Assembly (NCBI GenBank): GCA_037042915.1
Contig: CM073199.1
Coordinates: 3,472,001 to 3,536,000, forward strand
Source of the DNA: Auricularia sp. M13
Taxonomy: Eukaryota > Basidiomycota > Agaricomycetes > Auriculariales > Auriculariaceae
Direction: 5' to 3'
DNA length: 64,000 nt
Part shown: positions 1-64,000 of the stretch, in pieces
Numbering within the stretch: the first letter of the stretch is position 1
How the letters are laid out: every line of letters begins with the position of its first letter
Notes under the pieces: model-generated
Seen by the model: only the letters and a program-made list of their open reading frames with translations
The model's database searches: none
Told to the model about the DNA's origin: nothing
Position numbers and translations under genes: made by a program

Positions 1-345
1 CTTCGGGTATGTAGTGGTTTTCACGACGATGGAATGACGCGATGAACTTCTTTGCAGAAGCAACTTGCAGTGGAGCGAAGACGATCAGAAATGGGGTTTG
101 AACATCAAGAAAGACTGAACACTTTCGAACTATCGCGTGGTTACCGCCCGTAGACTGCATTGCCAAATTGTATCGCACCGCTTGAACGGGAGCTGAATAG
201 AATCAGATTGATTGACGGAATAGTCGATGTTGCAGGGGGGAAATAGCCAAGGGAAAGACTGATATTACTAGATACTAGTACTGCTAAAGTCCATAATCCA
301 AAATGCGAATTTATCACTGTACGACTCAAAGCAGCAAACGAGAAA

Positions 346-1796
346 CTAGTCGCTGGTGCAGCTGCCGTCATCAGGATAAGGGTGCGACTGCAGGCAGTCC
401 TCATCCATGCCAGCGATCGTGTAGAAGTTGTCGAGGTTGACGTTGAGCGCCTTGCGGAGCTCGCCACGAGGGTTCGGGTACAGCGCGACGGTGTTGTTGA
501 CGAACTTGCGGTACAGCGCGCAACTCGTGTTGCCCTCGTCCTCGCCGAAGAAGTCGGGGTCGGCGACGAAGTTGTTGACCGTGCCGTTGTTGAAGCCGGG
601 AGTGATGGGGTGCATGTCCAGGAGGACGTCGCTCACGCTCCCGACGTCGTGCAGCCCGAAGGCGCCCTCGCGGCGGTAGAAGTCCTTAGGCATCTTGTGG
701 TCCTCGAAGAAGCCGCGCATGACCTCTAGGTCGAGCCCCTTAGCCGCACGCACGTCATCGCCCTTAACGCGCCCGTCGATGAAGTAGGCGATGGGGAAGA
801 CGGACTCGGCGTAGGCGGTGTTGAAGCGCGGGTTGCTGAAGTAGAAGTTCGGGTTGTGCGCGATGGACTCCTGGATACGGCGCCAGCGGACTTCGCCCGC
901 GACGGTCAGGTTGTACCTCCCAGCACCGAACTTCTTGCTGTCTTTCTCGATCTGAGAGAGAGAGGAAGAATTAGCACGCAAACATGACAGAAATCGCGAT
1001 TGACTCACCAGCTTGAACAGCGTGTTGTTGAAGCTGTGGTTATCGCCCAAGAAGTCATCGCTGCGCGTGAGACTCGCGTCGCCTGAGTCAAGCTGTCAGA
1101 AGATGAGTGAAGACGAAATAAGTGCGGGACGAGCCTTCGAAAGTGCCGTGAACGTTGAGACCGCCAGCGAGCGCTGGCTTCGGGGGCGCAAGCCCGGTCA
1201 ACGGCGAGAGACCACCTGTCCGAACGGTGTTAGAGGATCTCCAGGATATCATTGCGATCGACTCACCGATGCTCATCAGGTTGGTGAGATGGTTGCCGTT
1301 GACGAGGAACGCAGCGTAGGTGACGAAAGTCGCGATATCGTGGCCCATGTTGAAGCCCTCCTGAACGGCAGTGATGATCTGCGCCGGTGTGGCGACTCCA
1401 GAGCGAGGGAGGTACTGCGACACAGACCGTCAGCTGTGGAAATGCAGCGGCGCTGAGAAACCTACGCCGTGCGAAGCGAGCGCGTTTAGGCCGGGGCAGG
1501 GACCTGGGCGAGCACTGTTCAGCGGTTCTATCACAGCAGGTGATGCGACACATACCGCGCTGGTCTCCCTTCTCGAGCTTCTTGTAAGGATGAGCCTTGT
1601 CGTTCACCAGTTTCGAGCGAGTATCCGTGATGGGCGGCGGGACGGGCTCAGCGCCGACGATGGGGACCTGGACGGAGCGCACGAAGTGCTCGATCTCCTC
1701 GTGCGACATTCCAGCCAGCGACTCCCATGGGTGGATAGCGGCCGCAAGCACTGAGGTGACGGCGAGGAGGGCAGAGAGTCCGCGGGTGAGCTGCAT
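346..1796 (-). CDS. Unspecific peroxygenase (heme-thiolate peroxidase, Peroxidase_2 family), secreted
   Basis: Exons on the minus strand: 1796-1556, 1503-1466, 1414-1267, 1215-1135, 1082-1009, 951-346. They join in frame to 396 codons (395 residues plus TAG). The start gives a typical signal peptide (MQLTRGLSALLAVTSVLAAA). Exon 2 encodes the PCP heme-thiolate motif (RGPCPGLNALASHG), whose cysteine is the proximal heme ligand in this family. Exons 4-5 encode EGDASLTRSDD, the EGD acid-base motif with the distal arginine seen in long UPOs such as the Agrocybe enzyme. Several N-glycosylation sequons (NNT, NLT, NGT) fit secretion. Members use H2O2 to oxygenate aromatics and alkanes. Intron 4 appears to use a GC donor (1134-1133) with a normal AG acceptor; the other introns are GT-AG. 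The gene looks intact. A close paralogue lies at 42482-43899 on the other strand. Confidence 0.93.
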
Positions 1797-1858
1797 AGTG
1801 AGAAGTAGAAAGAGGGAATGAGGCGAGGGGATGAGTAGCTCACCCTTGCACTTCCCGA

Positions 1859-1919
1859 GCTCTTATACCTCGCAACACATTTCACTATGGCCCTGCGCTC
1901 GCGGAGCAATTATGTCAAC
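1859..1919 (-). promoter_or_regulatory. Peroxygenase promoter: TATA box plus block conserved with the paralogue
   Basis: Read on the minus strand, TATAAGAG lies about 65 nt before the start codon (1859-1868). A block reading TTGACATAATTGCTCCGCG lies at 1901-1919. The second peroxygenase gene has nearly the same block in the same order and at a similar distance (42344-42364), followed by TATATAAAG. Inverted CCAAT boxes (ATTGG) also occur further upstream of both. Conservation over only this block suggests a factor-binding site, but shared descent of the duplicate is also possible. Confidence 0.55.
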
Positions 1920-2398
1920 ACACAGACCGAGATATCCCGCGCGCAGCGCGGGCGTGCGCGTAGAGAAGACGGAACCAGTGCAGAATATTCCGCGACCAAT
2001 CGTTTGCCAGTCGTTTGGTTGGCCAATGAAATGAGGTCCGTCGCAATTCGCTGTTGAAGTCAAACTCTTGATGCATCATGTGGAGCCGAATTACTACGTA
2101 CGATGCGTTCGTGCCCGGCGCCCGCCACAAAGTGGGTAACTGGATTATGTCTACGGCCTGCGACCAGGTTTTTCAAACTGAAATGTGACGCGTGCGCCAC
2201 GCAAGTGCACAGAGGTACTGAGATTATGTCTGCGCCATGTCCTAGGAAAATGCTACGGTCGGTGGGCAGCGTGCGCCGGGTCTGACAGCACGTCCGGTTC
2301 CGGTCGGTCGCGTCGCGCGCACTCGGCATCGTCTGCGCGAGCATGAGCAAGACCTCCCATCATAATTCCGACATTACGCACCGTCTGACGGGCGACGT

Positions 2399-2889
2399 CA
2401 GGGGGCAGGCCCGATAACAGATCACAATATAGGGTGGGGTGGGGTGGGTCGGGGGAAGATGGCGGGCGCTTATCTCGGCGCCAACACGCCGAGAGTCCTC
2501 TGAGAGCATCTTCAGGGTCTTAAAGCTCAATGCACACATTTATAGGGTAAAACCTGCTGGAATCATCCTTGATATACCCTCAGTATGCTATCTAAGGTTT
2601 TTTCTCAGTATTCACACCCGGTTGTGCAACTGTACAGTTGGCTTGGCATTGCACATTATGTACGGTTCGGCATTTACTGGGCGAATGAATTCCATTGATC
2701 AGAATTGAGACAACTCAGAGTAGTCAGAGTGATGCTTTAGTGGCCGATGAGGGCTGAAAATCCAAGGGAGACCAAGAAACGCTCTCAGAGGACTCTCGGC
2801 GTGTTGGTGCCGAGATAGGCGCCGGCCATCTTCCCACGACCCACCCCACCCCACCCTATATTGTGATCTGTTATCGGGCCTGCCCCCTG
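2399..2889. mobile_element. hAT-like MITE, 491 bp, 8-bp target-site duplication
   Basis: The ends are inverted repeats of about 110 bp beginning CAGGGGGCAGGCCCGATAAC, with only a handful of mismatches between arms (2399-2508 against 2781-2889). The element is flanked by an identical 8-bp direct repeat, GGCGACGT, at 2391-2398 and 2890-2897. An 8-bp duplication with a CAGGG terminus is diagnostic of the hAT superfamily. The interior has no credible ORF, so it is non-autonomous. High arm identity and a perfect duplication suggest it is fairly young. Confidence 0.9.
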
Positions 2890-3583
2890 GGCGACGTTGA
2901 TAAAGGACAACAGCCTGAACCTTGTATCGAAAGTACATAGGATGCGCCGGCAGGGTGTCAATAGTGATCATGGGCAGAAAAGGCAGATTACGGAGTTCCA
3001 AGAACACGTCTGCTTTCTGTTGTCCAGCTCGAACGTTTGCCGCACGAATCCGAAACCGAGCCAGGTGCGCATGTTGGCAAGGTCATCGTGCTCGCAGATA
3101 TCATAGGCGCAGTCTGATTATGCCTAGGTCGTATGATCAAATGTGTTACGCAACATTCCCAGATACCCGGAAGCCCAGTGCGCGGGGAATATGGCTGAAC
3201 AGAAGCTGGAGCAGGGAGAAACGAAAGATGTTACTGCAAGCGGCTCGCAGAATGTCACGCGGGGCCCAATGTCCGTTTCAGCAGCAAGCGGTGAGTGGCA
3301 GTGAGCCCGTCAGATCATTGGGAACGAGTGAACAATCAATCTGTGCGCTGGGTTGCGGGCGAAAGAGCGTAGACAGGGTAGAGTCGGAGATGACAGGATT
3401 TTAGCTCCGATCACCTGATCATTTATTTTCTTTACTTCCGCCGCCACAGTTGCATTCATTTTCCAAAATCACTGGCCGCTTCCTACCCGGCATCATGAAT
3501 AACGACGAACAAACCGATATGAGCGTCATCGCCGGATGGACCATTACTGTAGAGGCAGCAAGGAAGCTCCTCACCGCCGTCTA

Positions 3584-4370
3584 TGGCGGGCGGATGTGGA
3601 CAAAAGGGTGCCAAACAGGCTAACATCTCGTCTATCGTTCACGTCTATCCGCATGATTCCTGCACGATTCCCGCATGATTCCCGCATATAAGTTTACTTG
3701 ATACCCTTTATCTCATCCTAAATCCTGTGTCCATCCCGCATTCACATCCTGCACTGATCCCGCAGTGGTCCTGTAGTACCTGTACTGAATTTGCACTGCT
3801 TTGTTCCCTGTAAATGCCAAGTTTCGGATTGATGTCGCAATTAATGCTGGGCCATACAGGTGTACTGTACCCATTGGACGAAAAACAAACACAGAAGATC
3901 AGTCTATTCGGAGACTTTGAGCTTTGTACATCTGGTGGCAGTGCCACTCATGCCAGTTTTTGGACGGTTCTGTCTTTTTCTGGCATGATTAGCACTGCCA
4001 CCATCCCAATCCTTCTTGATCTCTCTCTGCCATGCGGGAAGGCTGCAGGAGAAATGTTTGCTCAACTTGAGCAATGTCTTACACCATGTGGGAACCATGC
4101 AGGAAGATCACAGCGATCATGCAGGATGCATGCGGGATTGTGGCAGTGATCATCCCGCATGATTGGGTAAAATCCCGCACGCTTCCTGCAGTCTTCCCGC
4201 ACATATACCGCATGATTACCGCATAAAATGAGAAAAGGTGCAGGAATCATGCAGGAATGGTGCAGGAATGGTGCAGGAATTATGAGGGAATTGTGCGGGA
4301 ATCATGAAGGAATTATGCGGGAATGTGAAGGGGAATGGAATTGCTACCTTTTGTCCACATCCGCCCGCCA
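3584..4370. mobile_element. TA-flanked non-autonomous DNA element with degenerate subterminal repeats
   Basis: The element is 787 bp with 24-bp terminal inverted repeats starting TGGCGGGCGGATGTGGACAA, flanked by TA at 3582-3583 and 4371-4372. TA duplications point to a Tc1/mariner-type transposase acting in trans; a PIF/Harbinger-type TWA target cannot be excluded. Both halves are filled with a degenerate motif of about 11 bp of the form GCAGGAATNATGC or GCGGGAATCATG (dense at 3655-3690 and 4228-4345), which could be transposase-binding or hairpin-forming subterminal repeats. There is no coding region. Confidence 0.65.
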
Positions 4371-4424
4371 TAGATGTGGACAAAAGGTAGCAATTCCATT
4401 CCCCTTCACATTCCCGCATAATTC
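4310..4424. repeat. Perfect palindrome, 52-bp arms and 11-nt loop
   Basis: Positions 4310-4361 and 4373-4424 are exact reverse complements (52 of 52 bases), separated by CGCCCGCCATA. The left arm is the terminal part of the TA-flanked element. The right arm is an inverted copy of it lacking the outermost 9 bases of the element. It may be the stub of a second element in head-to-head arrangement, or an aberrant transposition product. Confidence 0.9.
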
Positions 4425-4425
4425 A

Positions 4426-5684
4426 CGCCCGTACGGCGCGGCCAGTCGCCGTACCAATGTACGGGCTTTAAGGCTGAAACTAAATTAAATATAAGTACAC
4501 CTCGCCGTACTTTATTTAGATTTAGTATGTAATTAGTATTAATTAATTATAACTAGTTATATCTGAATCAAATCAAGTGCCATTGATGACAAGTTATACT
4601 CGGTGTATACAACTAATGACTACATCATACATGCTTCTATAACTATATCTACTGATTATACAAGGTTCCTGAGGTGTTGGGATGCCTGCAATGTGAGGGT
4701 GAAGCAAGAAACCTTTTGGGTGAGAGTATTACCAAATTGGGAAAGACGATCCAAGATGAAGCATAACTGATGACTGGGATACCATACCTGCTCCTCGGTA
4801 TATGATCGGTTAATAGGACTCCATATGGCTTGATACAGTATGCATTACAACCTCAGGATACTTCAGAAATTGACTCTGGCAACATATAAGGTACTTGGCA
4901 GTCTTGCATATCGTCAAGGACCTCCACTCCCATGGCAGGAAGGTCTCTATAAATGTGGATCAGGTCTAGAACACCTCTCTCTAGATGCATCTCAGTTTAT
5001 CTGGGCCCTCATAAAGTTCACATGTAGATACAATTAATTATATCTAATTACTCAAAAATACACGAGTCCGTACTTTAATTATATTTATATAGGCTGTTAA
5101 TTAATTATACTTAGTAATTAATTCAATTAGTTGCAGCCTTAACGGGCTTGCCGCACCTGCACGCCGGTGCTGGGGTTGGCGGCGAGCGCGTGCGCGGCAA
5201 CCGGCCAACCGCGGCGCCCTGAGCCCTCCAGCTCGGGCGTCCACACGCGGATTCGACGCGCGAAACAGCCCGTACCGATGTACGGGCTGTTTGTGCCTTC
5301 GCACCGACGCTGGGGCCGGCGGCGAGCGTGCCCAAGACGGAGCCGGCCAACCGCAGCGCCCTGAGCCCTCCAGCTCGGGCGCCCGCATGCCCCTACAGCG
5401 CGGCCAGTCGCCCGTACTAATGTACGGGCTGGCCGCGCCTTCGCGCCGGTGCTGGGGTTGACGGCGAGCGCGCGTGCGCGGCAACTGGCCAACCGCGGCG
5501 CCCTGAGCCCGCCAGCTCGGACGTCCACACCCGGATTCGACACGCGAAACAGCCCGTACCGATGTACAGGCTGTTTGTGCCTTCGCACCGACGCTGGGGC
5601 CGGCGGCGAGCGTGCGTGCAACAGAGCCGGCCCACCGTGGCGTCCTGAGCCCTCGAGCTCGGGTGCGCGCATGCCCGTCCGGCG
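4426..5684. repeat. GC-rich satellite, 142-bp units in alternating A/B forms (left part)
   Basis: Each unit has the palindromic core CCCGTAC-N4-GTACGGG. Cores lie near 4449 (A), 5269 (B), 5411 (A) and 5553 (B). The complete intervals are exactly 142 bp. After removing the 673-bp insertion and one 8-bp duplication, the first interval is 140 bp. A units share GCGCGGCCAGTCGCCCGTAC and B units share GCGAAACAGCCCGTACCGAT, so the true period is a 284-bp dimer. The array resumes at 22355 beyond the Mutator-like element. Long GC-rich open frames here (for example around 5101-5831) follow the repeat and are not genes. Confidence 0.88.
4469..5141. mobile_element. AT-rich 673-bp element in the satellite, 8-bp duplication (hAT-like)
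   Basis: The terminal inverted repeat begins TAAGGCTGAAACTAA on the left and TAAGGCTGCAACTAA read inward from the right. The target duplication ACGGGCTT is identical at 4461-4468 and 5142-5149. Removing the element and one duplication brings satellite cores back to 140-bp spacing, which supports the boundaries independently. Subterminal palindromes around AGTAC/GTACT occur near both ends. No ORF of note. The 8-bp duplication suggests hAT, although the terminus TAAGG is not the classic CAGNG. Confidence 0.85.
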
Positions 5685-5779
5685 ACCAAATGCTATCCGG
5701 CCAGCGTTGTGGTGCATCCGAAGCTCCGACTCCGACCGGTCCGTCGGGCCATGATGACGCAATGCTTGGCACCGGACTT

Positions 5780-5818
5780 GTGCAAATGCCAGAGGTCGCC
5801 CGTCTCTGGCATTTGCAC
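5780..5818. repeat. Hairpin, perfect 15-bp stem and 9-nt loop
   Basis: GTGCAAATGCCAGAG (5780-5794) pairs exactly with CTCTGGCATTTGCAC (5804-5818). It lies just inside the left MULE terminus, about 310 nt beyond the stop codon of the transposase gene. It could serve in transposase binding or 3'-end formation; function is unknown. Confidence 0.7.
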
Positions 5819-6863
5819 GAAGACTGCCCATGCTGATGTTGGCCTTGATTTCATAAAGTATTCTTAAAACCGCTATTGTGCTATATATAAATCACTGTTT
5901 TGTTTTATTTCTTGCAATGAGATGGGCGAATACTGGCATGCTGATGGCAAATGCAAGTAAGTAGTATATGAAATTCTACACTGTTCAGCATGTCAGGAGA
6001 ACAGGTGATATAGAAGCTGAGATACTGTGTAGCACATCTACATTGTTCACGAGTCTTAGTGTAGTCGGCCCCGATAACAAAGTGTGCAATAACAGGATGT
6101 CAATAAGTGACCGAAGTTGAAAGATCCTATTTATTCGTTACTCTCGGTCAGTAGTCCTGTCTGATAGCCCATAGTGTTCCGAGAGTATTGCCTCCCTCGC
6201 TTGTTGCCCCAAGTGCCACGGCGTACGCGACCGTGTTCTTTGAGTTTGATGTCGGCGGCAAAGTCCTCCAGCGCGTCAAGTGCGGGCATCTCGTTGGTGG
6301 TGCGCAGCCACAGTTTGACATCGTTCGGTGGTGCCTTGTCCAGCTGCGCGTCGATTGCATCGGCGAGGAAGCGCAGTGTTTTGGCGCGCTTGCGCATTTT
6401 TTCCCGCACCTGCTGCTCCTGCAATTGATGGATGAGTAAAAATGAAGATGCAATAGCGGAAAATGAACCTGCTCAGCTGTCTCATCGGCATCGGCACCGT
6501 CGATCTCAGAGGCGTCATACATACGTGTGTTGTGACGCGGCGTCGTCCCAGATGGAGCTCGACTCGTCCCAGCCTGAGGCTGGTGTATCGCTGCGCTTGC
6601 GTTTGAGATGTAGCTCCTCGAAGGTGGGAAGGACGGCTCTTTCCCGGACCATCATGTCCGTAGACCAAACCAGGTCCAGAGCACACCAAACGTCCTTCCT
6701 TGCGTGCTAGAGACCATCTGCACGCAAATACCTTTCATTTTCTATCGATTACGAAGAGTCTGAGCATTTCGAGGACCACGCAGCCCTTTGAGAAGAATGG
6801 GCAACTAGTACGACGCGATCCAGAAGATCGGGTAATCAAAAGAGCACGCAAACGAGCATTCAT

Positions 6864-7501
6864 TCACACCATGCGGACAAGCAGCGATTTAGTACAAGAA
6901 AAGGCGTAGATCGAAGCAGAGGACGCGTGTCCAGGCCAGTGGAACACGCGCGCGTGCAAGAACAAGAAACAAAGATCGGAAATGTCGCGAGCGCGCTTTG
7001 GAACCCGAAACACATCAGCAACGAGACCCAGCAGCAGAAATGGTGAAGGCCACGCACGATGAGGAGATCTAGAGGTTTGCGGGGTTGATGGACGGGCCGG
7101 ATCCAGATCCGCCCCCGCGCCCAAAGCCGCCGAAATGAGAAAAACCGTGATTGGGGCACCGGAAAGTGAGAGTGCATTGGCAAGCAGGACGAGGAGGATG
7201 CGCGGGGCAATTATCTGCGGTGTGAATGGTGCGGGAGTTTGCGGGCGTCTGAACTTTGTTAAGAAAACGACGGGGGAATTAAATCGCAAGCACTTACTTC
7301 GGTCGTGCACAGGGCGCAGTCGCAAGAAACCTGCGCCTCCCATGAAGCTCCGGCGCACGCGGGGTTGAGACAGGGGTGCAGGACGTTGGGGAGGAACCAG
7401 CTCCACATCACATCCTGACCGAAATCAGCTCGGCGGCGTAGCAAAGCAGCAGGACGCACACCGCAATGAAACACAGTCCAGACGCGAGTGGGACGGCACA
7501 T
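6864..7501 (-). CDS. Candidate two-exon antisense gene inside the LINE 5' region, unknown function
   Basis: On the minus strand a strong TATA box (TATAAAAG, 7556-7563) precedes an ATG at 7501. Exon 1 (7501-7298) and exon 2 (7214-6864) join in phase 0 across a plausible intron (GTAAGT donor, CACCGCAG acceptor) to give 184 residues. The second half contains hydrophobic stretches (APRILLVLLANALSL, APITVFLISAALGAG), which would fit a membrane protein. I recognise no family. GC-rich DNA gives such ORFs by chance, and another reading frame starting closer to the TATA box also encodes a hydrophobic segment, so this is only a candidate. Confidence 0.22.
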
Positions 7502-9068
7502 CCGAGGACGATGAGAATGGAGGGGATATGGAAGGAACCGGTGTGCTGCACGAGCCTTTTATACCTTTTCTTTCCAAACAGATCCAGCCGATGTGAAGCC
7601 AATAGCAAAGCCCAGCAGTCAGCACACACGCTACTGGAGCCTGGAGCGTGCGATTACATCCACGCGACGTCATGGCAGGCTCTGGACCACGACTCAAGCC
7701 AGCAAACGAGAGCGGAATACGAGGAAGTGTGTCGCCAGGCGCGACGATGCAAATCGCGAAATGCTCAAAAGCAGGTGTCAGAGTCGACACAATGCCAGCT
7801 GACAGACCAGCTCCTCTGCTTATGGGCCAATGGCGCGAGGCTTTTAAGACGTCCAGATGTCGGCGCCCAAGTGTACGCCGACAGTGACACACAGTGCAGG
7901 CAGGCGCATTGTCTGCGGAGGGCCGGCTAGGAACTCTTCACGGCGGGCCAAATGCATACCTCTTTCTTCCTCTGATAGAAATAAACTGGTGCTGTGTCCG
8001 ACCAAGACAGAGCAAGCCGCGAACCACTTTTCGAGCTCACGCCGGCCAGCACCGGCGAATTGGCGTAAGTACGACACAGAGCTTGAGCAGGCATGAAGAA
8101 AAGTCATTGTAGAGGCTCGACTAAGAATTCACTCACTGTAGCGTACCAGACGCTGAGCCCCTGCGCCTCCTCATGGGAGGGCCAAGATCGATGCGGGCCC
8201 CATCGAGACCCAGATTTAGGGAGCCTTGCATGCAAGCCCTGACAAGCGAGGAAATGAAGTCGTAACATTGCAAATGACGCGCAAGAGCCTGGAAACATTG
8301 CCCAAGTGCGAAGTAATGCCAGGTCACATGGCACAGTAAGCCCTGCAGCGCCAAACGTCCCGGTCAGTAAGACGACACGCGAGCGCCTGAGACGCGCTTC
8401 TGGCCGGAGAACGGACCTGCCAATGTCCAATGTCCAGACGCGCTTCCCCGCGCAGTCTGACACATATCTTTTCAAACGCCGCAGCATGAAGAACAATGCG
8501 ACGTGGTTGTAGCCCATGAATAGGACAGGATATTGAGAGGTATAAACTACAAAATCAGCGAAGTAATGAGAGATACGCGGACGCACCTCGAGACAATCTG
8601 CACAGACGCAAGCAGACGTAGGACCCAATGCGTGACATAAATGCGAATAGCACCGAACTAAACGATGACTGCGGGTGACACGCTGGGTAAGGGGATCAGG
8701 CAAGACCCACTCCGCTCTGGAACTCCGATACGTACTCCGCAAAGACAGACCGCGGCAGCTCTAAAAAACTGTAAGCGGCCGAAAACAGCTCCACGGCACT
8801 TACACAACAAGACGACACATTTTAAACCCACAAGTAGAGGCAAGAAACAGGTCGACGGGCGGAAAAGAGCCCCGACCTTTATGGCAAAATGACAAAGGGA
8901 CCGATGCGCGGGCAGATGGATTTTAGCCAAGACTAAATATGCAAGAGGCGACGACGGCGAACCCGCTCAACTCATAGCACCTCAGTCAATGGCAAAAACG
9001 CCCTCTCCTAGAGCCTCGCCCCTCTGACGTAAAGGTTCAGAGCGCTGAGAGGCGAACTGCTCTCGATC

Positions 9069-9077
9069 TATATAAAC
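9069..9077 (+). promoter_or_regulatory. TATA box before the 200-codon ORF of the LINE unit
   Basis: TATATAAAC lies 108 nt before the ATG at 9185, with a second TA-rich site (CATAAAAGGG) about 40 nt before that ATG. LINE promoters normally lie internal to the transcript, so a classical TATA box 2.4 kb inside the unit is unexpected. Confidence 0.4.
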
Positions 9078-9184
9078 CCAGGCGCTGAGATGACGTATAC
9101 GCAGGGGCCCAAACTGCAATTTCCCCTGAATCAGAAACCAAAGAGACCATAAAAGGGGGCCAGAAATCAATCCTCGCCCCCAAG

Positions 9185-9787
9185 ATGCAGCGCCCCGAGT
9201 CACCCCCTCACGCCCACAAGCCGGAGGACGCCCTTAGCAGATCCCCGACGCCGACGTGGCACACCCTGCATACGGGGACTCAACAGCCATCACTTGGCGA
9301 ACGGAGTGCGTCACCCACTCCACGCCGCTTGACGACCAACAATCCAGCACCGCGGAGGTCGAGCTCGCCGAGAATGAGACGTGCCGCTGCGCACATAGAC
9401 GACATCCTCAGAACAGTACCAAGCAGGCAAATGCCGCCGTATCAAAAGAAGCGCACGTACTACTGCCAAGGCGGCTGCGGCGGGCACTGGAGCCAGCGGG
9501 ACCGGAGGGACATGCACTGGCTGGAAAAGCCGGAATGCGAGGACGCCCACGTGGCGGCCATAAATGGCACGCACCTCGTCATAGATTATAACGAGACGCT
9601 ACGCTGGCGGGAGAAGAGAAAGACGGCCAGGGCAAGGCGAGCGTGTCTGGATCATTCGGAGGAGACGCCGGCACCGGAAATATCCCAGGATGACACCGGC
9701 ATGACAATGAACCCCACGTCTATAGTATCCCGGGGAAAGGGGACGGAGCAGACGGACGCTTTAGAAGCCGAAATTAGCCGGGAATGA
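9185..9787 (+). CDS. 200-residue protein with Cys/His motif, extra ORF of the LINE unit
   Basis: Single open frame from ATG 9185 to TGA 9785-9787. The N-terminal 75 residues are rich in Pro, Ser, Thr and Arg and probably disordered. The centre has YYCQGGCGGHWSQRD followed by HW and PECEDAH, a spacing of Cys and His that could bind zinc. The C-terminus is acidic and Glu-rich. It lies 320 nt upstream of ORF1 on the same strand and inside the LINE duplications. It may be an accessory LINE ORF, an upstream gag-like ORF, or a host gene caught in the unit. I do not recognise the family. Confidence 0.5.
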   Translation: MQRPESPPHAHKPEDALSRSPTPTWHTLHTGTQQPSLGERSASPTPRRLTTNNPAPRRSSSPRMRRAAAHIDDILRTVPSRQMPPYQKKRTYYCQGGCGGHWSQRDRRDMHWLEKPECEDAHVAAINGTHLVIDYNETLRWREKRKTARARRACLDHSEETPAPEISQDDTGMTMNPTSIVSRGKGTEQTDALEAEISRE

Positions 9788-10105
9788 GCCGGAGCGGCCC
9801 CGAAAAGTCCCGAAAAGCCCTGGGCCGAGACCGGTCCAGAGCGACTGCGGAGTCATGTCGAAATTCGAACAATAAATCAATTTTGCAAATGATGGACTGA
9901 GCCAGCAACACCTTTACAAAGCAAATGGGGTGGGGTCGGATGAGCCATCTGCGGCCAGACATGCTGGGATGTCCGCAGCGGATCGCAGTCAGGAGTGCCG
10001 TGATGGGCGGGGGAAGGAGGATGACGCGGCCTCGGTTTTAGAACTCCGACCCAGCGCCCGCCAACCTGATCGCCCCGCCCAAATCTATAGCTCTGCCAGC
10101 GAACG

Positions 10106-12460
10106 ATGACACGACGTAGCCGCTGGGCTGCTTCGATGAGCAGAACGGAGCGGACGTCAGGGCGACACAGGGAATCGCCCTGTGCCAGCTATTCTACCTC
10201 GATGACAAGAGCCCCGCCGCGCGCGCGAGCCGCCAATTTCCGCCCCATTTCGCCTCCTCCAAGCCAGCCACTGTCCACGCCCCAGAGGCGACCTATATGG
10301 GCTCGCCGTCCTTCCAAAATACGCTCCCTTATCCTGAGTCGGCCTCTCTTCGCCGTCTACACGTACAGAGCCGCACTTGCCCACGAAAGTGTCACGCAGA
10401 ACCTCCCACCCACGCGCAATCACGACTCGCTCACGGCCTGCTTCCCCAAGATGTTTCTCACGACGATGAGTGCTGACGGCGAAGGTGTGTCCCATACGGT
10501 AGAGATAACCCTGGCCGACACTGATCACACGGGCACAGCGGCCGAGGACATCATCCTTATACCTGAGACGCAGCCAGAGGGGCCAGCCGCAGACCAGCTG
10601 GAGCCCACGACAGTAGCCCCTCTTCTCCCATCGTCGCCGCCCGTCGGCCAAGCTGTGCTCCCTGAACAGTCGCCCACCCGCCCAGCGACGACTCGAACGG
10701 CGGAGGAAGCGGCCACGCCTAGTGATCGCGAAAAGGCACGCCAGCTCGCCGAAGAGCGACGCGCGAGACGCCGTCTCTCGGTCGAAGGACTCGACGACGC
10801 CAACTGGCCACCGCTGCAGCGTCAAGAAGCGGGCGCGGACGTAGCCCGGGGCGCCAGCAAAGCCCCAGCGCAAAGGCCGATCGCGGGACGCCCAATCGCG
10901 CTGCTGCCGCGCCAGGCAGCAGTGCAACGTCCTCAAACCCAGCCAGCGGAAGCGGACCGCGATCACCGCGCCCTCGAGTCAGCGCCGAAGAGCCCAGTCA
11001 CGAGATCCATCGACTGGTCGCGCGTTCCGGAGTCAGCTCCGCGCAGATTCGGACCACAGATCCCCGCACACCTCCGCGAGCCAGAGCAGGGCGAACAACG
11101 CCGCGGAAAACCACTCGCAGCGACGCCAGTCTTGGTACACGACATGTTCGCAGAGGCCGACCCAGCGTGGCCTGCAAAAGACCCATCACGCCCAGCCCCC
11201 CCCAACTCGCCATCTGAACAGCGCCTGCAACGTCGTCAAGACAAGTCGACGGCTCGGACGGGGCAACAGCCAGGGCAACGAGGATGGCCCACGTACCCAG
11301 ACATGGACGTCGACGACCCAATCGCCGAGGACGAGAACGACGTCCCCCTCGCAGACCTCCCAGCAGCACAGCCGCAGCGCACGTTCTCGTCCGACGACGA
11401 CATCGTGGAAGACACCGAGGAGGAAGAGGTGGAAGACACCGACAATGAAGATGCGGACGACGACTACGAGCTGCACCCCGCTTTCAATGAGCGCAAAGTC
11501 CATGTCGCATCGAACGGCAACAACCGCCGCATCGACGGCATGGCCGCCAACGCTCACCTCGCCAACCTATGCCCGACACAGAAGTCGGCGTGGACAGACC
11601 TCAAGAAGCCGAAGGTGGTGTTCGTCTGCGACAGCATTGGAGGCCTGGACCCATCGTCGATGCACCCCTTGGCGGCTATTCAGAAGCTCGCCAAGGCCGT
11701 CAAGGGTGCCCTACCGACGAGCAAGCCGCAGGTAACGCGCGCAGAGACAGACCCGCGCAGCAACAAGCCCGTCCGCAGGAACACGTTCCTCCTGACCGGC
11801 ATAACACGCCAGCAGGAGGACGCGCTCTGTTACTGCCGGCACTACGTCCTGGACAACGCATGTATTACGACCTTCCGTTTCACCGTGCTTGCCTCGAGCC
11901 ACCTCGGCACCGTCACCAATACTCAACTACGCGGCGAACACTTACGCGAGAGCATCAAGCCGTCATGGGGGACGAACCCGAGCTTCCGCGCCCCGCTGGA
12001 AAAGTTTGCGTTGCGCAACAAGGTTGGAGCAGAGCTGCTGATACGCGCTGTCCTCGACTCCGTCTCAATCCGCTCGCTCACCACGACGGCAAGCACGGAG
12101 TCGATAAAGGAATACAACGTCCACGCGGACGTGGACTTCCTGCCGCAAGACCTGCTGACGGAACTTCGGGACGCGGTGCGCAACATACTCATCAGACACC
12201 CCTTTAAAGGACACGGACGCATGCGCAAGCAGCCCTGGGACTGCTCCGTCTGCGGGAGCGCCGGACACCCCACGGGCAAGTGCCCAACCGCCCGCATCGA
12301 CGGTTGGACCAACGCGCACGGCGCAACGTCGTCGTCGAACGGAAACCACGCAGCAGGCAGCAGCGCCAACGGTGCGCGAGGACGCGGCGGTCGCGGAGGC
12401 GGCGGACGCGGCGGCGCTGGCCGTGGAAATGGGAACGGCTACCGTGGCCGTGGTTTCTGA
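10106..12460 (+). CDS. LINE ORF1: gag-like RNA-binding protein with CCHC knuckle and RGG tail
   Basis: Open frame of 784 codons. A likelier start may be the Met at 10451 (MFLTTMSADGEG), because the first 115 residues are low-complexity. Order of parts: Pro/Ala/Glu-rich disordered region; acidic block near residues 425-455 (DDDIVEDTEEEEVEDTDNED); a conserved-looking domain around residues 480-700 (ICDSIGG-like VFVCDSIGGLDP, then FLLTGITRQQEDALC); a CCHC zinc knuckle CSVCGSAGHPTGKC near residue 715; and an RGG-rich tail (GRGGRGGGGRGG). In LINEs such proteins coat the RNA and are needed for retrotransposition. No premature stop is seen. Confidence 0.82.
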   Translation: MTRRSRWAASMSRTERTSGRHRESPCASYSTSMTRAPPRARAANFRPISPPPSQPLSTPQRRPIWARRPSKIRSLILSRPLFAVYTYRAALAHESVTQNLPPTRNHDSLTACFPKMFLTTMSADGEGVSHTVEITLADTDHTGTAAEDIILIPETQPEGPAADQLEPTTVAPLLPSSPPVGQAVLPEQSPTRPATTRTAEEAATPSDREKARQLAEERRARRRLSVEGLDDANWPPLQRQEAGADVARGASKAPAQRPIAGRPIALLPRQAAVQRPQTQPAEADRDHRALESAPKSPVTRSIDWSRVPESAPRRFGPQIPAHLREPEQGEQRRGKPLAATPVLVHDMFAEADPAWPAKDPSRPAPPNSPSEQRLQRRQDKSTARTGQQPGQRGWPTYPDMDVDDPIAEDENDVPLADLPAAQPQRTFSSDDDIVEDTEEEEVEDTDNEDADDDYELHPAFNERKVHVASNGNNRRIDGMAANAHLANLCPTQKSAWTDLKKPKVVFVCDSIGGLDPSSMHPLAAIQKLAKAVKGALPTSKPQVTRAETDPRSNKPVRRNTFLLTGITRQQEDALCYCRHYVLDNACITTFRFTVLASSHLGTVTNTQLRGEHLRESIKPSWGTNPSFRAPLEKFALRNKVGAELLIRAVLDSVSIRSLTTTASTESIKEYNVHADVDFLPQDLLTELRDAVRNILIRHPFKGHGRMRKQPWDCSVCGSAGHPTGKCPTARIDGWTNAHGATSSSNGNHAAGSSANGARGRGGRGGGGRGGAGRGNGNGYRGRGF

Positions 12461-13918
12461 TGCCCACACCCAAGTGCCCCTTCTTGCACCCCTCGCCCAC
12501 TTTACGTCTTGACATTTCCCTGCTCTGTCCCGCTCGCGCCCCTCTCTCACAAAAATGCCAAAGGCACCGCCCGCCCTAACGGGAATCCCTCCACACTATA
12601 GATCCCTTCTTGACGCGGCCCAACCCCTTCCCAGTCCCACGCCTTTTCTCCGCGAATATAAACTGCAGCTTGATGCGAATATGAGGCCGGAATGGTGTGA
12701 AGGAAGAAGCCAATAATAGGCACCAGAATTGCCCAATGCGGGTTGAATTTTTTGACACTGACAAAGTTTCACACAGCTCCTGCACCGTGAGCCCCTACGC
12801 CGACGCACACATTGTGACCCCCTGTGCAGACATGCACACTGCGCCATCGCGGGGATTGCAGTACATGTACCGGCGGGATAGATCACTGTGAGTACACCTG
12901 CATGAAAATTACGGTGTGCATGCCGGTGCGCAAGAAGGAAACGCACCTGCCGGTGCGAGACGGGAGGGAACGTCCTGCGCGTGCCGGCGCGTGAAGTCTC
13001 AAAGTTTACGCCGCCGCGAGAAATCGCAATGCGCGTGCCGACACGAGGGTGCGTCAGCGCGAGAGGTCATAGAGGGAAAACTGTCGGCCCGTGGGGTCGC
13101 GGCGCGTATTTATGTCGATGCGAGAGCGAGCAGGCGCGGGGAAGTGTACCCTCACGCCGACATACGCGCCGATTTTCCTGTGCGCTGGCACGCACCGCGG
13201 CCCCCTGCACAGACACAAGTCCCACGATTTGCCGCGCCCGTACACACACCACGAACACCTGTGCTGGCACACATACCACGGATACTCATGCAGGCGTAAT
13301 CTTACGCCGGCAAAATGCTCCTCAAGGGGCCTTCAGACTACTTCGTAAGCATATCACGTCGTATTTTCCTGTAAGCCTCAACGGGCTGGACTAACCGACT
13401 ACTTACTTCCGGATACACCCGACTTAGTATTCTCGGATCTATATTGTCGATAACTACGGCAGATCCGATCAAACCTCAAAGGGGCCCAACTTCAGCAGAT
13501 CCCAGACAGCAGGACTATAAGATCTGGTAGCCTTGCACTCATGTTCAGACATGCAGAAAGAATGTTTGGAATGTTTCTGTCTAGTTTAGAAGTGCTCAAT
13601 CAGGTTGATAAAATTCCGGAAGGTCAAAGCCGACCAACTAACTAACCCACGTGATATCACGGGATCAAATCCTGATGCCCCCTTTATATACAAACGCACA
13701 TTTCCCTATCCTAGATAGAGTTGCACGGTGCCCTGAACCGGCAATGGCCCTGGCAACCTCAAACCTCGGCTACGCACAATCCTAGCTAGTGCCCTCCTGC
13801 CGCCTAATTTACTGACTTTCGGGGACAGGAAGCAGCGGGAGAGAGCGGAGGTCTATTTAGACCAAGAGCAAGCCGCGCGGAGACGCTGAAGCCTGATGGA
13901 AATCGCACTGTCCGGACG
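12461..13918 (+). other. Spacer between LINE ORF1 and ORF2, no gene seen
   Basis: 1.46 kb without a credible ORF, which is long for a LINE inter-ORF gap. The stretch 12915-13140 repeats short motifs such as TGCCGGTGCG and CGTGCCGRCRCG in loose tandem. The rest holds nothing I recognise. Confidence 0.6.
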
Positions 13919-16900
13919 GTGCGAGTAGTACTGACTGGCATAGCTCACCGTGCTGGCCGGCATGCCAGCTGTGCGAGATGGGTGCGCTGGCCCCTCTCTG
14001 CAAGATTTACAGCGCGAAGCCCAATTATCACCAATAACTCATCTCAGGTGACAATCGATCGGTCTGGTTACACGTTCCAGAGCACCGAACCAGAGGTTTC
14101 TGATGCTGCCCTTCCCTCTGTGGATGATGGTGCTCAGGAAGCAGGAGGCAGCGCTTTGGGGGGAGAGTTCGTGATGAACAACATTCTAACGCCAGAAGGC
14201 TGGCGTCAGGATTCGCATCAGGCTGGTGAATCCAGTACTAATGCAAGCGACCTCACTATGCCGCGATCAGTGGCAGGGTCGAGCTCAGCATATATACAGA
14301 CACCATCTGATGCTGGGAATAACTACTCAAACCATGCAGTATTACCAATAATGCAGGATAACCAGACACGCTCAAAAAAGAGCACCAAAGCCTATATCAA
14401 ACTGGCCTCTGAAAATATGAAGGGCCGGGGCACGCAGAGGATAGCAGGCAGCATCAAATGGAAAAAGATTGCAGAAGACATTCGCAGTCACAAGATCGGA
14501 ATCATGGCCATTCAGGAGACCCACCTCGATGCACAGCACTTAGATGAAATTCATCGCTACTATGAACATCTTCATGTAGAAAATACTGCGCTGCCAGCAA
14601 ACCCCACGGGTGCGGGGGGCGTTGCGCTGGTCTTCAACAAGCTGCTCACAAATTATCGCACTATTGACACTCATGTCCTGGTTCCAGGCAGAGCAATAGT
14701 GTGCAAAATCGAATGGCACAGGGACTCTAGCCTGGTCGTCCTCGCCATATACGCGCCCACCACTGCCAAGGCAAATAAAGAGTTCTGGGAGACTCTAAAA
14801 AAGACTCTCAGGCATGCAAAGGGCAAGATTCCCAAACCAGATGTCATGCTGGGAGATTTCAACCAAGTGGAGGACCCCATCGATCGCTTCCCTGCAAAAT
14901 TGTCAAAGATTGATTCACCTCAGTCTTTCGAAGACCTCAAAAGATATCTGAAAGTCACAGATGGGTGGAGAGACGCCTTCCCTGACAGCATCGAATGGAC
15001 ATGGAGGAACATGCCCCTGTCATCCATGTCTCGCATTGATAGGATCTACTTGACCAACAAAATGCGCGCGGTCAGCAGACAGTGGGAAATTAATGTGTCG
15101 AGCATAAATACATACGATCATAGCAGAATCTCAGTTGAGTTAGTGTGCAGAGATGCGCCAGACATTGGCCCTGGACGCTGGACCATGTCTGAGAACCTAA
15201 CAAGAGATAAGATTTTCATGTCAGAGGTGTACAAACTTGGCAAAAGCGCCCAGTCAGAGATGGACACCGTCGCCTTCTTAGGCAGGACAGCATTCAACAA
15301 CCCCCAGCGTACCTGGGAACGTCTGAAAGAGCAGATAAGAAAGGCAGCCAAGGCCAGAAGCAAAGATCTTAATTGCGCCAGGCGCACAAAATTGACAAAA
15401 GCGCAAGAACGGAGAAACTCTGCCAAAACCTGCCTGAGAGCAGCATCCTCGCCTGATGAAATCACAGAGGCAAAAGCGCAGCTCAGAAAAGCTGAAATGG
15501 AGATCTACAATCTACAGGACAGCTCGCACACCTCCATATTCCAGAACAGATCAATACGTGTCTGGCTGGAAGCAGAGACCATGTCCAAGTCCTGGTTCAG
15601 TTGGGTGAAAAGTAAAAAACCGCGTGATACCATGATGCAACTCAAGCGCCCAGGGTGTGAACCAGCACAGTATGTTCTGGAATCACGCGATATGGCAGAT
15701 TTGGCCGGAGAATACCACAACTCGATCCAGTCCAAAGATCTGGACGTAGATGAAGCTGCGCGCTCAATGGCCATAGAGCACGCTTTAGATCATCTGGAGC
15801 GTCGCGCAGATGCAAGTGCGCGTGCCAAACTAGCAGCTGTAATATCAAGAGAGGATGTAACAGAATCTCTGGCGTCCTCGAAAAGTGGGAAAGCTGCTGG
15901 CTTAGATGGCCTCATATATGAACTCTGGAAAGCCATCCACAAGCAGTTCTGTAAATCCAGGGGCAAAGAAGATCAAACCTTCGACGTCGTGGGTATGATG
16001 ACAATGGTCTTTGAAGATATTGAACTCCATGGCTTAGACGCAGACTCCAAATTCGCAGAAGGCTGGCTGTGCCCCTTGTACAAGAAGGGCGACAGAAGTG
16101 AGATCGCTAATTACAGACCGATCACTCTTCTCAACACAGACTACAAAATTTACACCAAGGCCTTGGCGCTCAGGCTGGCTAGCATTGCGCCCCAGCTCAT
16201 TCATGAGTCTCAGGCTGGCTTTGTCCAGGGTCGCAGTATCACAGACCATTCCAAAATCACGAGTCTCATCCTTGATTACGCTGAAGCCAAGGAAGAAAAT
16301 GGTGCCATTGTGGCACTGGACCAGGAAAAAGCTTATGATCGCATAAGACATGACTATCTGCACAGGATTCTTAAAGCCTTTGGCTTCCCAGAGCACTTTG
16401 TAAATGCGGTCAGGACGCTGTATGAAAATGCTTTCACTGTGGTCATGATCAATGGCTTCGCAAGCAAAAAGTTTAGAGTTACCAGAGGCGTCAGGCAGGG
16501 AGATCCGCTCTCCTGCTTGCTTTTTAACTTGGCAATAGAGCCGCTCTCAGCTATGCTCAGACGCTCTGAGCTGCAAGGCTACAAGATTGATGGCATTGAG
16601 GGCAAACTAATCGCCACATTATATGCAGATGATACAACAGTGTACATGAGTGAGAATGACTCTTACCAGCGCCTCTTCCAGATCCTGGACCAGTGGTGCC
16701 TTGCAGCAGGTGCTCGCTTCAATGTGCAGAAAACTGAAATCGTTCCAATGGGTACAAAAGAGTACAGGACACAAGTCCTGGTTTCGAGATGCCTCAAAGA
16801 TGGGGACCCTGCCATCCCAGACTCAGTGCGCATTGCCAGAGATGGCGAACCCATTCGCATACTTGGTACCTGGCCAGGCAATGGAGTGCAGAATGTGAAT

Positions 16901-19270
16901 GCCTGGTCCTCCATCCAGGACAAAATTGCTGAAACTCTACAAAGATGGGAAAGTAAGCGCCCCTCGCTGAATGGCAGAAGCATTATATCACAGGTTGTGG
17001 TAGGTGGATTTACCCAGTACCTTACTGCTGCCCAAGGCATGCCAACCAAGCTGGAAAAACGCCTGGATAAAATGACGCTTGACTTCCTCTGGGCAGGCTC
17101 TCGCCGCCACCCAATTAATATGGATACTCTGCGCCTGGGTAGAGACCATGGAGGTCTGGGTCTGTTCCACACTGAGAGCAGAAATGATGCGCAATACCTG
17201 AAATGGGTGGGCGCATATATCAAAAATGATGAGAAGCGTCCAATGTGGACCTACCTGGCAGACTTCATCTTCAGAATTGCTATCATCAACAAGGACAAGA
17301 AATGGGTGCCAACCGACGCACGCATCAACCCCTTCCAACAGGTGTGGCGACCCAACAAGCAGAAACTACCTTTCATCTTGCAGCAAATGGTGAGGGTTGC
17401 AGCTAAATATAGTGTCGCCCTCGATGCGCCTCAGATCCCAGAGCACATAAAGGAAGATATGCCCATATGGGCACACCCAGCCATGGGACAACCAGATGTT
17501 CTGCGAGAATATAGGAGAGAAGTGCGATGCCTAAAGACCTCTCACGCGGTCTGTACGGTTGAAGATCTCGAAGAGATAGCTGAACCTGATGACTTTGACC
17601 ATGAGGAGTCTAGTACCTGCATATGCGACAATTGCATGACTGACAGAACAGAGGGCTGCAAGAACCCCTTCAAATGCCAGGAGTTTGCTCGTGACATACT
17701 GAGCGAGCTTGCGCCCAAGTGGAACACTGCGACCACACAGGCTGAAGTAGACCCCAGCATGTGGGAAACTTTCGTAGAGGGTCGCATGGAGGCAATCCAG
17801 ACTGGTGAACCAATAATTTTCGACCCAACCCTACACCAAGGGGATGACCTGGCCAGCTACTACAGAGCTTTCGTGGACACAATGGCCCTCAGTGGGAGAG
17901 GGGTGACAGATACCATATGTGATGCGGCACCTGTACGACCACATGGAGACAAGGATGCAGAGGCTGTGGAAGTGGTCGTCTGCGGTGCGATCATAAATGG
18001 AGATTCAGCAATCGCCAAGGGCGGCTTTGCAGCATATTTTCCAGAACACGATTTCGACGACAAAGTGGGCTTCTGCCCAGGGGATACACACTCCTATGTG
18101 CGCAGTGTAGCCATAGCAATAAAGATGGCAGCAACAACGGCACCAAGACATCGCCCTCTGCACATGATCAGCACCAGTGCAGCAGTGGTAAGAATGCTCA
18201 CCCTTGATTTATCCAAGCATGAGTCCACTGGATGGATGGACTTGCCAAATGAGGCAGACGCCATGCGAGCAGCGGCTGCAGCTCTGCGTGCCAGAGGTGC
18301 ACCGACCTCGTTCACATGCATAGCCAAGAACAGAGTCAAGCACTGGCCACAGGTTGGAGAGGCAAGAAAAATGGCCCTTGTGGCTGCAGAAGTGGGCCCG
18401 CCTTTTGACTTGGACCTCGAGGAGCTGGTGCCCTTTGATAAGCCTGGGCTCGCAATTGCAAATATCACTCAGAGAGAAGCACATAGAGCCATAAAATGGC
18501 TTGCCCAGAAAAAAGTCAAACAGCGAAAAGCGACTCTGGAAAATCTCAAACTAATAAAATGGCGTGTACATCATGCGACAGACTTCATGCCACTGGAGTC
18601 CCAGTTCTGGCAAAGTCTGCAATCCAAAAACCTCTCGCGCAGTGTGCGCAACTTCCTCTGGAAAATGGCCCATGGTGCGCACAAAGTTGGCGACTATTTC
18701 AGCAAAATGCCAGAACCATGGGCGTCATATGCCACATGTCCATCATGCCAGGAAACTGAGACCATGGAACACATCCTCCTAAAATGCGAGAGCTCAGGTT
18801 TTGAAACAGTATGGGCCTTGGCCCAGGACTTCCTGAAGAGCCGCAAGATCAACATAGACATAGACATCGGGGTTATCATGGGTTGTGCAACCATGCGAAT
18901 AGGACACATGGGGTCTGCAAGAAATCGTGCGCTGGAGCGCATCTTCTGCATTATTGTGTCAGAATCCGCCTTCCTGATCTGGAAGATAAGGTGTGAAACC
19001 CGTATTGAGCACGCTGAGGATCCAGACTGGGTCATGCCAGAAGAGGAGGTGACCAAGAGATGGAAGAAAATGTGCGAATCACGTCGCGTGCAAGACAAAC
19101 TTCTCACAAATAAACACCGTTACAAGACGAAGGCGCTGTGCAATGTATTATATGAAGATACTTGGATAGATCGCAGTGCCAACCCTGATTACTGGAAAGC
19201 ACAATTTTGGAATAAACAGACCGGTTTTTTAGTGGGTACGGGGAATGACGCCAGGAATGGTGTCGGTTGA
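13919..19270 (+). CDS. LINE ORF2: APE endonuclease, reverse transcriptase, RNase H, zinc fingers
   Basis: Uninterrupted frame of 1783 codons ending TGA at 19268-19270. Landmarks by residue: endonuclease QETHLD near 199, LGDFNQVE near 311, SRIDRIYL near 371 and YDHSRIS near 399; reverse transcriptase NYRPITLLN near 731, ALDQEKAYDRI near 799, RQGDPLSCLLFNLA near 859 and the catalytic YADDTTVYM near 902; a CxxC/Cys cluster CICDNC near 1233; an RNase H-like region near 1345-1480 (GGFAAYFPEHD, then NEADAMRAAAAAL); and a terminal zf-RVT motif CPSCQETETMEHILLKC near 1607. APE endonuclease plus RNase H fits the Tad/I group of fungal LINEs. The N-terminal 130 residues are Ser/Thr-rich and the true start may be a later Met. 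Confidence 0.93.
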   Translation: MRVVLTGIAHRAGRHASCARWVRWPLSARFTARSPIITNNSSQVTIDRSGYTFQSTEPEVSDAALPSVDDGAQEAGGSALGGEFVMNNILTPEGWRQDSHQAGESSTNASDLTMPRSVAGSSSAYIQTPSDAGNNYSNHAVLPIMQDNQTRSKKSTKAYIKLASENMKGRGTQRIAGSIKWKKIAEDIRSHKIGIMAIQETHLDAQHLDEIHRYYEHLHVENTALPANPTGAGGVALVFNKLLTNYRTIDTHVLVPGRAIVCKIEWHRDSSLVVLAIYAPTTAKANKEFWETLKKTLRHAKGKIPKPDVMLGDFNQVEDPIDRFPAKLSKIDSPQSFEDLKRYLKVTDGWRDAFPDSIEWTWRNMPLSSMSRIDRIYLTNKMRAVSRQWEINVSSINTYDHSRISVELVCRDAPDIGPGRWTMSENLTRDKIFMSEVYKLGKSAQSEMDTVAFLGRTAFNNPQRTWERLKEQIRKAAKARSKDLNCARRTKLTKAQERRNSAKTCLRAASSPDEITEAKAQLRKAEMEIYNLQDSSHTSIFQNRSIRVWLEAETMSKSWFSWVKSKKPRDTMMQLKRPGCEPAQYVLESRDMADLAGEYHNSIQSKDLDVDEAARSMAIEHALDHLERRADASARAKLAAVISREDVTESLASSKSGKAAGLDGLIYELWKAIHKQFCKSRGKEDQTFDVVGMMTMVFEDIELHGLDADSKFAEGWLCPLYKKGDRSEIANYRPITLLNTDYKIYTKALALRLASIAPQLIHESQAGFVQGRSITDHSKITSLILDYAEAKEENGAIVALDQEKAYDRIRHDYLHRILKAFGFPEHFVNAVRTLYENAFTVVMINGFASKKFRVTRGVRQGDPLSCLLFNLAIEPLSAMLRRSELQGYKIDGIEGKLIATLYADDTTVYMSENDSYQRLFQILDQWCLAAGARFNVQKTEIVPMGTKEYRTQVLVSRCLKDGDPAIPDSVRIARDGEPIRILGTWPGNGVQNVNAWSSIQDKIAETLQRWESKRPSLNGRSIISQVVVGGFTQYLTAAQGMPTKLEKRLDKMTLDFLWAGSRRHPINMDTLRLGRDHGGLGLFHTESRNDAQYLKWVGAYIKNDEKRPMWTYLADFIFRIAIINKDKKWVPTDARINPFQQVWRPNKQKLPFILQQMVRVAAKYSVALDAPQIPEHIKEDMPIWAHPAMGQPDVLREYRREVRCLKTSHAVCTVEDLEEIAEPDDFDHEESSTCICDNCMTDRTEGCKNPFKCQEFARDILSELAPKWNTATTQAEVDPSMWETFVEGRMEAIQTGEPIIFDPTLHQGDDLASYYRAFVDTMALSGRGVTDTICDAAPVRPHGDKDAEAVEVVVCGAIINGDSAIAKGGFAAYFPEHDFDDKVGFCPGDTHSYVRSVAIAIKMAATTAPRHRPLHMISTSAAVVRMLTLDLSKHESTGWMDLPNEADAMRAAAAALRARGAPTSFTCIAKNRVKHWPQVGEARKMALVAAEVGPPFDLDLEELVPFDKPGLAIANITQREAHRAIKWLAQKKVKQRKATLENLKLIKWRVHHATDFMPLESQFWQSLQSKNLSRSVRNFLWKMAHGAHKVGDYFSKMPEPWASYATCPSCQETETMEHILLKCESSGFETVWALAQDFLKSRKINIDIDIGVIMGCATMRIGHMGSARNRALERIFCIIVSESAFLIWKIRCETRIEHAEDPDWVMPEEEVTKRWKKMCESRRVQDKLLTNKHRYKTKALCNVLYEDTWIDRSANPDYWKAQFWNKQTGFLVGTGNDARNGVG

Positions 19271-19435
19271 TTCTCAAGCCCCACACTACCCCAACAGGTG
19301 TGCTAAAGGCTATTTTTCCGGTCGGTGTCGTCGTTTCATACGGACTGTCTTCCAGTCCTAACTCCAGCAGCCCGCCAAGGCGGGCAAGGATGGGCAAGGG
19401 ATAACTATGTTATTCTAACCCTATCTGACGCTCCA

Positions 19436-19436
<1 letters not shown>

Positions 19437-19468
<32 letters not shown>
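19437..19468 (+). repeat. Poly(A) tail of the LINE, 32 nt
   Basis: Thirty-two consecutive A residues directly before the right copy of the 15-bp target duplication. They mark the 3' end of the reverse-transcribed copy; such long pure tracts decay quickly, so the insertion is recent. Confidence 0.95.
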
Positions 19469-19471
<3 letters not shown>

Positions 19472-22354
19472 ATGTAGCTCCTCAGCCGCGCGGCCTTCCA
19501 TCATGTCGCGCCAGCCGCCACCACCTTTGAGCTTGCGCGGATCGCCGCTGATCGTTGCCGTCTGAGATGCAGCCCTCATCAGCGTCAATGTACTCTCTCT
19601 CAGGCTCGCCGATGGGACGGAGCTCAGGATGCTGGTAGAAGGGGACAGTACGGCGGCGGTGAATGAAGACCCAGAACTCTGGGGACGGCTTCGGGACTGC
19701 CTGCACAAGGTGCTTGCAGAGCAGGTGCGCAGAGTACTTCTGCGCGCCACAGTCGCATAGCCAGTTGGCCACGCTGGTGCGGTATGTTTTGTGGATAGGA
19801 AGTCGTGCAAGCCGTTTCCACTCCCGCTTCATGCGGACCTGAGAGCTCGTCTGCTCGCGAGATCGCCCGTAGTGGTACGCGTTCTCGAGTTTCTCGGCTC
19901 GCTGGACGTAGACTGGGACAAGCTCGGTACAGAGAATGTAGACAAGCTGATCGAGGCGCGGTCGCGTCAAGTGGTGCAGCCAGTCGTGCTTCACCTGTTT
20001 CCAGAAGTTCTCGACGATCATCATCGTGCGCAAGCGCGGAATGCGAGTCGACGCTGACAGAGCCCAAAGTTTCCACATCTTAGGGCTGTACCATGACGTC
20101 CACATGTAGGCCCAAACTTCCGTGAGTCCTCTCGCGTAGCAGAACGAGTACATGGACTCCACCGCGCGATAGCGGATTTCGTCGGCAGAGCGCGGGCGGC
20201 CACGCTGATCAGGGTCGAGGAGCAGCGGGTGCTGCGCAGTGACGCGTAAATAGCCGCAGTAGCTGTTTGCGATGCTCAGCAGGGCAAAAGACATAGCTGG
20301 GGTTAGCAGAACGTTGTTCGCCGTCCTCGAAGAGCCAATCTGGGCCGTCTTCCTCGTCCGTTTCATCCTCAGCGCCATCCAGAGCCTTCTCAAGCAGGTC
20401 CGCAAACTCGTTGTCCAGTTCCTCGTCAGAGTCCTCAGTCGCTGCTGTGGTGGACACGCGATCAGACGCCGATCCGGGTACTGCATCAGAGGCCGCTTGC
20501 GGATCGCCCGAAGCGGCGGATGCAGGCACACTTGCATCGCACGTGCCTGCATCCGCATCTTTGCGAACAGCATCGTCTGACTCCATGCGTGGCGGGATGC
20601 GAATGCGGAAGCTGGGCACGGGCGAGCAACGACCTCCCCGTTCAAACGGACGGTGATTGTAGGGAGTGTCTTTGCAACTGGCTGGATCGGCGCAGAACCC
20701 GCTGCACGTTGTGCAACCGGTAGGAACGTCGGGGATATGAAGCTGAATGTGGCATGCGCACCTGCTGCGTCGTAGTGTGCTGGCTGGCGCCGAAGGATCG
20801 ATAATCGGACCTTGACAGCACGGAGGGAGTGCCAGAAGCAAAGCTGGTGCTTTGCTGCCGCAACCTTTGCACGGAACGTGTTGATCTCCGGAAGATTCTT
20901 GTCACTGTGAGTGACCAGAATATGCTCCAGCCGCTCTACAAAATGGCCGATGAATTGCTCCAGGATGCGCTGTGTACCTCCTGGTGCACCGCCTTTGCTG
21001 TGCAGCAGCAGGAACCCGAGGGGGAGACCCGAGCCGTATGCCTCGCCCAGAAGTGCATATAGCTCGAAGCGGCGCCCGTTTGTCTCCCCTACATCAGCAT
21101 GTAATTAGAAAATACTCCGCGGACACAAATAACGGTACTCACAGGCAGAATCAAGTGCGACTTCACGGATGCGGCCACCCCATTTGCTGAGGACAGTGGG
21201 AAGGGACCACGCAAGCGCTTCGAAGCCCTCCTCAAGCTTGATGTCGATGGGGCATATCTCATACATCCCGAGCCCACCCGCCTTCTTACCCCGCTCGAGC
21301 AAAATCTCGGCCGATTTGAGCTCATCCTGGTCCAGCTTCCATTTGGCGGAATCCCGCTGAGCCCAGAGATTATAGACGGCTTTGTGGGTAAAGACTGGGG
21401 TAGGGTACTTCTTGAGAACCATCTGCCAGATCTACATGACGAGCGGGTCAATCAGCAGGCAACAGCGGCAGTGGTCGGGCAACTTGCCTGTGTCACTGTC
21501 AGACCTGGATTGTTAATCACGATATCGACAACATCTTGTGGCAGAGTCACACTCTGATAGTGTACGTGATCTTCGTGGTGTTCAAGCTTAACCAGAGCAG
21601 CGGATGTCCCATCGGCGATGGAGATGTGCAGCCAGCCGCGACAGTCGAACGTCACCAGCGAGATCTTATCGCGCTGCTTATTGGGAGCCGCGGTCTTCTC
21701 TGGCTTGTGCTTCCGCTCCGCATTCTGTGCACAGGTGTACGAGAAGCGGGTTGTCGGTGTCGTTGCAGACTTAAGTACATCCTTTGAGTGATATCTACAA
21801 AATGACTTGTCAGAAGAAATAATGCAGTAGTGTTCTGTACATACCTGAATCGGAACTGTGTATTTTTCCAAATAATCTGGGAAAGCTCGTTGGCGATGGC
21901 ACGATGGTTGGTGCCTACTCGGGCCACAATCTCATCGGTCTTAATGCAGGCCTCAATCTTGAGGATCTCGGCCTGCTCAGACAGGAGCGCGACGAAATCC
22001 TTGAGCTCTGACGGCGGTAGCGGCTCCTCTGCGCGGGCGCGTTGTTTATGACTAACAACGTCAGGGTCGCTCGGCGCGATGTTCTCCTTCTCGTTGGCGC
22101 GCGCAGGAAGACAGCGGCAGCATTTAGCAGTGCGCTGTTTGCCATTGGGATTGTTCCTCTTCTTGAGCGGGAAGTCGGTGATAGGGTGTGTCTTTCTGCA
22201 CGTCTTGCAGAACGCAGTCGACGCGTCGGCGGCGGCGGACATAGCAGCAAAAACGCGCAGCACGTGTCTATTGTACAAACAAACATTTGTGGACGCGTCT
22301 TGCGTCATCATGGCCTGACGGACCGGCCGGAGTCGGAGCTTCGGATGCTTTGGT

Positions 22355-22660
22355 CCGTTCGGCGCGGTCAGTCGCCCGTACTAATGTACGGGCTGGCCGC
22401 GCCTTTGCGCTGACGTAGGAGCCGGCATTGTGTGTGCGTGCGCTGCTTCCTGCTGGCCGTGGCGCTCGGAGCCTTGCAGCTCAGGCGCCCGAACGAGAAT
22501 TCGACGCCGCCAGCAGCTCGTACCAATGTACGGGCTTGTTGGGCTTCGATACCGCTGCTAGAGGCTGCGGTGGGCGCGCGTTCGTTGTTCTTGGTCGACC
22601 GCGGCGAGCTCAGCGTTCCGGCTGGGTCTTCTGGCCGACTCTGGAGGTGTGTGCGCGCGG
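22355..22660. repeat. GC-rich 142-bp satellite (right part)
   Basis: Two more cores, at 22375 (A form) and 22517 (B form, slightly diverged: CTCGTAC-N4-GTACGGG), again exactly 142 bp apart and in the same orientation and A-B order as the left part. The array fades out around 22660. Confidence 0.85.
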
Positions 22661-24578
22661 CGGGCTACTGTTCAGCGCGGGTCGGCAATTCCCACGGGTC
22701 GGATACAGCAGCGAGGTACAGCCATTCGGCCCGGGTCAATTCATCCGACCCGATGGCTCGTGTTCAGCTGTGGCAATGATACAATTAATACCAGGCGTAC
22801 TGAGATCGAGCGAGATTAAGCGTAACGACTCCAGTTGATTTGCCTAGTTTGCTCTGACATGGTGACCGCCCAGATTGCGTACGTTCCGACGTTCAGGAAA
22901 CCGGGCGTGCTTCTTTCTGATGGCAGCCCAGTAATCTTCCGCCGAGAGAGCTGATCAGCGATCGTCGCCGTGCAGATCGCAAACAGTGTGTTGGTGACTC
23001 TCGGCCGCAGTTCCTACACCACCAAACGAGCCTAAGGTTTTGACAGCGCCGGCCTAGCGGGTTCTCCAGAGATATCTCCAGATGTTAGCTTGGCCTGCTT
23101 TGAACCTTACCAAAAGGTTTTTCGTCGACAACCTCTCTCAAAGCCACATGGGGAGCCCGTGCACTGCACCGCAGGCGACGAATATGGCCTGCAAAACGCA
23201 CTCCTTTGCAGTACTCGTTATTGTAGTAGACTGTATATTTTCAGCAAATGATAAACAACTTTCTTTTTGATTTGAATGGACTGGGAAATGTGCTCTTCGT
23301 TGGGCAGCTGCAGGGTGGGCGGGTAGCCTCGGAGACAAATCCCCGTGTTCACACGGTTGGGTCGGACTTGGGCGGAGTCAGATGTTGCCTCTCGCTCGCA
23401 TCCCCTTCAAGGCTTCAAGTCGACAGCGCCTCAAGTTGCCCTATGCGCTCGCCGGTGTCTCTATTGCTTGCTGTGATACTCCGGGCTGTGGCGATTCTTT
23501 GCGTTTCCTGCTCCATGGCTGTGAGGCTTCGGTGCTATTGGCTTTGGCTTGTCTGGTTTGCTGGATCTTTCCGTGCCTCTGCGCTCTGGAGACTTACCGA
23601 GGCTCACTGGCTCTCTCTGGCCCCCTGTCCCTGTCTTTTGGGCTCCTGTCTGTTGCCTGATATTAACATATCATTTGCAGGCTCTTCGCACGGTAACTCG
23701 CTGAAGGCCCACGACCACAGCCGACCCCAAGGTAAGCCCTTTCGCCCTTGGTTCATCCATTCGTCTCATTTCTGACCGCTCCGGATCATCACAGTTTTCA
23801 TATCGTGACTTGGCCACGTCGGAAGTCGGCAGTGCAGCCAGGTGCGCCACTCTTGTTATATCGACACCCGGCACGCTCATTCACCCACCTTTTTTTATAG
23901 AACTCATCCGCAGCCTCCGCGGCATCGCTGTTGTGGCGCTCGGTGGCCGCGGCGCGTCGTCGGCCTCGTTGAGCAACACATACGGGGCCTCGGGCGGCGA
24001 GAGCGAGTGCGCTGCGGCAGACAGCGCCACCGACATGGACAGCTGGACGTACAGCCACTCTGCCTTGGCAATGCGGTGTGCGGCCTACGCGAGCTTGCGC
24101 CTCAGATGGTCGACTTAGCAGACAGCGTCGCCGGCGCAAGGGCAGCCGTCTCCTTGTGTACATTATCACCCGCTACTTTCGTATACACTCATTCCTGTTC
24201 CTTCATCATACACACTGGTATTGCTTGGAACAAAGAAAATAAGAAATACAACTGGGCATGTGGCTCTTGTAAATCCGACCTCAAAACCTTTTGAAAACCT
24301 TTGACCTTCGTACAGGCTATATTAACTCGTAAATTATGTCAAAAAAGGGTTTTGGGATTGCCCTTGTCAGGCCGCTAGCACATCGTCATTCCGGTCTAAC
24401 GCGAACCTTGTTAAAACGTTCGTCTTGTGTTCGTCTCGTGTGGTGGTGTACATAAGAGCGCGAGATGCTTATACCTGCCCTGTTGTGGAGAGTCGACTCG
24501 AAGAGCAAGGGCTATAGACATTGTGCGTCGTTCTTGACTAAAGCCGTTATCTACACCATCGCACAGGTGCAGCGGGCA
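22661..24578. other. No gene recognised
   Basis: Several open frames of 60-175 codons exist on both strands, but none shows a family motif, and none forms a convincing spliced gene. A frame at 23248-23775 is rich in Leu, Cys and Trp in a pattern set by local CTC/TGG composition. A nearly T-tracted site TTTTTTTATAG occurs at 23888. I cannot assign a function. Confidence 0.5.
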
Positions 24579-24705
24579 GTAACCATGTTAGATCTGTGAA
24601 TCTTACATGCGTCGTGGGAAATGGAAGTCGGCAGTGAGTGCAAAATAGTGCTTTGTAGTCGTAGTGCTCATGTGATCATCAGGTTCGCAGACCTAACATG
24701 GTTAT
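24579..24705. repeat. Small inverted repeat, about 22-bp arms
   Basis: GTAACCATGTTAGATCTGTGAA (22 bases, 24579-24600) pairs imperfectly with the reverse complement of 24684-24705, with 3 mismatches, enclosing 83 nt. It could be a very short MITE or a foldback. No clear target duplication was found. Confidence 0.5.
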
Positions 24706-25059
24706 TGCATGCACGCCTCTTGCCATTGGAGTGGATAAAGATGTTACCGCTCGGATCATGCGCAGTAGTATGGTGCTGCGCATAGGGGGAGGCGAAGTTG
24801 TGGCGTGAGAGGTAAAGGGCAAACTGGGCACATGGACTGAGTTTGTATTCAACCCCGAACAGGGGTCTCGACCCATTTTGTAACGCGTGAGAATTGCGAA
24901 CAGTCAATATCGCGTAAAGAGCTCATTTGGGTTATTGGTAATGTCCTTGGCGGATTCTGAATGGATGACATATTCGAAGTCAGGGCGAGCGACGCTATAT
25001 TAAAGCGCCGAAACTCTTGCATCTTTACACGTAGATAATATTTGCATTGTTCTCGCACC

Positions 25060-25329
25060 ATGTGTCAAAACGCCTTTGCAAGCACTCGGTCGGCCTGCAG
25101 ACATCTTGGAGGCGTCGAGGTTATTAGGCTAGATTGTGGCAAGCCTTGTTGCCGCTTCAGTTGCGCGCACAATCTGGACTCTCACGACTGCGCCAAGACC
25201 TGCGAGCAGGTTATGGGTCGGGCAATATATCTGCGGCCAAATACTTGCAGTGTTCGGTGCTATCATTGCTGGAGGAAGTGGCAGGATGCCGGATCTCAAG
25301 ATTGCGACGATGACCCACCATTTCTCTAG
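25060..25329 (+). CDS. Small cysteine-rich protein (89 aa), unknown
   Basis: Single frame from ATG 25060 to TAG 25327-25329 with about 13 cysteines and several histidines, paired as CGKPCCRFSCAH, HDCAKTC and CSVRCYHC. This pattern suggests metal binding rather than a secreted disulfide protein, because there is no signal peptide. It lies about 370 nt upstream of the next small gene on the same strand, whose first exon is also Cys/His-rich (CICRK, HRRCQY). They could be parts of one gene or a pair. No family recognised. Confidence 0.4.
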   Translation: MCQNAFASTRSACRHLGGVEVIRLDCGKPCCRFSCAHNLDSHDCAKTCEQVMGRAIYLRPNTCSVRCYHCWRKWQDAGSQDCDDDPPFL

Positions 25330-25697
25330 TCGCCTTACCGCGGGTTTATGTACGTCACCAGATTTTTTTTTTCTTTTTTTGGTGTGTCGTGGTAACAGGA
25401 GCTGATTTGCGTGCTCCAGCATAGACTACCCGTCTGCGATAGTTCGCATCTTGTATACGAATTAGGAAACGATTACTATGGTTAAATCCGGAGCATATTA
25501 CACGATTACGCGATCTTTCGCACAGCCACAAAGTAGCTTATCTCCGATGGCACTCTGACACATGCTTTGCTTATGCACGAGATCTAATGCGGCCTGCTCT
25601 AGTGTCACGGATCTCACCATAGTATTCTTATAATAACGGTCGCAGTTTCCACGGTTGTCCGTTGTGTGTTCAGTTCCCCACTCCAAAGCTCACTCTG

Positions 25698-26254
25698 ATG
25701 TCTCCGCCAAAAATCGACTGCATCTGCAGGAAAGCTGCGCCCGACAAGCCCCCCGACCATCGCAAGCATCGCCGCTGTCAGTATATGCAATTCGAAGGCG
25801 ACATGTCTGTGAGTTCAGTGTTGCCCCCGCTGGATTCGCACTAGTATTAATGTTCGCATGGCAGCGTCGGGCGGACATCCAGAGAACGAGGGCTCTAAAG
25901 ATTGCGCGTGAGCTTCGCCATATCCCGCTGTGGTCATGCATCGGCCCGTCTACGACTGCGGGTGCTCTCTTGGTCCACTGTCTGGGTGTCGCACGCTCCC
26001 TTTGCGATGAGCGCATCTGTGTGGAGAGCTGGGCTACGGAGGTCCCTATCATATTCGTGAGTCGCTATCACCGGGTCAATGCAGTCTAACAGCCCTGTGC
26101 GTAGTCGATCGTCAGACTCATGGAGGAGAAACCCACCCGAGCCTTCTTCCGGCGCCCGTTCGAGCGCCTGAGGGTTATGTACGCGTGGCGAGTGTTTGGT
26201 ATGGCACCCAAGGACGACCTGCTGCTCACGGGCGTGGAGTGGATGTGGCACTGA
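25698..26254 (+). CDS. Three-exon small protein (150 aa), unknown
   Basis: Exons 25698-25808, 25865-26056 and 26105-26254 are separated by two short introns with clean GTGAGT donors and AG acceptors. All joins are phase 0, giving 150 residues and TGA. The first exon has CICRK and HRRCQY. The remainder is Arg-rich (RRADIQRTRALKIARELRH; FFRRPFERLRVMYAWRVFG) and ends EWMWH. The intron structure argues for a real gene. I do not recognise the family; it may extend upstream into the Cys-rich frame at 25060. Confidence 0.55.
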
Positions 26255-27327
26255 TGATACATTGCCCGTCTCTATACGTGTCGTGTCATCTAGTGGCAGT
26301 TTATCTCATCGTACAATGCATTGGGCGTTTCTCGACATAAGGATCCGTGAGACTCGGAAACCGGATAGAGTGCTCTGGCTTTCTCAGGCCGAGGCACATG
26401 TGCGATTGACCGTTCTATTCCGGTAATGCACACACAACGTTCCCGATGATGCAGCTGAATATTCGGCCACGTTTTTTCCCGAGCCTGATCCGTTTAAGCC
26501 GTGCAAAGACCTCTGAAGCTACTGTGTACTATTGCGTGTGCATCCCTCCGTCCAAAGCCTGTCCCACGGCTGCCTGCCTCTGCATCATTGGGACCCCATC
26601 AGATCTGGACTGGGCGCGAGGTTGTGACGTATCAGTGAATTACCCATCGACCTGCACGACTTGTGCGCGGAGATCTAGCCACAGGGAGATAGGTTCTTCG
26701 TAGCACAAGCGAAGTGGGCCGCAAACCTAGCGGATGGCATTACGCAGTGTCTCGACAGTGTTTCTTTTATTCTTGAAGCATGGTGACTCATGAGCTTGCA
26801 GCTTGATCTTCGGCCGCAGAATAGAATGTAACCAAGCCTCTCTCCAAGGGTTTGAAATCGGCTCCGTCTCGACAATTCACTTCACACATGTACCTCAGGT
26901 GATGTGGCTTTTTTCAGTTCGAAATTGCCCCTGATTTACGTCACATGACAGAGCGGTCTTCTCAACGGAGCATGCCCCATTTGGTTTGAATGGATCTGGC
27001 GCGTGAGACGCCAACAGTGTAAGTCTGTTCCAATTAGCGCCTAATAACACGGGCAACGAAGGCTTTTAAACAGGAGCAACTGGACGGTGTTCGACGACTA
27101 TGCAAACGCTCACCGGTGCAGAGATAGGTCCAGGTTGCAATGTGCTGCGCAGTTTAGTGAGTTCGTGCAGTTAGGCGTCGACTCAGCTGACGATGATCGT
27201 GATTCCCCATTAGCGACAAGGCTATTGGGAACTGTGGCATATGGGTAGATTTGCTCACTGAACGTCCTGAAAGATTTACACCCTTTTACCAGCATATTAG
27301 AAGCCCGATAGCAGCGAAGTTCGATTG
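26255..27327. other. No gene recognised
   Basis: Short frames only (for example 26446-26703, 85 codons with clustered Cys). Nothing here shows a family motif or a supported splice pattern. Confidence 0.5.
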
Positions 27328-27606
27328 CACTGGGCCCGGAATTGTGTGGTGGACGAAAATTGTTAGAGATTACCAGCATGATTTTCTGCAAGAATGAAAG
27401 ACAATCTATTGAATGTGGCACAATACAAATCTCAGTGCCACTCACTACAAAATCACGTACAATATGTCTTGAACATGTGAATAGTATGAATGGTGGTCCT
27501 GAGATTTGTCAACGACCACCCTCAAACTATTGTCTTGCATTCTTGCAGAAAGCCAAGGGAATAATCTCAATCAAATCACGACCACCACACTATTCCGGGC
27601 CCAGTG
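27328..27606. mobile_element. CACTA-like MITE, 279 bp, 3-bp target duplication
   Basis: Two inverted arms of about 110 bp start CACTGGGCCCGGAAT at each end; the inner arms are roughly three-quarters identical and enclose a spacer of about 60 nt. TTG flanks both sides (27325-27327 and 27607-27609). A CACTG/CACTA terminus with a 3-bp duplication is the signature of the CACTA (EnSpm) superfamily. No coding capacity. Arm divergence suggests greater age than the hAT-like MITE at 2399. A palindrome GGGCCC lies in each terminus. Confidence 0.75.
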
Positions 27607-29237
27607 TTGTGCAAAACCGTACTGTCCCCTCAGCATGCTGCGCGCGGAAGATTGCAGTCGTACCATGTCCTACAAAGTGCGTTGGAGCCCTTTGATTTCT
27701 AAACGGACAAACTGATGGAACATAAGGATATGCCAGTGAAATACATGAACATCGGTTGTGTGGTAACCTATCCCTGCAATGTCTGCTCGTTGCGATCTTC
27801 GCGCGCGAGACTTGCACGCGAATAGAACGGTTTTGCTACTCTGTCGGCGATCAACACGTCCTCGGGCAACCGCGGAGCAGATCTTTGTTTGGATGCTCAG
27901 GGCATGCGTGTCAACATAAAGTATAGTTCCGCGCGTGCGGGAGAATTGAGCCAGCTTGTCGGGTATACGCCGACTAGCTGGCGCGTGTGAAACGGTGCCA
28001 TGCCAAGCGGCAGCTTGCGCTGATATCCTGGGGCCTTCAGTGTGGCCAGCGTCGCTCCGTCGCCCTGGTCATTGACTGCGGCGGAATTTCTGACTCACCC
28101 ACCCCCGACACAGCCACCTTTGGTTCTGCACCACGTGGGAGTCGATACTCGCAGCCATCACATACATGTACCCGCTCTCTTTTAATCCACAACCTCGTCT
28201 CTTCGTCCATAGACGGCCCTCAACGCGGGGCTTGCCCTCTCGACTCGGTGCCTCCCCGAGTAGACCTTTCGGCCTCCCTCAAGCGGCCGAGACGCCGCCG
28301 GCGCTGCAAGCAGAGCAGCTCCCAGACGACGCGGCACGAATACGGATATAAGGCCCACGACCATACTGTTTGACCCGTCAGCCCAGATGCACAGGAAGCC
28401 ACCCTCCCATACCTGTCGACAGAATGAACAGAAGCAGTATAAGCTCGACCCACAATGAGGCGAGCGGCAAACGAGATAGAAGGCGGGCTCGAAAGGAGCG
28501 TTGACGTAGTGCTGTAGAACGCTCAGAGGTCACCGTAAATTGCCCTGCCACTTACCCCGCACTGGGAATAATCGAAAGTGATTCTGAGCAAAATGAGCCC
28601 GCACCTGGAAAAATGGTGTGGCTCTACTCACGAGACAGAGCGGCACATGCCTTCGAGTTTGCGAGAGTTACGCAAGTAGGTCTCCCCTTAAATAGTCCAG
28701 CCAAGCACAGAATCATATGGTGGATTGTAATCTCAAAACACAGCTGATGATTTCCAAGTCACCTGCCTCAAACATTCCGCTAGAACGAGCGCAACATTAT
28801 GATCACTGAATCAGGAAACACAGTCAGCCTGTAGAATAATCTTGCCGCGGACGGGGCTGCAGATATGCAAACCTTATTCCGGCCCTCAGCCCTGAACTGA
28901 CAACAGCAACTCCCGGGATACTCAAAGACAGCGCCCCCCGATGCGCCCCGTTCCCCGATGGCGCTGGCAACCAAGTCCTTATCCTAGCAGTCCGCCAGGT
29001 TAGACTGCCCAGCGACGCGGCCGGCTACAGTCCGACCGCAGCCCAACAATGATATGATACGCCATTCGCCTTCCATCCAAAGCCTCACTGTGGTGTTCCC
29101 CAGCTTATCGCGCAAACTACACAGTTTGACAACCTCGCGGAGGAGCTCCTAAGGACAGTAGTCTTCCTTATTCGAAGCGATCTGTCCAAGCTAACCCTCC
29201 AAGTATAAAAAACATTCCCGCAACGCGTGTTTCAGGC
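27607..29237. other. No gene recognised
   Basis: Open frames at 27987-28373 and nearby are GC-driven and show no family motif. I see no supported gene or RNA. Confidence 0.5.
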
Positions 29238-29654
29238 ATGTCACCAAACATTCCCCAGGCTGTTGCTGCCGCGGCTATTATCGCACTCATCGCAGCTGTG
29301 GCAATATGCGCAGGAGTCGTGTTCGCCCGTTACCTCGCTGTTGGAGAGCACACGCCTCTGCCTGTGACCAACCCGGCCACGACGGTACAGGGTCAGACAT
29401 GGCACCCCCTTCGCGAGACAGGATCATGCGCGCCACGCCAGCCAGATAGCGAGAGATACACCACTCCTTCACATCGCCACACCCCTGCGGCGCCCGATGG
29501 CCTGCCGCCGATTTGCCCACGAACCCATGCATGCCTGAGTGACAGGAGCGCCCATGATCCGGATCAGATCACCGGCACCCGGGAGCCTCTCGATTCAGTC
29601 CCAGACATCGTCCGCTGTACGTCAGAGTCGCCGCATCATGCTGCGCATTCATGA
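29238..29654 (+). CDS. Candidate small single-pass membrane protein (138 aa)
   Basis: Frame from ATG 29238 to TGA 29652-29654. A strong TATA box (TATAAAAAA, 29204-29212) precedes the ATG by about 30 nt, which is very close. Residues 8-30 form a hydrophobic helix (AVAAAAIIALIAAVAICAGV), either signal anchor or uncleaved signal. The rest is Pro/Ser/Thr/His-rich and probably disordered. No family recognised. The short gap between TATA and ATG weakens the start, but the helix and TATA together make a real gene plausible. Confidence 0.42.
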   Translation: MSPNIPQAVAAAAIIALIAAVAICAGVVFARYLAVGEHTPLPVTNPATTVQGQTWHPLRETGSCAPRQPDSERYTTPSHRHTPAAPDGLPPICPRTHACLSDRSAHDPDQITGTREPLDSVPDIVRCTSESPHHAAHS

Positions 29655-30299
29655 GACTCAATAGAACCTAGATACAGAGAGTGCTCCACGTAGTGTCAAA
29701 CCACGCATCCACTTACCGAGCCCGCGTCCCACCGGACACGTGTATTCGAGTCCCTCCCACGTCAGCCAGTCCAGCCTACCTACCTCAGACATCACCTCCG
29801 CTCACCACAGCGGCAAACAACCTAGCAAGGCGTCGCCGGTAGACTTGTTGGATAGTCCGGTCATCGGTCGCAGTTCACCCCTCTTCTTCTCCCCAGAACA
29901 CAGAATTTCCATGGACATCGCGAGTCCATTCCCCATTATCCCGATCATTTATGTGACATCTACAGACTAGCATTTCCAGCAATGATGAACATGTAGGCGC
30001 TCGCAAACTCTATCTGCCCGCCCATGCGCTACGCAAACTCAAGATCCTGTGCACTCTTCTGATTTCCGTTCCCTTGGATGGATTGAGTCGTGCCGCGCAG
30101 GGCAGTGGGAACGGAACATACCTTCTTCGCCCGATATGAATAAATTAAGTAATCACGCATCCTGTCACTGCCTAATCAGGATGACAACTCACTCACACCC
30201 CAGCTCGGGCTGAGCACGTGCTTCCCCAAAGCCATGTTATAACCACAGCCGACATGTATACAGGCCTCTGACCATTCTCCTCGTTGCCTCAGCTCAAAC

Positions 30300-31220
30300 A
30301 TGGCCGACGACGCCCGCAGCCCCCTATACAGCTTCTCTTCTGCTCTTAAGGTCGAATTCAACGGGCCGGAACTGTCACTGCCATCGCTCTCCGCTCAGCT
30401 CTCTCAGCCGTTCCTCTTAGCCCAAGCTCGTGAGCACTTCGCTGGGTTCGATAGGCCCGGCTTCCGCGTCTTCCTCACCGTGCCCATCGACCCGAACGCC
30501 CCCCACGCTGCGGGCTCCCTCCCAATCGTCTCGCAGCCCCGCGCAGTGATACAGTCACCTCCCCTACTGCCGGCTACTGTGGCAGCACCAAACGAGAAGC
30601 CGATCGTCACAGCGCACTGTGCGATGAGATTGTGCAGCCGCCCGCCAACTCCCGATTCTGGGGCCACCCCCTTCCAATACTCCCTCCAGTATGCCCTCAG
30701 CCGTCGCGGTCTCATGACTCCGCCGGGGAGCCCGAGGAGGTCCTCAGCCGGTGGTGGCAACTCGCTCGCCTATTCGCCCACGGTAGCAACAGCGTGGACG
30801 CACGACACCAATTCACTGGTGTACAAAGGCGCTACAAAGGTCCCTCTAGTGTCCGCTCCCTTCTACATCCGTGACGTCGCTGGCCCATCGTCCTCTCCTC
30901 ACGCACACGGCATGCATGCAACTGGCACGGAACTGGCACCCCCCGCGCTCGCTCAGTCGGCCCGCCCCCCATCGCCCAAATCAATCATAATTTGTGATAC
31001 TTGCCTTATGTCCTTCGATCAGGTGCTCAGCGCCATCGAGCACGGCGCGGAGCATGGCGAAGTCAGGCCCTTGGTCTGTCATGGAGGCTGTGGGAAAGCC
31101 TTTGAGACTGGCCTGGATAGACGCGAGCACTGGCAAGAGGTCCCGCTGTGCGAGAAAGACCACCATAAGTCCTTCATCGATGCGGTCATTGACTCCGTCC
31201 TCCCATTGTACAGGTACTGA
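30300..31220 (+). CDS. Hypothetical protein with C2H2-type zinc finger (306 aa)
   Basis: Intronless frame from ATG 30300 to TGA 31218-31220, the longest well-supported single-exon host frame of the middle region. The first 220 residues are Pro/Ser-rich, with an SP-rich block (TPPGSPRRSS) and short ordered parts (FLTVPIDPNAPH). Near residue 231 is a CxxC-x12-H-x3-H finger (CDTC...H-GAE-H), followed by CHGGC...REHW, which may be a second, irregular finger. Such proteins are common, lineage-specific and of unknown role in mushrooms; nucleic-acid or protein binding is a fair guess. A TATA-like TTATAA lies about 65 nt upstream. Confidence 0.65.
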   Translation: MADDARSPLYSFSSALKVEFNGPELSLPSLSAQLSQPFLLAQAREHFAGFDRPGFRVFLTVPIDPNAPHAAGSLPIVSQPRAVIQSPPLLPATVAAPNEKPIVTAHCAMRLCSRPPTPDSGATPFQYSLQYALSRRGLMTPPGSPRRSSAGGGNSLAYSPTVATAWTHDTNSLVYKGATKVPLVSAPFYIRDVAGPSSSPHAHGMHATGTELAPPALAQSARPPSPKSIIICDTCLMSFDQVLSAIEHGAEHGEVRPLVCHGGCGKAFETGLDRREHWQEVPLCEKDHHKSFIDAVIDSVLPLYRY

Positions 31221-32894
31221 ATGTTGTCTGCCTGCGCTCGTCTCGGACCAAGAACCTTCTTACCGTGTAGCAGTGCTAGTAGTATCTGAAAGATGAGCAT
31301 GTACGCAGCTCGACACTGCGTATCTCAGCGAGCACTCGGAAACTCTTATGCATTACAGGACTTCAGTTGAGGCACAAAGAGAGGCACTAAGCGCCGTCCG
31401 GCGGAGACAAAGGCCACACAAGCCCAAACAGTGAGGCTATGTCCGCGCTTTCCCCAGCTGAACACCGACGCTCCTAGCAGCTCGAGCCCGCGGCCATCCC
31501 TCGAAGGCCATCCAGGCCTGCAGCGGGTGCCACTACCCTCTCGGGGCTTCCAAGGTCGGGACTTGTCGCGGCAGTGACACCACATCTCCAACCTGAACAG
31601 CGGGCACTGCATGCGACCGCGCTGTCTTGCCCGTACGAGTGCCAACATCACATCCCTGCGCCCCAAGCCCGTCGCTAACTGGACAGGTTTCAGTGACGCG
31701 TAAGCCCTCCATCACCCACGGCGCAGTTAGCTGACAATGGTACTGGTCCCAGAGTATCACCAAGCGCTCCCGTATTCGCCCACGACGGCGAGCGCGCCTT
31801 TCTTCACTCTAAAATTCGTAAGCCAATAGGTCACATTGACCCTGCCACAGTCTGTTCAACATTAATCAGGTCATCAATACTAGAGTAACGAGCACGAAGT
31901 GTGCACTCCAGTGTCAACATCGCACCTGTCGACGCCCTGCCACAAGGAATAGCCATGCGCTCGGTATCGACTGTAGCGCCGACACCTGCCACTCATGCGA
32001 TGTACGACCTGCTGACAAGCAGCACGCAAGATCTATCTCCCGAAACCTCACTGCGAACGGTGGGCTGAGACGTTCCAGACAGCACGCAAGCCCGTCTAAC
32101 CGATTTCCAGCCAGCCTATAATGTCCAAAATCGCTCTCTCCCCCGATCAATGCGTGCGCCACTCCGTGGCTTGCAGACGGTCACGCTTCGCAAACAAATA
32201 CTCACTGCAGCTGGCTCTGTAAACTTTGTGCATCGGGGTGTCAAGTTATGCAGGGATACCTTGCACGGGCCGCACCTCGACTGGCACCTCACAGTGTTCC
32301 CGCCCGTCGGGGCGGCACCACGTAGAAGCAATGTACTATGTGTTATACTGACTCGCAGAAGTCCATCGGAGATCTTTCTGTCGTCGTCTGTACCTACCTA
32401 CCTACCGATGCTGGCGCAAACCGCGGCCGCCTAGCCCTGGAGTATGACCCAGCTTTGAGGCCACTCTGATACGATTTAGGCTGGCGTCTCTGTATATCTT
32501 GCATATAACGATCCTTCTGGGCACTCTTGTATCAATGAGATTGTCGTCGAACCACATCCGTTAAAAATCCTGACAAAGCAAGTGCGAACATGTAGATCAA
32601 AAGTAGGCGGCATGATGTCACTGTTATCGAAGGTGAAGGCACTCGCTTCGAGGACTTCAAGGATTCCCTTAAAATGTCCCTGAGGCTTTTACGAAGTATT
32701 AAAATTTTGGATATTAGAAGAACTTCCAGGTGTAATATGGAAAAGGAACGGGATAATTGGGAACAGATTGGGAATGACTGGGAAACTGACGTCACCGGCC
32801 CAATGGGGTCAAATTTTCATGGCCAGCTTTTTCATCAGCCGGCATAGTCGCTCGGGGGATAAAGAACGGCACTAAGCGTGACCGTAACAATGTC
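31221..32894. other. No gene recognised
   Basis: Nothing with a motif. A short TACC microsatellite (four units) lies at about 32391-32406. Confidence 0.5.
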
Positions 32895-33319
32895 ATGGGC
32901 AATGCAGAGCTCTGGAACCAACTCGGTGACAACATGATTGGTGTCACGCTGACAACGGAACTGGACGGGGGCAACGCAAGCTCAATTATAGTGGCCCATG
33001 TCGAGCCCACGGCAGGCACGCCAGGCGGGACGGATTCCGATGCGGTTGACAATGCCTCGGAGGCGCAGACAGGTGAAGCACCAGTCTGCCATTAATATTC
33101 GGATCTCTAACGGCCCTGCGCGCAGCTCCTGCCACTTCCTCGGGAGAAGTCCTGCGCGATGACGACGGGTTCATCATGCAGGTGAGGAAGAGGAAGGGCA
33201 ATGCGAGACGCCCCTCAGCTGCGAGCGCCATGGACGAGTCGCTGCTGCTCAAGAAAGCGCGCAACTCCTCTCCCGGCGTGCTGGCCGGCGAGGAGCACGC
33301 TAGCGGAGGCGAGGAGTGA
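32895..33319 (+). CDS. Two-exon small basic-tailed protein (123 aa), unknown
   Basis: Exon 1 32895-33072 and exon 2 33126-33319, split by a 53-nt intron (GTGAAG donor, GCGCAG acceptor), join in frame to 124 codons including TGA. The first half is Thr/Gly/Asp-rich (VEPTAGTPGGTDSDAVDN). The second half has RDDDGFIMQVRKRKGNARR followed by LLLKKARN, a likely nuclear localisation signal. The intron and the sharply charged second exon support a real gene. It may be the tail of a larger gene or of a decayed element; I do not recognise a family. Confidence 0.5.
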
Positions 33320-35638
33320 GTACCGACAATGGCTATGAACCGGAAGTATCCGTTGGGAAATTCCCGTCATAGGGCCAGGTGACCGGATTCCATAGCAGGC
33401 TAACCAGACAACATGAACTTTGAGGATTTGCTGCATAAATATGAGAAAAAAGAATTAAAATGTTACTCAGGAGGAATTCCAGATTTATCAAGCTGTTGTG
33501 GAGTCCAGGATCATCGAGATAATCCCAGCGCTTTTTGTCATCCTCCCAAGTATCTAAGTCATCAGTTCAAAGTCTCAGCATTCAGGCACATAAGTTCTAA
33601 AGTTATTCCTGAACCAGATCCAACCTGTGCTCATGGACTGGATAGTCTCTAATGACCTACTTATGAATCATGTTAGGGTTCAAACAAGGTTTACCCCTCA
33701 ATTTCAGGTGGTTGTACAGGTCTCGGGAGCTTCGGGGCGGATCTCGGAGGCAAATAACCATTTTTCAAAAAACGAAATAAGGTCCTCATCGGACCCCTCC
33801 CTCCCTCGTCCTTGTGCTATCGGATTTTGCCGATGGACACCCCTTGTTGCAGGCTATGGAGACGATGTAGTGGATAGGATGAGGTGGAACGGGTCCCAGG
33901 ATGACGTAGGACGACTACTCCCAAATAGGAAGGTAGTGGAAGAAGACTAAGAGATCGATGCGGCATTGATTCCATGGTGTAGCTCATGGAGTAAGTCCCC
34001 TGGGCTTGAGACCTTCCAGGGTAGATTCTACATATTGACAAAGGTTTAGAATAATTTCTCCGGAAGTCCTGGTGAAAGGGACGGTGGACAATGGACTTGC
34101 ATAACGGCCTTCGGAGCCTTGTCAGCTTCCCTATCGAACACCCAGCATCGGTCCTCTTCCACGGGTTTCCCCTCAAAAAAATCGAGCTCTTCGGTAAACA
34201 TGTTCTCATAGAAGGCAAAATCAACCTATGACAAGCTGAGGGTGCGATGGGAAAGGGAATGTGCTGAGATCAAATTGTGTCAGCTTCCCTGTTAGGACTA
34301 GTATACCCATCCCGCATGCCTCTCCAGGCTGCTGGCACCTCGGCTAGCCTCCCTCGGCATCACTGAACCCTTGTCAACTTCGGTTGTCTCATGCGACACA
34401 CCAGTACCATCGTCCTCGACCACCGCCGTGTTTGTTTCCGATCAGCGTGTAGGCGTTCATCGGTCTGTCTCCTCGGTGTCACATTACGGCCTACACCCTT
34501 GGAGATGTAGTACACCACACCTCGGCTATTGCCCTGCATGGCCGGTGCGCACTGGGAGTACAGGTGACGCTACAACGATCTTGCTGACATACATCCTTCA
34601 CCCTCTGTCCCATGGATGCTCGACCGCTCCGGTACCTTGGACCTCGGCCACTACACTCTCCTCGGTCTGCGCTCCACATGGTCCATGGTCCGGAGGATGT
34701 CTGGATACGTTGGGAGTCTCGATTGTGGGGTGGTGCGCTTGTACCTCACTCGCTGACGCGTTGCGCTCGCTGCTGCGCTCGCCATTGCGCCGGCCCCTTT
34801 CGCCCCCGGTGTCGGTGTGTGCGTATATGCAGTGACACCTCAGTCTGTCGTGGATACCCACCGGATACCCTTCATAGGCACAGACATCCTTATCACCTTC
34901 GTCCGGAGTCGTTCCACGCCTTCATTCACTCTTTCTTGACCCTCCCTTAAACCCCTTTACCCCCATTGCTTTCACTGGCTTCCGATTACCCTCGGTGACT
35001 TCCCTGATGTCTTTCCCCATCGCTTCCGGACCCCCTTTGGTGTTGGTTGGCTTTCTTTGTCGTCCGGAGCGCTCGGATCCGGTTTGCCTCCGGTCGGACT
35101 ATATGTACCGGCAATTGCCCTCGGATGTACCCTAGGTTGGATCTGGTCTATTATGTGTTTGACCTTCCCCTCCTGAGTACCCTTCCTGGTCGGCTATGCC
35201 TCCTGATCGGTAGTGTATGCAGCACACCTTGACACAAGCCAGCCAGAAACCAATGCGGATGTAGTCGAGGACAACGACAATGGCATATTTCATCCTGAGA
35301 CTGAGGTTGATGGGGTCCAGTGAAGCTGAGGGAAAGTAGCCGAGGTTCCAGCGACCTGGTGAGGCATGCAGAGAGGGTATATTGGCCACCAGGGGCGGGC
35401 AAAGTGGTGAAAGAGATACAACAGGAGTGGCCTATAGGTGTAATCGTCGCAGACTATAAAAATCAGACCACATAGAGCTTATGATTGTTAAGGTTGTGTG
35501 CGGCGCGAATAGCGAGGTGCAAAGCGCCTCGAATGAACGCCGCGCGCAATGCTGCCCCCTCAGTCATGCTTTTGTGCACCTTGGGAACCCAGTTGTTCTG
35601 GATGAATCAATTTATGCTGCCGCTCCAGTGCTGGATTA
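33320..35638. other. No intact gene; possible coding relic on the minus strand near 34050-34230
   Basis: Read on the minus strand, 34230 to 34060 gives a protein-like run (FYENMFTEELDFFEGKPVEE and so on) with no start or splice support. Around 34330-35060 the sequence is C/T-rich with long chance frames. Confidence 0.3.
35541..35590. repeat. Direct repeat, left copy (pairs with 36171-36220)
   Basis: The core GCTGCCCCCTCAGTCATG plus TTTTGTGCACC is nearly identical to the copy at 36171-36220. Weaker similarity reaches upstream to CAGACCA...ATTGTTA in both. The pair flanks the TA-type MITE. Confidence 0.6.
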
Positions 35639-36129
35639 GCGCTCAGTTAGTTACCGAAAGTTACTAACTTTGTTACTAACGTGTTAGTTAGTAACATGTT
35701 AGTAACGCCTGCGCTGGGGGAAGGTCGTGTTATTAACTTCACAAGCACATCAGAGCCGCCAGCTGAGGAAGGGATCCTGGCCCTTGAGTGACTTTGATCG
35801 GGTGAATCTCACTTTTCACAGCCTCCAAATGTCTTATATTGCCTGGAAGTGGGAAAATTTGGCTAATCTCATATACCTGAGTGCCCCACTTGCTGTGTGG
35901 CACTCAATGAACTGTCCTGGAGAGCTTAACATGTGCCTTTGACCTCAGAGCTTGCTGAGAGCACCTCTAGTATGCTATTTACTGACCTCGGAGAAGAGCA
36001 AGATACACCCACAACCTGCATTGTATTATATAAGCGCAACTGTTACTAACAATGTTACTAACACGGTGTTACTAACACCTAACGTTAGTAACGTGTTAGT
36101 TACCTCACAGGAGATAACTAACTGAGCGC
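35639..36129. mobile_element. TA-flanked MITE with GTTAGTAAC repeats, 491 bp
   Basis: Terminal inverted repeats GCGCTCAGTTAGTTA are flanked by TA at 35637-35638 and 36130-36131. Subterminal zones of about 70 bp at both ends are built of GTTACTAAC/GTTAGTAAC 9-mers in both orientations (about five on the left, six on the right). TA duplication suggests Tc1/mariner mobilisation. No ORF of note. Confidence 0.75.
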
Positions 36130-38520
36130 TATGCTGGATCAGACCAAGTAGCGATTGTAATTGTTAGGGTCGCGCGTGATGCTGCCCCCTCAGTCATGGT
36201 TTTGTGCACCTCGGGAATCCAAAGTTAAGTAAAATACTTTTCAAAGAATCAGCAACTTCACAGTAATCATCATTTGACTGTGTTGGTCAGAGGTATCAGG
36301 CAAGTAGCCTCCCCCATGCATCTTGGCATTGCTGTTTTTTCTAGCACTCAAATGGCACCTGCTCAACATCATCAGGGTAATGTATTGATGGAGATTGTAT
36401 TGCATGAGTCCCGATGAGGCACATCCAGCCAAGCCTGGTACATCAGCAACGGTTATTGTAACTGCGAAACTTTGGGACTATTGGTGCTCGCATCACGCCC
36501 GAGTTTCTGCACCCAACCAAGCAACCAAACAAGCCAGCGGCTGAACCAATGGCCAGATAGTAGACCCAAGTCACCCGACCAATGGCCAAACCAGCAGACC
36601 TGAACGACCAACCCAACGGCAGTCCAGGCCGTCCGGAAGCGTGACCGTCTGCAAGCCGCAATGCTACGCGCGGCGCACTGCACTGGTTAAGTATGGTGTG
36701 GGAGGAGAGAATCAAGTAGGAAAGCGATATTAGACTCCGCTTCAATTGCTCTTCCCGCCCGCTCTCTCCGAACCTGAGGCTGTCCTGCGGAGTACCACGG
36801 CCAGCGGCTGCTTTCAACGGGACAGAATGATTCGACAAATACCAGATTGCTATCCGCCCATTGGCACCGGGCGGCTCGTTCCTGCTCCTTTGCTTTGTCA
36901 ATTCTCCGAGGCCGCCGAGTGTCGTACGGTGCGCGAGCGCCAGGCGGTAGACATTTGGAGCAGATGACCATCCCGCGCGCGTTCTGGCTCAACGCGTCGC
37001 GTAATATCCGAAGTTGGCGTACGGTTATCAACCACTGTGCGCTATGCACGCGGTACGAACGGCGGTCCCGTAGGACGAATCACGAACGCGCAGAGGAGGG
37101 ATCTCCAAGCCGGGCGCCGGGCGGATTTGAGGAAGGGGCTGTTCGCGCGACGGACGGCCATTCCGCGCGAGTTCACGTCGCACTGTCGTGCTAGTCTCGA
37201 ACAGCGTTGTGCCGGCGCACGCCCGTCCTACGACCTGCGCCGTCCGGACTTGTACACCGTCCCGTCGGCGTGAAGCCTCTTTCTGTTCACGCGAACTGGG
37301 CCGGCTTCAGGTTGCCCTTCAAAGGAAACGGCCATTGGCAGATTTTCCGCTGCTGTTCGCGGGGCATCGGCGCGGTCTTGTGCTACGATACGACACCGTG
37401 GTCCTATGTCAGTCCTTGTGCCCATCCAGCCGCGCGAAATTATTCGCTCTTGTCTGCCTGCACACGAGCCCGCTGCGTGCTTCTATCTCCACCGCTCGGA
37501 GCAGCCGCCGAGACGCTGTGACCTCTGTGGCGGTCCTTAGCTCTGGCTCGTCCATTTCTGTTTATGAAGCCTCCGAGGATCCTCGACTTCACACTACTTC
37601 TTAAGCGTCACGGCCGAGCACTGCCGCAACGCAGTGCACTCGACAAATGCACTAGAAGGACAACGGTTGTGGGCCGGCCAGAATGGCACAACCTTCGTTT
37701 GCGGGCTAGGGCGATGACACTGGCCAGGGCGTGACTCAGAACTGCAACACCGCGAAGCTCACGCAGGGTGCAGCTTGTGTCGCTTTCGTTGTTGTGCCTG
37801 TGCCCAAAGTCCGGTGTCGTCTGGTGTCATGCCATTGGAAGTTCGCGTACGGCCACAACCCGCTTCTGGGGTGCCAACTGCGCGAGTCAAAACCCTGTCA
37901 TGGTCCAACAATCGTTGTTCTCCAGGGTCTTCGTCGCGATAGCATGACCCTGATTTCTGCATCTTGTGATTCGTACGGGGGATGGACTGAAATAGGAGTA
38001 AATGTGCAATGTTGAATGGCGATGTCGAGGGTCCAATGTCGAGGGTCCTTGGACGAAGATGCCCTGAACTCACGCCCCGCGTGTTGTCCGTGATATGTGC
38101 ATTCGGATCTCACGCGGTCTCAGCAGCGAGCGACTCAACATGGCTTATCTTCCGTGATACCCATAGAAGCGCCTGGACCCGTTTTCTACAACTTCGAAAA
38201 CGGTGACTGCTCAGACGGGCACACCATTGGCTACCAGAATTCTATGCACACCGCGTCCTTCATGGGACCGGTAGGGGGACTCGAATTCTCATGATTTGAG
38301 CACATGAGCCCACGGAGTCTTGGTCATCATCATTGGCCCATGGCACCACGTCGCATACCATTCATAGTTCAAAATGCTCACGCGACGGGCAACTAGCAGA
38401 CTAGCTTTGCGCTCCGGATTAGGGAAGGTATGAAGATTCACGAATGTTCACATTGATCAATGGTGCTAAGTGCGACACCGTACAGACTATGTTGGACCAG
38501 TCCTCTCCCGCAGAGGGGTG
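36130..38520. other. Mostly unassigned; second copy of the direct repeat at 36171-36220
   Basis: Apart from the direct repeat, the frames between 36443 and 37610 lack motifs and mutual splice support. At 38020-38045 a short tandem GTCGAGGGTCC(A/T) appears. I see no gene. Confidence 0.5.
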
Positions 38521-39164
38521 CTAGAAGCATTCACTGATACTCCTCGTATCCGTGCAAAAAGAATCTAGAGGTAACACGATATTGGTAAGGTGCTCGGCAA
38601 ATGAGGGCTGGACGAACTGCTTCCAAATCAGAACCTGTACTGGATGCTGAATGACTCTCCAAGGAATATCCTCAGCATTGATGCCCAATTTGTCGGCTAT
38701 ATCTTGCCTGATCTTGTAACACTCCTGCTTGGATTCGTCGGAGAGCCTATCCCAAAGGCGCGGCGCATCGATTCCTGTGTCGGTAGCCTTGGGCCAAGGG
38801 TCGATGGCGTAGAACTGATCCGCTGCCAACGTAAACATGAGCTTATCATGGATTAGCAAATACACCGTAGACGCGATATCAACTGTTGTTAACCCACGTA
38901 GCGCACTTCAGATGTCGGTGACATGTAGCATTCGATTACGGATTGGCGCTCCTGTTTCTCCAGCCTTTTGTAATAGATTTCAAGGTCGTCTGCAGGGCCC
39001 GTAGAACCCTCCTTGGATTTAGCACCAAGCTCTTTCGCGAATTTGCTGGCCTGGTCCTCTGTAAGGATCCAACCGCCGACAAGATACATCGTTTCGTCGG
39101 AGTATCGCGCATTGCGCTCTTGTATCCGTTCATAACGATCTTGGTCAGGATGTGGCGTCGCCAT
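38521..39164 (-). pseudogene. Frameshifted gene of unknown function (about 205 aa)
   Basis: Two minus-strand frames fit end to end. The first (39164-38898) starts MATPHPDQDRYERIQERNAR and runs to SPTSEVRYV. The second continues at about 38895 with LTTVDIASTVYLLIHDKLMF and ends SISECF before TAG at 38521-38523. They differ by one base, and the 15 nt between the frames (GTGGGTTAACAACAG) are too few for an intron, so a single-base loss near 38896-38899 is the simplest reading; assembly error is possible. A clean TATA box 48 nt upstream and well-behaved charged sequence show it was a genuine gene. No domain recognised. Confidence 0.6.
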
Positions 39165-39211
39165 ACCGGTGGAAGCAGCGAGGGACAGAAGGCAAGTAAT
39201 GACGATCGGAG

Positions 39212-39220
39212 TTTATATAG
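39212..39220 (-). promoter_or_regulatory. TATA box of the frameshifted gene
   Basis: On the minus strand the sequence reads CTATATAAAC, about 50 nt before the ATG at 39164, a normal distance for this genome. Confidence 0.6.
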
Positions 39221-40558
39221 TGTCTGACGGTGCGCCGATCAACCTACAGTAGTGGCAGTAGTTTAAGGTTCAGATCTGTGGTAGGTCCGCGTATTAAGAA
39301 ATCATGCGCGCGAGTGAAGGGCATCCTCGCGCCGACTTTTGTAAATTTATAGCATGCCGGCCGCGAGTTGAATGTGACAGATGGAGGAGCAGTCGGACTT
39401 GTTTCGCCAATACCATATCCGCGTCACAGCTTGCGGGCATCGAGCGCTCAGGCCAGGTGACGAGATGAAAAGCTGTTTGCACGAGGAAAGTGCAATTGAA
39501 GCGGAGCTCGAAATCAGTCCTCATGCTCACTCGGGTTCTGGGGCCCTGGTGTATGTCCGCGCGCTTCAGAGCCGGAGAACAGCCACACTTGCCGCAAAGT
39601 ACGAGATATGACCGCCTATGCCTGGGCTTCGCGCGTACCAATCCATCCAGTGCATCTTGAACAGCCCGTCCCGGCGTCACCTGTGGTTTCGCCAGCCGTA
39701 CTTCTGCGAACCAGCGCTGAATCGGCTCGCTGTCGGAAAACTTCATATGCTTCATTCATTCTTGACGCGTATAATTTGCTAGTGTTGCGTCGTTCGAAAG
39801 CGACTCGTGGGGCGTCTATCAGTTCGACCCGACCAGAGCGCAGCGACCACTTGGCTACAACACTACCTGTCCAACTTGTTTCTCTCGACGTGCTTACCTT
39901 GGTTAACTCTGGATATCTGTGCTCTTTGTCCATCCCGTCCGTTGCCTATGACCATAAGTACGATCGACATAACACTCGTACTGCGGTTTGAAACTTAGGA
40001 TGACGCTTGCTCTTCCAACAATTCCAACAAAGATATTACGACGGAGAGTTCGGCCAACCTTCAGCGCTCCTACTCACGCTTGCGAGCGCTCACGGTTCTG
40101 TCCTCGGCGCTATTGTGCTTTCAGTTTAGTCTCCTCGACCGCCGCACGTCCCGCATCGTCAGTGCTCACAGTGGAAGAAACACCTCACCTGACAGATAGT
40201 AGGTGTTATTGCACGAGTTTCTGTTCTCATTCGCTTGCTTTGGCGCCTTGTGTTCCTTTAGTACGCAAGGCGAGTTGACCAAATGCCCGGCTGGAGCTCC
40301 ATCGACACTGCTTTTCGTCTGTAGCCACAGAGCAGGTAAATCCTCCTGCTTGGCTTGCTGAATTAAGCGCCTGTTCCTTTCCCGATTGGGCTGCGCTCCG
40401 GATAGACCGCTTAACTGTGCGCCAATGGTCGAACTCTGCTCTCGCTACTCCAAATATATGTATTTTTCGAGGATCTCCTATGATCAACGACCGGTATTCT
40501 CTCCAGGTGATGTTGAGAGCTGACCGTAGTTCCGAAATCCTGTGGCGCGCAGTGACTC

Positions 40559-40566
40559 TATAAAAG
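40559..40566 (+). promoter_or_regulatory. TATA box of the secreted hydrophobic protein gene
   Basis: TATAAAAG lies 90 nt before the ATG at 40656 and is followed by a C/T-rich leader, typical of highly expressed fungal genes. Confidence 0.65.
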
Positions 40567-40655
40567 CGAGGTCGTGCAGCCCTCTACTCTCCAACCACTC
40601 CAGCTTCAGCTACTCGTCCTCAACGCGACTAACCTTCTCCCACCCCTCTTACGCC

Positions 40656-41387
40656 ATGCAGCAGACCCGTCTCCTCCCGCTCTTCGTCGCGTGCTTCGCG
40701 TTCAGCCTCTTCGCCCTCGCCAGCCCCGTTGGCAAAGACGTCGCTGTTGCGCGCACTGCAGACCCGCTCACTGTTATCCTCAACGCTTTTCTTGAGCTAA
40801 AGGCCAAGATTGACGTGAACATCGCTGCGCTCGGTGCGTGTACCCATCGTTTTGTCCATGACATTATGCCTGACACCGAGCCCTACACTCACAGTCAAGC
40901 TCAACGTCAAGGCAGACATCTCGGTCATCATCGCGCAGATTGTCGTGGAGATTTCAGCCTGCGTCAAGGTGCTCGCGAGCGTCGGCGCCGTCGTAGACCT
41001 CAGCGACAAGGAGAAGATCTCGGCCATTGCCAAAGTCTGCGCTCAGATCATTGTCGTGCGTTCAGTCCCGCTGGATTTATGCATTTCAGCGACTGAAAGC
41101 TTGCGCTTTTGCAGAATCTCTGTGCTTGCATCACTGTCTTCGCCAAGATCATCGCAAACGTGACCGCCGTGGTGACTCTCAACGTCGCGCTCGTGGGCCT
41201 CCTCGTTCAGCTCAACCTCTGCGTCAGCGGAATCCTCGTCATTATTGCACCTCTGTACGTTCATAATAACTCCCATACACGTGTTATTGTGTGTGTGCGA
41301 TGTGCTGACTTTCCCTCTAGCTGCGCTCAGATCACCGCTGTCGTGAACCTTGGTTTCCCGCTCCTCTGTTCTATGCTCGGCCTATAA
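40656..41387 (+). CDS. Small secreted or membrane-associated hydrophobic protein (180 aa)
   Basis: Exons 40656-40833, 40895-41052, 41115-41254 and 41321-41387 join to 181 codons. All four introns-exon joins use GT and AG ends and keep frame. A signal peptide (LLPLFVACFAFSLFALAS) is followed by long aliphatic stretches with regularly spaced cysteines (SACVKVL, KVCAQII, NLCACIT, QLNLCVS, PLCAQIT, PLLCSML). Val, Ile, Leu and Ala dominate, and charged residues are few. This type of multi-copy hydrophobic secreted protein is common in mushrooms; it is not a hydrophobin, because the eight-cysteine hydrophobin pattern with a CC doublet is absent. Function is unknown; a surface-active or cell-wall role is a guess. 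Confidence 0.8.
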
Positions 41388-42343
41388 TCATATCACGCGC
41401 GATACCGCCTACACATGGCGCCAAAGATTCTCATCTCGAGCTTCCATATGGCCCTGTAGCTGCTGTTTTCTTCATGTTTTGATTCCACATTGTTTAATTT
41501 CTGTACTTTCACTGGTGTAGTGGCAAGATTGTTATAATTGCAGCCTCTAATTTTTTTTTCAGACGGATAATATAACTTTGCGTAATACGAGGTTGAGGAA
41601 GAAACAGTCATGATCAGGGAACAATGCGGGGTTAGAATTCGTGTCTTCCGCTCCCGTTCCCGTTCCCCCTCCCAAATGGACTTCATCGCGATCTTCAGCT
41701 CGTAGCCTTTGCGCTGCCAAGTATGGACGAGTACTAGAATGTTATATCCCAGCCATTTATGCCATGTCAGAGCTGCCTTGTCCAATGCTTCATGCCGAAC
41801 CGATTTTATCAGGTGCGTAAAAACCTGCTGTTTCGCTATACACACTACCAAGACGCGATTGTTCCGACGGACCTCCTCAGGAGCTGTGCTATCAAATTGA
41901 CATGGTTTCGTTATATAGACAGAAAATACATCTCGGCATCGGATATGTCACTGACATGCCATTTTACTTGAGCCACTGCAGGTACCGGGTACGTTCGACT
42001 CGCGCGAGCAGATTCCGACCGGGGCCGGATGGACTGCCCAGCGCTTCAGAAACTCGAGGTGAACATATATGGCTATTTATGGTCTGTACGACGACGACGC
42101 AGTATAGTTCGAGTCCTACTGCGAGTTATTCGGACGCTGCTCATGACCTAGTTGCAGGATGTTTCTTCCCATGCTGCCTCCAATGGAGGACAACGATCCC
42201 TCCGCTTCGTCATGGTGAAGCGGAATGCAATCATGGTTATTCTATTGGCCGAGAAAGGCGCGGGCCAATGGCTGAACACGGATTTCACTTGCACCGATTG
42301 CTTCTTTCGAGCCGACCCAAATAATAGCATGGAAATTCTGTAC
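41388..42343. other. No gene recognised
   Basis: A minus-strand frame of 152 codons (41393-41851) lacks motifs and overlaps the 3' flank of the preceding gene. I do not support it as a gene. Confidence 0.45.
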
Positions 42344-42404
42344 GTTGACATAATCGCTCCGCGAAGGGATGGCCACAATGACACGAGTTTTCAGGTATAT
42401 AAAG
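42344..42404 (+). promoter_or_regulatory. Promoter of second peroxygenase: conserved block and TATA box
   Basis: TTGACATAATCGCTCCGCG at 42345-42363 matches the block upstream of the first peroxygenase with one change, and TATATAAAG lies at 42396-42404, 78 nt before the ATG. Two CCAAT-type sites lie upstream (42243 and 42265 region). Confidence 0.6.
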
Positions 42405-42481
42405 TGGCGAGCGTGAAGGACCCAGCACTTATCACACATTCCACTTCGTTACCTTACAACTTAGCCCACTCGCCCTTCGCC

Positions 42482-43899
42482 ATGCAGCTCACTCGCGGAC
42501 TGTCCACCCTCCTCGCCATCACTTATGCTCTCGCGGCGGCCGTTCAGCCCTGGCAGTCGCTCGCCGGCTTGTCTCATGAGGAGGTCGAGATGTTTGCGCG
42601 CACTGTCAAGGTGCCCATCGTCGGCGCCGAGCCAGTCCCCCCACCAATCGCGGACACGAGCTAGAAGCTTATCAACGACGCCGCACATCCGTACAAGCCG
42701 CTCCAGAAAGGAGACCAGCGCGGTATGTAATCCCCATCCATGTTCATTGACATCGCTGAGTAGCCTTGACCAGGTCCTTGCCCTGGCCTGAACGCGCTCG
42801 CCTCTCACGGAGTGAGTCTCACACAGTTCCGCAGATCTTGAACGACATGCTAACAACACATCATTACAGTACCTCCCGCGTTCGGGTGTGGCCACTCCTG
42901 CGCAGATTATCACTGCCGTCCAGGAGGGCTTTAACATGGGACACGATATCGCGACGTTCGTCACATACGCCGCGTTCCTCGTCAACGGAAACCATCTCAC
43001 CAATCTCATGAGCATTGGTGCGCAATGCCAACATCTTGAGCTCTCGCTGATGGTCGAACAGGTGGTCTCTCGCCCCTCACCGGAATGGCGCCGCCGAAGC
43101 CGGCCCTCGCGGGCGGTTTGAACGTACACGGCACTTTCGAAGGTACGATGGCGAGCTTTATTGGAGTTGCATGAGCTTATGCCTTGACTTACCAGGCGAC
43201 GCGAGCCTCACGCGCAGCGACGACGCCCTGGGCGACAACCACAGCTTCAACGCGACGCTCTTCGATCTGGTAAGTGGAACGCGCTGACCCATATGCATCT
43301 GCTGATGAATATCTCAGCTTGTCAAAGACAGCAAGACGTACGGCGGTGGCAGGTACAACCTCACTGCCGCGGGCGAAGTCCGCTGGCGCCGCATCCAAGA
43401 GTCCATCGCGCACAACCCCAGCTTCTTCTTCAGCAACCCTCGCTTCAGCACCGCCTACGCCGAGTCCATCTTCCCCATTGCCTACTTCATTGATGGCCGC
43501 GTCAAGGGCGACGACGTGCGCGAGGCTACGGGGCTCGACCTGGAGGTCATGCGCGGCTTCTTCGAGGACCACCGCATGCCGAACGATTTCTACCGCCGCG
43601 AGGGTGCGTACGGTCTCCATGAAGTCGGCAGCATCAGCAAGGTGCTCCTTGCGATGCACCCGGTCAACCCCGGCTTCAACAACGGCACGGTCAACAACTA
43701 CGTCGACGACCCGGACTTCTTCGGCGAGGACGAGGGCAACACGAGCTGCGCGCTCTACCGCAGGTTCGTCAACAACACCGTCGCGCTGTACCCCAACCCC
43801 CAGGGACAACTCCGCGATGCGATCAATGTCAACCTCGACAACTTCTACACCATTGCTTCGATGGACGAGGACTGCCTTCAGTCTCACCCCTATGCCTGA
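42482..43899 (+). pseudogene. Unspecific peroxygenase paralogue with one premature stop codon
   Basis: Exons 42482-42722, 42774-42811, 42870-43017, 43062-43142, 43196-43269 and 43318-43899 match the first peroxygenase exon for exon; exons 1-5 have identical lengths (241, 38, 148, 81, 74). They join to 388 codons. The signal peptide (MQLTRGLSTLLAITYALAAA), the PCP motif (RGPCPGLNALASHG) and the EGD-R motif (EGDASLTRSDD) are all kept. Codon 61 is TAG (42662-42664) where the paralogue has Ser, so translation would end before the heme ligand. No other lesion is seen, and intron 4 keeps a normal GT donor. It is a very young pseudogene, or a stop-codon polymorphism, readthrough case or base-call error. 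Confidence 0.85.
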
Positions 43900-44097
43900 G
43901 TTTTCTTAGATTTTGTCGTCCGTCGTACTCGCAGCTAGACTTATAGAGATTGACTCGTAATACCAGCCCTTCCTTTGATCGCCGTGCGATCCAACTTTAG
44001 GATTCTTTCATCTCCCGTCTGAACAGTGCAATACCCTTCAAGATAAATTCTGGGTGGAGTACTCGGCGTAGCACCTGCGCTACAAGACGCCCAACTC

Positions 44098-44980
44098 TCA
44101 AACTTGCTTGATACACACAGCCCACTTCTGCTCGTCCTCATTCCACTGGTGATTACCACTGTCAAGGTTTCAGAAATCGTGTGGGATACACAGAGCCATG
44201 AACAAAGCATACCTGAGGCGACGGTTGCGAGCATAGTCACCGGCACGGCCGGCATCCAGGGTCTGAACCAGATTGGCGAGCGTGGGATACTGACCCGCGG
44301 TGATAGGATTCTTGCTGCCGTACATCTCGGCGAACTTGAGGTGGACTGCGTAGAGCTTGAGGTCCGCAACGGTGAGCTGCACCTACGGCTGAGCGCGCGA
44401 TCTCACGATTTCCCACCTGGGCCGATACGACGCACCTTGTCGCCGAAGTAGTATGGCCCTCCGCGGGAAGCAGCGAAGCGCTCGTGGAAGCGCAGGAACG
44501 AGGGGATAAGCTGCTCGACGTTCTTCTTCTGTGCCTCGCGGCGGGCTTCGACGGTCGCCAGATCGTCGGTCGCGCGGATCCTGTCGTCCATGTCCTTGAG
44601 CGAAGACGCGACGCTGAAACACTCGGCGCGCGAGAACGCGTCGGTCCCGGGCACGAGGGATAAAGTCTCTGCCAGATAGGCCTCGATGACGAACGACTCA
44701 AAGAGCTCCTGCAAGTAGAAGTTGCGATGTTAGAAAGAACAAGCACCGCGAGGTGAGTGTGATGGTGGCAACGAACCTTCTTGGTGCCGTCCGCGTTGTG
44801 AATCGTGAGCCTCGGGACCCTGCCAAATGTCATAGACTCCTTGAGGCCGGGCCAGTTGCCCACGTAGTTGAAGAACGTGTTCTCATACGGTGCTCCCGCG
44901 ACATCAAGAATCATCCGCGGCAGGTCGCCTAACGCCGGCACGGGAAAGTACGAGATTTCGTAGCGGGTCGCTTGCGCCAT
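44098..44980 (-). CDS. Glutathione S-transferase (235 aa)
   Basis: Exons 44980-44777, 44708-44436, 44382-44213 and 44158-44098 join to 236 codons with GT-AG introns throughout. The N-terminal thioredoxin-like half starts MAQATRYEISYFPVPALGD; a Tyr in YEISYF is in the position of the catalytic Tyr of sigma/alpha/mu GSTs. It continues through GRVPRLTIHNADG (the cis-Pro VPxL element) and an SxxIxxYLA-like ESFVIEAYLAE. The helical C-terminal half includes FGDKVQLTVADLKLYAV, where the Asp is the usual N-capping residue. The protein ends EQKWAVCIKQV. The role is conjugation of glutathione to electrophiles, in the cytosol. Its 3' end lies 199 bp from that of the peroxygenase paralogue (tail to tail), so shared function is not implied. 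Confidence 0.85.
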
Positions 44981-46013
44981 GGTTCTCGCACAGTGTAGGG
45001 CTGAAAGGTGGGCGTGAGCTAAGGACCCCTCGTTCTCACTGGCAGCAGTGATATACGCTCCTTTTTTTGATTGGTAAGCACGCTTGGTAAGCAACCAACG
45101 CCCGTTTGGATTCGGAAGCCGCTGTCAATTTCGCAGTTCCCATACAGTAGGTACCCTACCGATGCTCAGGACCTGGACGCAGACATTGGAAATGGCTGTG
45201 TCCGCAGTAGGGCTCGATGATCAGGATCTGCCAGGAAACGACTGGATGCAACGGACTGGCATTGCCATGAGGTGCAGATACGGGTGTACTGTACCACTGC
45301 ATTCAAGTCCATTGTAGCATTTTACCCGTTCACCTCGCCCGCAAGATTTTGTTCCCGGAATTATTCAGTCAAGGGATGCCGGAAATATCGGGGCACGTCG
45401 CCGCCAACGAAGATAACGATAGTGAGACGTCTCCGACGCACAGTGAAGACGCATCTTTATGCATCGAAACGTGGGTGGAGATACGATTTCTCAGAGGAAC
45501 GAGATTATACTGTACAAAAGAGTGTTTCACACAAGGTGTCAAGAAATCGGTGTTCAGCCGCAACGCATTGAAGGAGCACCGGCGAAGTAAGGCGAGCTGC
45601 TACACGCCACATGGAGAAAACGGAACGAGAAGCTCTCTGATTGTAGATGATGTAAAATTGGCTTTGAGGCGAAGTCCTTCTGCAGATCCACAGCGAAACT
45701 GACGCCAAAGAGTGATGACGAGCAACTGCCACTGACAGAAAGACAATACAGTCGAAGCCCTCATAAGCCATAGCCCTCTTCGTCCATAACCCATAGCCGG
45801 GCAGAGCGTTTGGCCACCTCCGGAATCGCAATTTACATACCAATACCCGCCCTCTTAGGCCATGATTCACATGACCCATAGGTTTTCGGGGGTCCCAAGT
45901 GCCATGGCTTATAAGGGCTTCGACTGTAAGTAGCACAGGTCCAATCGCTTGGCGCGTGCATCGATAGGGGACGCATCGTACCGACTGGCTGCGTACCGAG
46001 CGAATCGATAGAT
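44981..46013. other. No gene recognised
   Basis: GST upstream region and unassigned frames of up to 170 codons without motifs. Confidence 0.45.
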
Positions 46014-46565
46014 TCAATCTGGTCGTCCAGGTACTCCTCGGAGTTCAACGGCGCGTTCCGCCTCACATGTGCTGTTCAGGATCACGTGCAGGCGGACTTC
46101 GCCATCACACTTCGGACGAGTGAGCGCCTCGAACTTGTAGGACGGAAAGAGGTCGCCGTGAGGATCCAGGTACACTTCCCGCTGGCGCCTCAGCTGCCTG
46201 TAGCGCTTGCTACCGTAGTGTATGGCGTCAAAACAGCTATCGTGAAGATAGCGAGCTGATCTGCGCCAGGTGAGACGAGACGTAGACCTGTGACGTTGCG
46301 GACGCTCTCCCTGGAGGTTCATGAGACAGGATCGCTCATAGACCAATCCAGCCGGAGGGGGGCGTACGACGTCCATGCCTAGGCTGTGTATGAAAAAAGG
46401 GTCGCCGCGGTACCAAGCCTTGTGTTTGCACGCTTTGCCAATTTCGCATCGCCGCAGCAAGTGATCAGTGGGCAGGGAAGCCAAGAGCTCAACAAGGAAA
46501 GCAAATGAAGACGCTGAGTGAGCCCAAGCCTCGAGTTCAAAAGGTGTGTCACTCGCCAGAATTCG
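46014..46565 (-). CDS. Candidate protein-coding frame, unknown (partial)
   Basis: A minus-strand frame of about 180 codons, open from 46565 to TGA-type stop at 46014, with protein-like composition: LASDTPFELEAWAHSASS, then ASLPTDHLLRRCEIGKACKH, then a basic stretch and KFEALTRPKCDGEVRLHV. No ATG fits its start well, so an upstream exon would be needed. I recognise no domain, and chance remains possible. Confidence 0.32.
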   Translation of the reverse strand, partial: RILASDTPFELEAWAHSASSFAFLVELLASLPTDHLLRRCEIGKACKHKAWYRGDPFFIHSLGMDVVRPPPAGLVYERSCLMNLQGERPQRHRSTSRLTWRRSARYLHDSCFDAIHYGSKRYRQLRRQREVYLDPHGDLFPSYKFEALTRPKCDGEVRLHVILNSTCEAERAVELRGVPGRPD

Positions 46566-47514
46566 TCACAATCTAAGGCACCCAACGCAGTGCGATGCTC
46601 TGGGATCTTCGGCTCATTCAAGTGAGTAAGGCCACACTGCCGCCGCCGCCAGCGCTGTCTGTGTAACCGCCCTGGATGTAATGACGCCAGACTAGAGCAA
46701 ACCAGGGTGCTTGGCGTCTAGCAACGACGGCGAGCTTGTTGAGCCAGAAGGCTGAGTAGGCTGAGTAGAAACAGAACGTCATGGCGGCCAAGTTGGAGCT
46801 TAGACTTTAGAGTTGGCGCGGCGGCGCGCGAGTAGCACAGGAGTAGCACAGGACTGGAAACAAAGAGCGAAACGTTTAACAAGTCCATGCAGCTCAAGCA
46901 CTGATGATAGCGATGGTCGCTGCACAGCAGCCAGAAAGTCGCCTGGAAGGATTTGCTGGGGAATGCTCCGCCGCTGAAAGCATACGTGTGCCGAGCGAGA
47001 GGCCGAGTTTGCTGAACGTGGATCGAAGCGCACATGCGTCATGAGATGGTGTGTTCGACTTCTGAGATCTGAGAACGTCCCGAGGCACGCTTCGTCGCGT
47101 GCCGGCGGCGCGATCAAGCATGGGATGGTCGCGCAACAAGTGCCGCCCGCGTCGCCAGGCCTAGGACCGCCCAGGGCCCAGGTACGGGGCCGTTTCGAGG
47201 ATAGCGGCGGGGACAAGTGCGCGACCTCATGGGAAGCTGCGGATAAACCCAAGGCGAGCCACAGCCACTTGAGCCCGTGCCTGGCCGGGGCCGGCTGCAG
47301 AGCTCCCTTGTCCGGCGTGCAAACAAACGAAGCCTACTCGGATCCACGCACTGGCCGTGCTGCGTCGCTGCGACGCGGCCTCCGCCAGCGCAGGGCCTGC
47401 GGCAGGGCCAGGGATGGGGCAGGATGGGCCGGGGGCAAACCAGGGCGTCAGGTGATGCCAGGATCAGGCACGCCGCCGTGCTCGGCACACGCCGAGCTGT
47501 CGAAGCATGCGAAA

Positions 47515-47522
47515 TATAAAAT
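47515..47522 (+). promoter_or_regulatory. TATA box of the repeat-peptide precursor gene
   Basis: TATAAAAT 57 nt before the ATG at 47579, with a C/T-rich leader (CTCGCTGCCACCTCTCCCGC) between them. Confidence 0.7.
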
Positions 47523-47578
47523 CGGACTTGTCCGCCGAGTTTGCATCGTGATTCCCTCGCTGCCACCTCTCCCGCACA

Positions 47579-47827
47579 ATGCGCCTGACCGCTCTTTTTG
47601 CCCTCGCCCTGTGCGCCATTGGCGTCTCCGCCGCACCCGCTGCTGCCCCGGAGAAAGGTGCGCACCTTATTTGCCACAGGCCCCATCATCGCTCATGACC
47701 TATTTTCGCAGTCGAGCCTTTGGGCACGCCTGGATGGAAGCGCGACGACGGCCCCGTAGTCGACGGCACGCCTGGCTGGAAACGCGGCGGCACGCCTGGC
47801 TGGAGGCGCGGAACCCCCGGCTGGTAG
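47579..47827 (+). CDS. Kex2-processed repeat peptide precursor: four GTPGW repeats (64 aa)
   Basis: Exon 1 47579-47657 encodes a signal peptide (MRLTALFALALCAIGVSA) plus a short Ala/Pro pro-region (APAAAPEK). A 54-nt intron (GTGCGC donor, TTCGCAG acceptor) is followed by exon 2 47712-47827. After a short VEPL, exon 2 encodes GTPGW-KR, DDGPVVD-GTPGW-KR, G-GTPGW-RR and a final GTPGW before TAG. The dibasic KR/KR/RR pairs are classic Kex2 sites, and Kex1 trimming would leave peptides ending in GTPGW; the last copy ends exactly at the stop codon. The layout matches yeast alpha-factor precursors and the KEP (Kex2-processed repeat protein) class, including dikaritin RiPP precursors. It lacks the CaaX motif of basidiomycete mating pheromones. 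The product may be a signal peptide or a modified peptide; no modifying enzyme is seen nearby. Confidence 0.88.
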
Positions 47828-50044
47828 TCGCCCCCCGCGAAACAACAACGGTGCGTGCGTGCCTTGCCTTCGCTTCCTCGCGCCCTGACAACGAGCTCCC
47901 GCCAACAGAAACTCTCATGTCGATTGCTCCCTTGACTCTCTCTCTGGGCCCCTGCTTGCTGTAAACAGCCGTTGCCGCGCGCGCCGTCCTTCTCTTCACC
48001 CACACGACACGTCGCGCGCTTTTTTGATTTTATTTTCTCTCGTTCGTCCTGGCACTAGCCGCCCCTTACCTCTCTTTAGTTTCTAGTTGTTGTCTCGCCA
48101 AGTAGCACACTGTACTACCTCAAATCCTACCCTCAAGCCACGCCGCGCTGCGATTAATCTTTTGCCTACCTACCTTTCAGTCGTTTTGGCGCGGACAGCG
48201 GGCCAAGTCGACGTCATGATGTTATTGGCGCCGTTCACAGTCCCCGTGAAGCGTGTCAACGCCTATTAGACTCGCCTTTCCCCGTCGTCGACGACAGCCA
48301 GCAAGGCACATGAGGGACATGCGCCGCGCCCTGATAGTGATAGCGTCGTGATGCATCAAGTTCGCTACATATATCGCCAGCCACCACCGCCTTCCCTCCA
48401 TCGTTTCACCTCGTACTGCGCTGATCGTGTTCGGCGTTGCCTTGCTTGCTGGCACCCTCGGCGTCGCAGACAGTCCGCACGAATGAAGTGTTGAACGTTG
48501 AACGCTTGGCGGATCAACCGCGATAGCGGGTGCACGCCTTCCATTCTGGGAACGCGAGACGTAAATCTCGACCTACACGCGTCCGCGTCCCGTGACCGGT
48601 GTGCTCGTGCGTCGATGGGTTCTGAGAGCGTGCGTCATTCTTCGCCAGTCTCGTGTGTCGGGGATTGCTTCCAGCGCCGCCGCAAGATCCCGGAATGGTG
48701 CAAACTGACTGTATCATACTATCAGATGCGGGCCGAGTGTATCAGCGGTGCATGTCGACTGTATAAGATCGCAGGGGTGACTGGGACCGCATCCGGACCG
48801 CGGGATACAGTGCACTACAATTCCCTGGGTCCCTGTGCTTGCGCAGGAACTTCCGCAACACCGCATGCTTCCGACTCCCTGCATTCCTCCGCCGCTCCGA
48901 AGCCAGCACATCTTGGAACGGAAAACAGCTTATCTGATCATGTTGCTGTTGCTGTCATCGGAGATGTGCAGATACTTCCAGCCCCGCTGAGCAAGGCCTT
49001 AAGTATCAGCAGATGTCAGCGAGCGCCATTTGAGACTGGGCACGTGCGAGCAATCTCGTTCCTCCAGTGCTGGAGGGCGAGGCCTCTGAGTCCTTAATCT
49101 CAGTTTCGGTAACGATCTTCTGCAGGGGCAGACTCGCGTTATACGCTCCTGAATGTAGGAATCATCACAATCTCCGATGGCAGCGGCGCTGTGCGGTCAT
49201 TGCGATCGCATCCGTCTGCCCTCCCAGAACAGGTCGCAGCAGTTGAATTTCGTCAGACAGCGACAACGTGTCCACTAAGCAGGCTGTTTATGAGGAATAC
49301 GAGATTCAAAATCTCAGACACCGAATGAGAGGTCATCCGGGTAGTCATGATAACAGCTCTCACTTTGCTGTACATACCAGCCGGCAGAGACTGATCCAAT
49401 TTTTCGCCGTATGCATTTCCGGAATGCCTGTTATATATGTTCGCATAGGATCGCAATTGAATTAGCGGCTTGAGAGTTACAGAACAGCCCCTGCGATGTT
49501 TTGATTTCTGCTTTTGCGGAGGTGACACCAGGCGGACAAGAGTTGACCTCGGTTGAACAATCACATTTCGACATTTCATGGCGCACATATGAACACAGGC
49601 TAGAAGTACATACTTCACACCATACGAGCTAGATTGTACAGGTTTGAGTCTCCAACCCTCGTTCGTCTGTTCGGCAATTTCACGTTGTCGTCTCGGTCTG
49701 AATGCTAAACGAGTGAGCGAAGAAGCCAAAGAGTTGACTGTTGAACATCAGTGGCGAACTAGCACACACGGTAGGACATACGTTTCGGGTCGTGAGCGCG
49801 TATCATGTGCTTCTAAAAGCAGCAAGGGCCCTAGGTGAGCAGGCCAATGCGCGTCGATATTACCCAGAGCTTACTTACGTTCAAGGCGTTCCGATAAAAG
49901 AAGCTGAGCGAGCAGCCTTTGAACTCGCACGGGAACCAGCCATCCAGGATTGCACCATGGTTCGGGTGATCCTTGGGTACGTTCGGCGGCGGTTTCTGCG
50001 CGGGAACGGGCGGGGCGACGGGGATAGGGTAATACAACATCGGT
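47828..50044. other. No gene recognised
   Basis: 3' flank of the peptide gene and unassigned DNA. A 199-codon frame at 48498-49097 has no motif. Nothing else can be supported. Confidence 0.45.
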
Positions 50045-50385
50045 AACCGACTCACTCTTGCAGGCTTACGGGTGCGTTGTATGTCCCGTCTGCTGAGATG
50101 CCATTTCTCACGCCAAATTAGTTGCACATCGCCCGAAGACAGCCGTGGACTACGACCGCCTCATTGTTCTCGACAAAGGTCTGAATCAGTGTCTCTCAGC
50201 ACCTGTATTGGGGCAGACTGAGTCTTCCACAGGAAACATTGTCGAGTTTGACACACCACTCAATCTCATCCGCAAGCAGGGAGGTTACTTCCGCAATATG
50301 GCGCTCAAGAGTGGGACGTTCTCCCGACTCGAGGCAATCGCAGTCGCTGCAGCGAAGAGTAAAGACACCAGGACGTAGATCGAGG
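50045..50385 (+). pseudogene. Inverted duplicate of the 3' end of the ABCC transporter gene
   Basis: The sequence repeats, in opposite orientation, the last part of the ABCC gene at about 55284-55600, at roughly 90-95% identity. It holds [11 protein letters not shown], an intron-like gap, then [18 protein letters not shown] and [10 protein letters not shown]. The last intron is retained, so this is a DNA-level copy and not a retrocopy. It lacks both ATP-binding sites and is not functional. It lies about 5 kb from its source, just beyond the 3' end of the DUF6534 gene. Confidence 0.85.
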
Positions 50386-50681
50386 CAATTCAGTCAGAGT
50401 AGAGCAACATCTTGCTTACTATTTGGGCTCTACCTGTCGAGGTATATAGTCGCCCAGACGCAGAGGCAAGACGACAATTCCGCTGTGCATACGAACCCTG
50501 AGGTTATTATTGTGCTATAGCGACCGTGAATGGCGGGCGATACCAAGAAACAAGAAGTGCGAAGTGGTGTACTGTACACATGCGATCGATGTCGATATCG
50601 TCCCGGCCGGACAAGCAAGAAGGAGGGAAAGACAGCTACAAATGCACGAAAGCGACGAAAGGAGTGGGAGTGGGGCGCGCG

Positions 50682-52571
50682 TCACGTCCCATCTGGAGGT
50701 TTTGGTGGCCTGCACAGAATTGCGGCATCAGCAACGGAAGGGAAGGGCAGCGTGCGGACGGAGAGGGAGACGGAGACGTACTGCCGCTCCTCGCGCGACT
50801 TGCTGGAAAGGGGGGACGAGTCCTCGAGCTTGAGCGCCGCGTCCCCGACGGGCGTGTCGCCATGTAGAGTGTGTCGGGCCTGCGGGAGCGAGTCGGCGGC
50901 GGACATCGGCGAGGTCGCCGTCGCCGTCGCCGTGCCCGTCTGAGCGCTCGCGCTGGCTCGATGCCGCGCGGTCCGTGCGGGCTCGGCAATGGCGCCGCCT
51001 GCAGGGGCCAAGTTGAGCTCATGCCGCACGACAAACGCGCTCGTGCGCAGCGAGATGCGGCCGAGGTTGCCCGCGCGGTGGTTGTCGAGGCGTTCGCGCA
51101 GGTCGGCTCGCCTAGGGTTGCGAAAAAGCGGGCGCGTCAGGCTCACGAGGTTGGAGGAAGGGAACAGTGACGTACGAGTTCAAGGTGGTCATGAGCGCAT
51201 GACAGTACATTTTGCCTGTGCAGCTGAGGAACAGGAAAACGAGGCTGCTTTGCTGCCGCTGCCGTCAGCGTGCAGAACGAACCGCATACAGAAACACGCA
51301 CGTTGATGTAGAACGAGAACGTCAGGCTGAGCGCGATGCACACTAGACACGGCGCGGCGCTCTCGACCGCGATGCGCGCGACGCGGAAGATGACGGCGTC
51401 GAGGGCGTGCACGCCCGTACGCTGCTGCAGCAGATGATAGAGCACTAGCAAAAGCAAAGGAAAAGCGGCTGTGAGAATTTTCATTTGGGAAGGTCGTCCG
51501 GAACGTACGGATCGTGGTGATTGTGAGGTCCAGCCCGACGGTGATGGTCATCCACGCAATAACTGCCCGCAATGGTTAGCTCAAAGTTAACAACGCGTCT
51601 GGCGACAACGACGCGGGAGGCTGCGCGGTCTGGACTTCACTTACAGCTTGGGAAGATGCCGTCGTAATAAGCCGCGATAGAGGTGAACTGGAGACATGGG
51701 GAGTTACGGTAGGACACTGTACATTGAAGAGCCACGTACGAGTGCAATTCCAGCCGCCGTCTCGAGCACGATGGCTGACCCCAGCGTGATTAATGTCCTT
51801 CGCGAATTGCGCGTCATCTGCGGCACAGTCACGTTCGAGTGCACGTCAGAAAATCGCACTGAGCGCGTACCCTGGAGCAACGAAAGACCTGCGCGGTTCA
51901 TCTTGCGTCAGAGAGATGCATACCGAATTTGTAAGACTTGCGAACCAGTGCCGCTTGAATCAAAGACGTGACGAGCGTGTTCTGCCAGTGCAAACTATCT
52001 TTAGCTCTTTGAGGAGCGCATGCAGGGCAGAGTCCAGCGACTCACCAGGGCGGGGTCGGCCCAGCTCTGCTGCAGCGGCCGTCAGCCTCCAGGTCGAGCT
52101 TTGCATTGGAGAGCCGTGCGAACCATAACGACAATCTGGGCGCGCCGCCGGCCGTCACGGTCAGAACGCGCGATTGGGTTTGCCAAAGCGAACGCCACGC
52201 ACCCAAGGCTTGTCGAAAATCATGACCTCCCAGACGTGATACAGGGTGAGGCAGGACTGCATGCTGCGAACTTGGTCAGCACGCGGTTGAACGCAGGGGG
52301 AAGGAGCACCGTGACCCACGTCCCGAGCACGAGGATGAGCGCGACGAATGCGCGGATACGGCGGTCGTCGTCGAGCCCCCGGCCCTGCAGCCGAAAGTAG
52401 TGCTCGCCCTGCGAGAACAGCAAGCCCTGGAGCAAGCATTGCACTGAGAAACGCGGAGATGGACAGCATCAGGCCAGGCACGCGAGCGCGCCAAGGACGA
52501 TACGGACCGAAGCCGGCGAGCAAGACAGGCCCATGGAAGTGCCGCTCCCGCTCCCGCTCGCTCGCGTCCAT
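50682..52571 (-). CDS. DUF6534-type integral membrane protein
   Basis: The start is ATG 52571 (MDASERERERHFHGPVLLAG). Exon 1 (52571-52508) and exon 2 (from 52443) join to give FVQCLLQGLLFSQGEHYF. A further intron is followed by SCLTLYHVWEVMIFDKPWV. The later part contains AVIAWMTITVGLDLTITTI, YHLLQQRTGVHALDAVIFRV and SAAPCLVCIALSLTFSFYI, then MYCHALMTTLNS-like and an Arg-rich cytoplasmic tail (NPRRADLRERLDNHRAGN) ending near 50682. This succession of helices, with an Asp-Thr/Ser pair and a short loop before YxLxxxRTG, is the DUF6534 pattern, a large family restricted to mushrooms and of unknown role. Several middle exons could not be fixed, so intermediate boundaries are approximate. Confidence 0.65.
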
Positions 52572-53606
52572 GCGCTGAGCGGTCGACGGTGGAAAGAGCA
52601 CAGAGCAAACACGGCAACCGTCACGACCATTCGGATGACGCTTCGCGTTGATGCGCACGGAAAATCCCATCCACGCCAGCCGATTTTGGAAACTGGTTCA
52701 ATCCGGAACCTTTTCCAGTCACAGTGCGTTCCCATGAGCGTTTTGGCACGTCCAAAGTGCCTATCAGCAAGCTGAAAACCCTACATTGTCCTTCGCTGTC
52801 CACGGCAGACCGCCCTGCAGCTGGCTTTTTCGATTCGGGCTTCAGAGTTCGCTGGCAGCCTTCAACATCCGCCTTTCCTCAATGGTCGCGAGATGCAGTG
52901 GAGTCTGTCATGAATGCATTTCCCAAAGCATACCGGGAACTGTTCTTTTGAGATCCATTCAGGGACGCATACTCTAAAAGTCCATCAGGACCTCAAGTCG
53001 GCAGCAAAAGAGTAGCCATGGACAATGGCTTGGAAGGCAGCACGGACTGGCGCGAAGTTGAGCTCGATCATATAGCACGCCGCCTCAGTGACTGCGGAGT
53101 TCAGGTCTCACGAATGGCTGCTCAGTGATGTTCCATCACTAATTGTCCGTTTGATGTGTAAGACAGAGCTGAGAACTGCACGTGCCGCCAACAGGACGCC
53201 GGAGGATTTACAAGAATGCTTCGCCTGTATGGGGACCCGAAGACTGGCAAGCCATGATATAGAGTCGAGGAAGCCAGCGGAGTCAGAGGGCCGGGAGTGC
53301 TCGTCGAAGATTTCGGATCCAACATGATGAAGTTGATAAGAAAGAGACGTGACAAGGGCAAGAGTTTCACTTGATTGGCGACATACTGTTCCCACGGCAG
53401 ATGGGCGTCAGGCAATCGAAAGTGTTTGGTGCTGAGCGCACCATCGCGTACGACGCCAGGCGCCGCGTTGATGGCCAAAGATCACGAGCAGCGACTAAGT
53501 CTCTGGCAGCTGCTAAACACTTCGGAGAAATCAGTCCAGTTTCCAGTCAGGGAGAGTCCTTCGATGGCGAGTATCAGAGGGAATTTCGCCTCTGGTAAAC
53601 AGGTGA

Positions 53607-53755
53607 GCGCAAATTTAGTGACGTCGCTGACATCCTCCGTCCGTTTTCCGATCTCCTCGGTGGCTCTGAGGATGAGCCGCTGAAATTTAGTGCGGCGCAA
53701 ATTTAGTGACGTCGCTGACATCCTCCGTCCGTTTTCCGATCTCCTCGGTGGCTCT
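53607..53755. repeat. 88-bp-period tandem duplication in the F-box gene
   Basis: A 61-bp segment is repeated exactly at 53607-53667 and 53695-53755, 88 bp apart. Because 88 is not a multiple of three, the duplication shifts the frame of the overlapping F-box gene. Confidence 0.92.
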
Positions 53756-54943
53756 TTGAGGGAGCGCCGCCTCGCTTTGAAATCTCGCGTCGCGTTCAAG
53801 AGTGAGCGTGAGATCCTCAAGCGCGTTGAACGGCCCGAATGTGCTCAACCCAACGAAGTTCGCCCAGAACTCCAATGCGAGCGTAAGGTGAACGACGCGA
53901 TCCGAAAGAGCTGGCGTGGAGAACGCGGTATCGCGTGGGTGCCACGAGATGGTGACATCACTCAGCTGGCGCGTGCGGTTGTCAGGGTGCGATGCGCTGC
54001 GCAGGACCGCAGTGTAGACGATTCTGGACTTGTCCGCGACCCGCGGGAAAGAAGGGCGGCGGACGGAACGCGGGAAAGCAAGTTCCAATGTGCCAGGAAG
54101 CGTTGCGGCAAGAGCGAGCACAGCAGTCGGCTCCGGGTAAATCAGCGAGATTTTTGTCACGGCGGAGAGGGGAAGCTGGAAGTCGAACCATACGTCGCAA
54201 GCATACCCGCTGAACACCAATTCCGACATGCGCTCCCAGGCGTTCCGGGAGTGCCACCCCGCGTTATCCAGCGTAACAAAGTCATAGAGAGATAACTCCC
54301 GAAGGAGTGGAGAGTGCTCGAACAAGTTGGGGACGACGAGCGCGGGTCCCCGGCCTCCGATCTCGTGGTCGTTTGGGCTGAACTGGATCTTCAGCGATCG
54401 CAGGCTGCCAAAGCATATGGGCATGGTATCGTAAAATCCGACATTGAGCATCTGCACCTTTCTGAGCACTGGCGCCTGGTCCGAAAGGAAGTGTGGAGGC
54501 AAGATCGGGGTGGGCTGTCCTGGAGGGGGCATCATGTTGTCCAGGAGAAGATGGTCGAGTATGTCCGCCGGCTTGCGAAGAGCCTCCAGGATGGGCTGAA
54601 AAGGAATATCGCCACTTTGTCTGAGAGACAATGAGAGTATGTGACCCAGATGGTTTGTTATGTGTGACATGAAAGGGCGCAAGTCGTCCAAGACAAGTCG
54701 AACTGAGATAGGCCTTCCGTGGGAGCGAGATAGACGCAGCAAGAAAGCGTCTGACGCCCCGGGCGGGTCTTTGTGGGTCAATTCCAGCTTCCCATAGTAT
54801 GTCGAATGGTTGATGGCGCATTCCTGCCAGACTACGCTCACGCGCATAGCTCGCAAGAGGTCTGGTAGATCCATATAATCCAGTATTGTATGAAGCAGTA
54901 GGCGCATGCACTGTTGTGCCGCGGTGGATGCTGGATCGGTCAT
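53687..54943 (-). pseudogene. F-box/LRR-like protein, 3' part displaced by a tandem duplication
   Basis: Frame of 418 codons from ATG 54943. The N-terminus (LLLHTILDYMDLPDLLRAMRVSVVWQECA) resembles an F-box helix set, followed by Leu-rich stretches typical of mushroom F-box proteins (HILSLSLRQSGD, LRSLKIQFS, LLRELSLYDFVTLDN). F-box proteins link targets to SCF ubiquitin ligases. The protein ends abruptly in KRTEDVSDVTKFAPH, inside the duplicated 61-bp segment. In the other copy the same residues lead on to FALTCLPEAKFPLILAIEGLS and beyond (to about 53482), so the duplication seems to have cut off the normal C-terminal half. It might still be expressed as a short form. Confidence 0.72.
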
Positions 54944-54965
54944 CCTAAGCCGAAGGTCTGAAGAC

Positions 54966-55270
54966 AGCGCGGTTCAAGCTCCGCTTTTTCTCAACCAACG
55001 CTGTCCGTCAAACATGTCATGCATATGCCAGATTGAGACATCTGCGGAGCCGAAGACAGCCTCTTCAATGCAGCACCTGTGCAAGAACACGCCGGAGAAT
55101 ATACAATAACGCTTCATCTGCATGGGGATACGAAGTTGGGGAAGCCAAGGGGAAGCGGCGATGCACATTTCATGAAGCTAGCAGGCCAGTGCCAGGAGCG
55201 AATTGCTCGTCAAGCTTACAACCCAGCGTTCTCAGAATAAGCAATGTATTGCTCTACTCGAACTGCAGTA
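54966..55270 (-). pseudogene. Relic of a second F-box gene 3' end
   Basis: The stretch 55010-55210 resembles 53135-53330, which lies beyond the displaced 3' part of the F-box gene (for example CGCCGGAGRATWTACAA, then GCTCGTC-AAG). Both copies keep the same order and orientation. The body of this second copy is absent, so a former tandem pair of F-box genes was probably reduced to one body and two tails. Confidence 0.5.
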
Positions 55271-55283
55271 CCTATATCTACGT

Positions 55284-58200
55284 CTAGGTGTCTTTACTCT
55301 TCGCTGCAGCGACTGCGATTGCCTCTAGTTCGGAGAACGTCCCACTCTTCAGCGCCATATTGCGGAAGTAACCTCCTTGCTTGCGGATGAGATTGAGTGG
55401 CGTGTCAAACTCGACAATGTTTCCTGTGGAAGACTCAGTCTGGCCCCAATACAGGTGCTAAGAGACACTGACCTTTGTCGAGAACAATGAGGCGATCGTA
55501 GTCCACGACTGTCTTCAGGCGATGCGCAACTGATTGGAGTGAGGAATGGCATCGCAGCAGACGGGACACACAACGCACCCGTAAGCAAGAGAGAGTCTTT
55601 GAACTCTTCACGAATAGTTGCCTGGATTTTGGTGTCCGTCTCGAAATCTGCTCAAGTCGTCAACACGAGTGCTGTGTGGCCAATTAAGTACGAACCAATA
55701 GAAGACGTCGCCTCATCCATGACGATTATGGCGCTGCGGCGCAGCAAGGCACGGGCTAACGCAACGAGTTGCCGCTGGCCCTGCGAGAAGTTTGTCCCGC
55801 CAGCAGAGACTTTGGTATTGAGCGAGACGCTCTGCCGAGCGTCATCCACCCGCGTTGTTACAGAAGACGCCGAAGCCGCGATTTCTGGTGCATCATCTCC
55901 ATTGGATATGGGAGACGGCGCCCGTGACGTTCTGGCGGAAGCGAACGCGCTGGCCGGGCTGGACACCAACTGAACGCGCGTAAGCACATCCGCACATTCT
56001 TCGTCGGTAAATTCGTGGAACGGATCCAGGTTGTCGCGAATCGTGCCGCTGAAAAGCGCAGCATCTTGCGGGATGAATGTCTATGATGCAGTCAGCGAGA
56101 TGCTTGAGGGGCCGGGAGTGATGTGAGCGCACGATTTTGGACCTGAGGTCTTGCAGGCCGATCGTTGTGATGTCGATGCCGTCGACAACGATGCGGCCTT
56201 CCGCGGGATCCACAAATCGTAGGAGTGACATGGCGATCGTGGACTTGCCGCTGCCGGTACTGAGAGACATGAGCTTGAATATACAGAGATTAAGCGGAGC
56301 AGCGAGCGTACCGTCCGAGGAGACCAACCCGTTCTCGGGCGTGAAGATTGAACGAAATCTTGTGCAGGACCGGGGGCAGGTCGGGAGCGTATTTGATGGT
56401 CAAGTCCTCGACAGACAGAAGAGGACTATCTGGTCCCCCGGACGATGATGGCCAGTATGCAGGTGGACGCCGAGACTCGATAACGGCGGGCGGCTCCTGC
56501 GGCAGGTCGAGATATTCTATGACTCGCTCAACAGAGCTGCATCGTAGGTTAGAGGAAATTGAATGAACGTATGGAAGGCTCACTTTAGATCCAGTTCGAG
56601 CTGTGTGATGAACCTGCATGTCCAGTAAATGCTCATCGTGAGATTCATCGCAGCCGTGATGGTCACGCCCGCCCAGCCTGCAATCCCCCCAGATGACGTT
56701 ATTGTGGACAGGCCGATGAGCGCGGTGGCCAACACGGTAGAGGCGCCGATTATATCAAAGCGGAAAAGCAGGTAGCGGTTGAGCATCCAGAAGGTCCACC
56801 ACATCTTGTTCATCAAGTCGAGCATGTTAAATAGGCTGTCCAGGAATCGCTGCTCGGCACAGAACGCTCTGACGGTGACGATACCCTCGAGAAGCTCGCT
56901 GAATGACTGGAAGACCGGAGAACGGGTCACAGCTTCCATACGACGAAGATCGCGTCCTGGACGACCCGAAGGATCATTATCTTGTGTCGGCACCGGTAAG
57001 AGATCCATTCTCACCAGTATTGAGATAACCAACTGCAAGGCGATAGTAAAGGTATGCCACCGCGATCGCGGGCACAAGGAAGCCGGGTAAAATGTAAGAA
57101 ATCGTCTGAGAATGATATGAGACGGTATTTTGGGTTGCAGACAGAAACATACTATGATGCCCGCAAGAAACGATGCGAATGTGCCTATAAGCTTTGTGAG
57201 ATTGACGTCAATAACAGGGCATCGTGTCTCGGCTTACCTATGAAGGTTCCCAGCGACGAGGCCAATGATGAGTCAACCACCTCGATGTCCCTGCTGAACC
57301 TGTTCAGGATTCTTCCTATGGAAGAATCAGCAATGAATAAAGCCGCGCAGAAGAACAACATGCCAGTCGGGGTGACATCGAACCACCTGAACGGCGCGTG
57401 AACGACAGTAACCAGTAAATTTTTGAAGAGTATCCGACTGGCGCGGTATGCGCCGATGTACTCGATAATCTGGTTGGTGAGGCCCATGAATGCTGTACCG
57501 AGGGTGATCGAGGCGTAGATCCCGACATAGAACATCGGGTGCTCGTCAGTGGAAGGCAGCTTGGGCAAGGTCGTAGCGCCTATTGCATGCGCTTGCAGCT
57601 CGTGAACAGGTCTCAGCCCGGATGGAACGTGTTGTACGACGAAGGCCGATGCATGAGCAAGGCCGGAAGGGGGTTGTGCTGTAGAAAGCGAAGCCTGAGA
57701 CATTTATTAACGACAAGCCGTCCGCGGCCAGACGGCAACCATACCTCGCCCCAGATCTTAATCCAGAGAAGCTCGCTAACTTTGAAGAGCTCGTACAGCG
57801 CGATGAACGCCAGAACGGCTATCCAGGTCCAGTACGACGACGCGCGCAGATAGGTGTTGTAGATGCGCCATTTGACGCGTCCTTCGGCGCGCGCCTCGTC
57901 CTCGACGAGCTGCTTGGGCTTGGCGGCCGCATCTGCCGGCTTCTGCCCGTCCAATTCTCCCTTTTCTGCAGCTGGAGCTTCGACCTCGGTTTCGGCGTCA
58001 TGCTTGATGGCCTCGAGAGCGCCGCGTGCGCGCAGCTCGCGCGGGGTACCCGCTGTGTCAATCCGGCCATCCAGAATCCTGACGATAAACTGCGCGGCGG
58101 GAAGCATGAGCTCTACGTGATGCGTGACGAGAATCTGAGCGTATTTCAGCCAAATAACTCCCGACGCGCGTGACAGCAGAAATGCATACCACAGTTCTAT

Positions 58201-61200
58201 TCGCAAGAAGCGGGCCGCGAAATAGCTTGTCGAGCAGTTGACGCGCTGTATGACTGTCCACGGCGCTGAGAGGATCGTCGAGAAGGACGAGGGTTGTGTG
58301 TTGGTACACCGCGCGGGCGAGCGCGACTCTCGCCTTCTGGCCGCCGGATAATGAGACGCCGCTGATGGCAAAACAGTCAGGTAAAATTTCAACGAGGACA
58401 AGGAATCGGAACGCACCGAACACCAATCTCAGTACGATCACCGTCGTCCAGAATAGCGAGGTCCGGCTTGAGCGCACACGCCTCCAGCACCGCGTCATAC
58501 CGCTCCTCGTCGAGATTCTCCCCGAAAAGGATATTGTCACGGATGGTGCGGTGTTGCAGCCAAGGAGACTGCGCCGCATAGCTGACCTTACCCGCAGGTA
58601 AAACCAGGCGCCCGCCGGCCGACACCTGCGTCATCTCCCCGAGGAGCGCATGCAACAGCGCCGACTTGCCGCTCGCCGTCGGGCCGGTCACGAGGGTGAG
58701 CTGGCGCGGCGGAAACGAGACGTTGATATTGCGCAGCTCGAACGGCGTCGCCTCGTCCTCCTCCTTCTTAGTCGCAACTTCGTCCGCGTCGCGCCGCCAG
58801 AATCGCAGGCGCCGGCGGAACCGCCCGAACCACGAGCTCTTTACCTTCTCCTTCTTCTTCTGCTCGCCGACGTTCCAGACAAACGAAGCGTTCTCAATCT
58901 TCACGGTGTCGCTCTCGGGCGTGGGCGTCGGGCGGTTGTGGCTGGCCCTGAACGAGCCTGCCTGCGTGACGTCCTCCTCCTCCAAGAACGACTGGATACG
59001 CTTCGCGGACACGCCGACTTGGAGGAATTGGGTGATCTGCAACGAAGCGATCAGAGAGTTGTCGCTGCTGTCCGATGTGGAATCTTACAAAGTAGGGAAT
59101 AATGTTCAATGGGTTTCTGATTTATACGGCGGTCTCAGTTGCGCCTAGTGAGAGCACAAAGCAACGTACTGCAGCATGGAGAACAGCGCAATGGCCTAAG
59201 AGCGTAACCGTCAGCTCAGATCTTTACGCGCAGTGGAAAGCAGGAGGGCGCACGGTGAAAGCGACGGGGACAGTGAGCTTGTGCCCCGTCCAGATGTAGA
59301 CGCTGAACGACGTCACGCTGACGAACGAGGGCACAATCATCCACAGCAGTCCAAAGCCCGTGTCAACTATCCGATCTGCGCTGGCGATGAACAACCGTGG
59401 AATGAGCGGCGCCGCGACTCAGACGAGCCTTTGACGAGCCACGAGAGTTCGGTCTATGTGACCGAATGAATTTAAGGTGAACGTCAGCAGAACATGGGAA
59501 AGACATACCGTCCGGGCGTCGAGCGCGCGTTCGATCCACTTCTCGCCCCACGCAAAGAACTTGATGAACTTGATCTGTGCATGCGTTAGGGGGACATTGG
59601 GTGGGACGGCGGGTCGTGATATGAGACTGACCTCGGTGATGAGCTCGTTGAGCACGGACATGCGCTTGTCCGTCGCGCTCAGCTTCCCCTCCTGGACGCG
59701 GATGCCCGCCTTAGTCAGAGCCCAGTTGATCGGCAATACGACGATAAATATCGCAAAGCCCGCAAACGCGGACCAGCCGAGCACCCTGCAAGTCCGCCGG
59801 TTAGGATGGTCGGGCATCGCGAGAGGGATGTATGCAGGGCGTACTGGTACAACAGCACGCAAGCGACGACGATCTCGACCGGCGCGCTCATCAGCATGAA
59901 CACGCCGGTGGCAAAGTCGGACAGCCGGATGGTGTCGTTGCTGAAGAGGTTCACGATGCGCCCGATGTCCGCGCCGCCCTCGCCGTCCCCGGTCACTCCC
60001 TCGTCATCTGCGTCTGCGCCATCCGATTTGTCTTTGGGCGCGCCGCCGGTGCTGGTGAGCGCCTTGCGGCGCAAGGCCTTGTCGTAGATGGCCGCCATCA
60101 GCTCGCAGCGGATGTTGGCTGCCATGCGGCGTGAGCGCCAGAGGTACTGCAGGTCCGACTCCGTTTTGGTTACCGACGCCGCGAACATGAGCAGCGCGAA
60201 GACGACGGCGCTCGCGCGCGCTGACGTGGAGGCCGTGCCGTTGATCGCGGCCAGCAGACGACTGGGAAAGAAGATAGTCCGTCAGAGACTGGAAAAAAAG
60301 CGTTTGATGTCCGGGCATACTTCAGAAGCATCGGTTGGCTGTACTGCAGCGCGACCGAGGCGTAGACAAGTCCGAGATGGATGCTGATGCATCAATCAGC
60401 ATTCGCAGAACATGCGTCAAGGAGGGAGGACAACGGACATGATATCGCGAGCATGGGCCACGAGCAGGCGACGGAATAAAGTGGCACTAAAGGGACCAAT
60501 CAACACCCCCAATCGAGCGCGAAGTCGGGCGGCACGCACCGGATGATTCTCTGGAATTTCACAAACGACGGCTTTGCGCGGAGAGTGGGGCTCATGTCCC
60601 ACACATCGTCCTCATTGAGCGTGTTGTTTGTCCCCTGTGGCAAAAGCAGATCAGAGAAAATTCGACGTTTACGAAGAGTAATATTGATCAACCTTTGCAA
60701 TGATGGGATATACCCATGAGAAGGTCAGCCAGCCCCAAAGTGTCGTATAATCCTCGGGAGAGACGCTCGCGCCCTGCAGTTCTGACGGCTGAGACGAAAG
60801 CAAAAATCACAGACAACAAAGACGCGTACGATTTTTTCGCCGTCGACATGAGCGCTTGGAAGAGCCAGTGGACGGCTGACAGTCAGCGCCAGAACTATGA
60901 AAACGGCAGCAAGGTTTGTGGCACGCGCGAAGAGCGCCTCCTGCGGCGGGAGCGGCGTGCTATCTATAGCGTGGAAGAAGAGAATGGCGCCGTTATCGAA
61001 CACGGCGAGCACAAGATGCGCAATCCATAGAACGAAAAGCCCGTAATGCGGTGTCGGGCTTGGGCGGAGGATCAGGCGCGCGGAGCTATATACCCATGTC
61101 AACCCGATGAGAGCGGGCGCCCACGCCACCGATGCCGGAGTAAAAAGGGCGGCAACGGCAATCCAGGATACAGCTTCCGCGGACGATAGGATAGAGAGCG

Positions 61201-61663
61201 CGATACTCGACGCGCTGTGCGTCTTTTGCGGCGGCGCGACGGGGCTGGCGTCGTGCGGATACAGGATTTCCTCCGCCTCCTGGAGCGTCAGGAACGGCGC
61301 AAACGGGAAGGAAACAGCGCGTTTCGACACGCCAGCTTGGACCAACGCGCGGAAAACGAGAATGAACGCGATTGCGGCGGGTACGCCGGCCGTCCACAAC
61401 GCGCGCGAGCACGCGGATGTAATGTCCTGTGGCCGTTAAGACGTTGTTTTCAAATCTACGCATCGGGCGCACTAACCCAGGGACTGGATTCTGGGCACAG
61501 CGCGCTCATGGCCAAGCGCGATGCGAGTGGCAGGAGGAGGAACGGGATCGGAGTTGTTGCGATTGCGCGACTTGAAGAAATAGTGCCTGACACCCACCGA
61601 GAATCCCGAGTCACGGCGGCTCCGAGTCGACGTCGGTATCATTGTCAGGCAGCCAGACGGCAC
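55284..61663 (-). CDS. ABCC-type (MRP-like) ABC transporter, full length
   Basis: Many exons run from about 61660 to TAG at 55284-55286. The N-terminal membrane part includes [14 protein letters not shown] and [14 protein letters not shown]. Nucleotide-binding domain 1: Walker A GPTASGKS near 58685, signature [14 protein letters not shown] near 58351, and Walker B LVLLDDP near 58291 with Asp in place of the catalytic Glu, as usual for ABCC. The second membrane half is encoded around 57700-56600. Domain 2: Walker A TGSGKST near 56258 (split by an intron), signature [14 protein letters not shown] near 55789, Walker [11 protein letters not shown] near 55729. It ends [10 protein letters not shown]. 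It exports conjugates or drugs across plasma or vacuolar membrane. The first exon could not be fixed: frame 61590-61485 is needed before the 61.4-kb helix, and a Met near 61652 ([14 protein letters not shown]) may belong to it. Confidence 0.86.
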
Positions 61664-62709
61664 TCATCACGCAATTGAGCAATGACTCGCGGTCAATGTC
61701 TGAGCCGAAACGCCGGGTGTCGCTGGAGTCACGAAAAGCGCGCAAGTCCCTTGATACGAAACTTCGGGACAGAGTAGGGATACATCTTACAAAACTTCAT
61801 ATCCACACTTACCTCCCCCGGCTTTCCTGACTCACACTGCTATGGTCCAAATGAGCCTGATTCAGTAACCTCTAAACCTTTGAAAGTATCATTGCAGGAT
61901 ATCACGCCATCCTGCACATCTCTCATGCCTCTCACCGCGGATTGATAAAAGCGCGCACCAAGCATACCCGGCGTTCTGGGCCTCCTGTGATTACTGTGGG
62001 CTAGTCAGCGCATACATCTTCGGTGCCCACCTCGTGAAGCCTTCGGACATGCTAAGTATTAGCGCGCAAAAGTCGAGCGAGCTCATGGTGCGACAAGCTA
62101 GTGCGGCACCCACGGCCAAAACCACGTAACGAGACAGGGGGGCGTAGTGCAAGATCGACAATTCTCGGGTCAGATATTACGCATCACACACACAAAGGTA
62201 TAAAAGGACGCACGTCTTCAAGTTCCCACTCACCCAGCCAGTCGCGCGCGGCGGCGCGGCCGTTCCTCACTGGCAGCAGCCCGTGCTGACGGTCCGCCTC
62301 GAGCATCTACTGTATGATGAGGCACCGCTGAGCTCGCTCGTCTCACTGTCATGTGTTGTCGCGGCTGCTCGCTTCAGGTGCGTCTCCTCCGTCGCCGTTG
62401 CGCTGTGTGCCTCGATTAACGCCGGGATTGCAGGCTTTCGATACGTCGGATTCGAGCTGAGGAATCGTTAACGCGCCGCACCTCCGACGGGAGCGCATGG
62501 TCTCACCCCTAAACTAATCTCACGGCGCACACACGATGCTGTGACATTATTTATCGGTCATTTATTCACGCAGAGGAAGGAAGGAAGGAATGGACGGACG
62601 GACGGAAGGATGGATGAATGGACTCTGGATGGACGGGAAGGACGGTACGGAGGACTGAAATGAACTGAACTCGAATCTTTGCACAATGAAGGAAGTTCAA
62701 TATGTAACT
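61664..62709. other. No gene recognised; GGAA/GGAC low-complexity tract
   Basis: Upstream region of the ABCC gene. A purine-rich imperfect tetranucleotide tract (GGAAGGAAGGAATGGACGGA-like) spans about 62573-62645. Frames present show no motif. Confidence 0.5.
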
Positions 62710-63222
62710 CTATTTGTCGCGCGCGCCGTGGAGCCTCTGAATGAGAGCGCTGTCCATGAACTCGAGCACATGACCCACTTTCCAGACGCCGTCTTCGAGC
62801 ACCATGTCGATGATGTAAAGGAACTCGTTCTCGCTGTATCCGGATTTGATTAGACTCGGACTGAGACAGGGGATTGGGTCCGTGACGAGGGACGGTAGCT
62901 TACTATGGCTTCCCGTCCGCTGTGAAGGTGTCTACGGACTTCAGCTGCACATGCGAAGCGCCTGTCTCAGCACACAAAAAGTTTACTCCTATCTGGTCAT
63001 GGCGTACCTGAGCAACGACTTTGCCAGCCTCCGCTGCTTCGAAGATCTGCACGATCTCTTTCTACAATTGCAGTATCAGCACTACGATCATCTAAAGCGC
63101 TTCACCGCGACTGACCTTACTGCTGTTTGCAGAACGGAAGGCGCCGGCGGGAAACGGCGATTTTCCGAGCGTTTTTGCTGCGCGCCCTGTTCCTCGCCCA
63201 ATACATTTCCCCTTCGGCTCAT
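62710..63222 (-). CDS. Small NTF2/SnoaL-like protein (115 aa), N-terminus doubtful
   Basis: Exons 63222-63121, 63061-63008, 62944-62904 and 62860-62710 join in frame to 116 codons with GT-AG introns. The last three exons encode KEIVQIFEAAEAGKVVAQLK, DTFTADGKPYPSLI, YSENEFLYIIDMVLED and VWKVGHVLEFMDSALIQRLH, which looks like the second half of an NTF2-like (SnoaL) alpha-beta barrel: strand, strand, final strand plus helix. The first exon (MSRRGNVLGEEQGAQQ) is basic and does not look like the expected first helices. A long inverted repeat begins 47 nt upstream, so the original N-terminal exons may have been lost or displaced. Function in such proteins ranges from ligand binding to small-molecule cyclisation; none can be inferred. 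Confidence 0.6.
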
Positions 63223-63268
63223 AATTTTTGTGCGATGTAAATGAGTCTTGAGGACGCTGTCTATGCAG

Positions 63269-64000
63269 CAGAACGAGGAGGAGAGGTCCCGGATTGGCTG
63301 AGATAGCTGACGGCCAGCCCAAATCTGCCGCTGACAACGCATGAGCATCACTGCTCGCCCGCACCGTGACGCAGGCCTGCGCAACTTCTCGTACAGCATC
63401 TTTGCATCTATGAGAAGTTACATCACGCGTTGCTCTGGCGAAAATAGCCTTAAAGTACTTGCAATGGCCGGGGAGCTTTAGCTATGTAACTTGATCTCTG
63501 AGCTGTAACTCATTCCAGTGCTCAGTAGCCTTAGAACCGTAGGATTTACAACTATTGAGCTCTATTGGTGCTGGAAGAGGCACCCAAAAACCTCCAAGTC
63601 CCATGGTATTGCTCAAATTGCTGCAGTAAGTGTTCATAGGCAAATGTGTGACAGTCGCCATGACTGGTGCCTTCCAAGCCTTCTAAACCGACCATACAGG
63701 TTTAATCACGTTTAAAATCATTGGGAATAGAGATAAATGGCCTCGGCCTGCCAGACACGAGTGTAGAGTCCGTGCCAAGTTTTAGCTGGATCCTGGCTCA
63801 GTCCAAGCGAAGCCTATGAGGCCATTTTCGCCAGAGCAACGCGTGATGTAACTTCTCATAGATGCAAAGATGCTGTACGAGAAGTTGCGCAGGCCTGCGT
63901 CACGGTGCGGGCGAGCAGTGATGCTCATGCGTTGTCAGCGGCAGATTTGGGCTGGCCGTCAGCTATCTCAGCCAATCCGGGACCTCTCCTCCTCGTTCTG
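63269..64000. repeat. Long inverted repeat, arms at least 182 bp, 368-nt interior, cut by window end
   Basis: 63269-63450 is the near-exact reverse complement of 63819-64000 (one difference seen near the inner end: AAAATAGCCT against AAAATGGCCT). The right arm continues past the window, so full length and target duplication cannot be seen. The interior (63451-63818) has no gene. It could be a foldback transposon, a MITE with long ends, or a hairpin-RNA source. Confidence 0.9.

What the first reader, a model, noticed from the sequence alone, without database searches (positions are those of the whole stretch)
47515..47827. Secreted precursor with four GTPGW peptides between Kex2 sites
A 64-residue two-exon gene with a TATA box, signal peptide and four GTPGW copies split by KR, KR and RR. 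The final copy ends at the stop codon, so every product would share the same free Trp C-terminus after Kex2/Kex1 processing. Alpha-factor-like repeat precursors are known in ascomycetes, and KEP/dikaritin precursors in many fungi, but I know of no described GTPGW peptide. Pro-Gly-Trp termini without cysteine suggest a short linear or side-chain-crosslinked peptide, possibly a signal. It is easily missed because the coding part is only 195 nt in GC-rich DNA.
Basis: partly seen in the sequence, partly recalled or inferred. Interest (0 to 1): 0.88.

Follow-up and report, generated by a model that had tools for sequence, protein, structure and literature searches.

The report
Mushroom precursor for tryptophan-ended secreted peptides
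A tiny gene, probably from a mushroom-forming fungus, appears to encode a secreted protein that is cut into four short peptides all ending in Gly-Thr-Pro-Gly-Trp; this is a new sequence in an already described class of fungal peptide precursors whose purpose is still mostly unknown.

Summary
The + strand of 47579-47827 reads as a two-exon gene with a 54-nt intron. It encodes 64 residues: a signal-peptide-like start, then four GTPGW copies separated by KR, KR and RR, with a stop right after the last Trp. An identical 4-mer three times before dibasic or stop codons appeared in 0 of 60 random windows. The four base differences among the core copies are all synonymous (chance about 0.002).

Best reading: a KEX2-processed repeat protein (KEP) giving linear peptides with a shared GTPGW C-terminus. 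No DUF3328/UstY match was found in 34.5-64 kb, so the crosslinked alternative has no support. No Ste13 signature directly follows the Kex2 sites.

The kind is known: linear, Trp-ended KEP peptides were detected in mushrooms (PMC9769878), and others were found by survey (PMC6339444). I found GTPGW in no fungal paper of the library searched; supplementary tables could not be read. No fungal genome collection was available, so conservation, expression and function are untested. Verdict: new member of a known kind.

The parts
47515..47520 (+). TATAAA box, 64 nt before the ATG
   Evidence: Read; TATAAA occurs 11 times on + and 8 times on - in 64 kb.
47579..47657 (+). Exon 1: signal-peptide-like leader MRLTALFALALCAIGVSA and APAAAPEK
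   Evidence: hydrophobic core up to 2.76 Kyte-Doolittle over 11 residues. SignalP was not available.
47579..47632 (+). Predicted signal peptide, cut proposed after GVSA
   Evidence: Small residues at -3 and -1 (V, A); inference from sequence, supported by the crude rule.
47658..47711 (+). Predicted 54-nt intron, GTGCGC to TTTTCGCAG, phase 1
   Evidence: not confirmed by RNA.
47712..47827 (+). Exon 2: VEPL, four GTPGW copies with KR, KR, RR between them, stop TAG
47723..47737 (+). GTPGW copy 1
47738..47743 (+). Kex2 site KR
   Evidence: Sequence; cleavage inferred.
47744..47764 (+). Spacer DDGPVVD of the second peptide
47765..47779 (+). GTPGW copy 2
47780..47785 (+). Kex2 site KR
   Evidence: Sequence; cleavage inferred.
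47789..47803 (+). GTPGW copy 3 (peptide GGTPGW starts at 47786)
47804..47809 (+). Kex2 site RR
   Evidence: Sequence; cleavage inferred.
47810..47824 (+). GTPGW copy 4, ending at the stop codon 47825-47827

Best explanation
This is a small KEX2-processed repeat protein (KEP) gene of a fungus, probably an agaricomycete. The signal peptide takes the precursor into the secretory pathway. Kex2 cuts after KR, KR and RR, and Kex1 removes the basic residues. This leaves four unmodified linear peptides per precursor: APAAAPEKVEPLGTPGW, DDGPVVDGTPGW, GGTPGW and GTPGW. They differ at the N-terminus and share GTPGW-COOH, so the C-terminal pentapeptide is probably the part that is recognised, with the N-terminal extensions neutral or trimmed. 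Shown here: the anatomy and the synonymous divergence of the core copies. Inferred from studied KEPs: splicing, secretion, cleavage and linearity. Conjecture: that the peptide acts outside the cell as a signal or in interaction with other organisms.
For: Four identical cores before KR, KR, RR and stop in one open spliced frame; 0 of 60 random windows had even a 4-mer three times; all four core differences synonymous; signal-peptide-like start met by 6 of 2148 ATGs and TATAAA by 28 of 2149; no DUF3328 match nearby; linear Trp-ended KEP peptides, among them a long and a short form with the same C-terminus, were detected in mushrooms (PMC9769878).
Against: No transcript, peptide or homologue was seen. 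The gene model needs an unproven intron whose donor, GTGCGC, ends in C where T would be commoner (recalled). Three of the four synonymous changes are also silent in an antisense frame. The first Kex2 fragment is long and holds only one copy; the core of five residues is below the 8-aa limit of one survey.
Confidence: 0.78

Rival explanations
1. It is a dikaritin-type RiPP precursor: UstY/DUF3328 oxidases crosslink the Trp or other side chains before or after Kex2 release.
For: The precursor layout (signal peptide, repeats, Kex2 sites) is the one dikaritins share (PMC9769878 introduction). By the abstract of PMC7329392, genes for 22% of KEPs have a DUF3328 gene near by. A peroxygenase gene lies about 4 kb away, but this is a common mushroom family (recalled).
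Against: No DUF3328 match in six-frame scans of 34.5-64 kb or in 70 single ORFs, and no paired HxxHC motif among 12 single matches in the window (motif recalled; one row printed blank; a motif cut by an intron would be missed). No Tyr in the core.
Confidence: 0.09
2. It is a non-coding minisatellite or chance ORF with no peptide product.
For: No homologue or transcript was seen; two of the copies lie in a 24-nt tandem repeat; the exon join is a prediction.
Against: The copies are spaced irregularly (42, 24, 21 nt), keep their frame and amino acids through base changes, and sit behind a signal-peptide-like start with a stop right after the last copy.
Confidence: 0.08
3. It is an alpha-type mating pheromone precursor like those of ascomycetes.
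For: Same layout and a Trp C-terminus as in many Sordariomycete pheromones; a Trichosporon KEP peptide ends in GTPCW (PMC6339444).
Against: No XA/XP dipeptide directly after any of the three Kex2 sites (DD, GG, GT); no Pfam match at E up to 1; [quoted passage not shown]
Confidence: 0.03
4. The repeats belong to a gene on the opposite strand.
For: The - strand frames also repeat: [HQ]PGVP four times, and SSQAC-RR twice. Three of the four core differences are also silent for PGVP.
Against: The QPGVP frame has no ATG between its stops. The SSQAC frame keeps two of four copies before a dibasic pair and has a single ATG without a hydrophobic leader. Only the + frame keeps all four units.
Confidence: 0.02

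Closest known systems
Linear Trp-ended KEP peptides of Agaricomycetes (C. cinerea KEPs 447393 and 490115; L. edodes KEP 2599; Pleurotus KEPs 1091723 and 1439342; PMC9769878)
   Same: Signal peptide, Kex2-type sites, short cores rich in Gly/Pro/Ala with a C-terminal Trp, and, for 447393, a long acidic form (DDDPEGPPAPSW) and a short form (GPPAPSW) with the same end, as predicted here for DDGPVVDGTPGW and GTPGW.
   Different: Core sequence GTPGW; no Ste13 motif after the Kex2 sites, unlike 490115 and the Pleurotus KEPs; the 447393 peptides come from a non-repetitive C-terminus. No peptide has been detected here.
KEP of Trichosporon oleaginosus with the peptide QSWGGCGGRGTPCW (PMC6339444)
   Same: Basidiomycete KEP; C-terminal GTPCW differs from GTPGW in one residue.
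   Different: Longer peptide with two Cys, an inner Trp and Ste13 signatures; the short likeness may be chance.
Ascomycete alpha-factor precursors
   Same: Secreted repeat precursor cut by Kex2 and Kex1.
   Different: No Ste13 signature, no Cys pair, no Pfam match; basidiomycetes mate with a-type pheromones.
Dikaritins (ustiloxin, phomopsin, asperipin-2a)
   Same: Precursor layout.
   Different: No UstY/DUF3328 match found here and no Tyr in the core.
Qsp1 of Cryptococcus
   Same: Short unmodified secreted basidiomycete peptide ending in Trp that acts as a signal (PMC7537855, PMC5959073; passages).
   Different: Matured by the cell-wall protease Pqp1, not shown to be a Kex2 repeat protein in what I read; no sequence relation beyond the end was tested.

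Membership tests
KEX2-processed repeat proteins (KEP, Le Marquer definition) | Signal peptide for secretion | tested here: inconclusive
   Signal-peptide-like by hydrophobicity and residues at -3/-1; SignalP was not available.
KEX2-processed repeat proteins (KEP, Le Marquer definition) | At least four fragments and three similar motifs separated by KR or RR, covering at least 15% of the protein | tested here: met
   Four GTPGW motifs, KR, KR, RR; 20 of 64 residues, 31%, by hand. Their FIMO step itself was not run.
KEP, Umemura definition | At least three tandem repeats of 8 aa or more between Kex2 sites | tested here: not met
   Core of 5 aa; fragments of 17, 12, 6 and 5 aa against the rule in PMC7329392. 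Their script was not run.
KEP | Release of the peptides by Kex2 and Kex1 | not testable with these tools
   Needs mass spectrometry or expression.
Dikaritins | UstY/DUF3328 gene near the precursor gene | tested here: not met
   No match in 34.5-64 kb or 70 of the 217 listed ORFs; no paired HxxHC in the window. Sensitivity limited by introns; genome elsewhere not held.
Dikaritins | Crosslinked product | not testable with these tools
   Needs mass spectrometry.
Alpha-type pheromone | Ste13 signature XA/XP after Kex2 sites | tested here: not met
   DD, GG and GT follow the three sites. AP-AA-AP occurs only after the signal peptide cut.
Alpha-type pheromone | Pfam mating factor domain | tested here: not met
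   0 families at E up to 1; short peptides can be missed by such models.
Qsp1-type signal | Short secreted peptide with C-terminal Trp | tested here: met
   Predicted from sequence only.
Qsp1-type signal | Maturation by a Pqp1-type protease and import by an Opt1-type transporter | not testable with these tools
   Whole genome not held.

The most novel reading that the evidence does not exclude
GTPGW-COOH is a secreted intraspecies signal, one of a broad basidiomycete class of unmodified Trp-ended peptides (PSW, AADW, SDW, GTPGW and perhaps Qsp1) read by their C-terminus through a common importer or receptor. This would be a signalling system parallel to, and distinct from, the lipopeptide mating pheromones.
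Probability: 0.17. Interest if true: 0.68.

Novelty: new member of a known kind. Interest (0 to 1): 0.36.

Why it matters
It adds a compact, easily synthesised peptide with predicted masses to the mushroom KEPs, whose functions are mostly unknown. It also shows that cores under 8 aa fall outside the threshold of one main survey. The Trp C-terminus recurs across unlike KEP cores in mushrooms, which makes a shared recognition mechanism testable.

Tried and rejected
No whole genome is held for the window (error). Homologue searches in viral contigs (27 pattern matches, 0 confirmed) and prokaryote contigs (590 pattern matches, 0 confirmed) were empty, but these collections are not fungal, so this is not evidence of absence. 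The PDB search with the precursor gave 5 hits up to E 10, best E 0.18, read as chance. Rfam found nothing at 45.5-50 kb, tRNA search nothing in the window. Paper searches for GTPGW, TPGWKR, PGWKR and PGWRR gave 2 and 4 papers, judged unrelated from the listing alone. A search for newer work on such precursors in Agaricomycetes brought 6 papers, of which only the two KEP papers already read were pursued. A crosslinked product, an alpha-pheromone, an antisense gene and a minisatellite were ranked below the linear KEP. No structure prediction was made because a short peptide precursor would not fold informatively.

The Pfam scan of 15-kb frames had limited sensitivity: it missed a GST-like ORF that a PDB search found (a GST_C_3 match at E 0.0083 is also). 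That is why the single-ORF scan was added; it took 70 of the 217 ORFs, all between 36.4 and 61.5 kb, chosen by eye. One query for the peroxygenase region (43188-43490 +) found nothing; the ORF in the right frame did.

Full report
Observation. The sequence was read directly. ATG 47579 opens MRLTALFALALCAIGVSAAPAAAPEK. Removal of 47658-47711 (54 nt, GT...AG) joins it to VEPLGTPGWKRDDGPVVDGTPGWKRGGTPGWRRGTPGW and TAG at 47825-47827. Without splicing the first frame stops after 39 codons, so the gene model depends on the intron. Of four GT-AG solutions between 35 and 150 nt that keep at least three copies, the 54-nt one alone keeps both the complete leader and all four copies.

Is it more than chance? 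GTPGW is found in no other place of the window in six frames. A 4-mer peptide repeated three times, each before a dibasic pair or a stop and within 100 residues, was seen in 0 of 60 first-order Markov windows. In the real window it was seen here and in three frames of one Lys homopolymer tract. Looser rules are not rare: the 3-mer rule gave 2 hits and the two-copy 4-mer rule 22 hits in the 60 random windows, and the real window has further two-copy hits elsewhere. Among the four 15-nt core units there are four base differences (one in copy 1, three in copy 4), all at third positions and synonymous. Random placement gives this in 0.22-0.25% of draws for transition weights 1, 2 and 4. This is not independent of the opposite strand: three of the four changes are also silent in the antisense [HQ]PGVP frame, but that frame has no ATG between its stops. 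The copies start 42, 24 and 21 nt apart, so they are not a regular array. TATAAA within 40-110 nt upstream is found for 28 of 2149 ATGs and a signal-peptide-like start for 6 of 2148; by hand, this ATG meets both rules.

Surroundings. Six-frame Pfam scans of 34.5-64 kb, a scan of 70 of the 217 listed ORFs and PDB sequence searches show these neighbours: a heme-thiolate peroxygenase gene at about 42.9-43.9 kb on +, a GST-like ORF at 44.2-45.1 kb on -, an F-box match at about 54.8-54.9 kb on -, and an ABC transporter of the C subfamily with matches from about 55.7 to 58.7 kb on -. A second peroxygenase lies at 0.35-1.1 kb on - and a LINE-type retrotransposon ORF at 13.9-19.3 kb on +. No DUF3328 match was found. 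Twelve single HxxHC motifs exist in the window, none with a second one in the stretch shown, one row being blank. The content suits an agaricomycete; this placement is inference, as no genome is held and no taxon was tested.

Mechanism. After the signal peptide is removed, Kex2 would cut behind KR, KR and RR, and Kex1 would remove the basic residues. The four products have 17, 12, 6 and 5 residues and share GTPGW-COOH; the last copy needs no Kex1 because it ends at the stop codon. Every copy keeps the last five residues while the N-terminal extension varies, which suggests that the C-terminus is the recognised part (inference). No XA/XP dipeptide directly follows a Kex2 site, so Ste13 trimming is not expected there; AP-AA-AP follows the signal peptide cut only. 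Secretion and cleavage were not shown.

Comparison. Vogt et al. 2022 (PMC9769878; abstract, introduction, two of three parts of the results and the discussion read) report linear, minimally modified KEP peptides by mass spectrometry in four Agaricomycetes. Trp-ended ones are GPPAPSW and DDDPEGPPAPSW in C. [quoted passage not shown] edodes, and SGVAADW and MSGVAADW in Pleurotus; QYKAPSW was seen after expression in P. pastoris. Other detected peptides do not end in Trp. They state that BLAST reveals many other basidiomycete KEPs with core peptides ending in Trp. They saw no phenotype in six kep knockouts on axenic growth and no antibacterial activity of the synthetic peptides. Le Marquer et al. 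2019 (PMC6339444; abstract, results, one discussion section and the pipeline read) list an XSDW motif in Basidiomycota and a Trichosporon peptide ending GTPCW. Umemura 2020 (PMC7329392; abstract, diversity section and detection method read) required repeats of at least 8 aa, so by my reading a 5-aa core would be missed there. The supplementary tables of these papers could not be read, so GTPGW may be listed in one of them. Qsp1 of Cryptococcus (passages of PMC7537855 and PMC5959073; other papers seen as listings) shows that a short unmodified Trp-ended peptide can be a signal in a basidiomycete, but it is matured by another protease, Pqp1, and imported by Opt1.

Verdict. The finding is a sound gene prediction of a KEP whose core sequence I found in no fungal paper of the searched library (unrelated papers only, judged by their listing). 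It is a new member of a known kind. The crosslinked reading lacks its enzyme near by; a signalling role is plausible and untested. Conservation in other fungi, the most informative test, could not be done because no fungal genome collection was on hand.

Noticed in passing
50054-50418 and 55238-55596: Inverted duplication in three pieces (87-92% complementary) whose - copy lies at the end of the ABC transporter gene; the + copy may be a gene fragment.
   Followed up: no
63269-63455 and 63814-64000: Inverted repeat of 187 nt, 98% complementary, 358 nt apart, reaching the window edge; possibly the ends of a small transposable element.
   Followed up: no
13919-19270: Open frame of 1783 aa with endonuclease and reverse transcriptase domains: a LINE-type retrotransposon, with a long open frame at 10106-12460 before it that has no Pfam match.
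   Followed up: partly
349-1095 (-) and 42870-43896 (+): Two genes for long-type unspecific (aromatic) peroxygenases, the second about 4 kb from the peptide gene.
   Followed up: partly
53607-53667 and 53695-53755: Perfect 61-nt direct repeat, 88 nt apart, at the end of the F-box ORF.
   Followed up: no
5104-5891: ORFs with imperfect internal repeats (RAGGLRAPRLA and similar) in two - strand frames, suggesting a degenerate tandem repeat.
   Followed up: no
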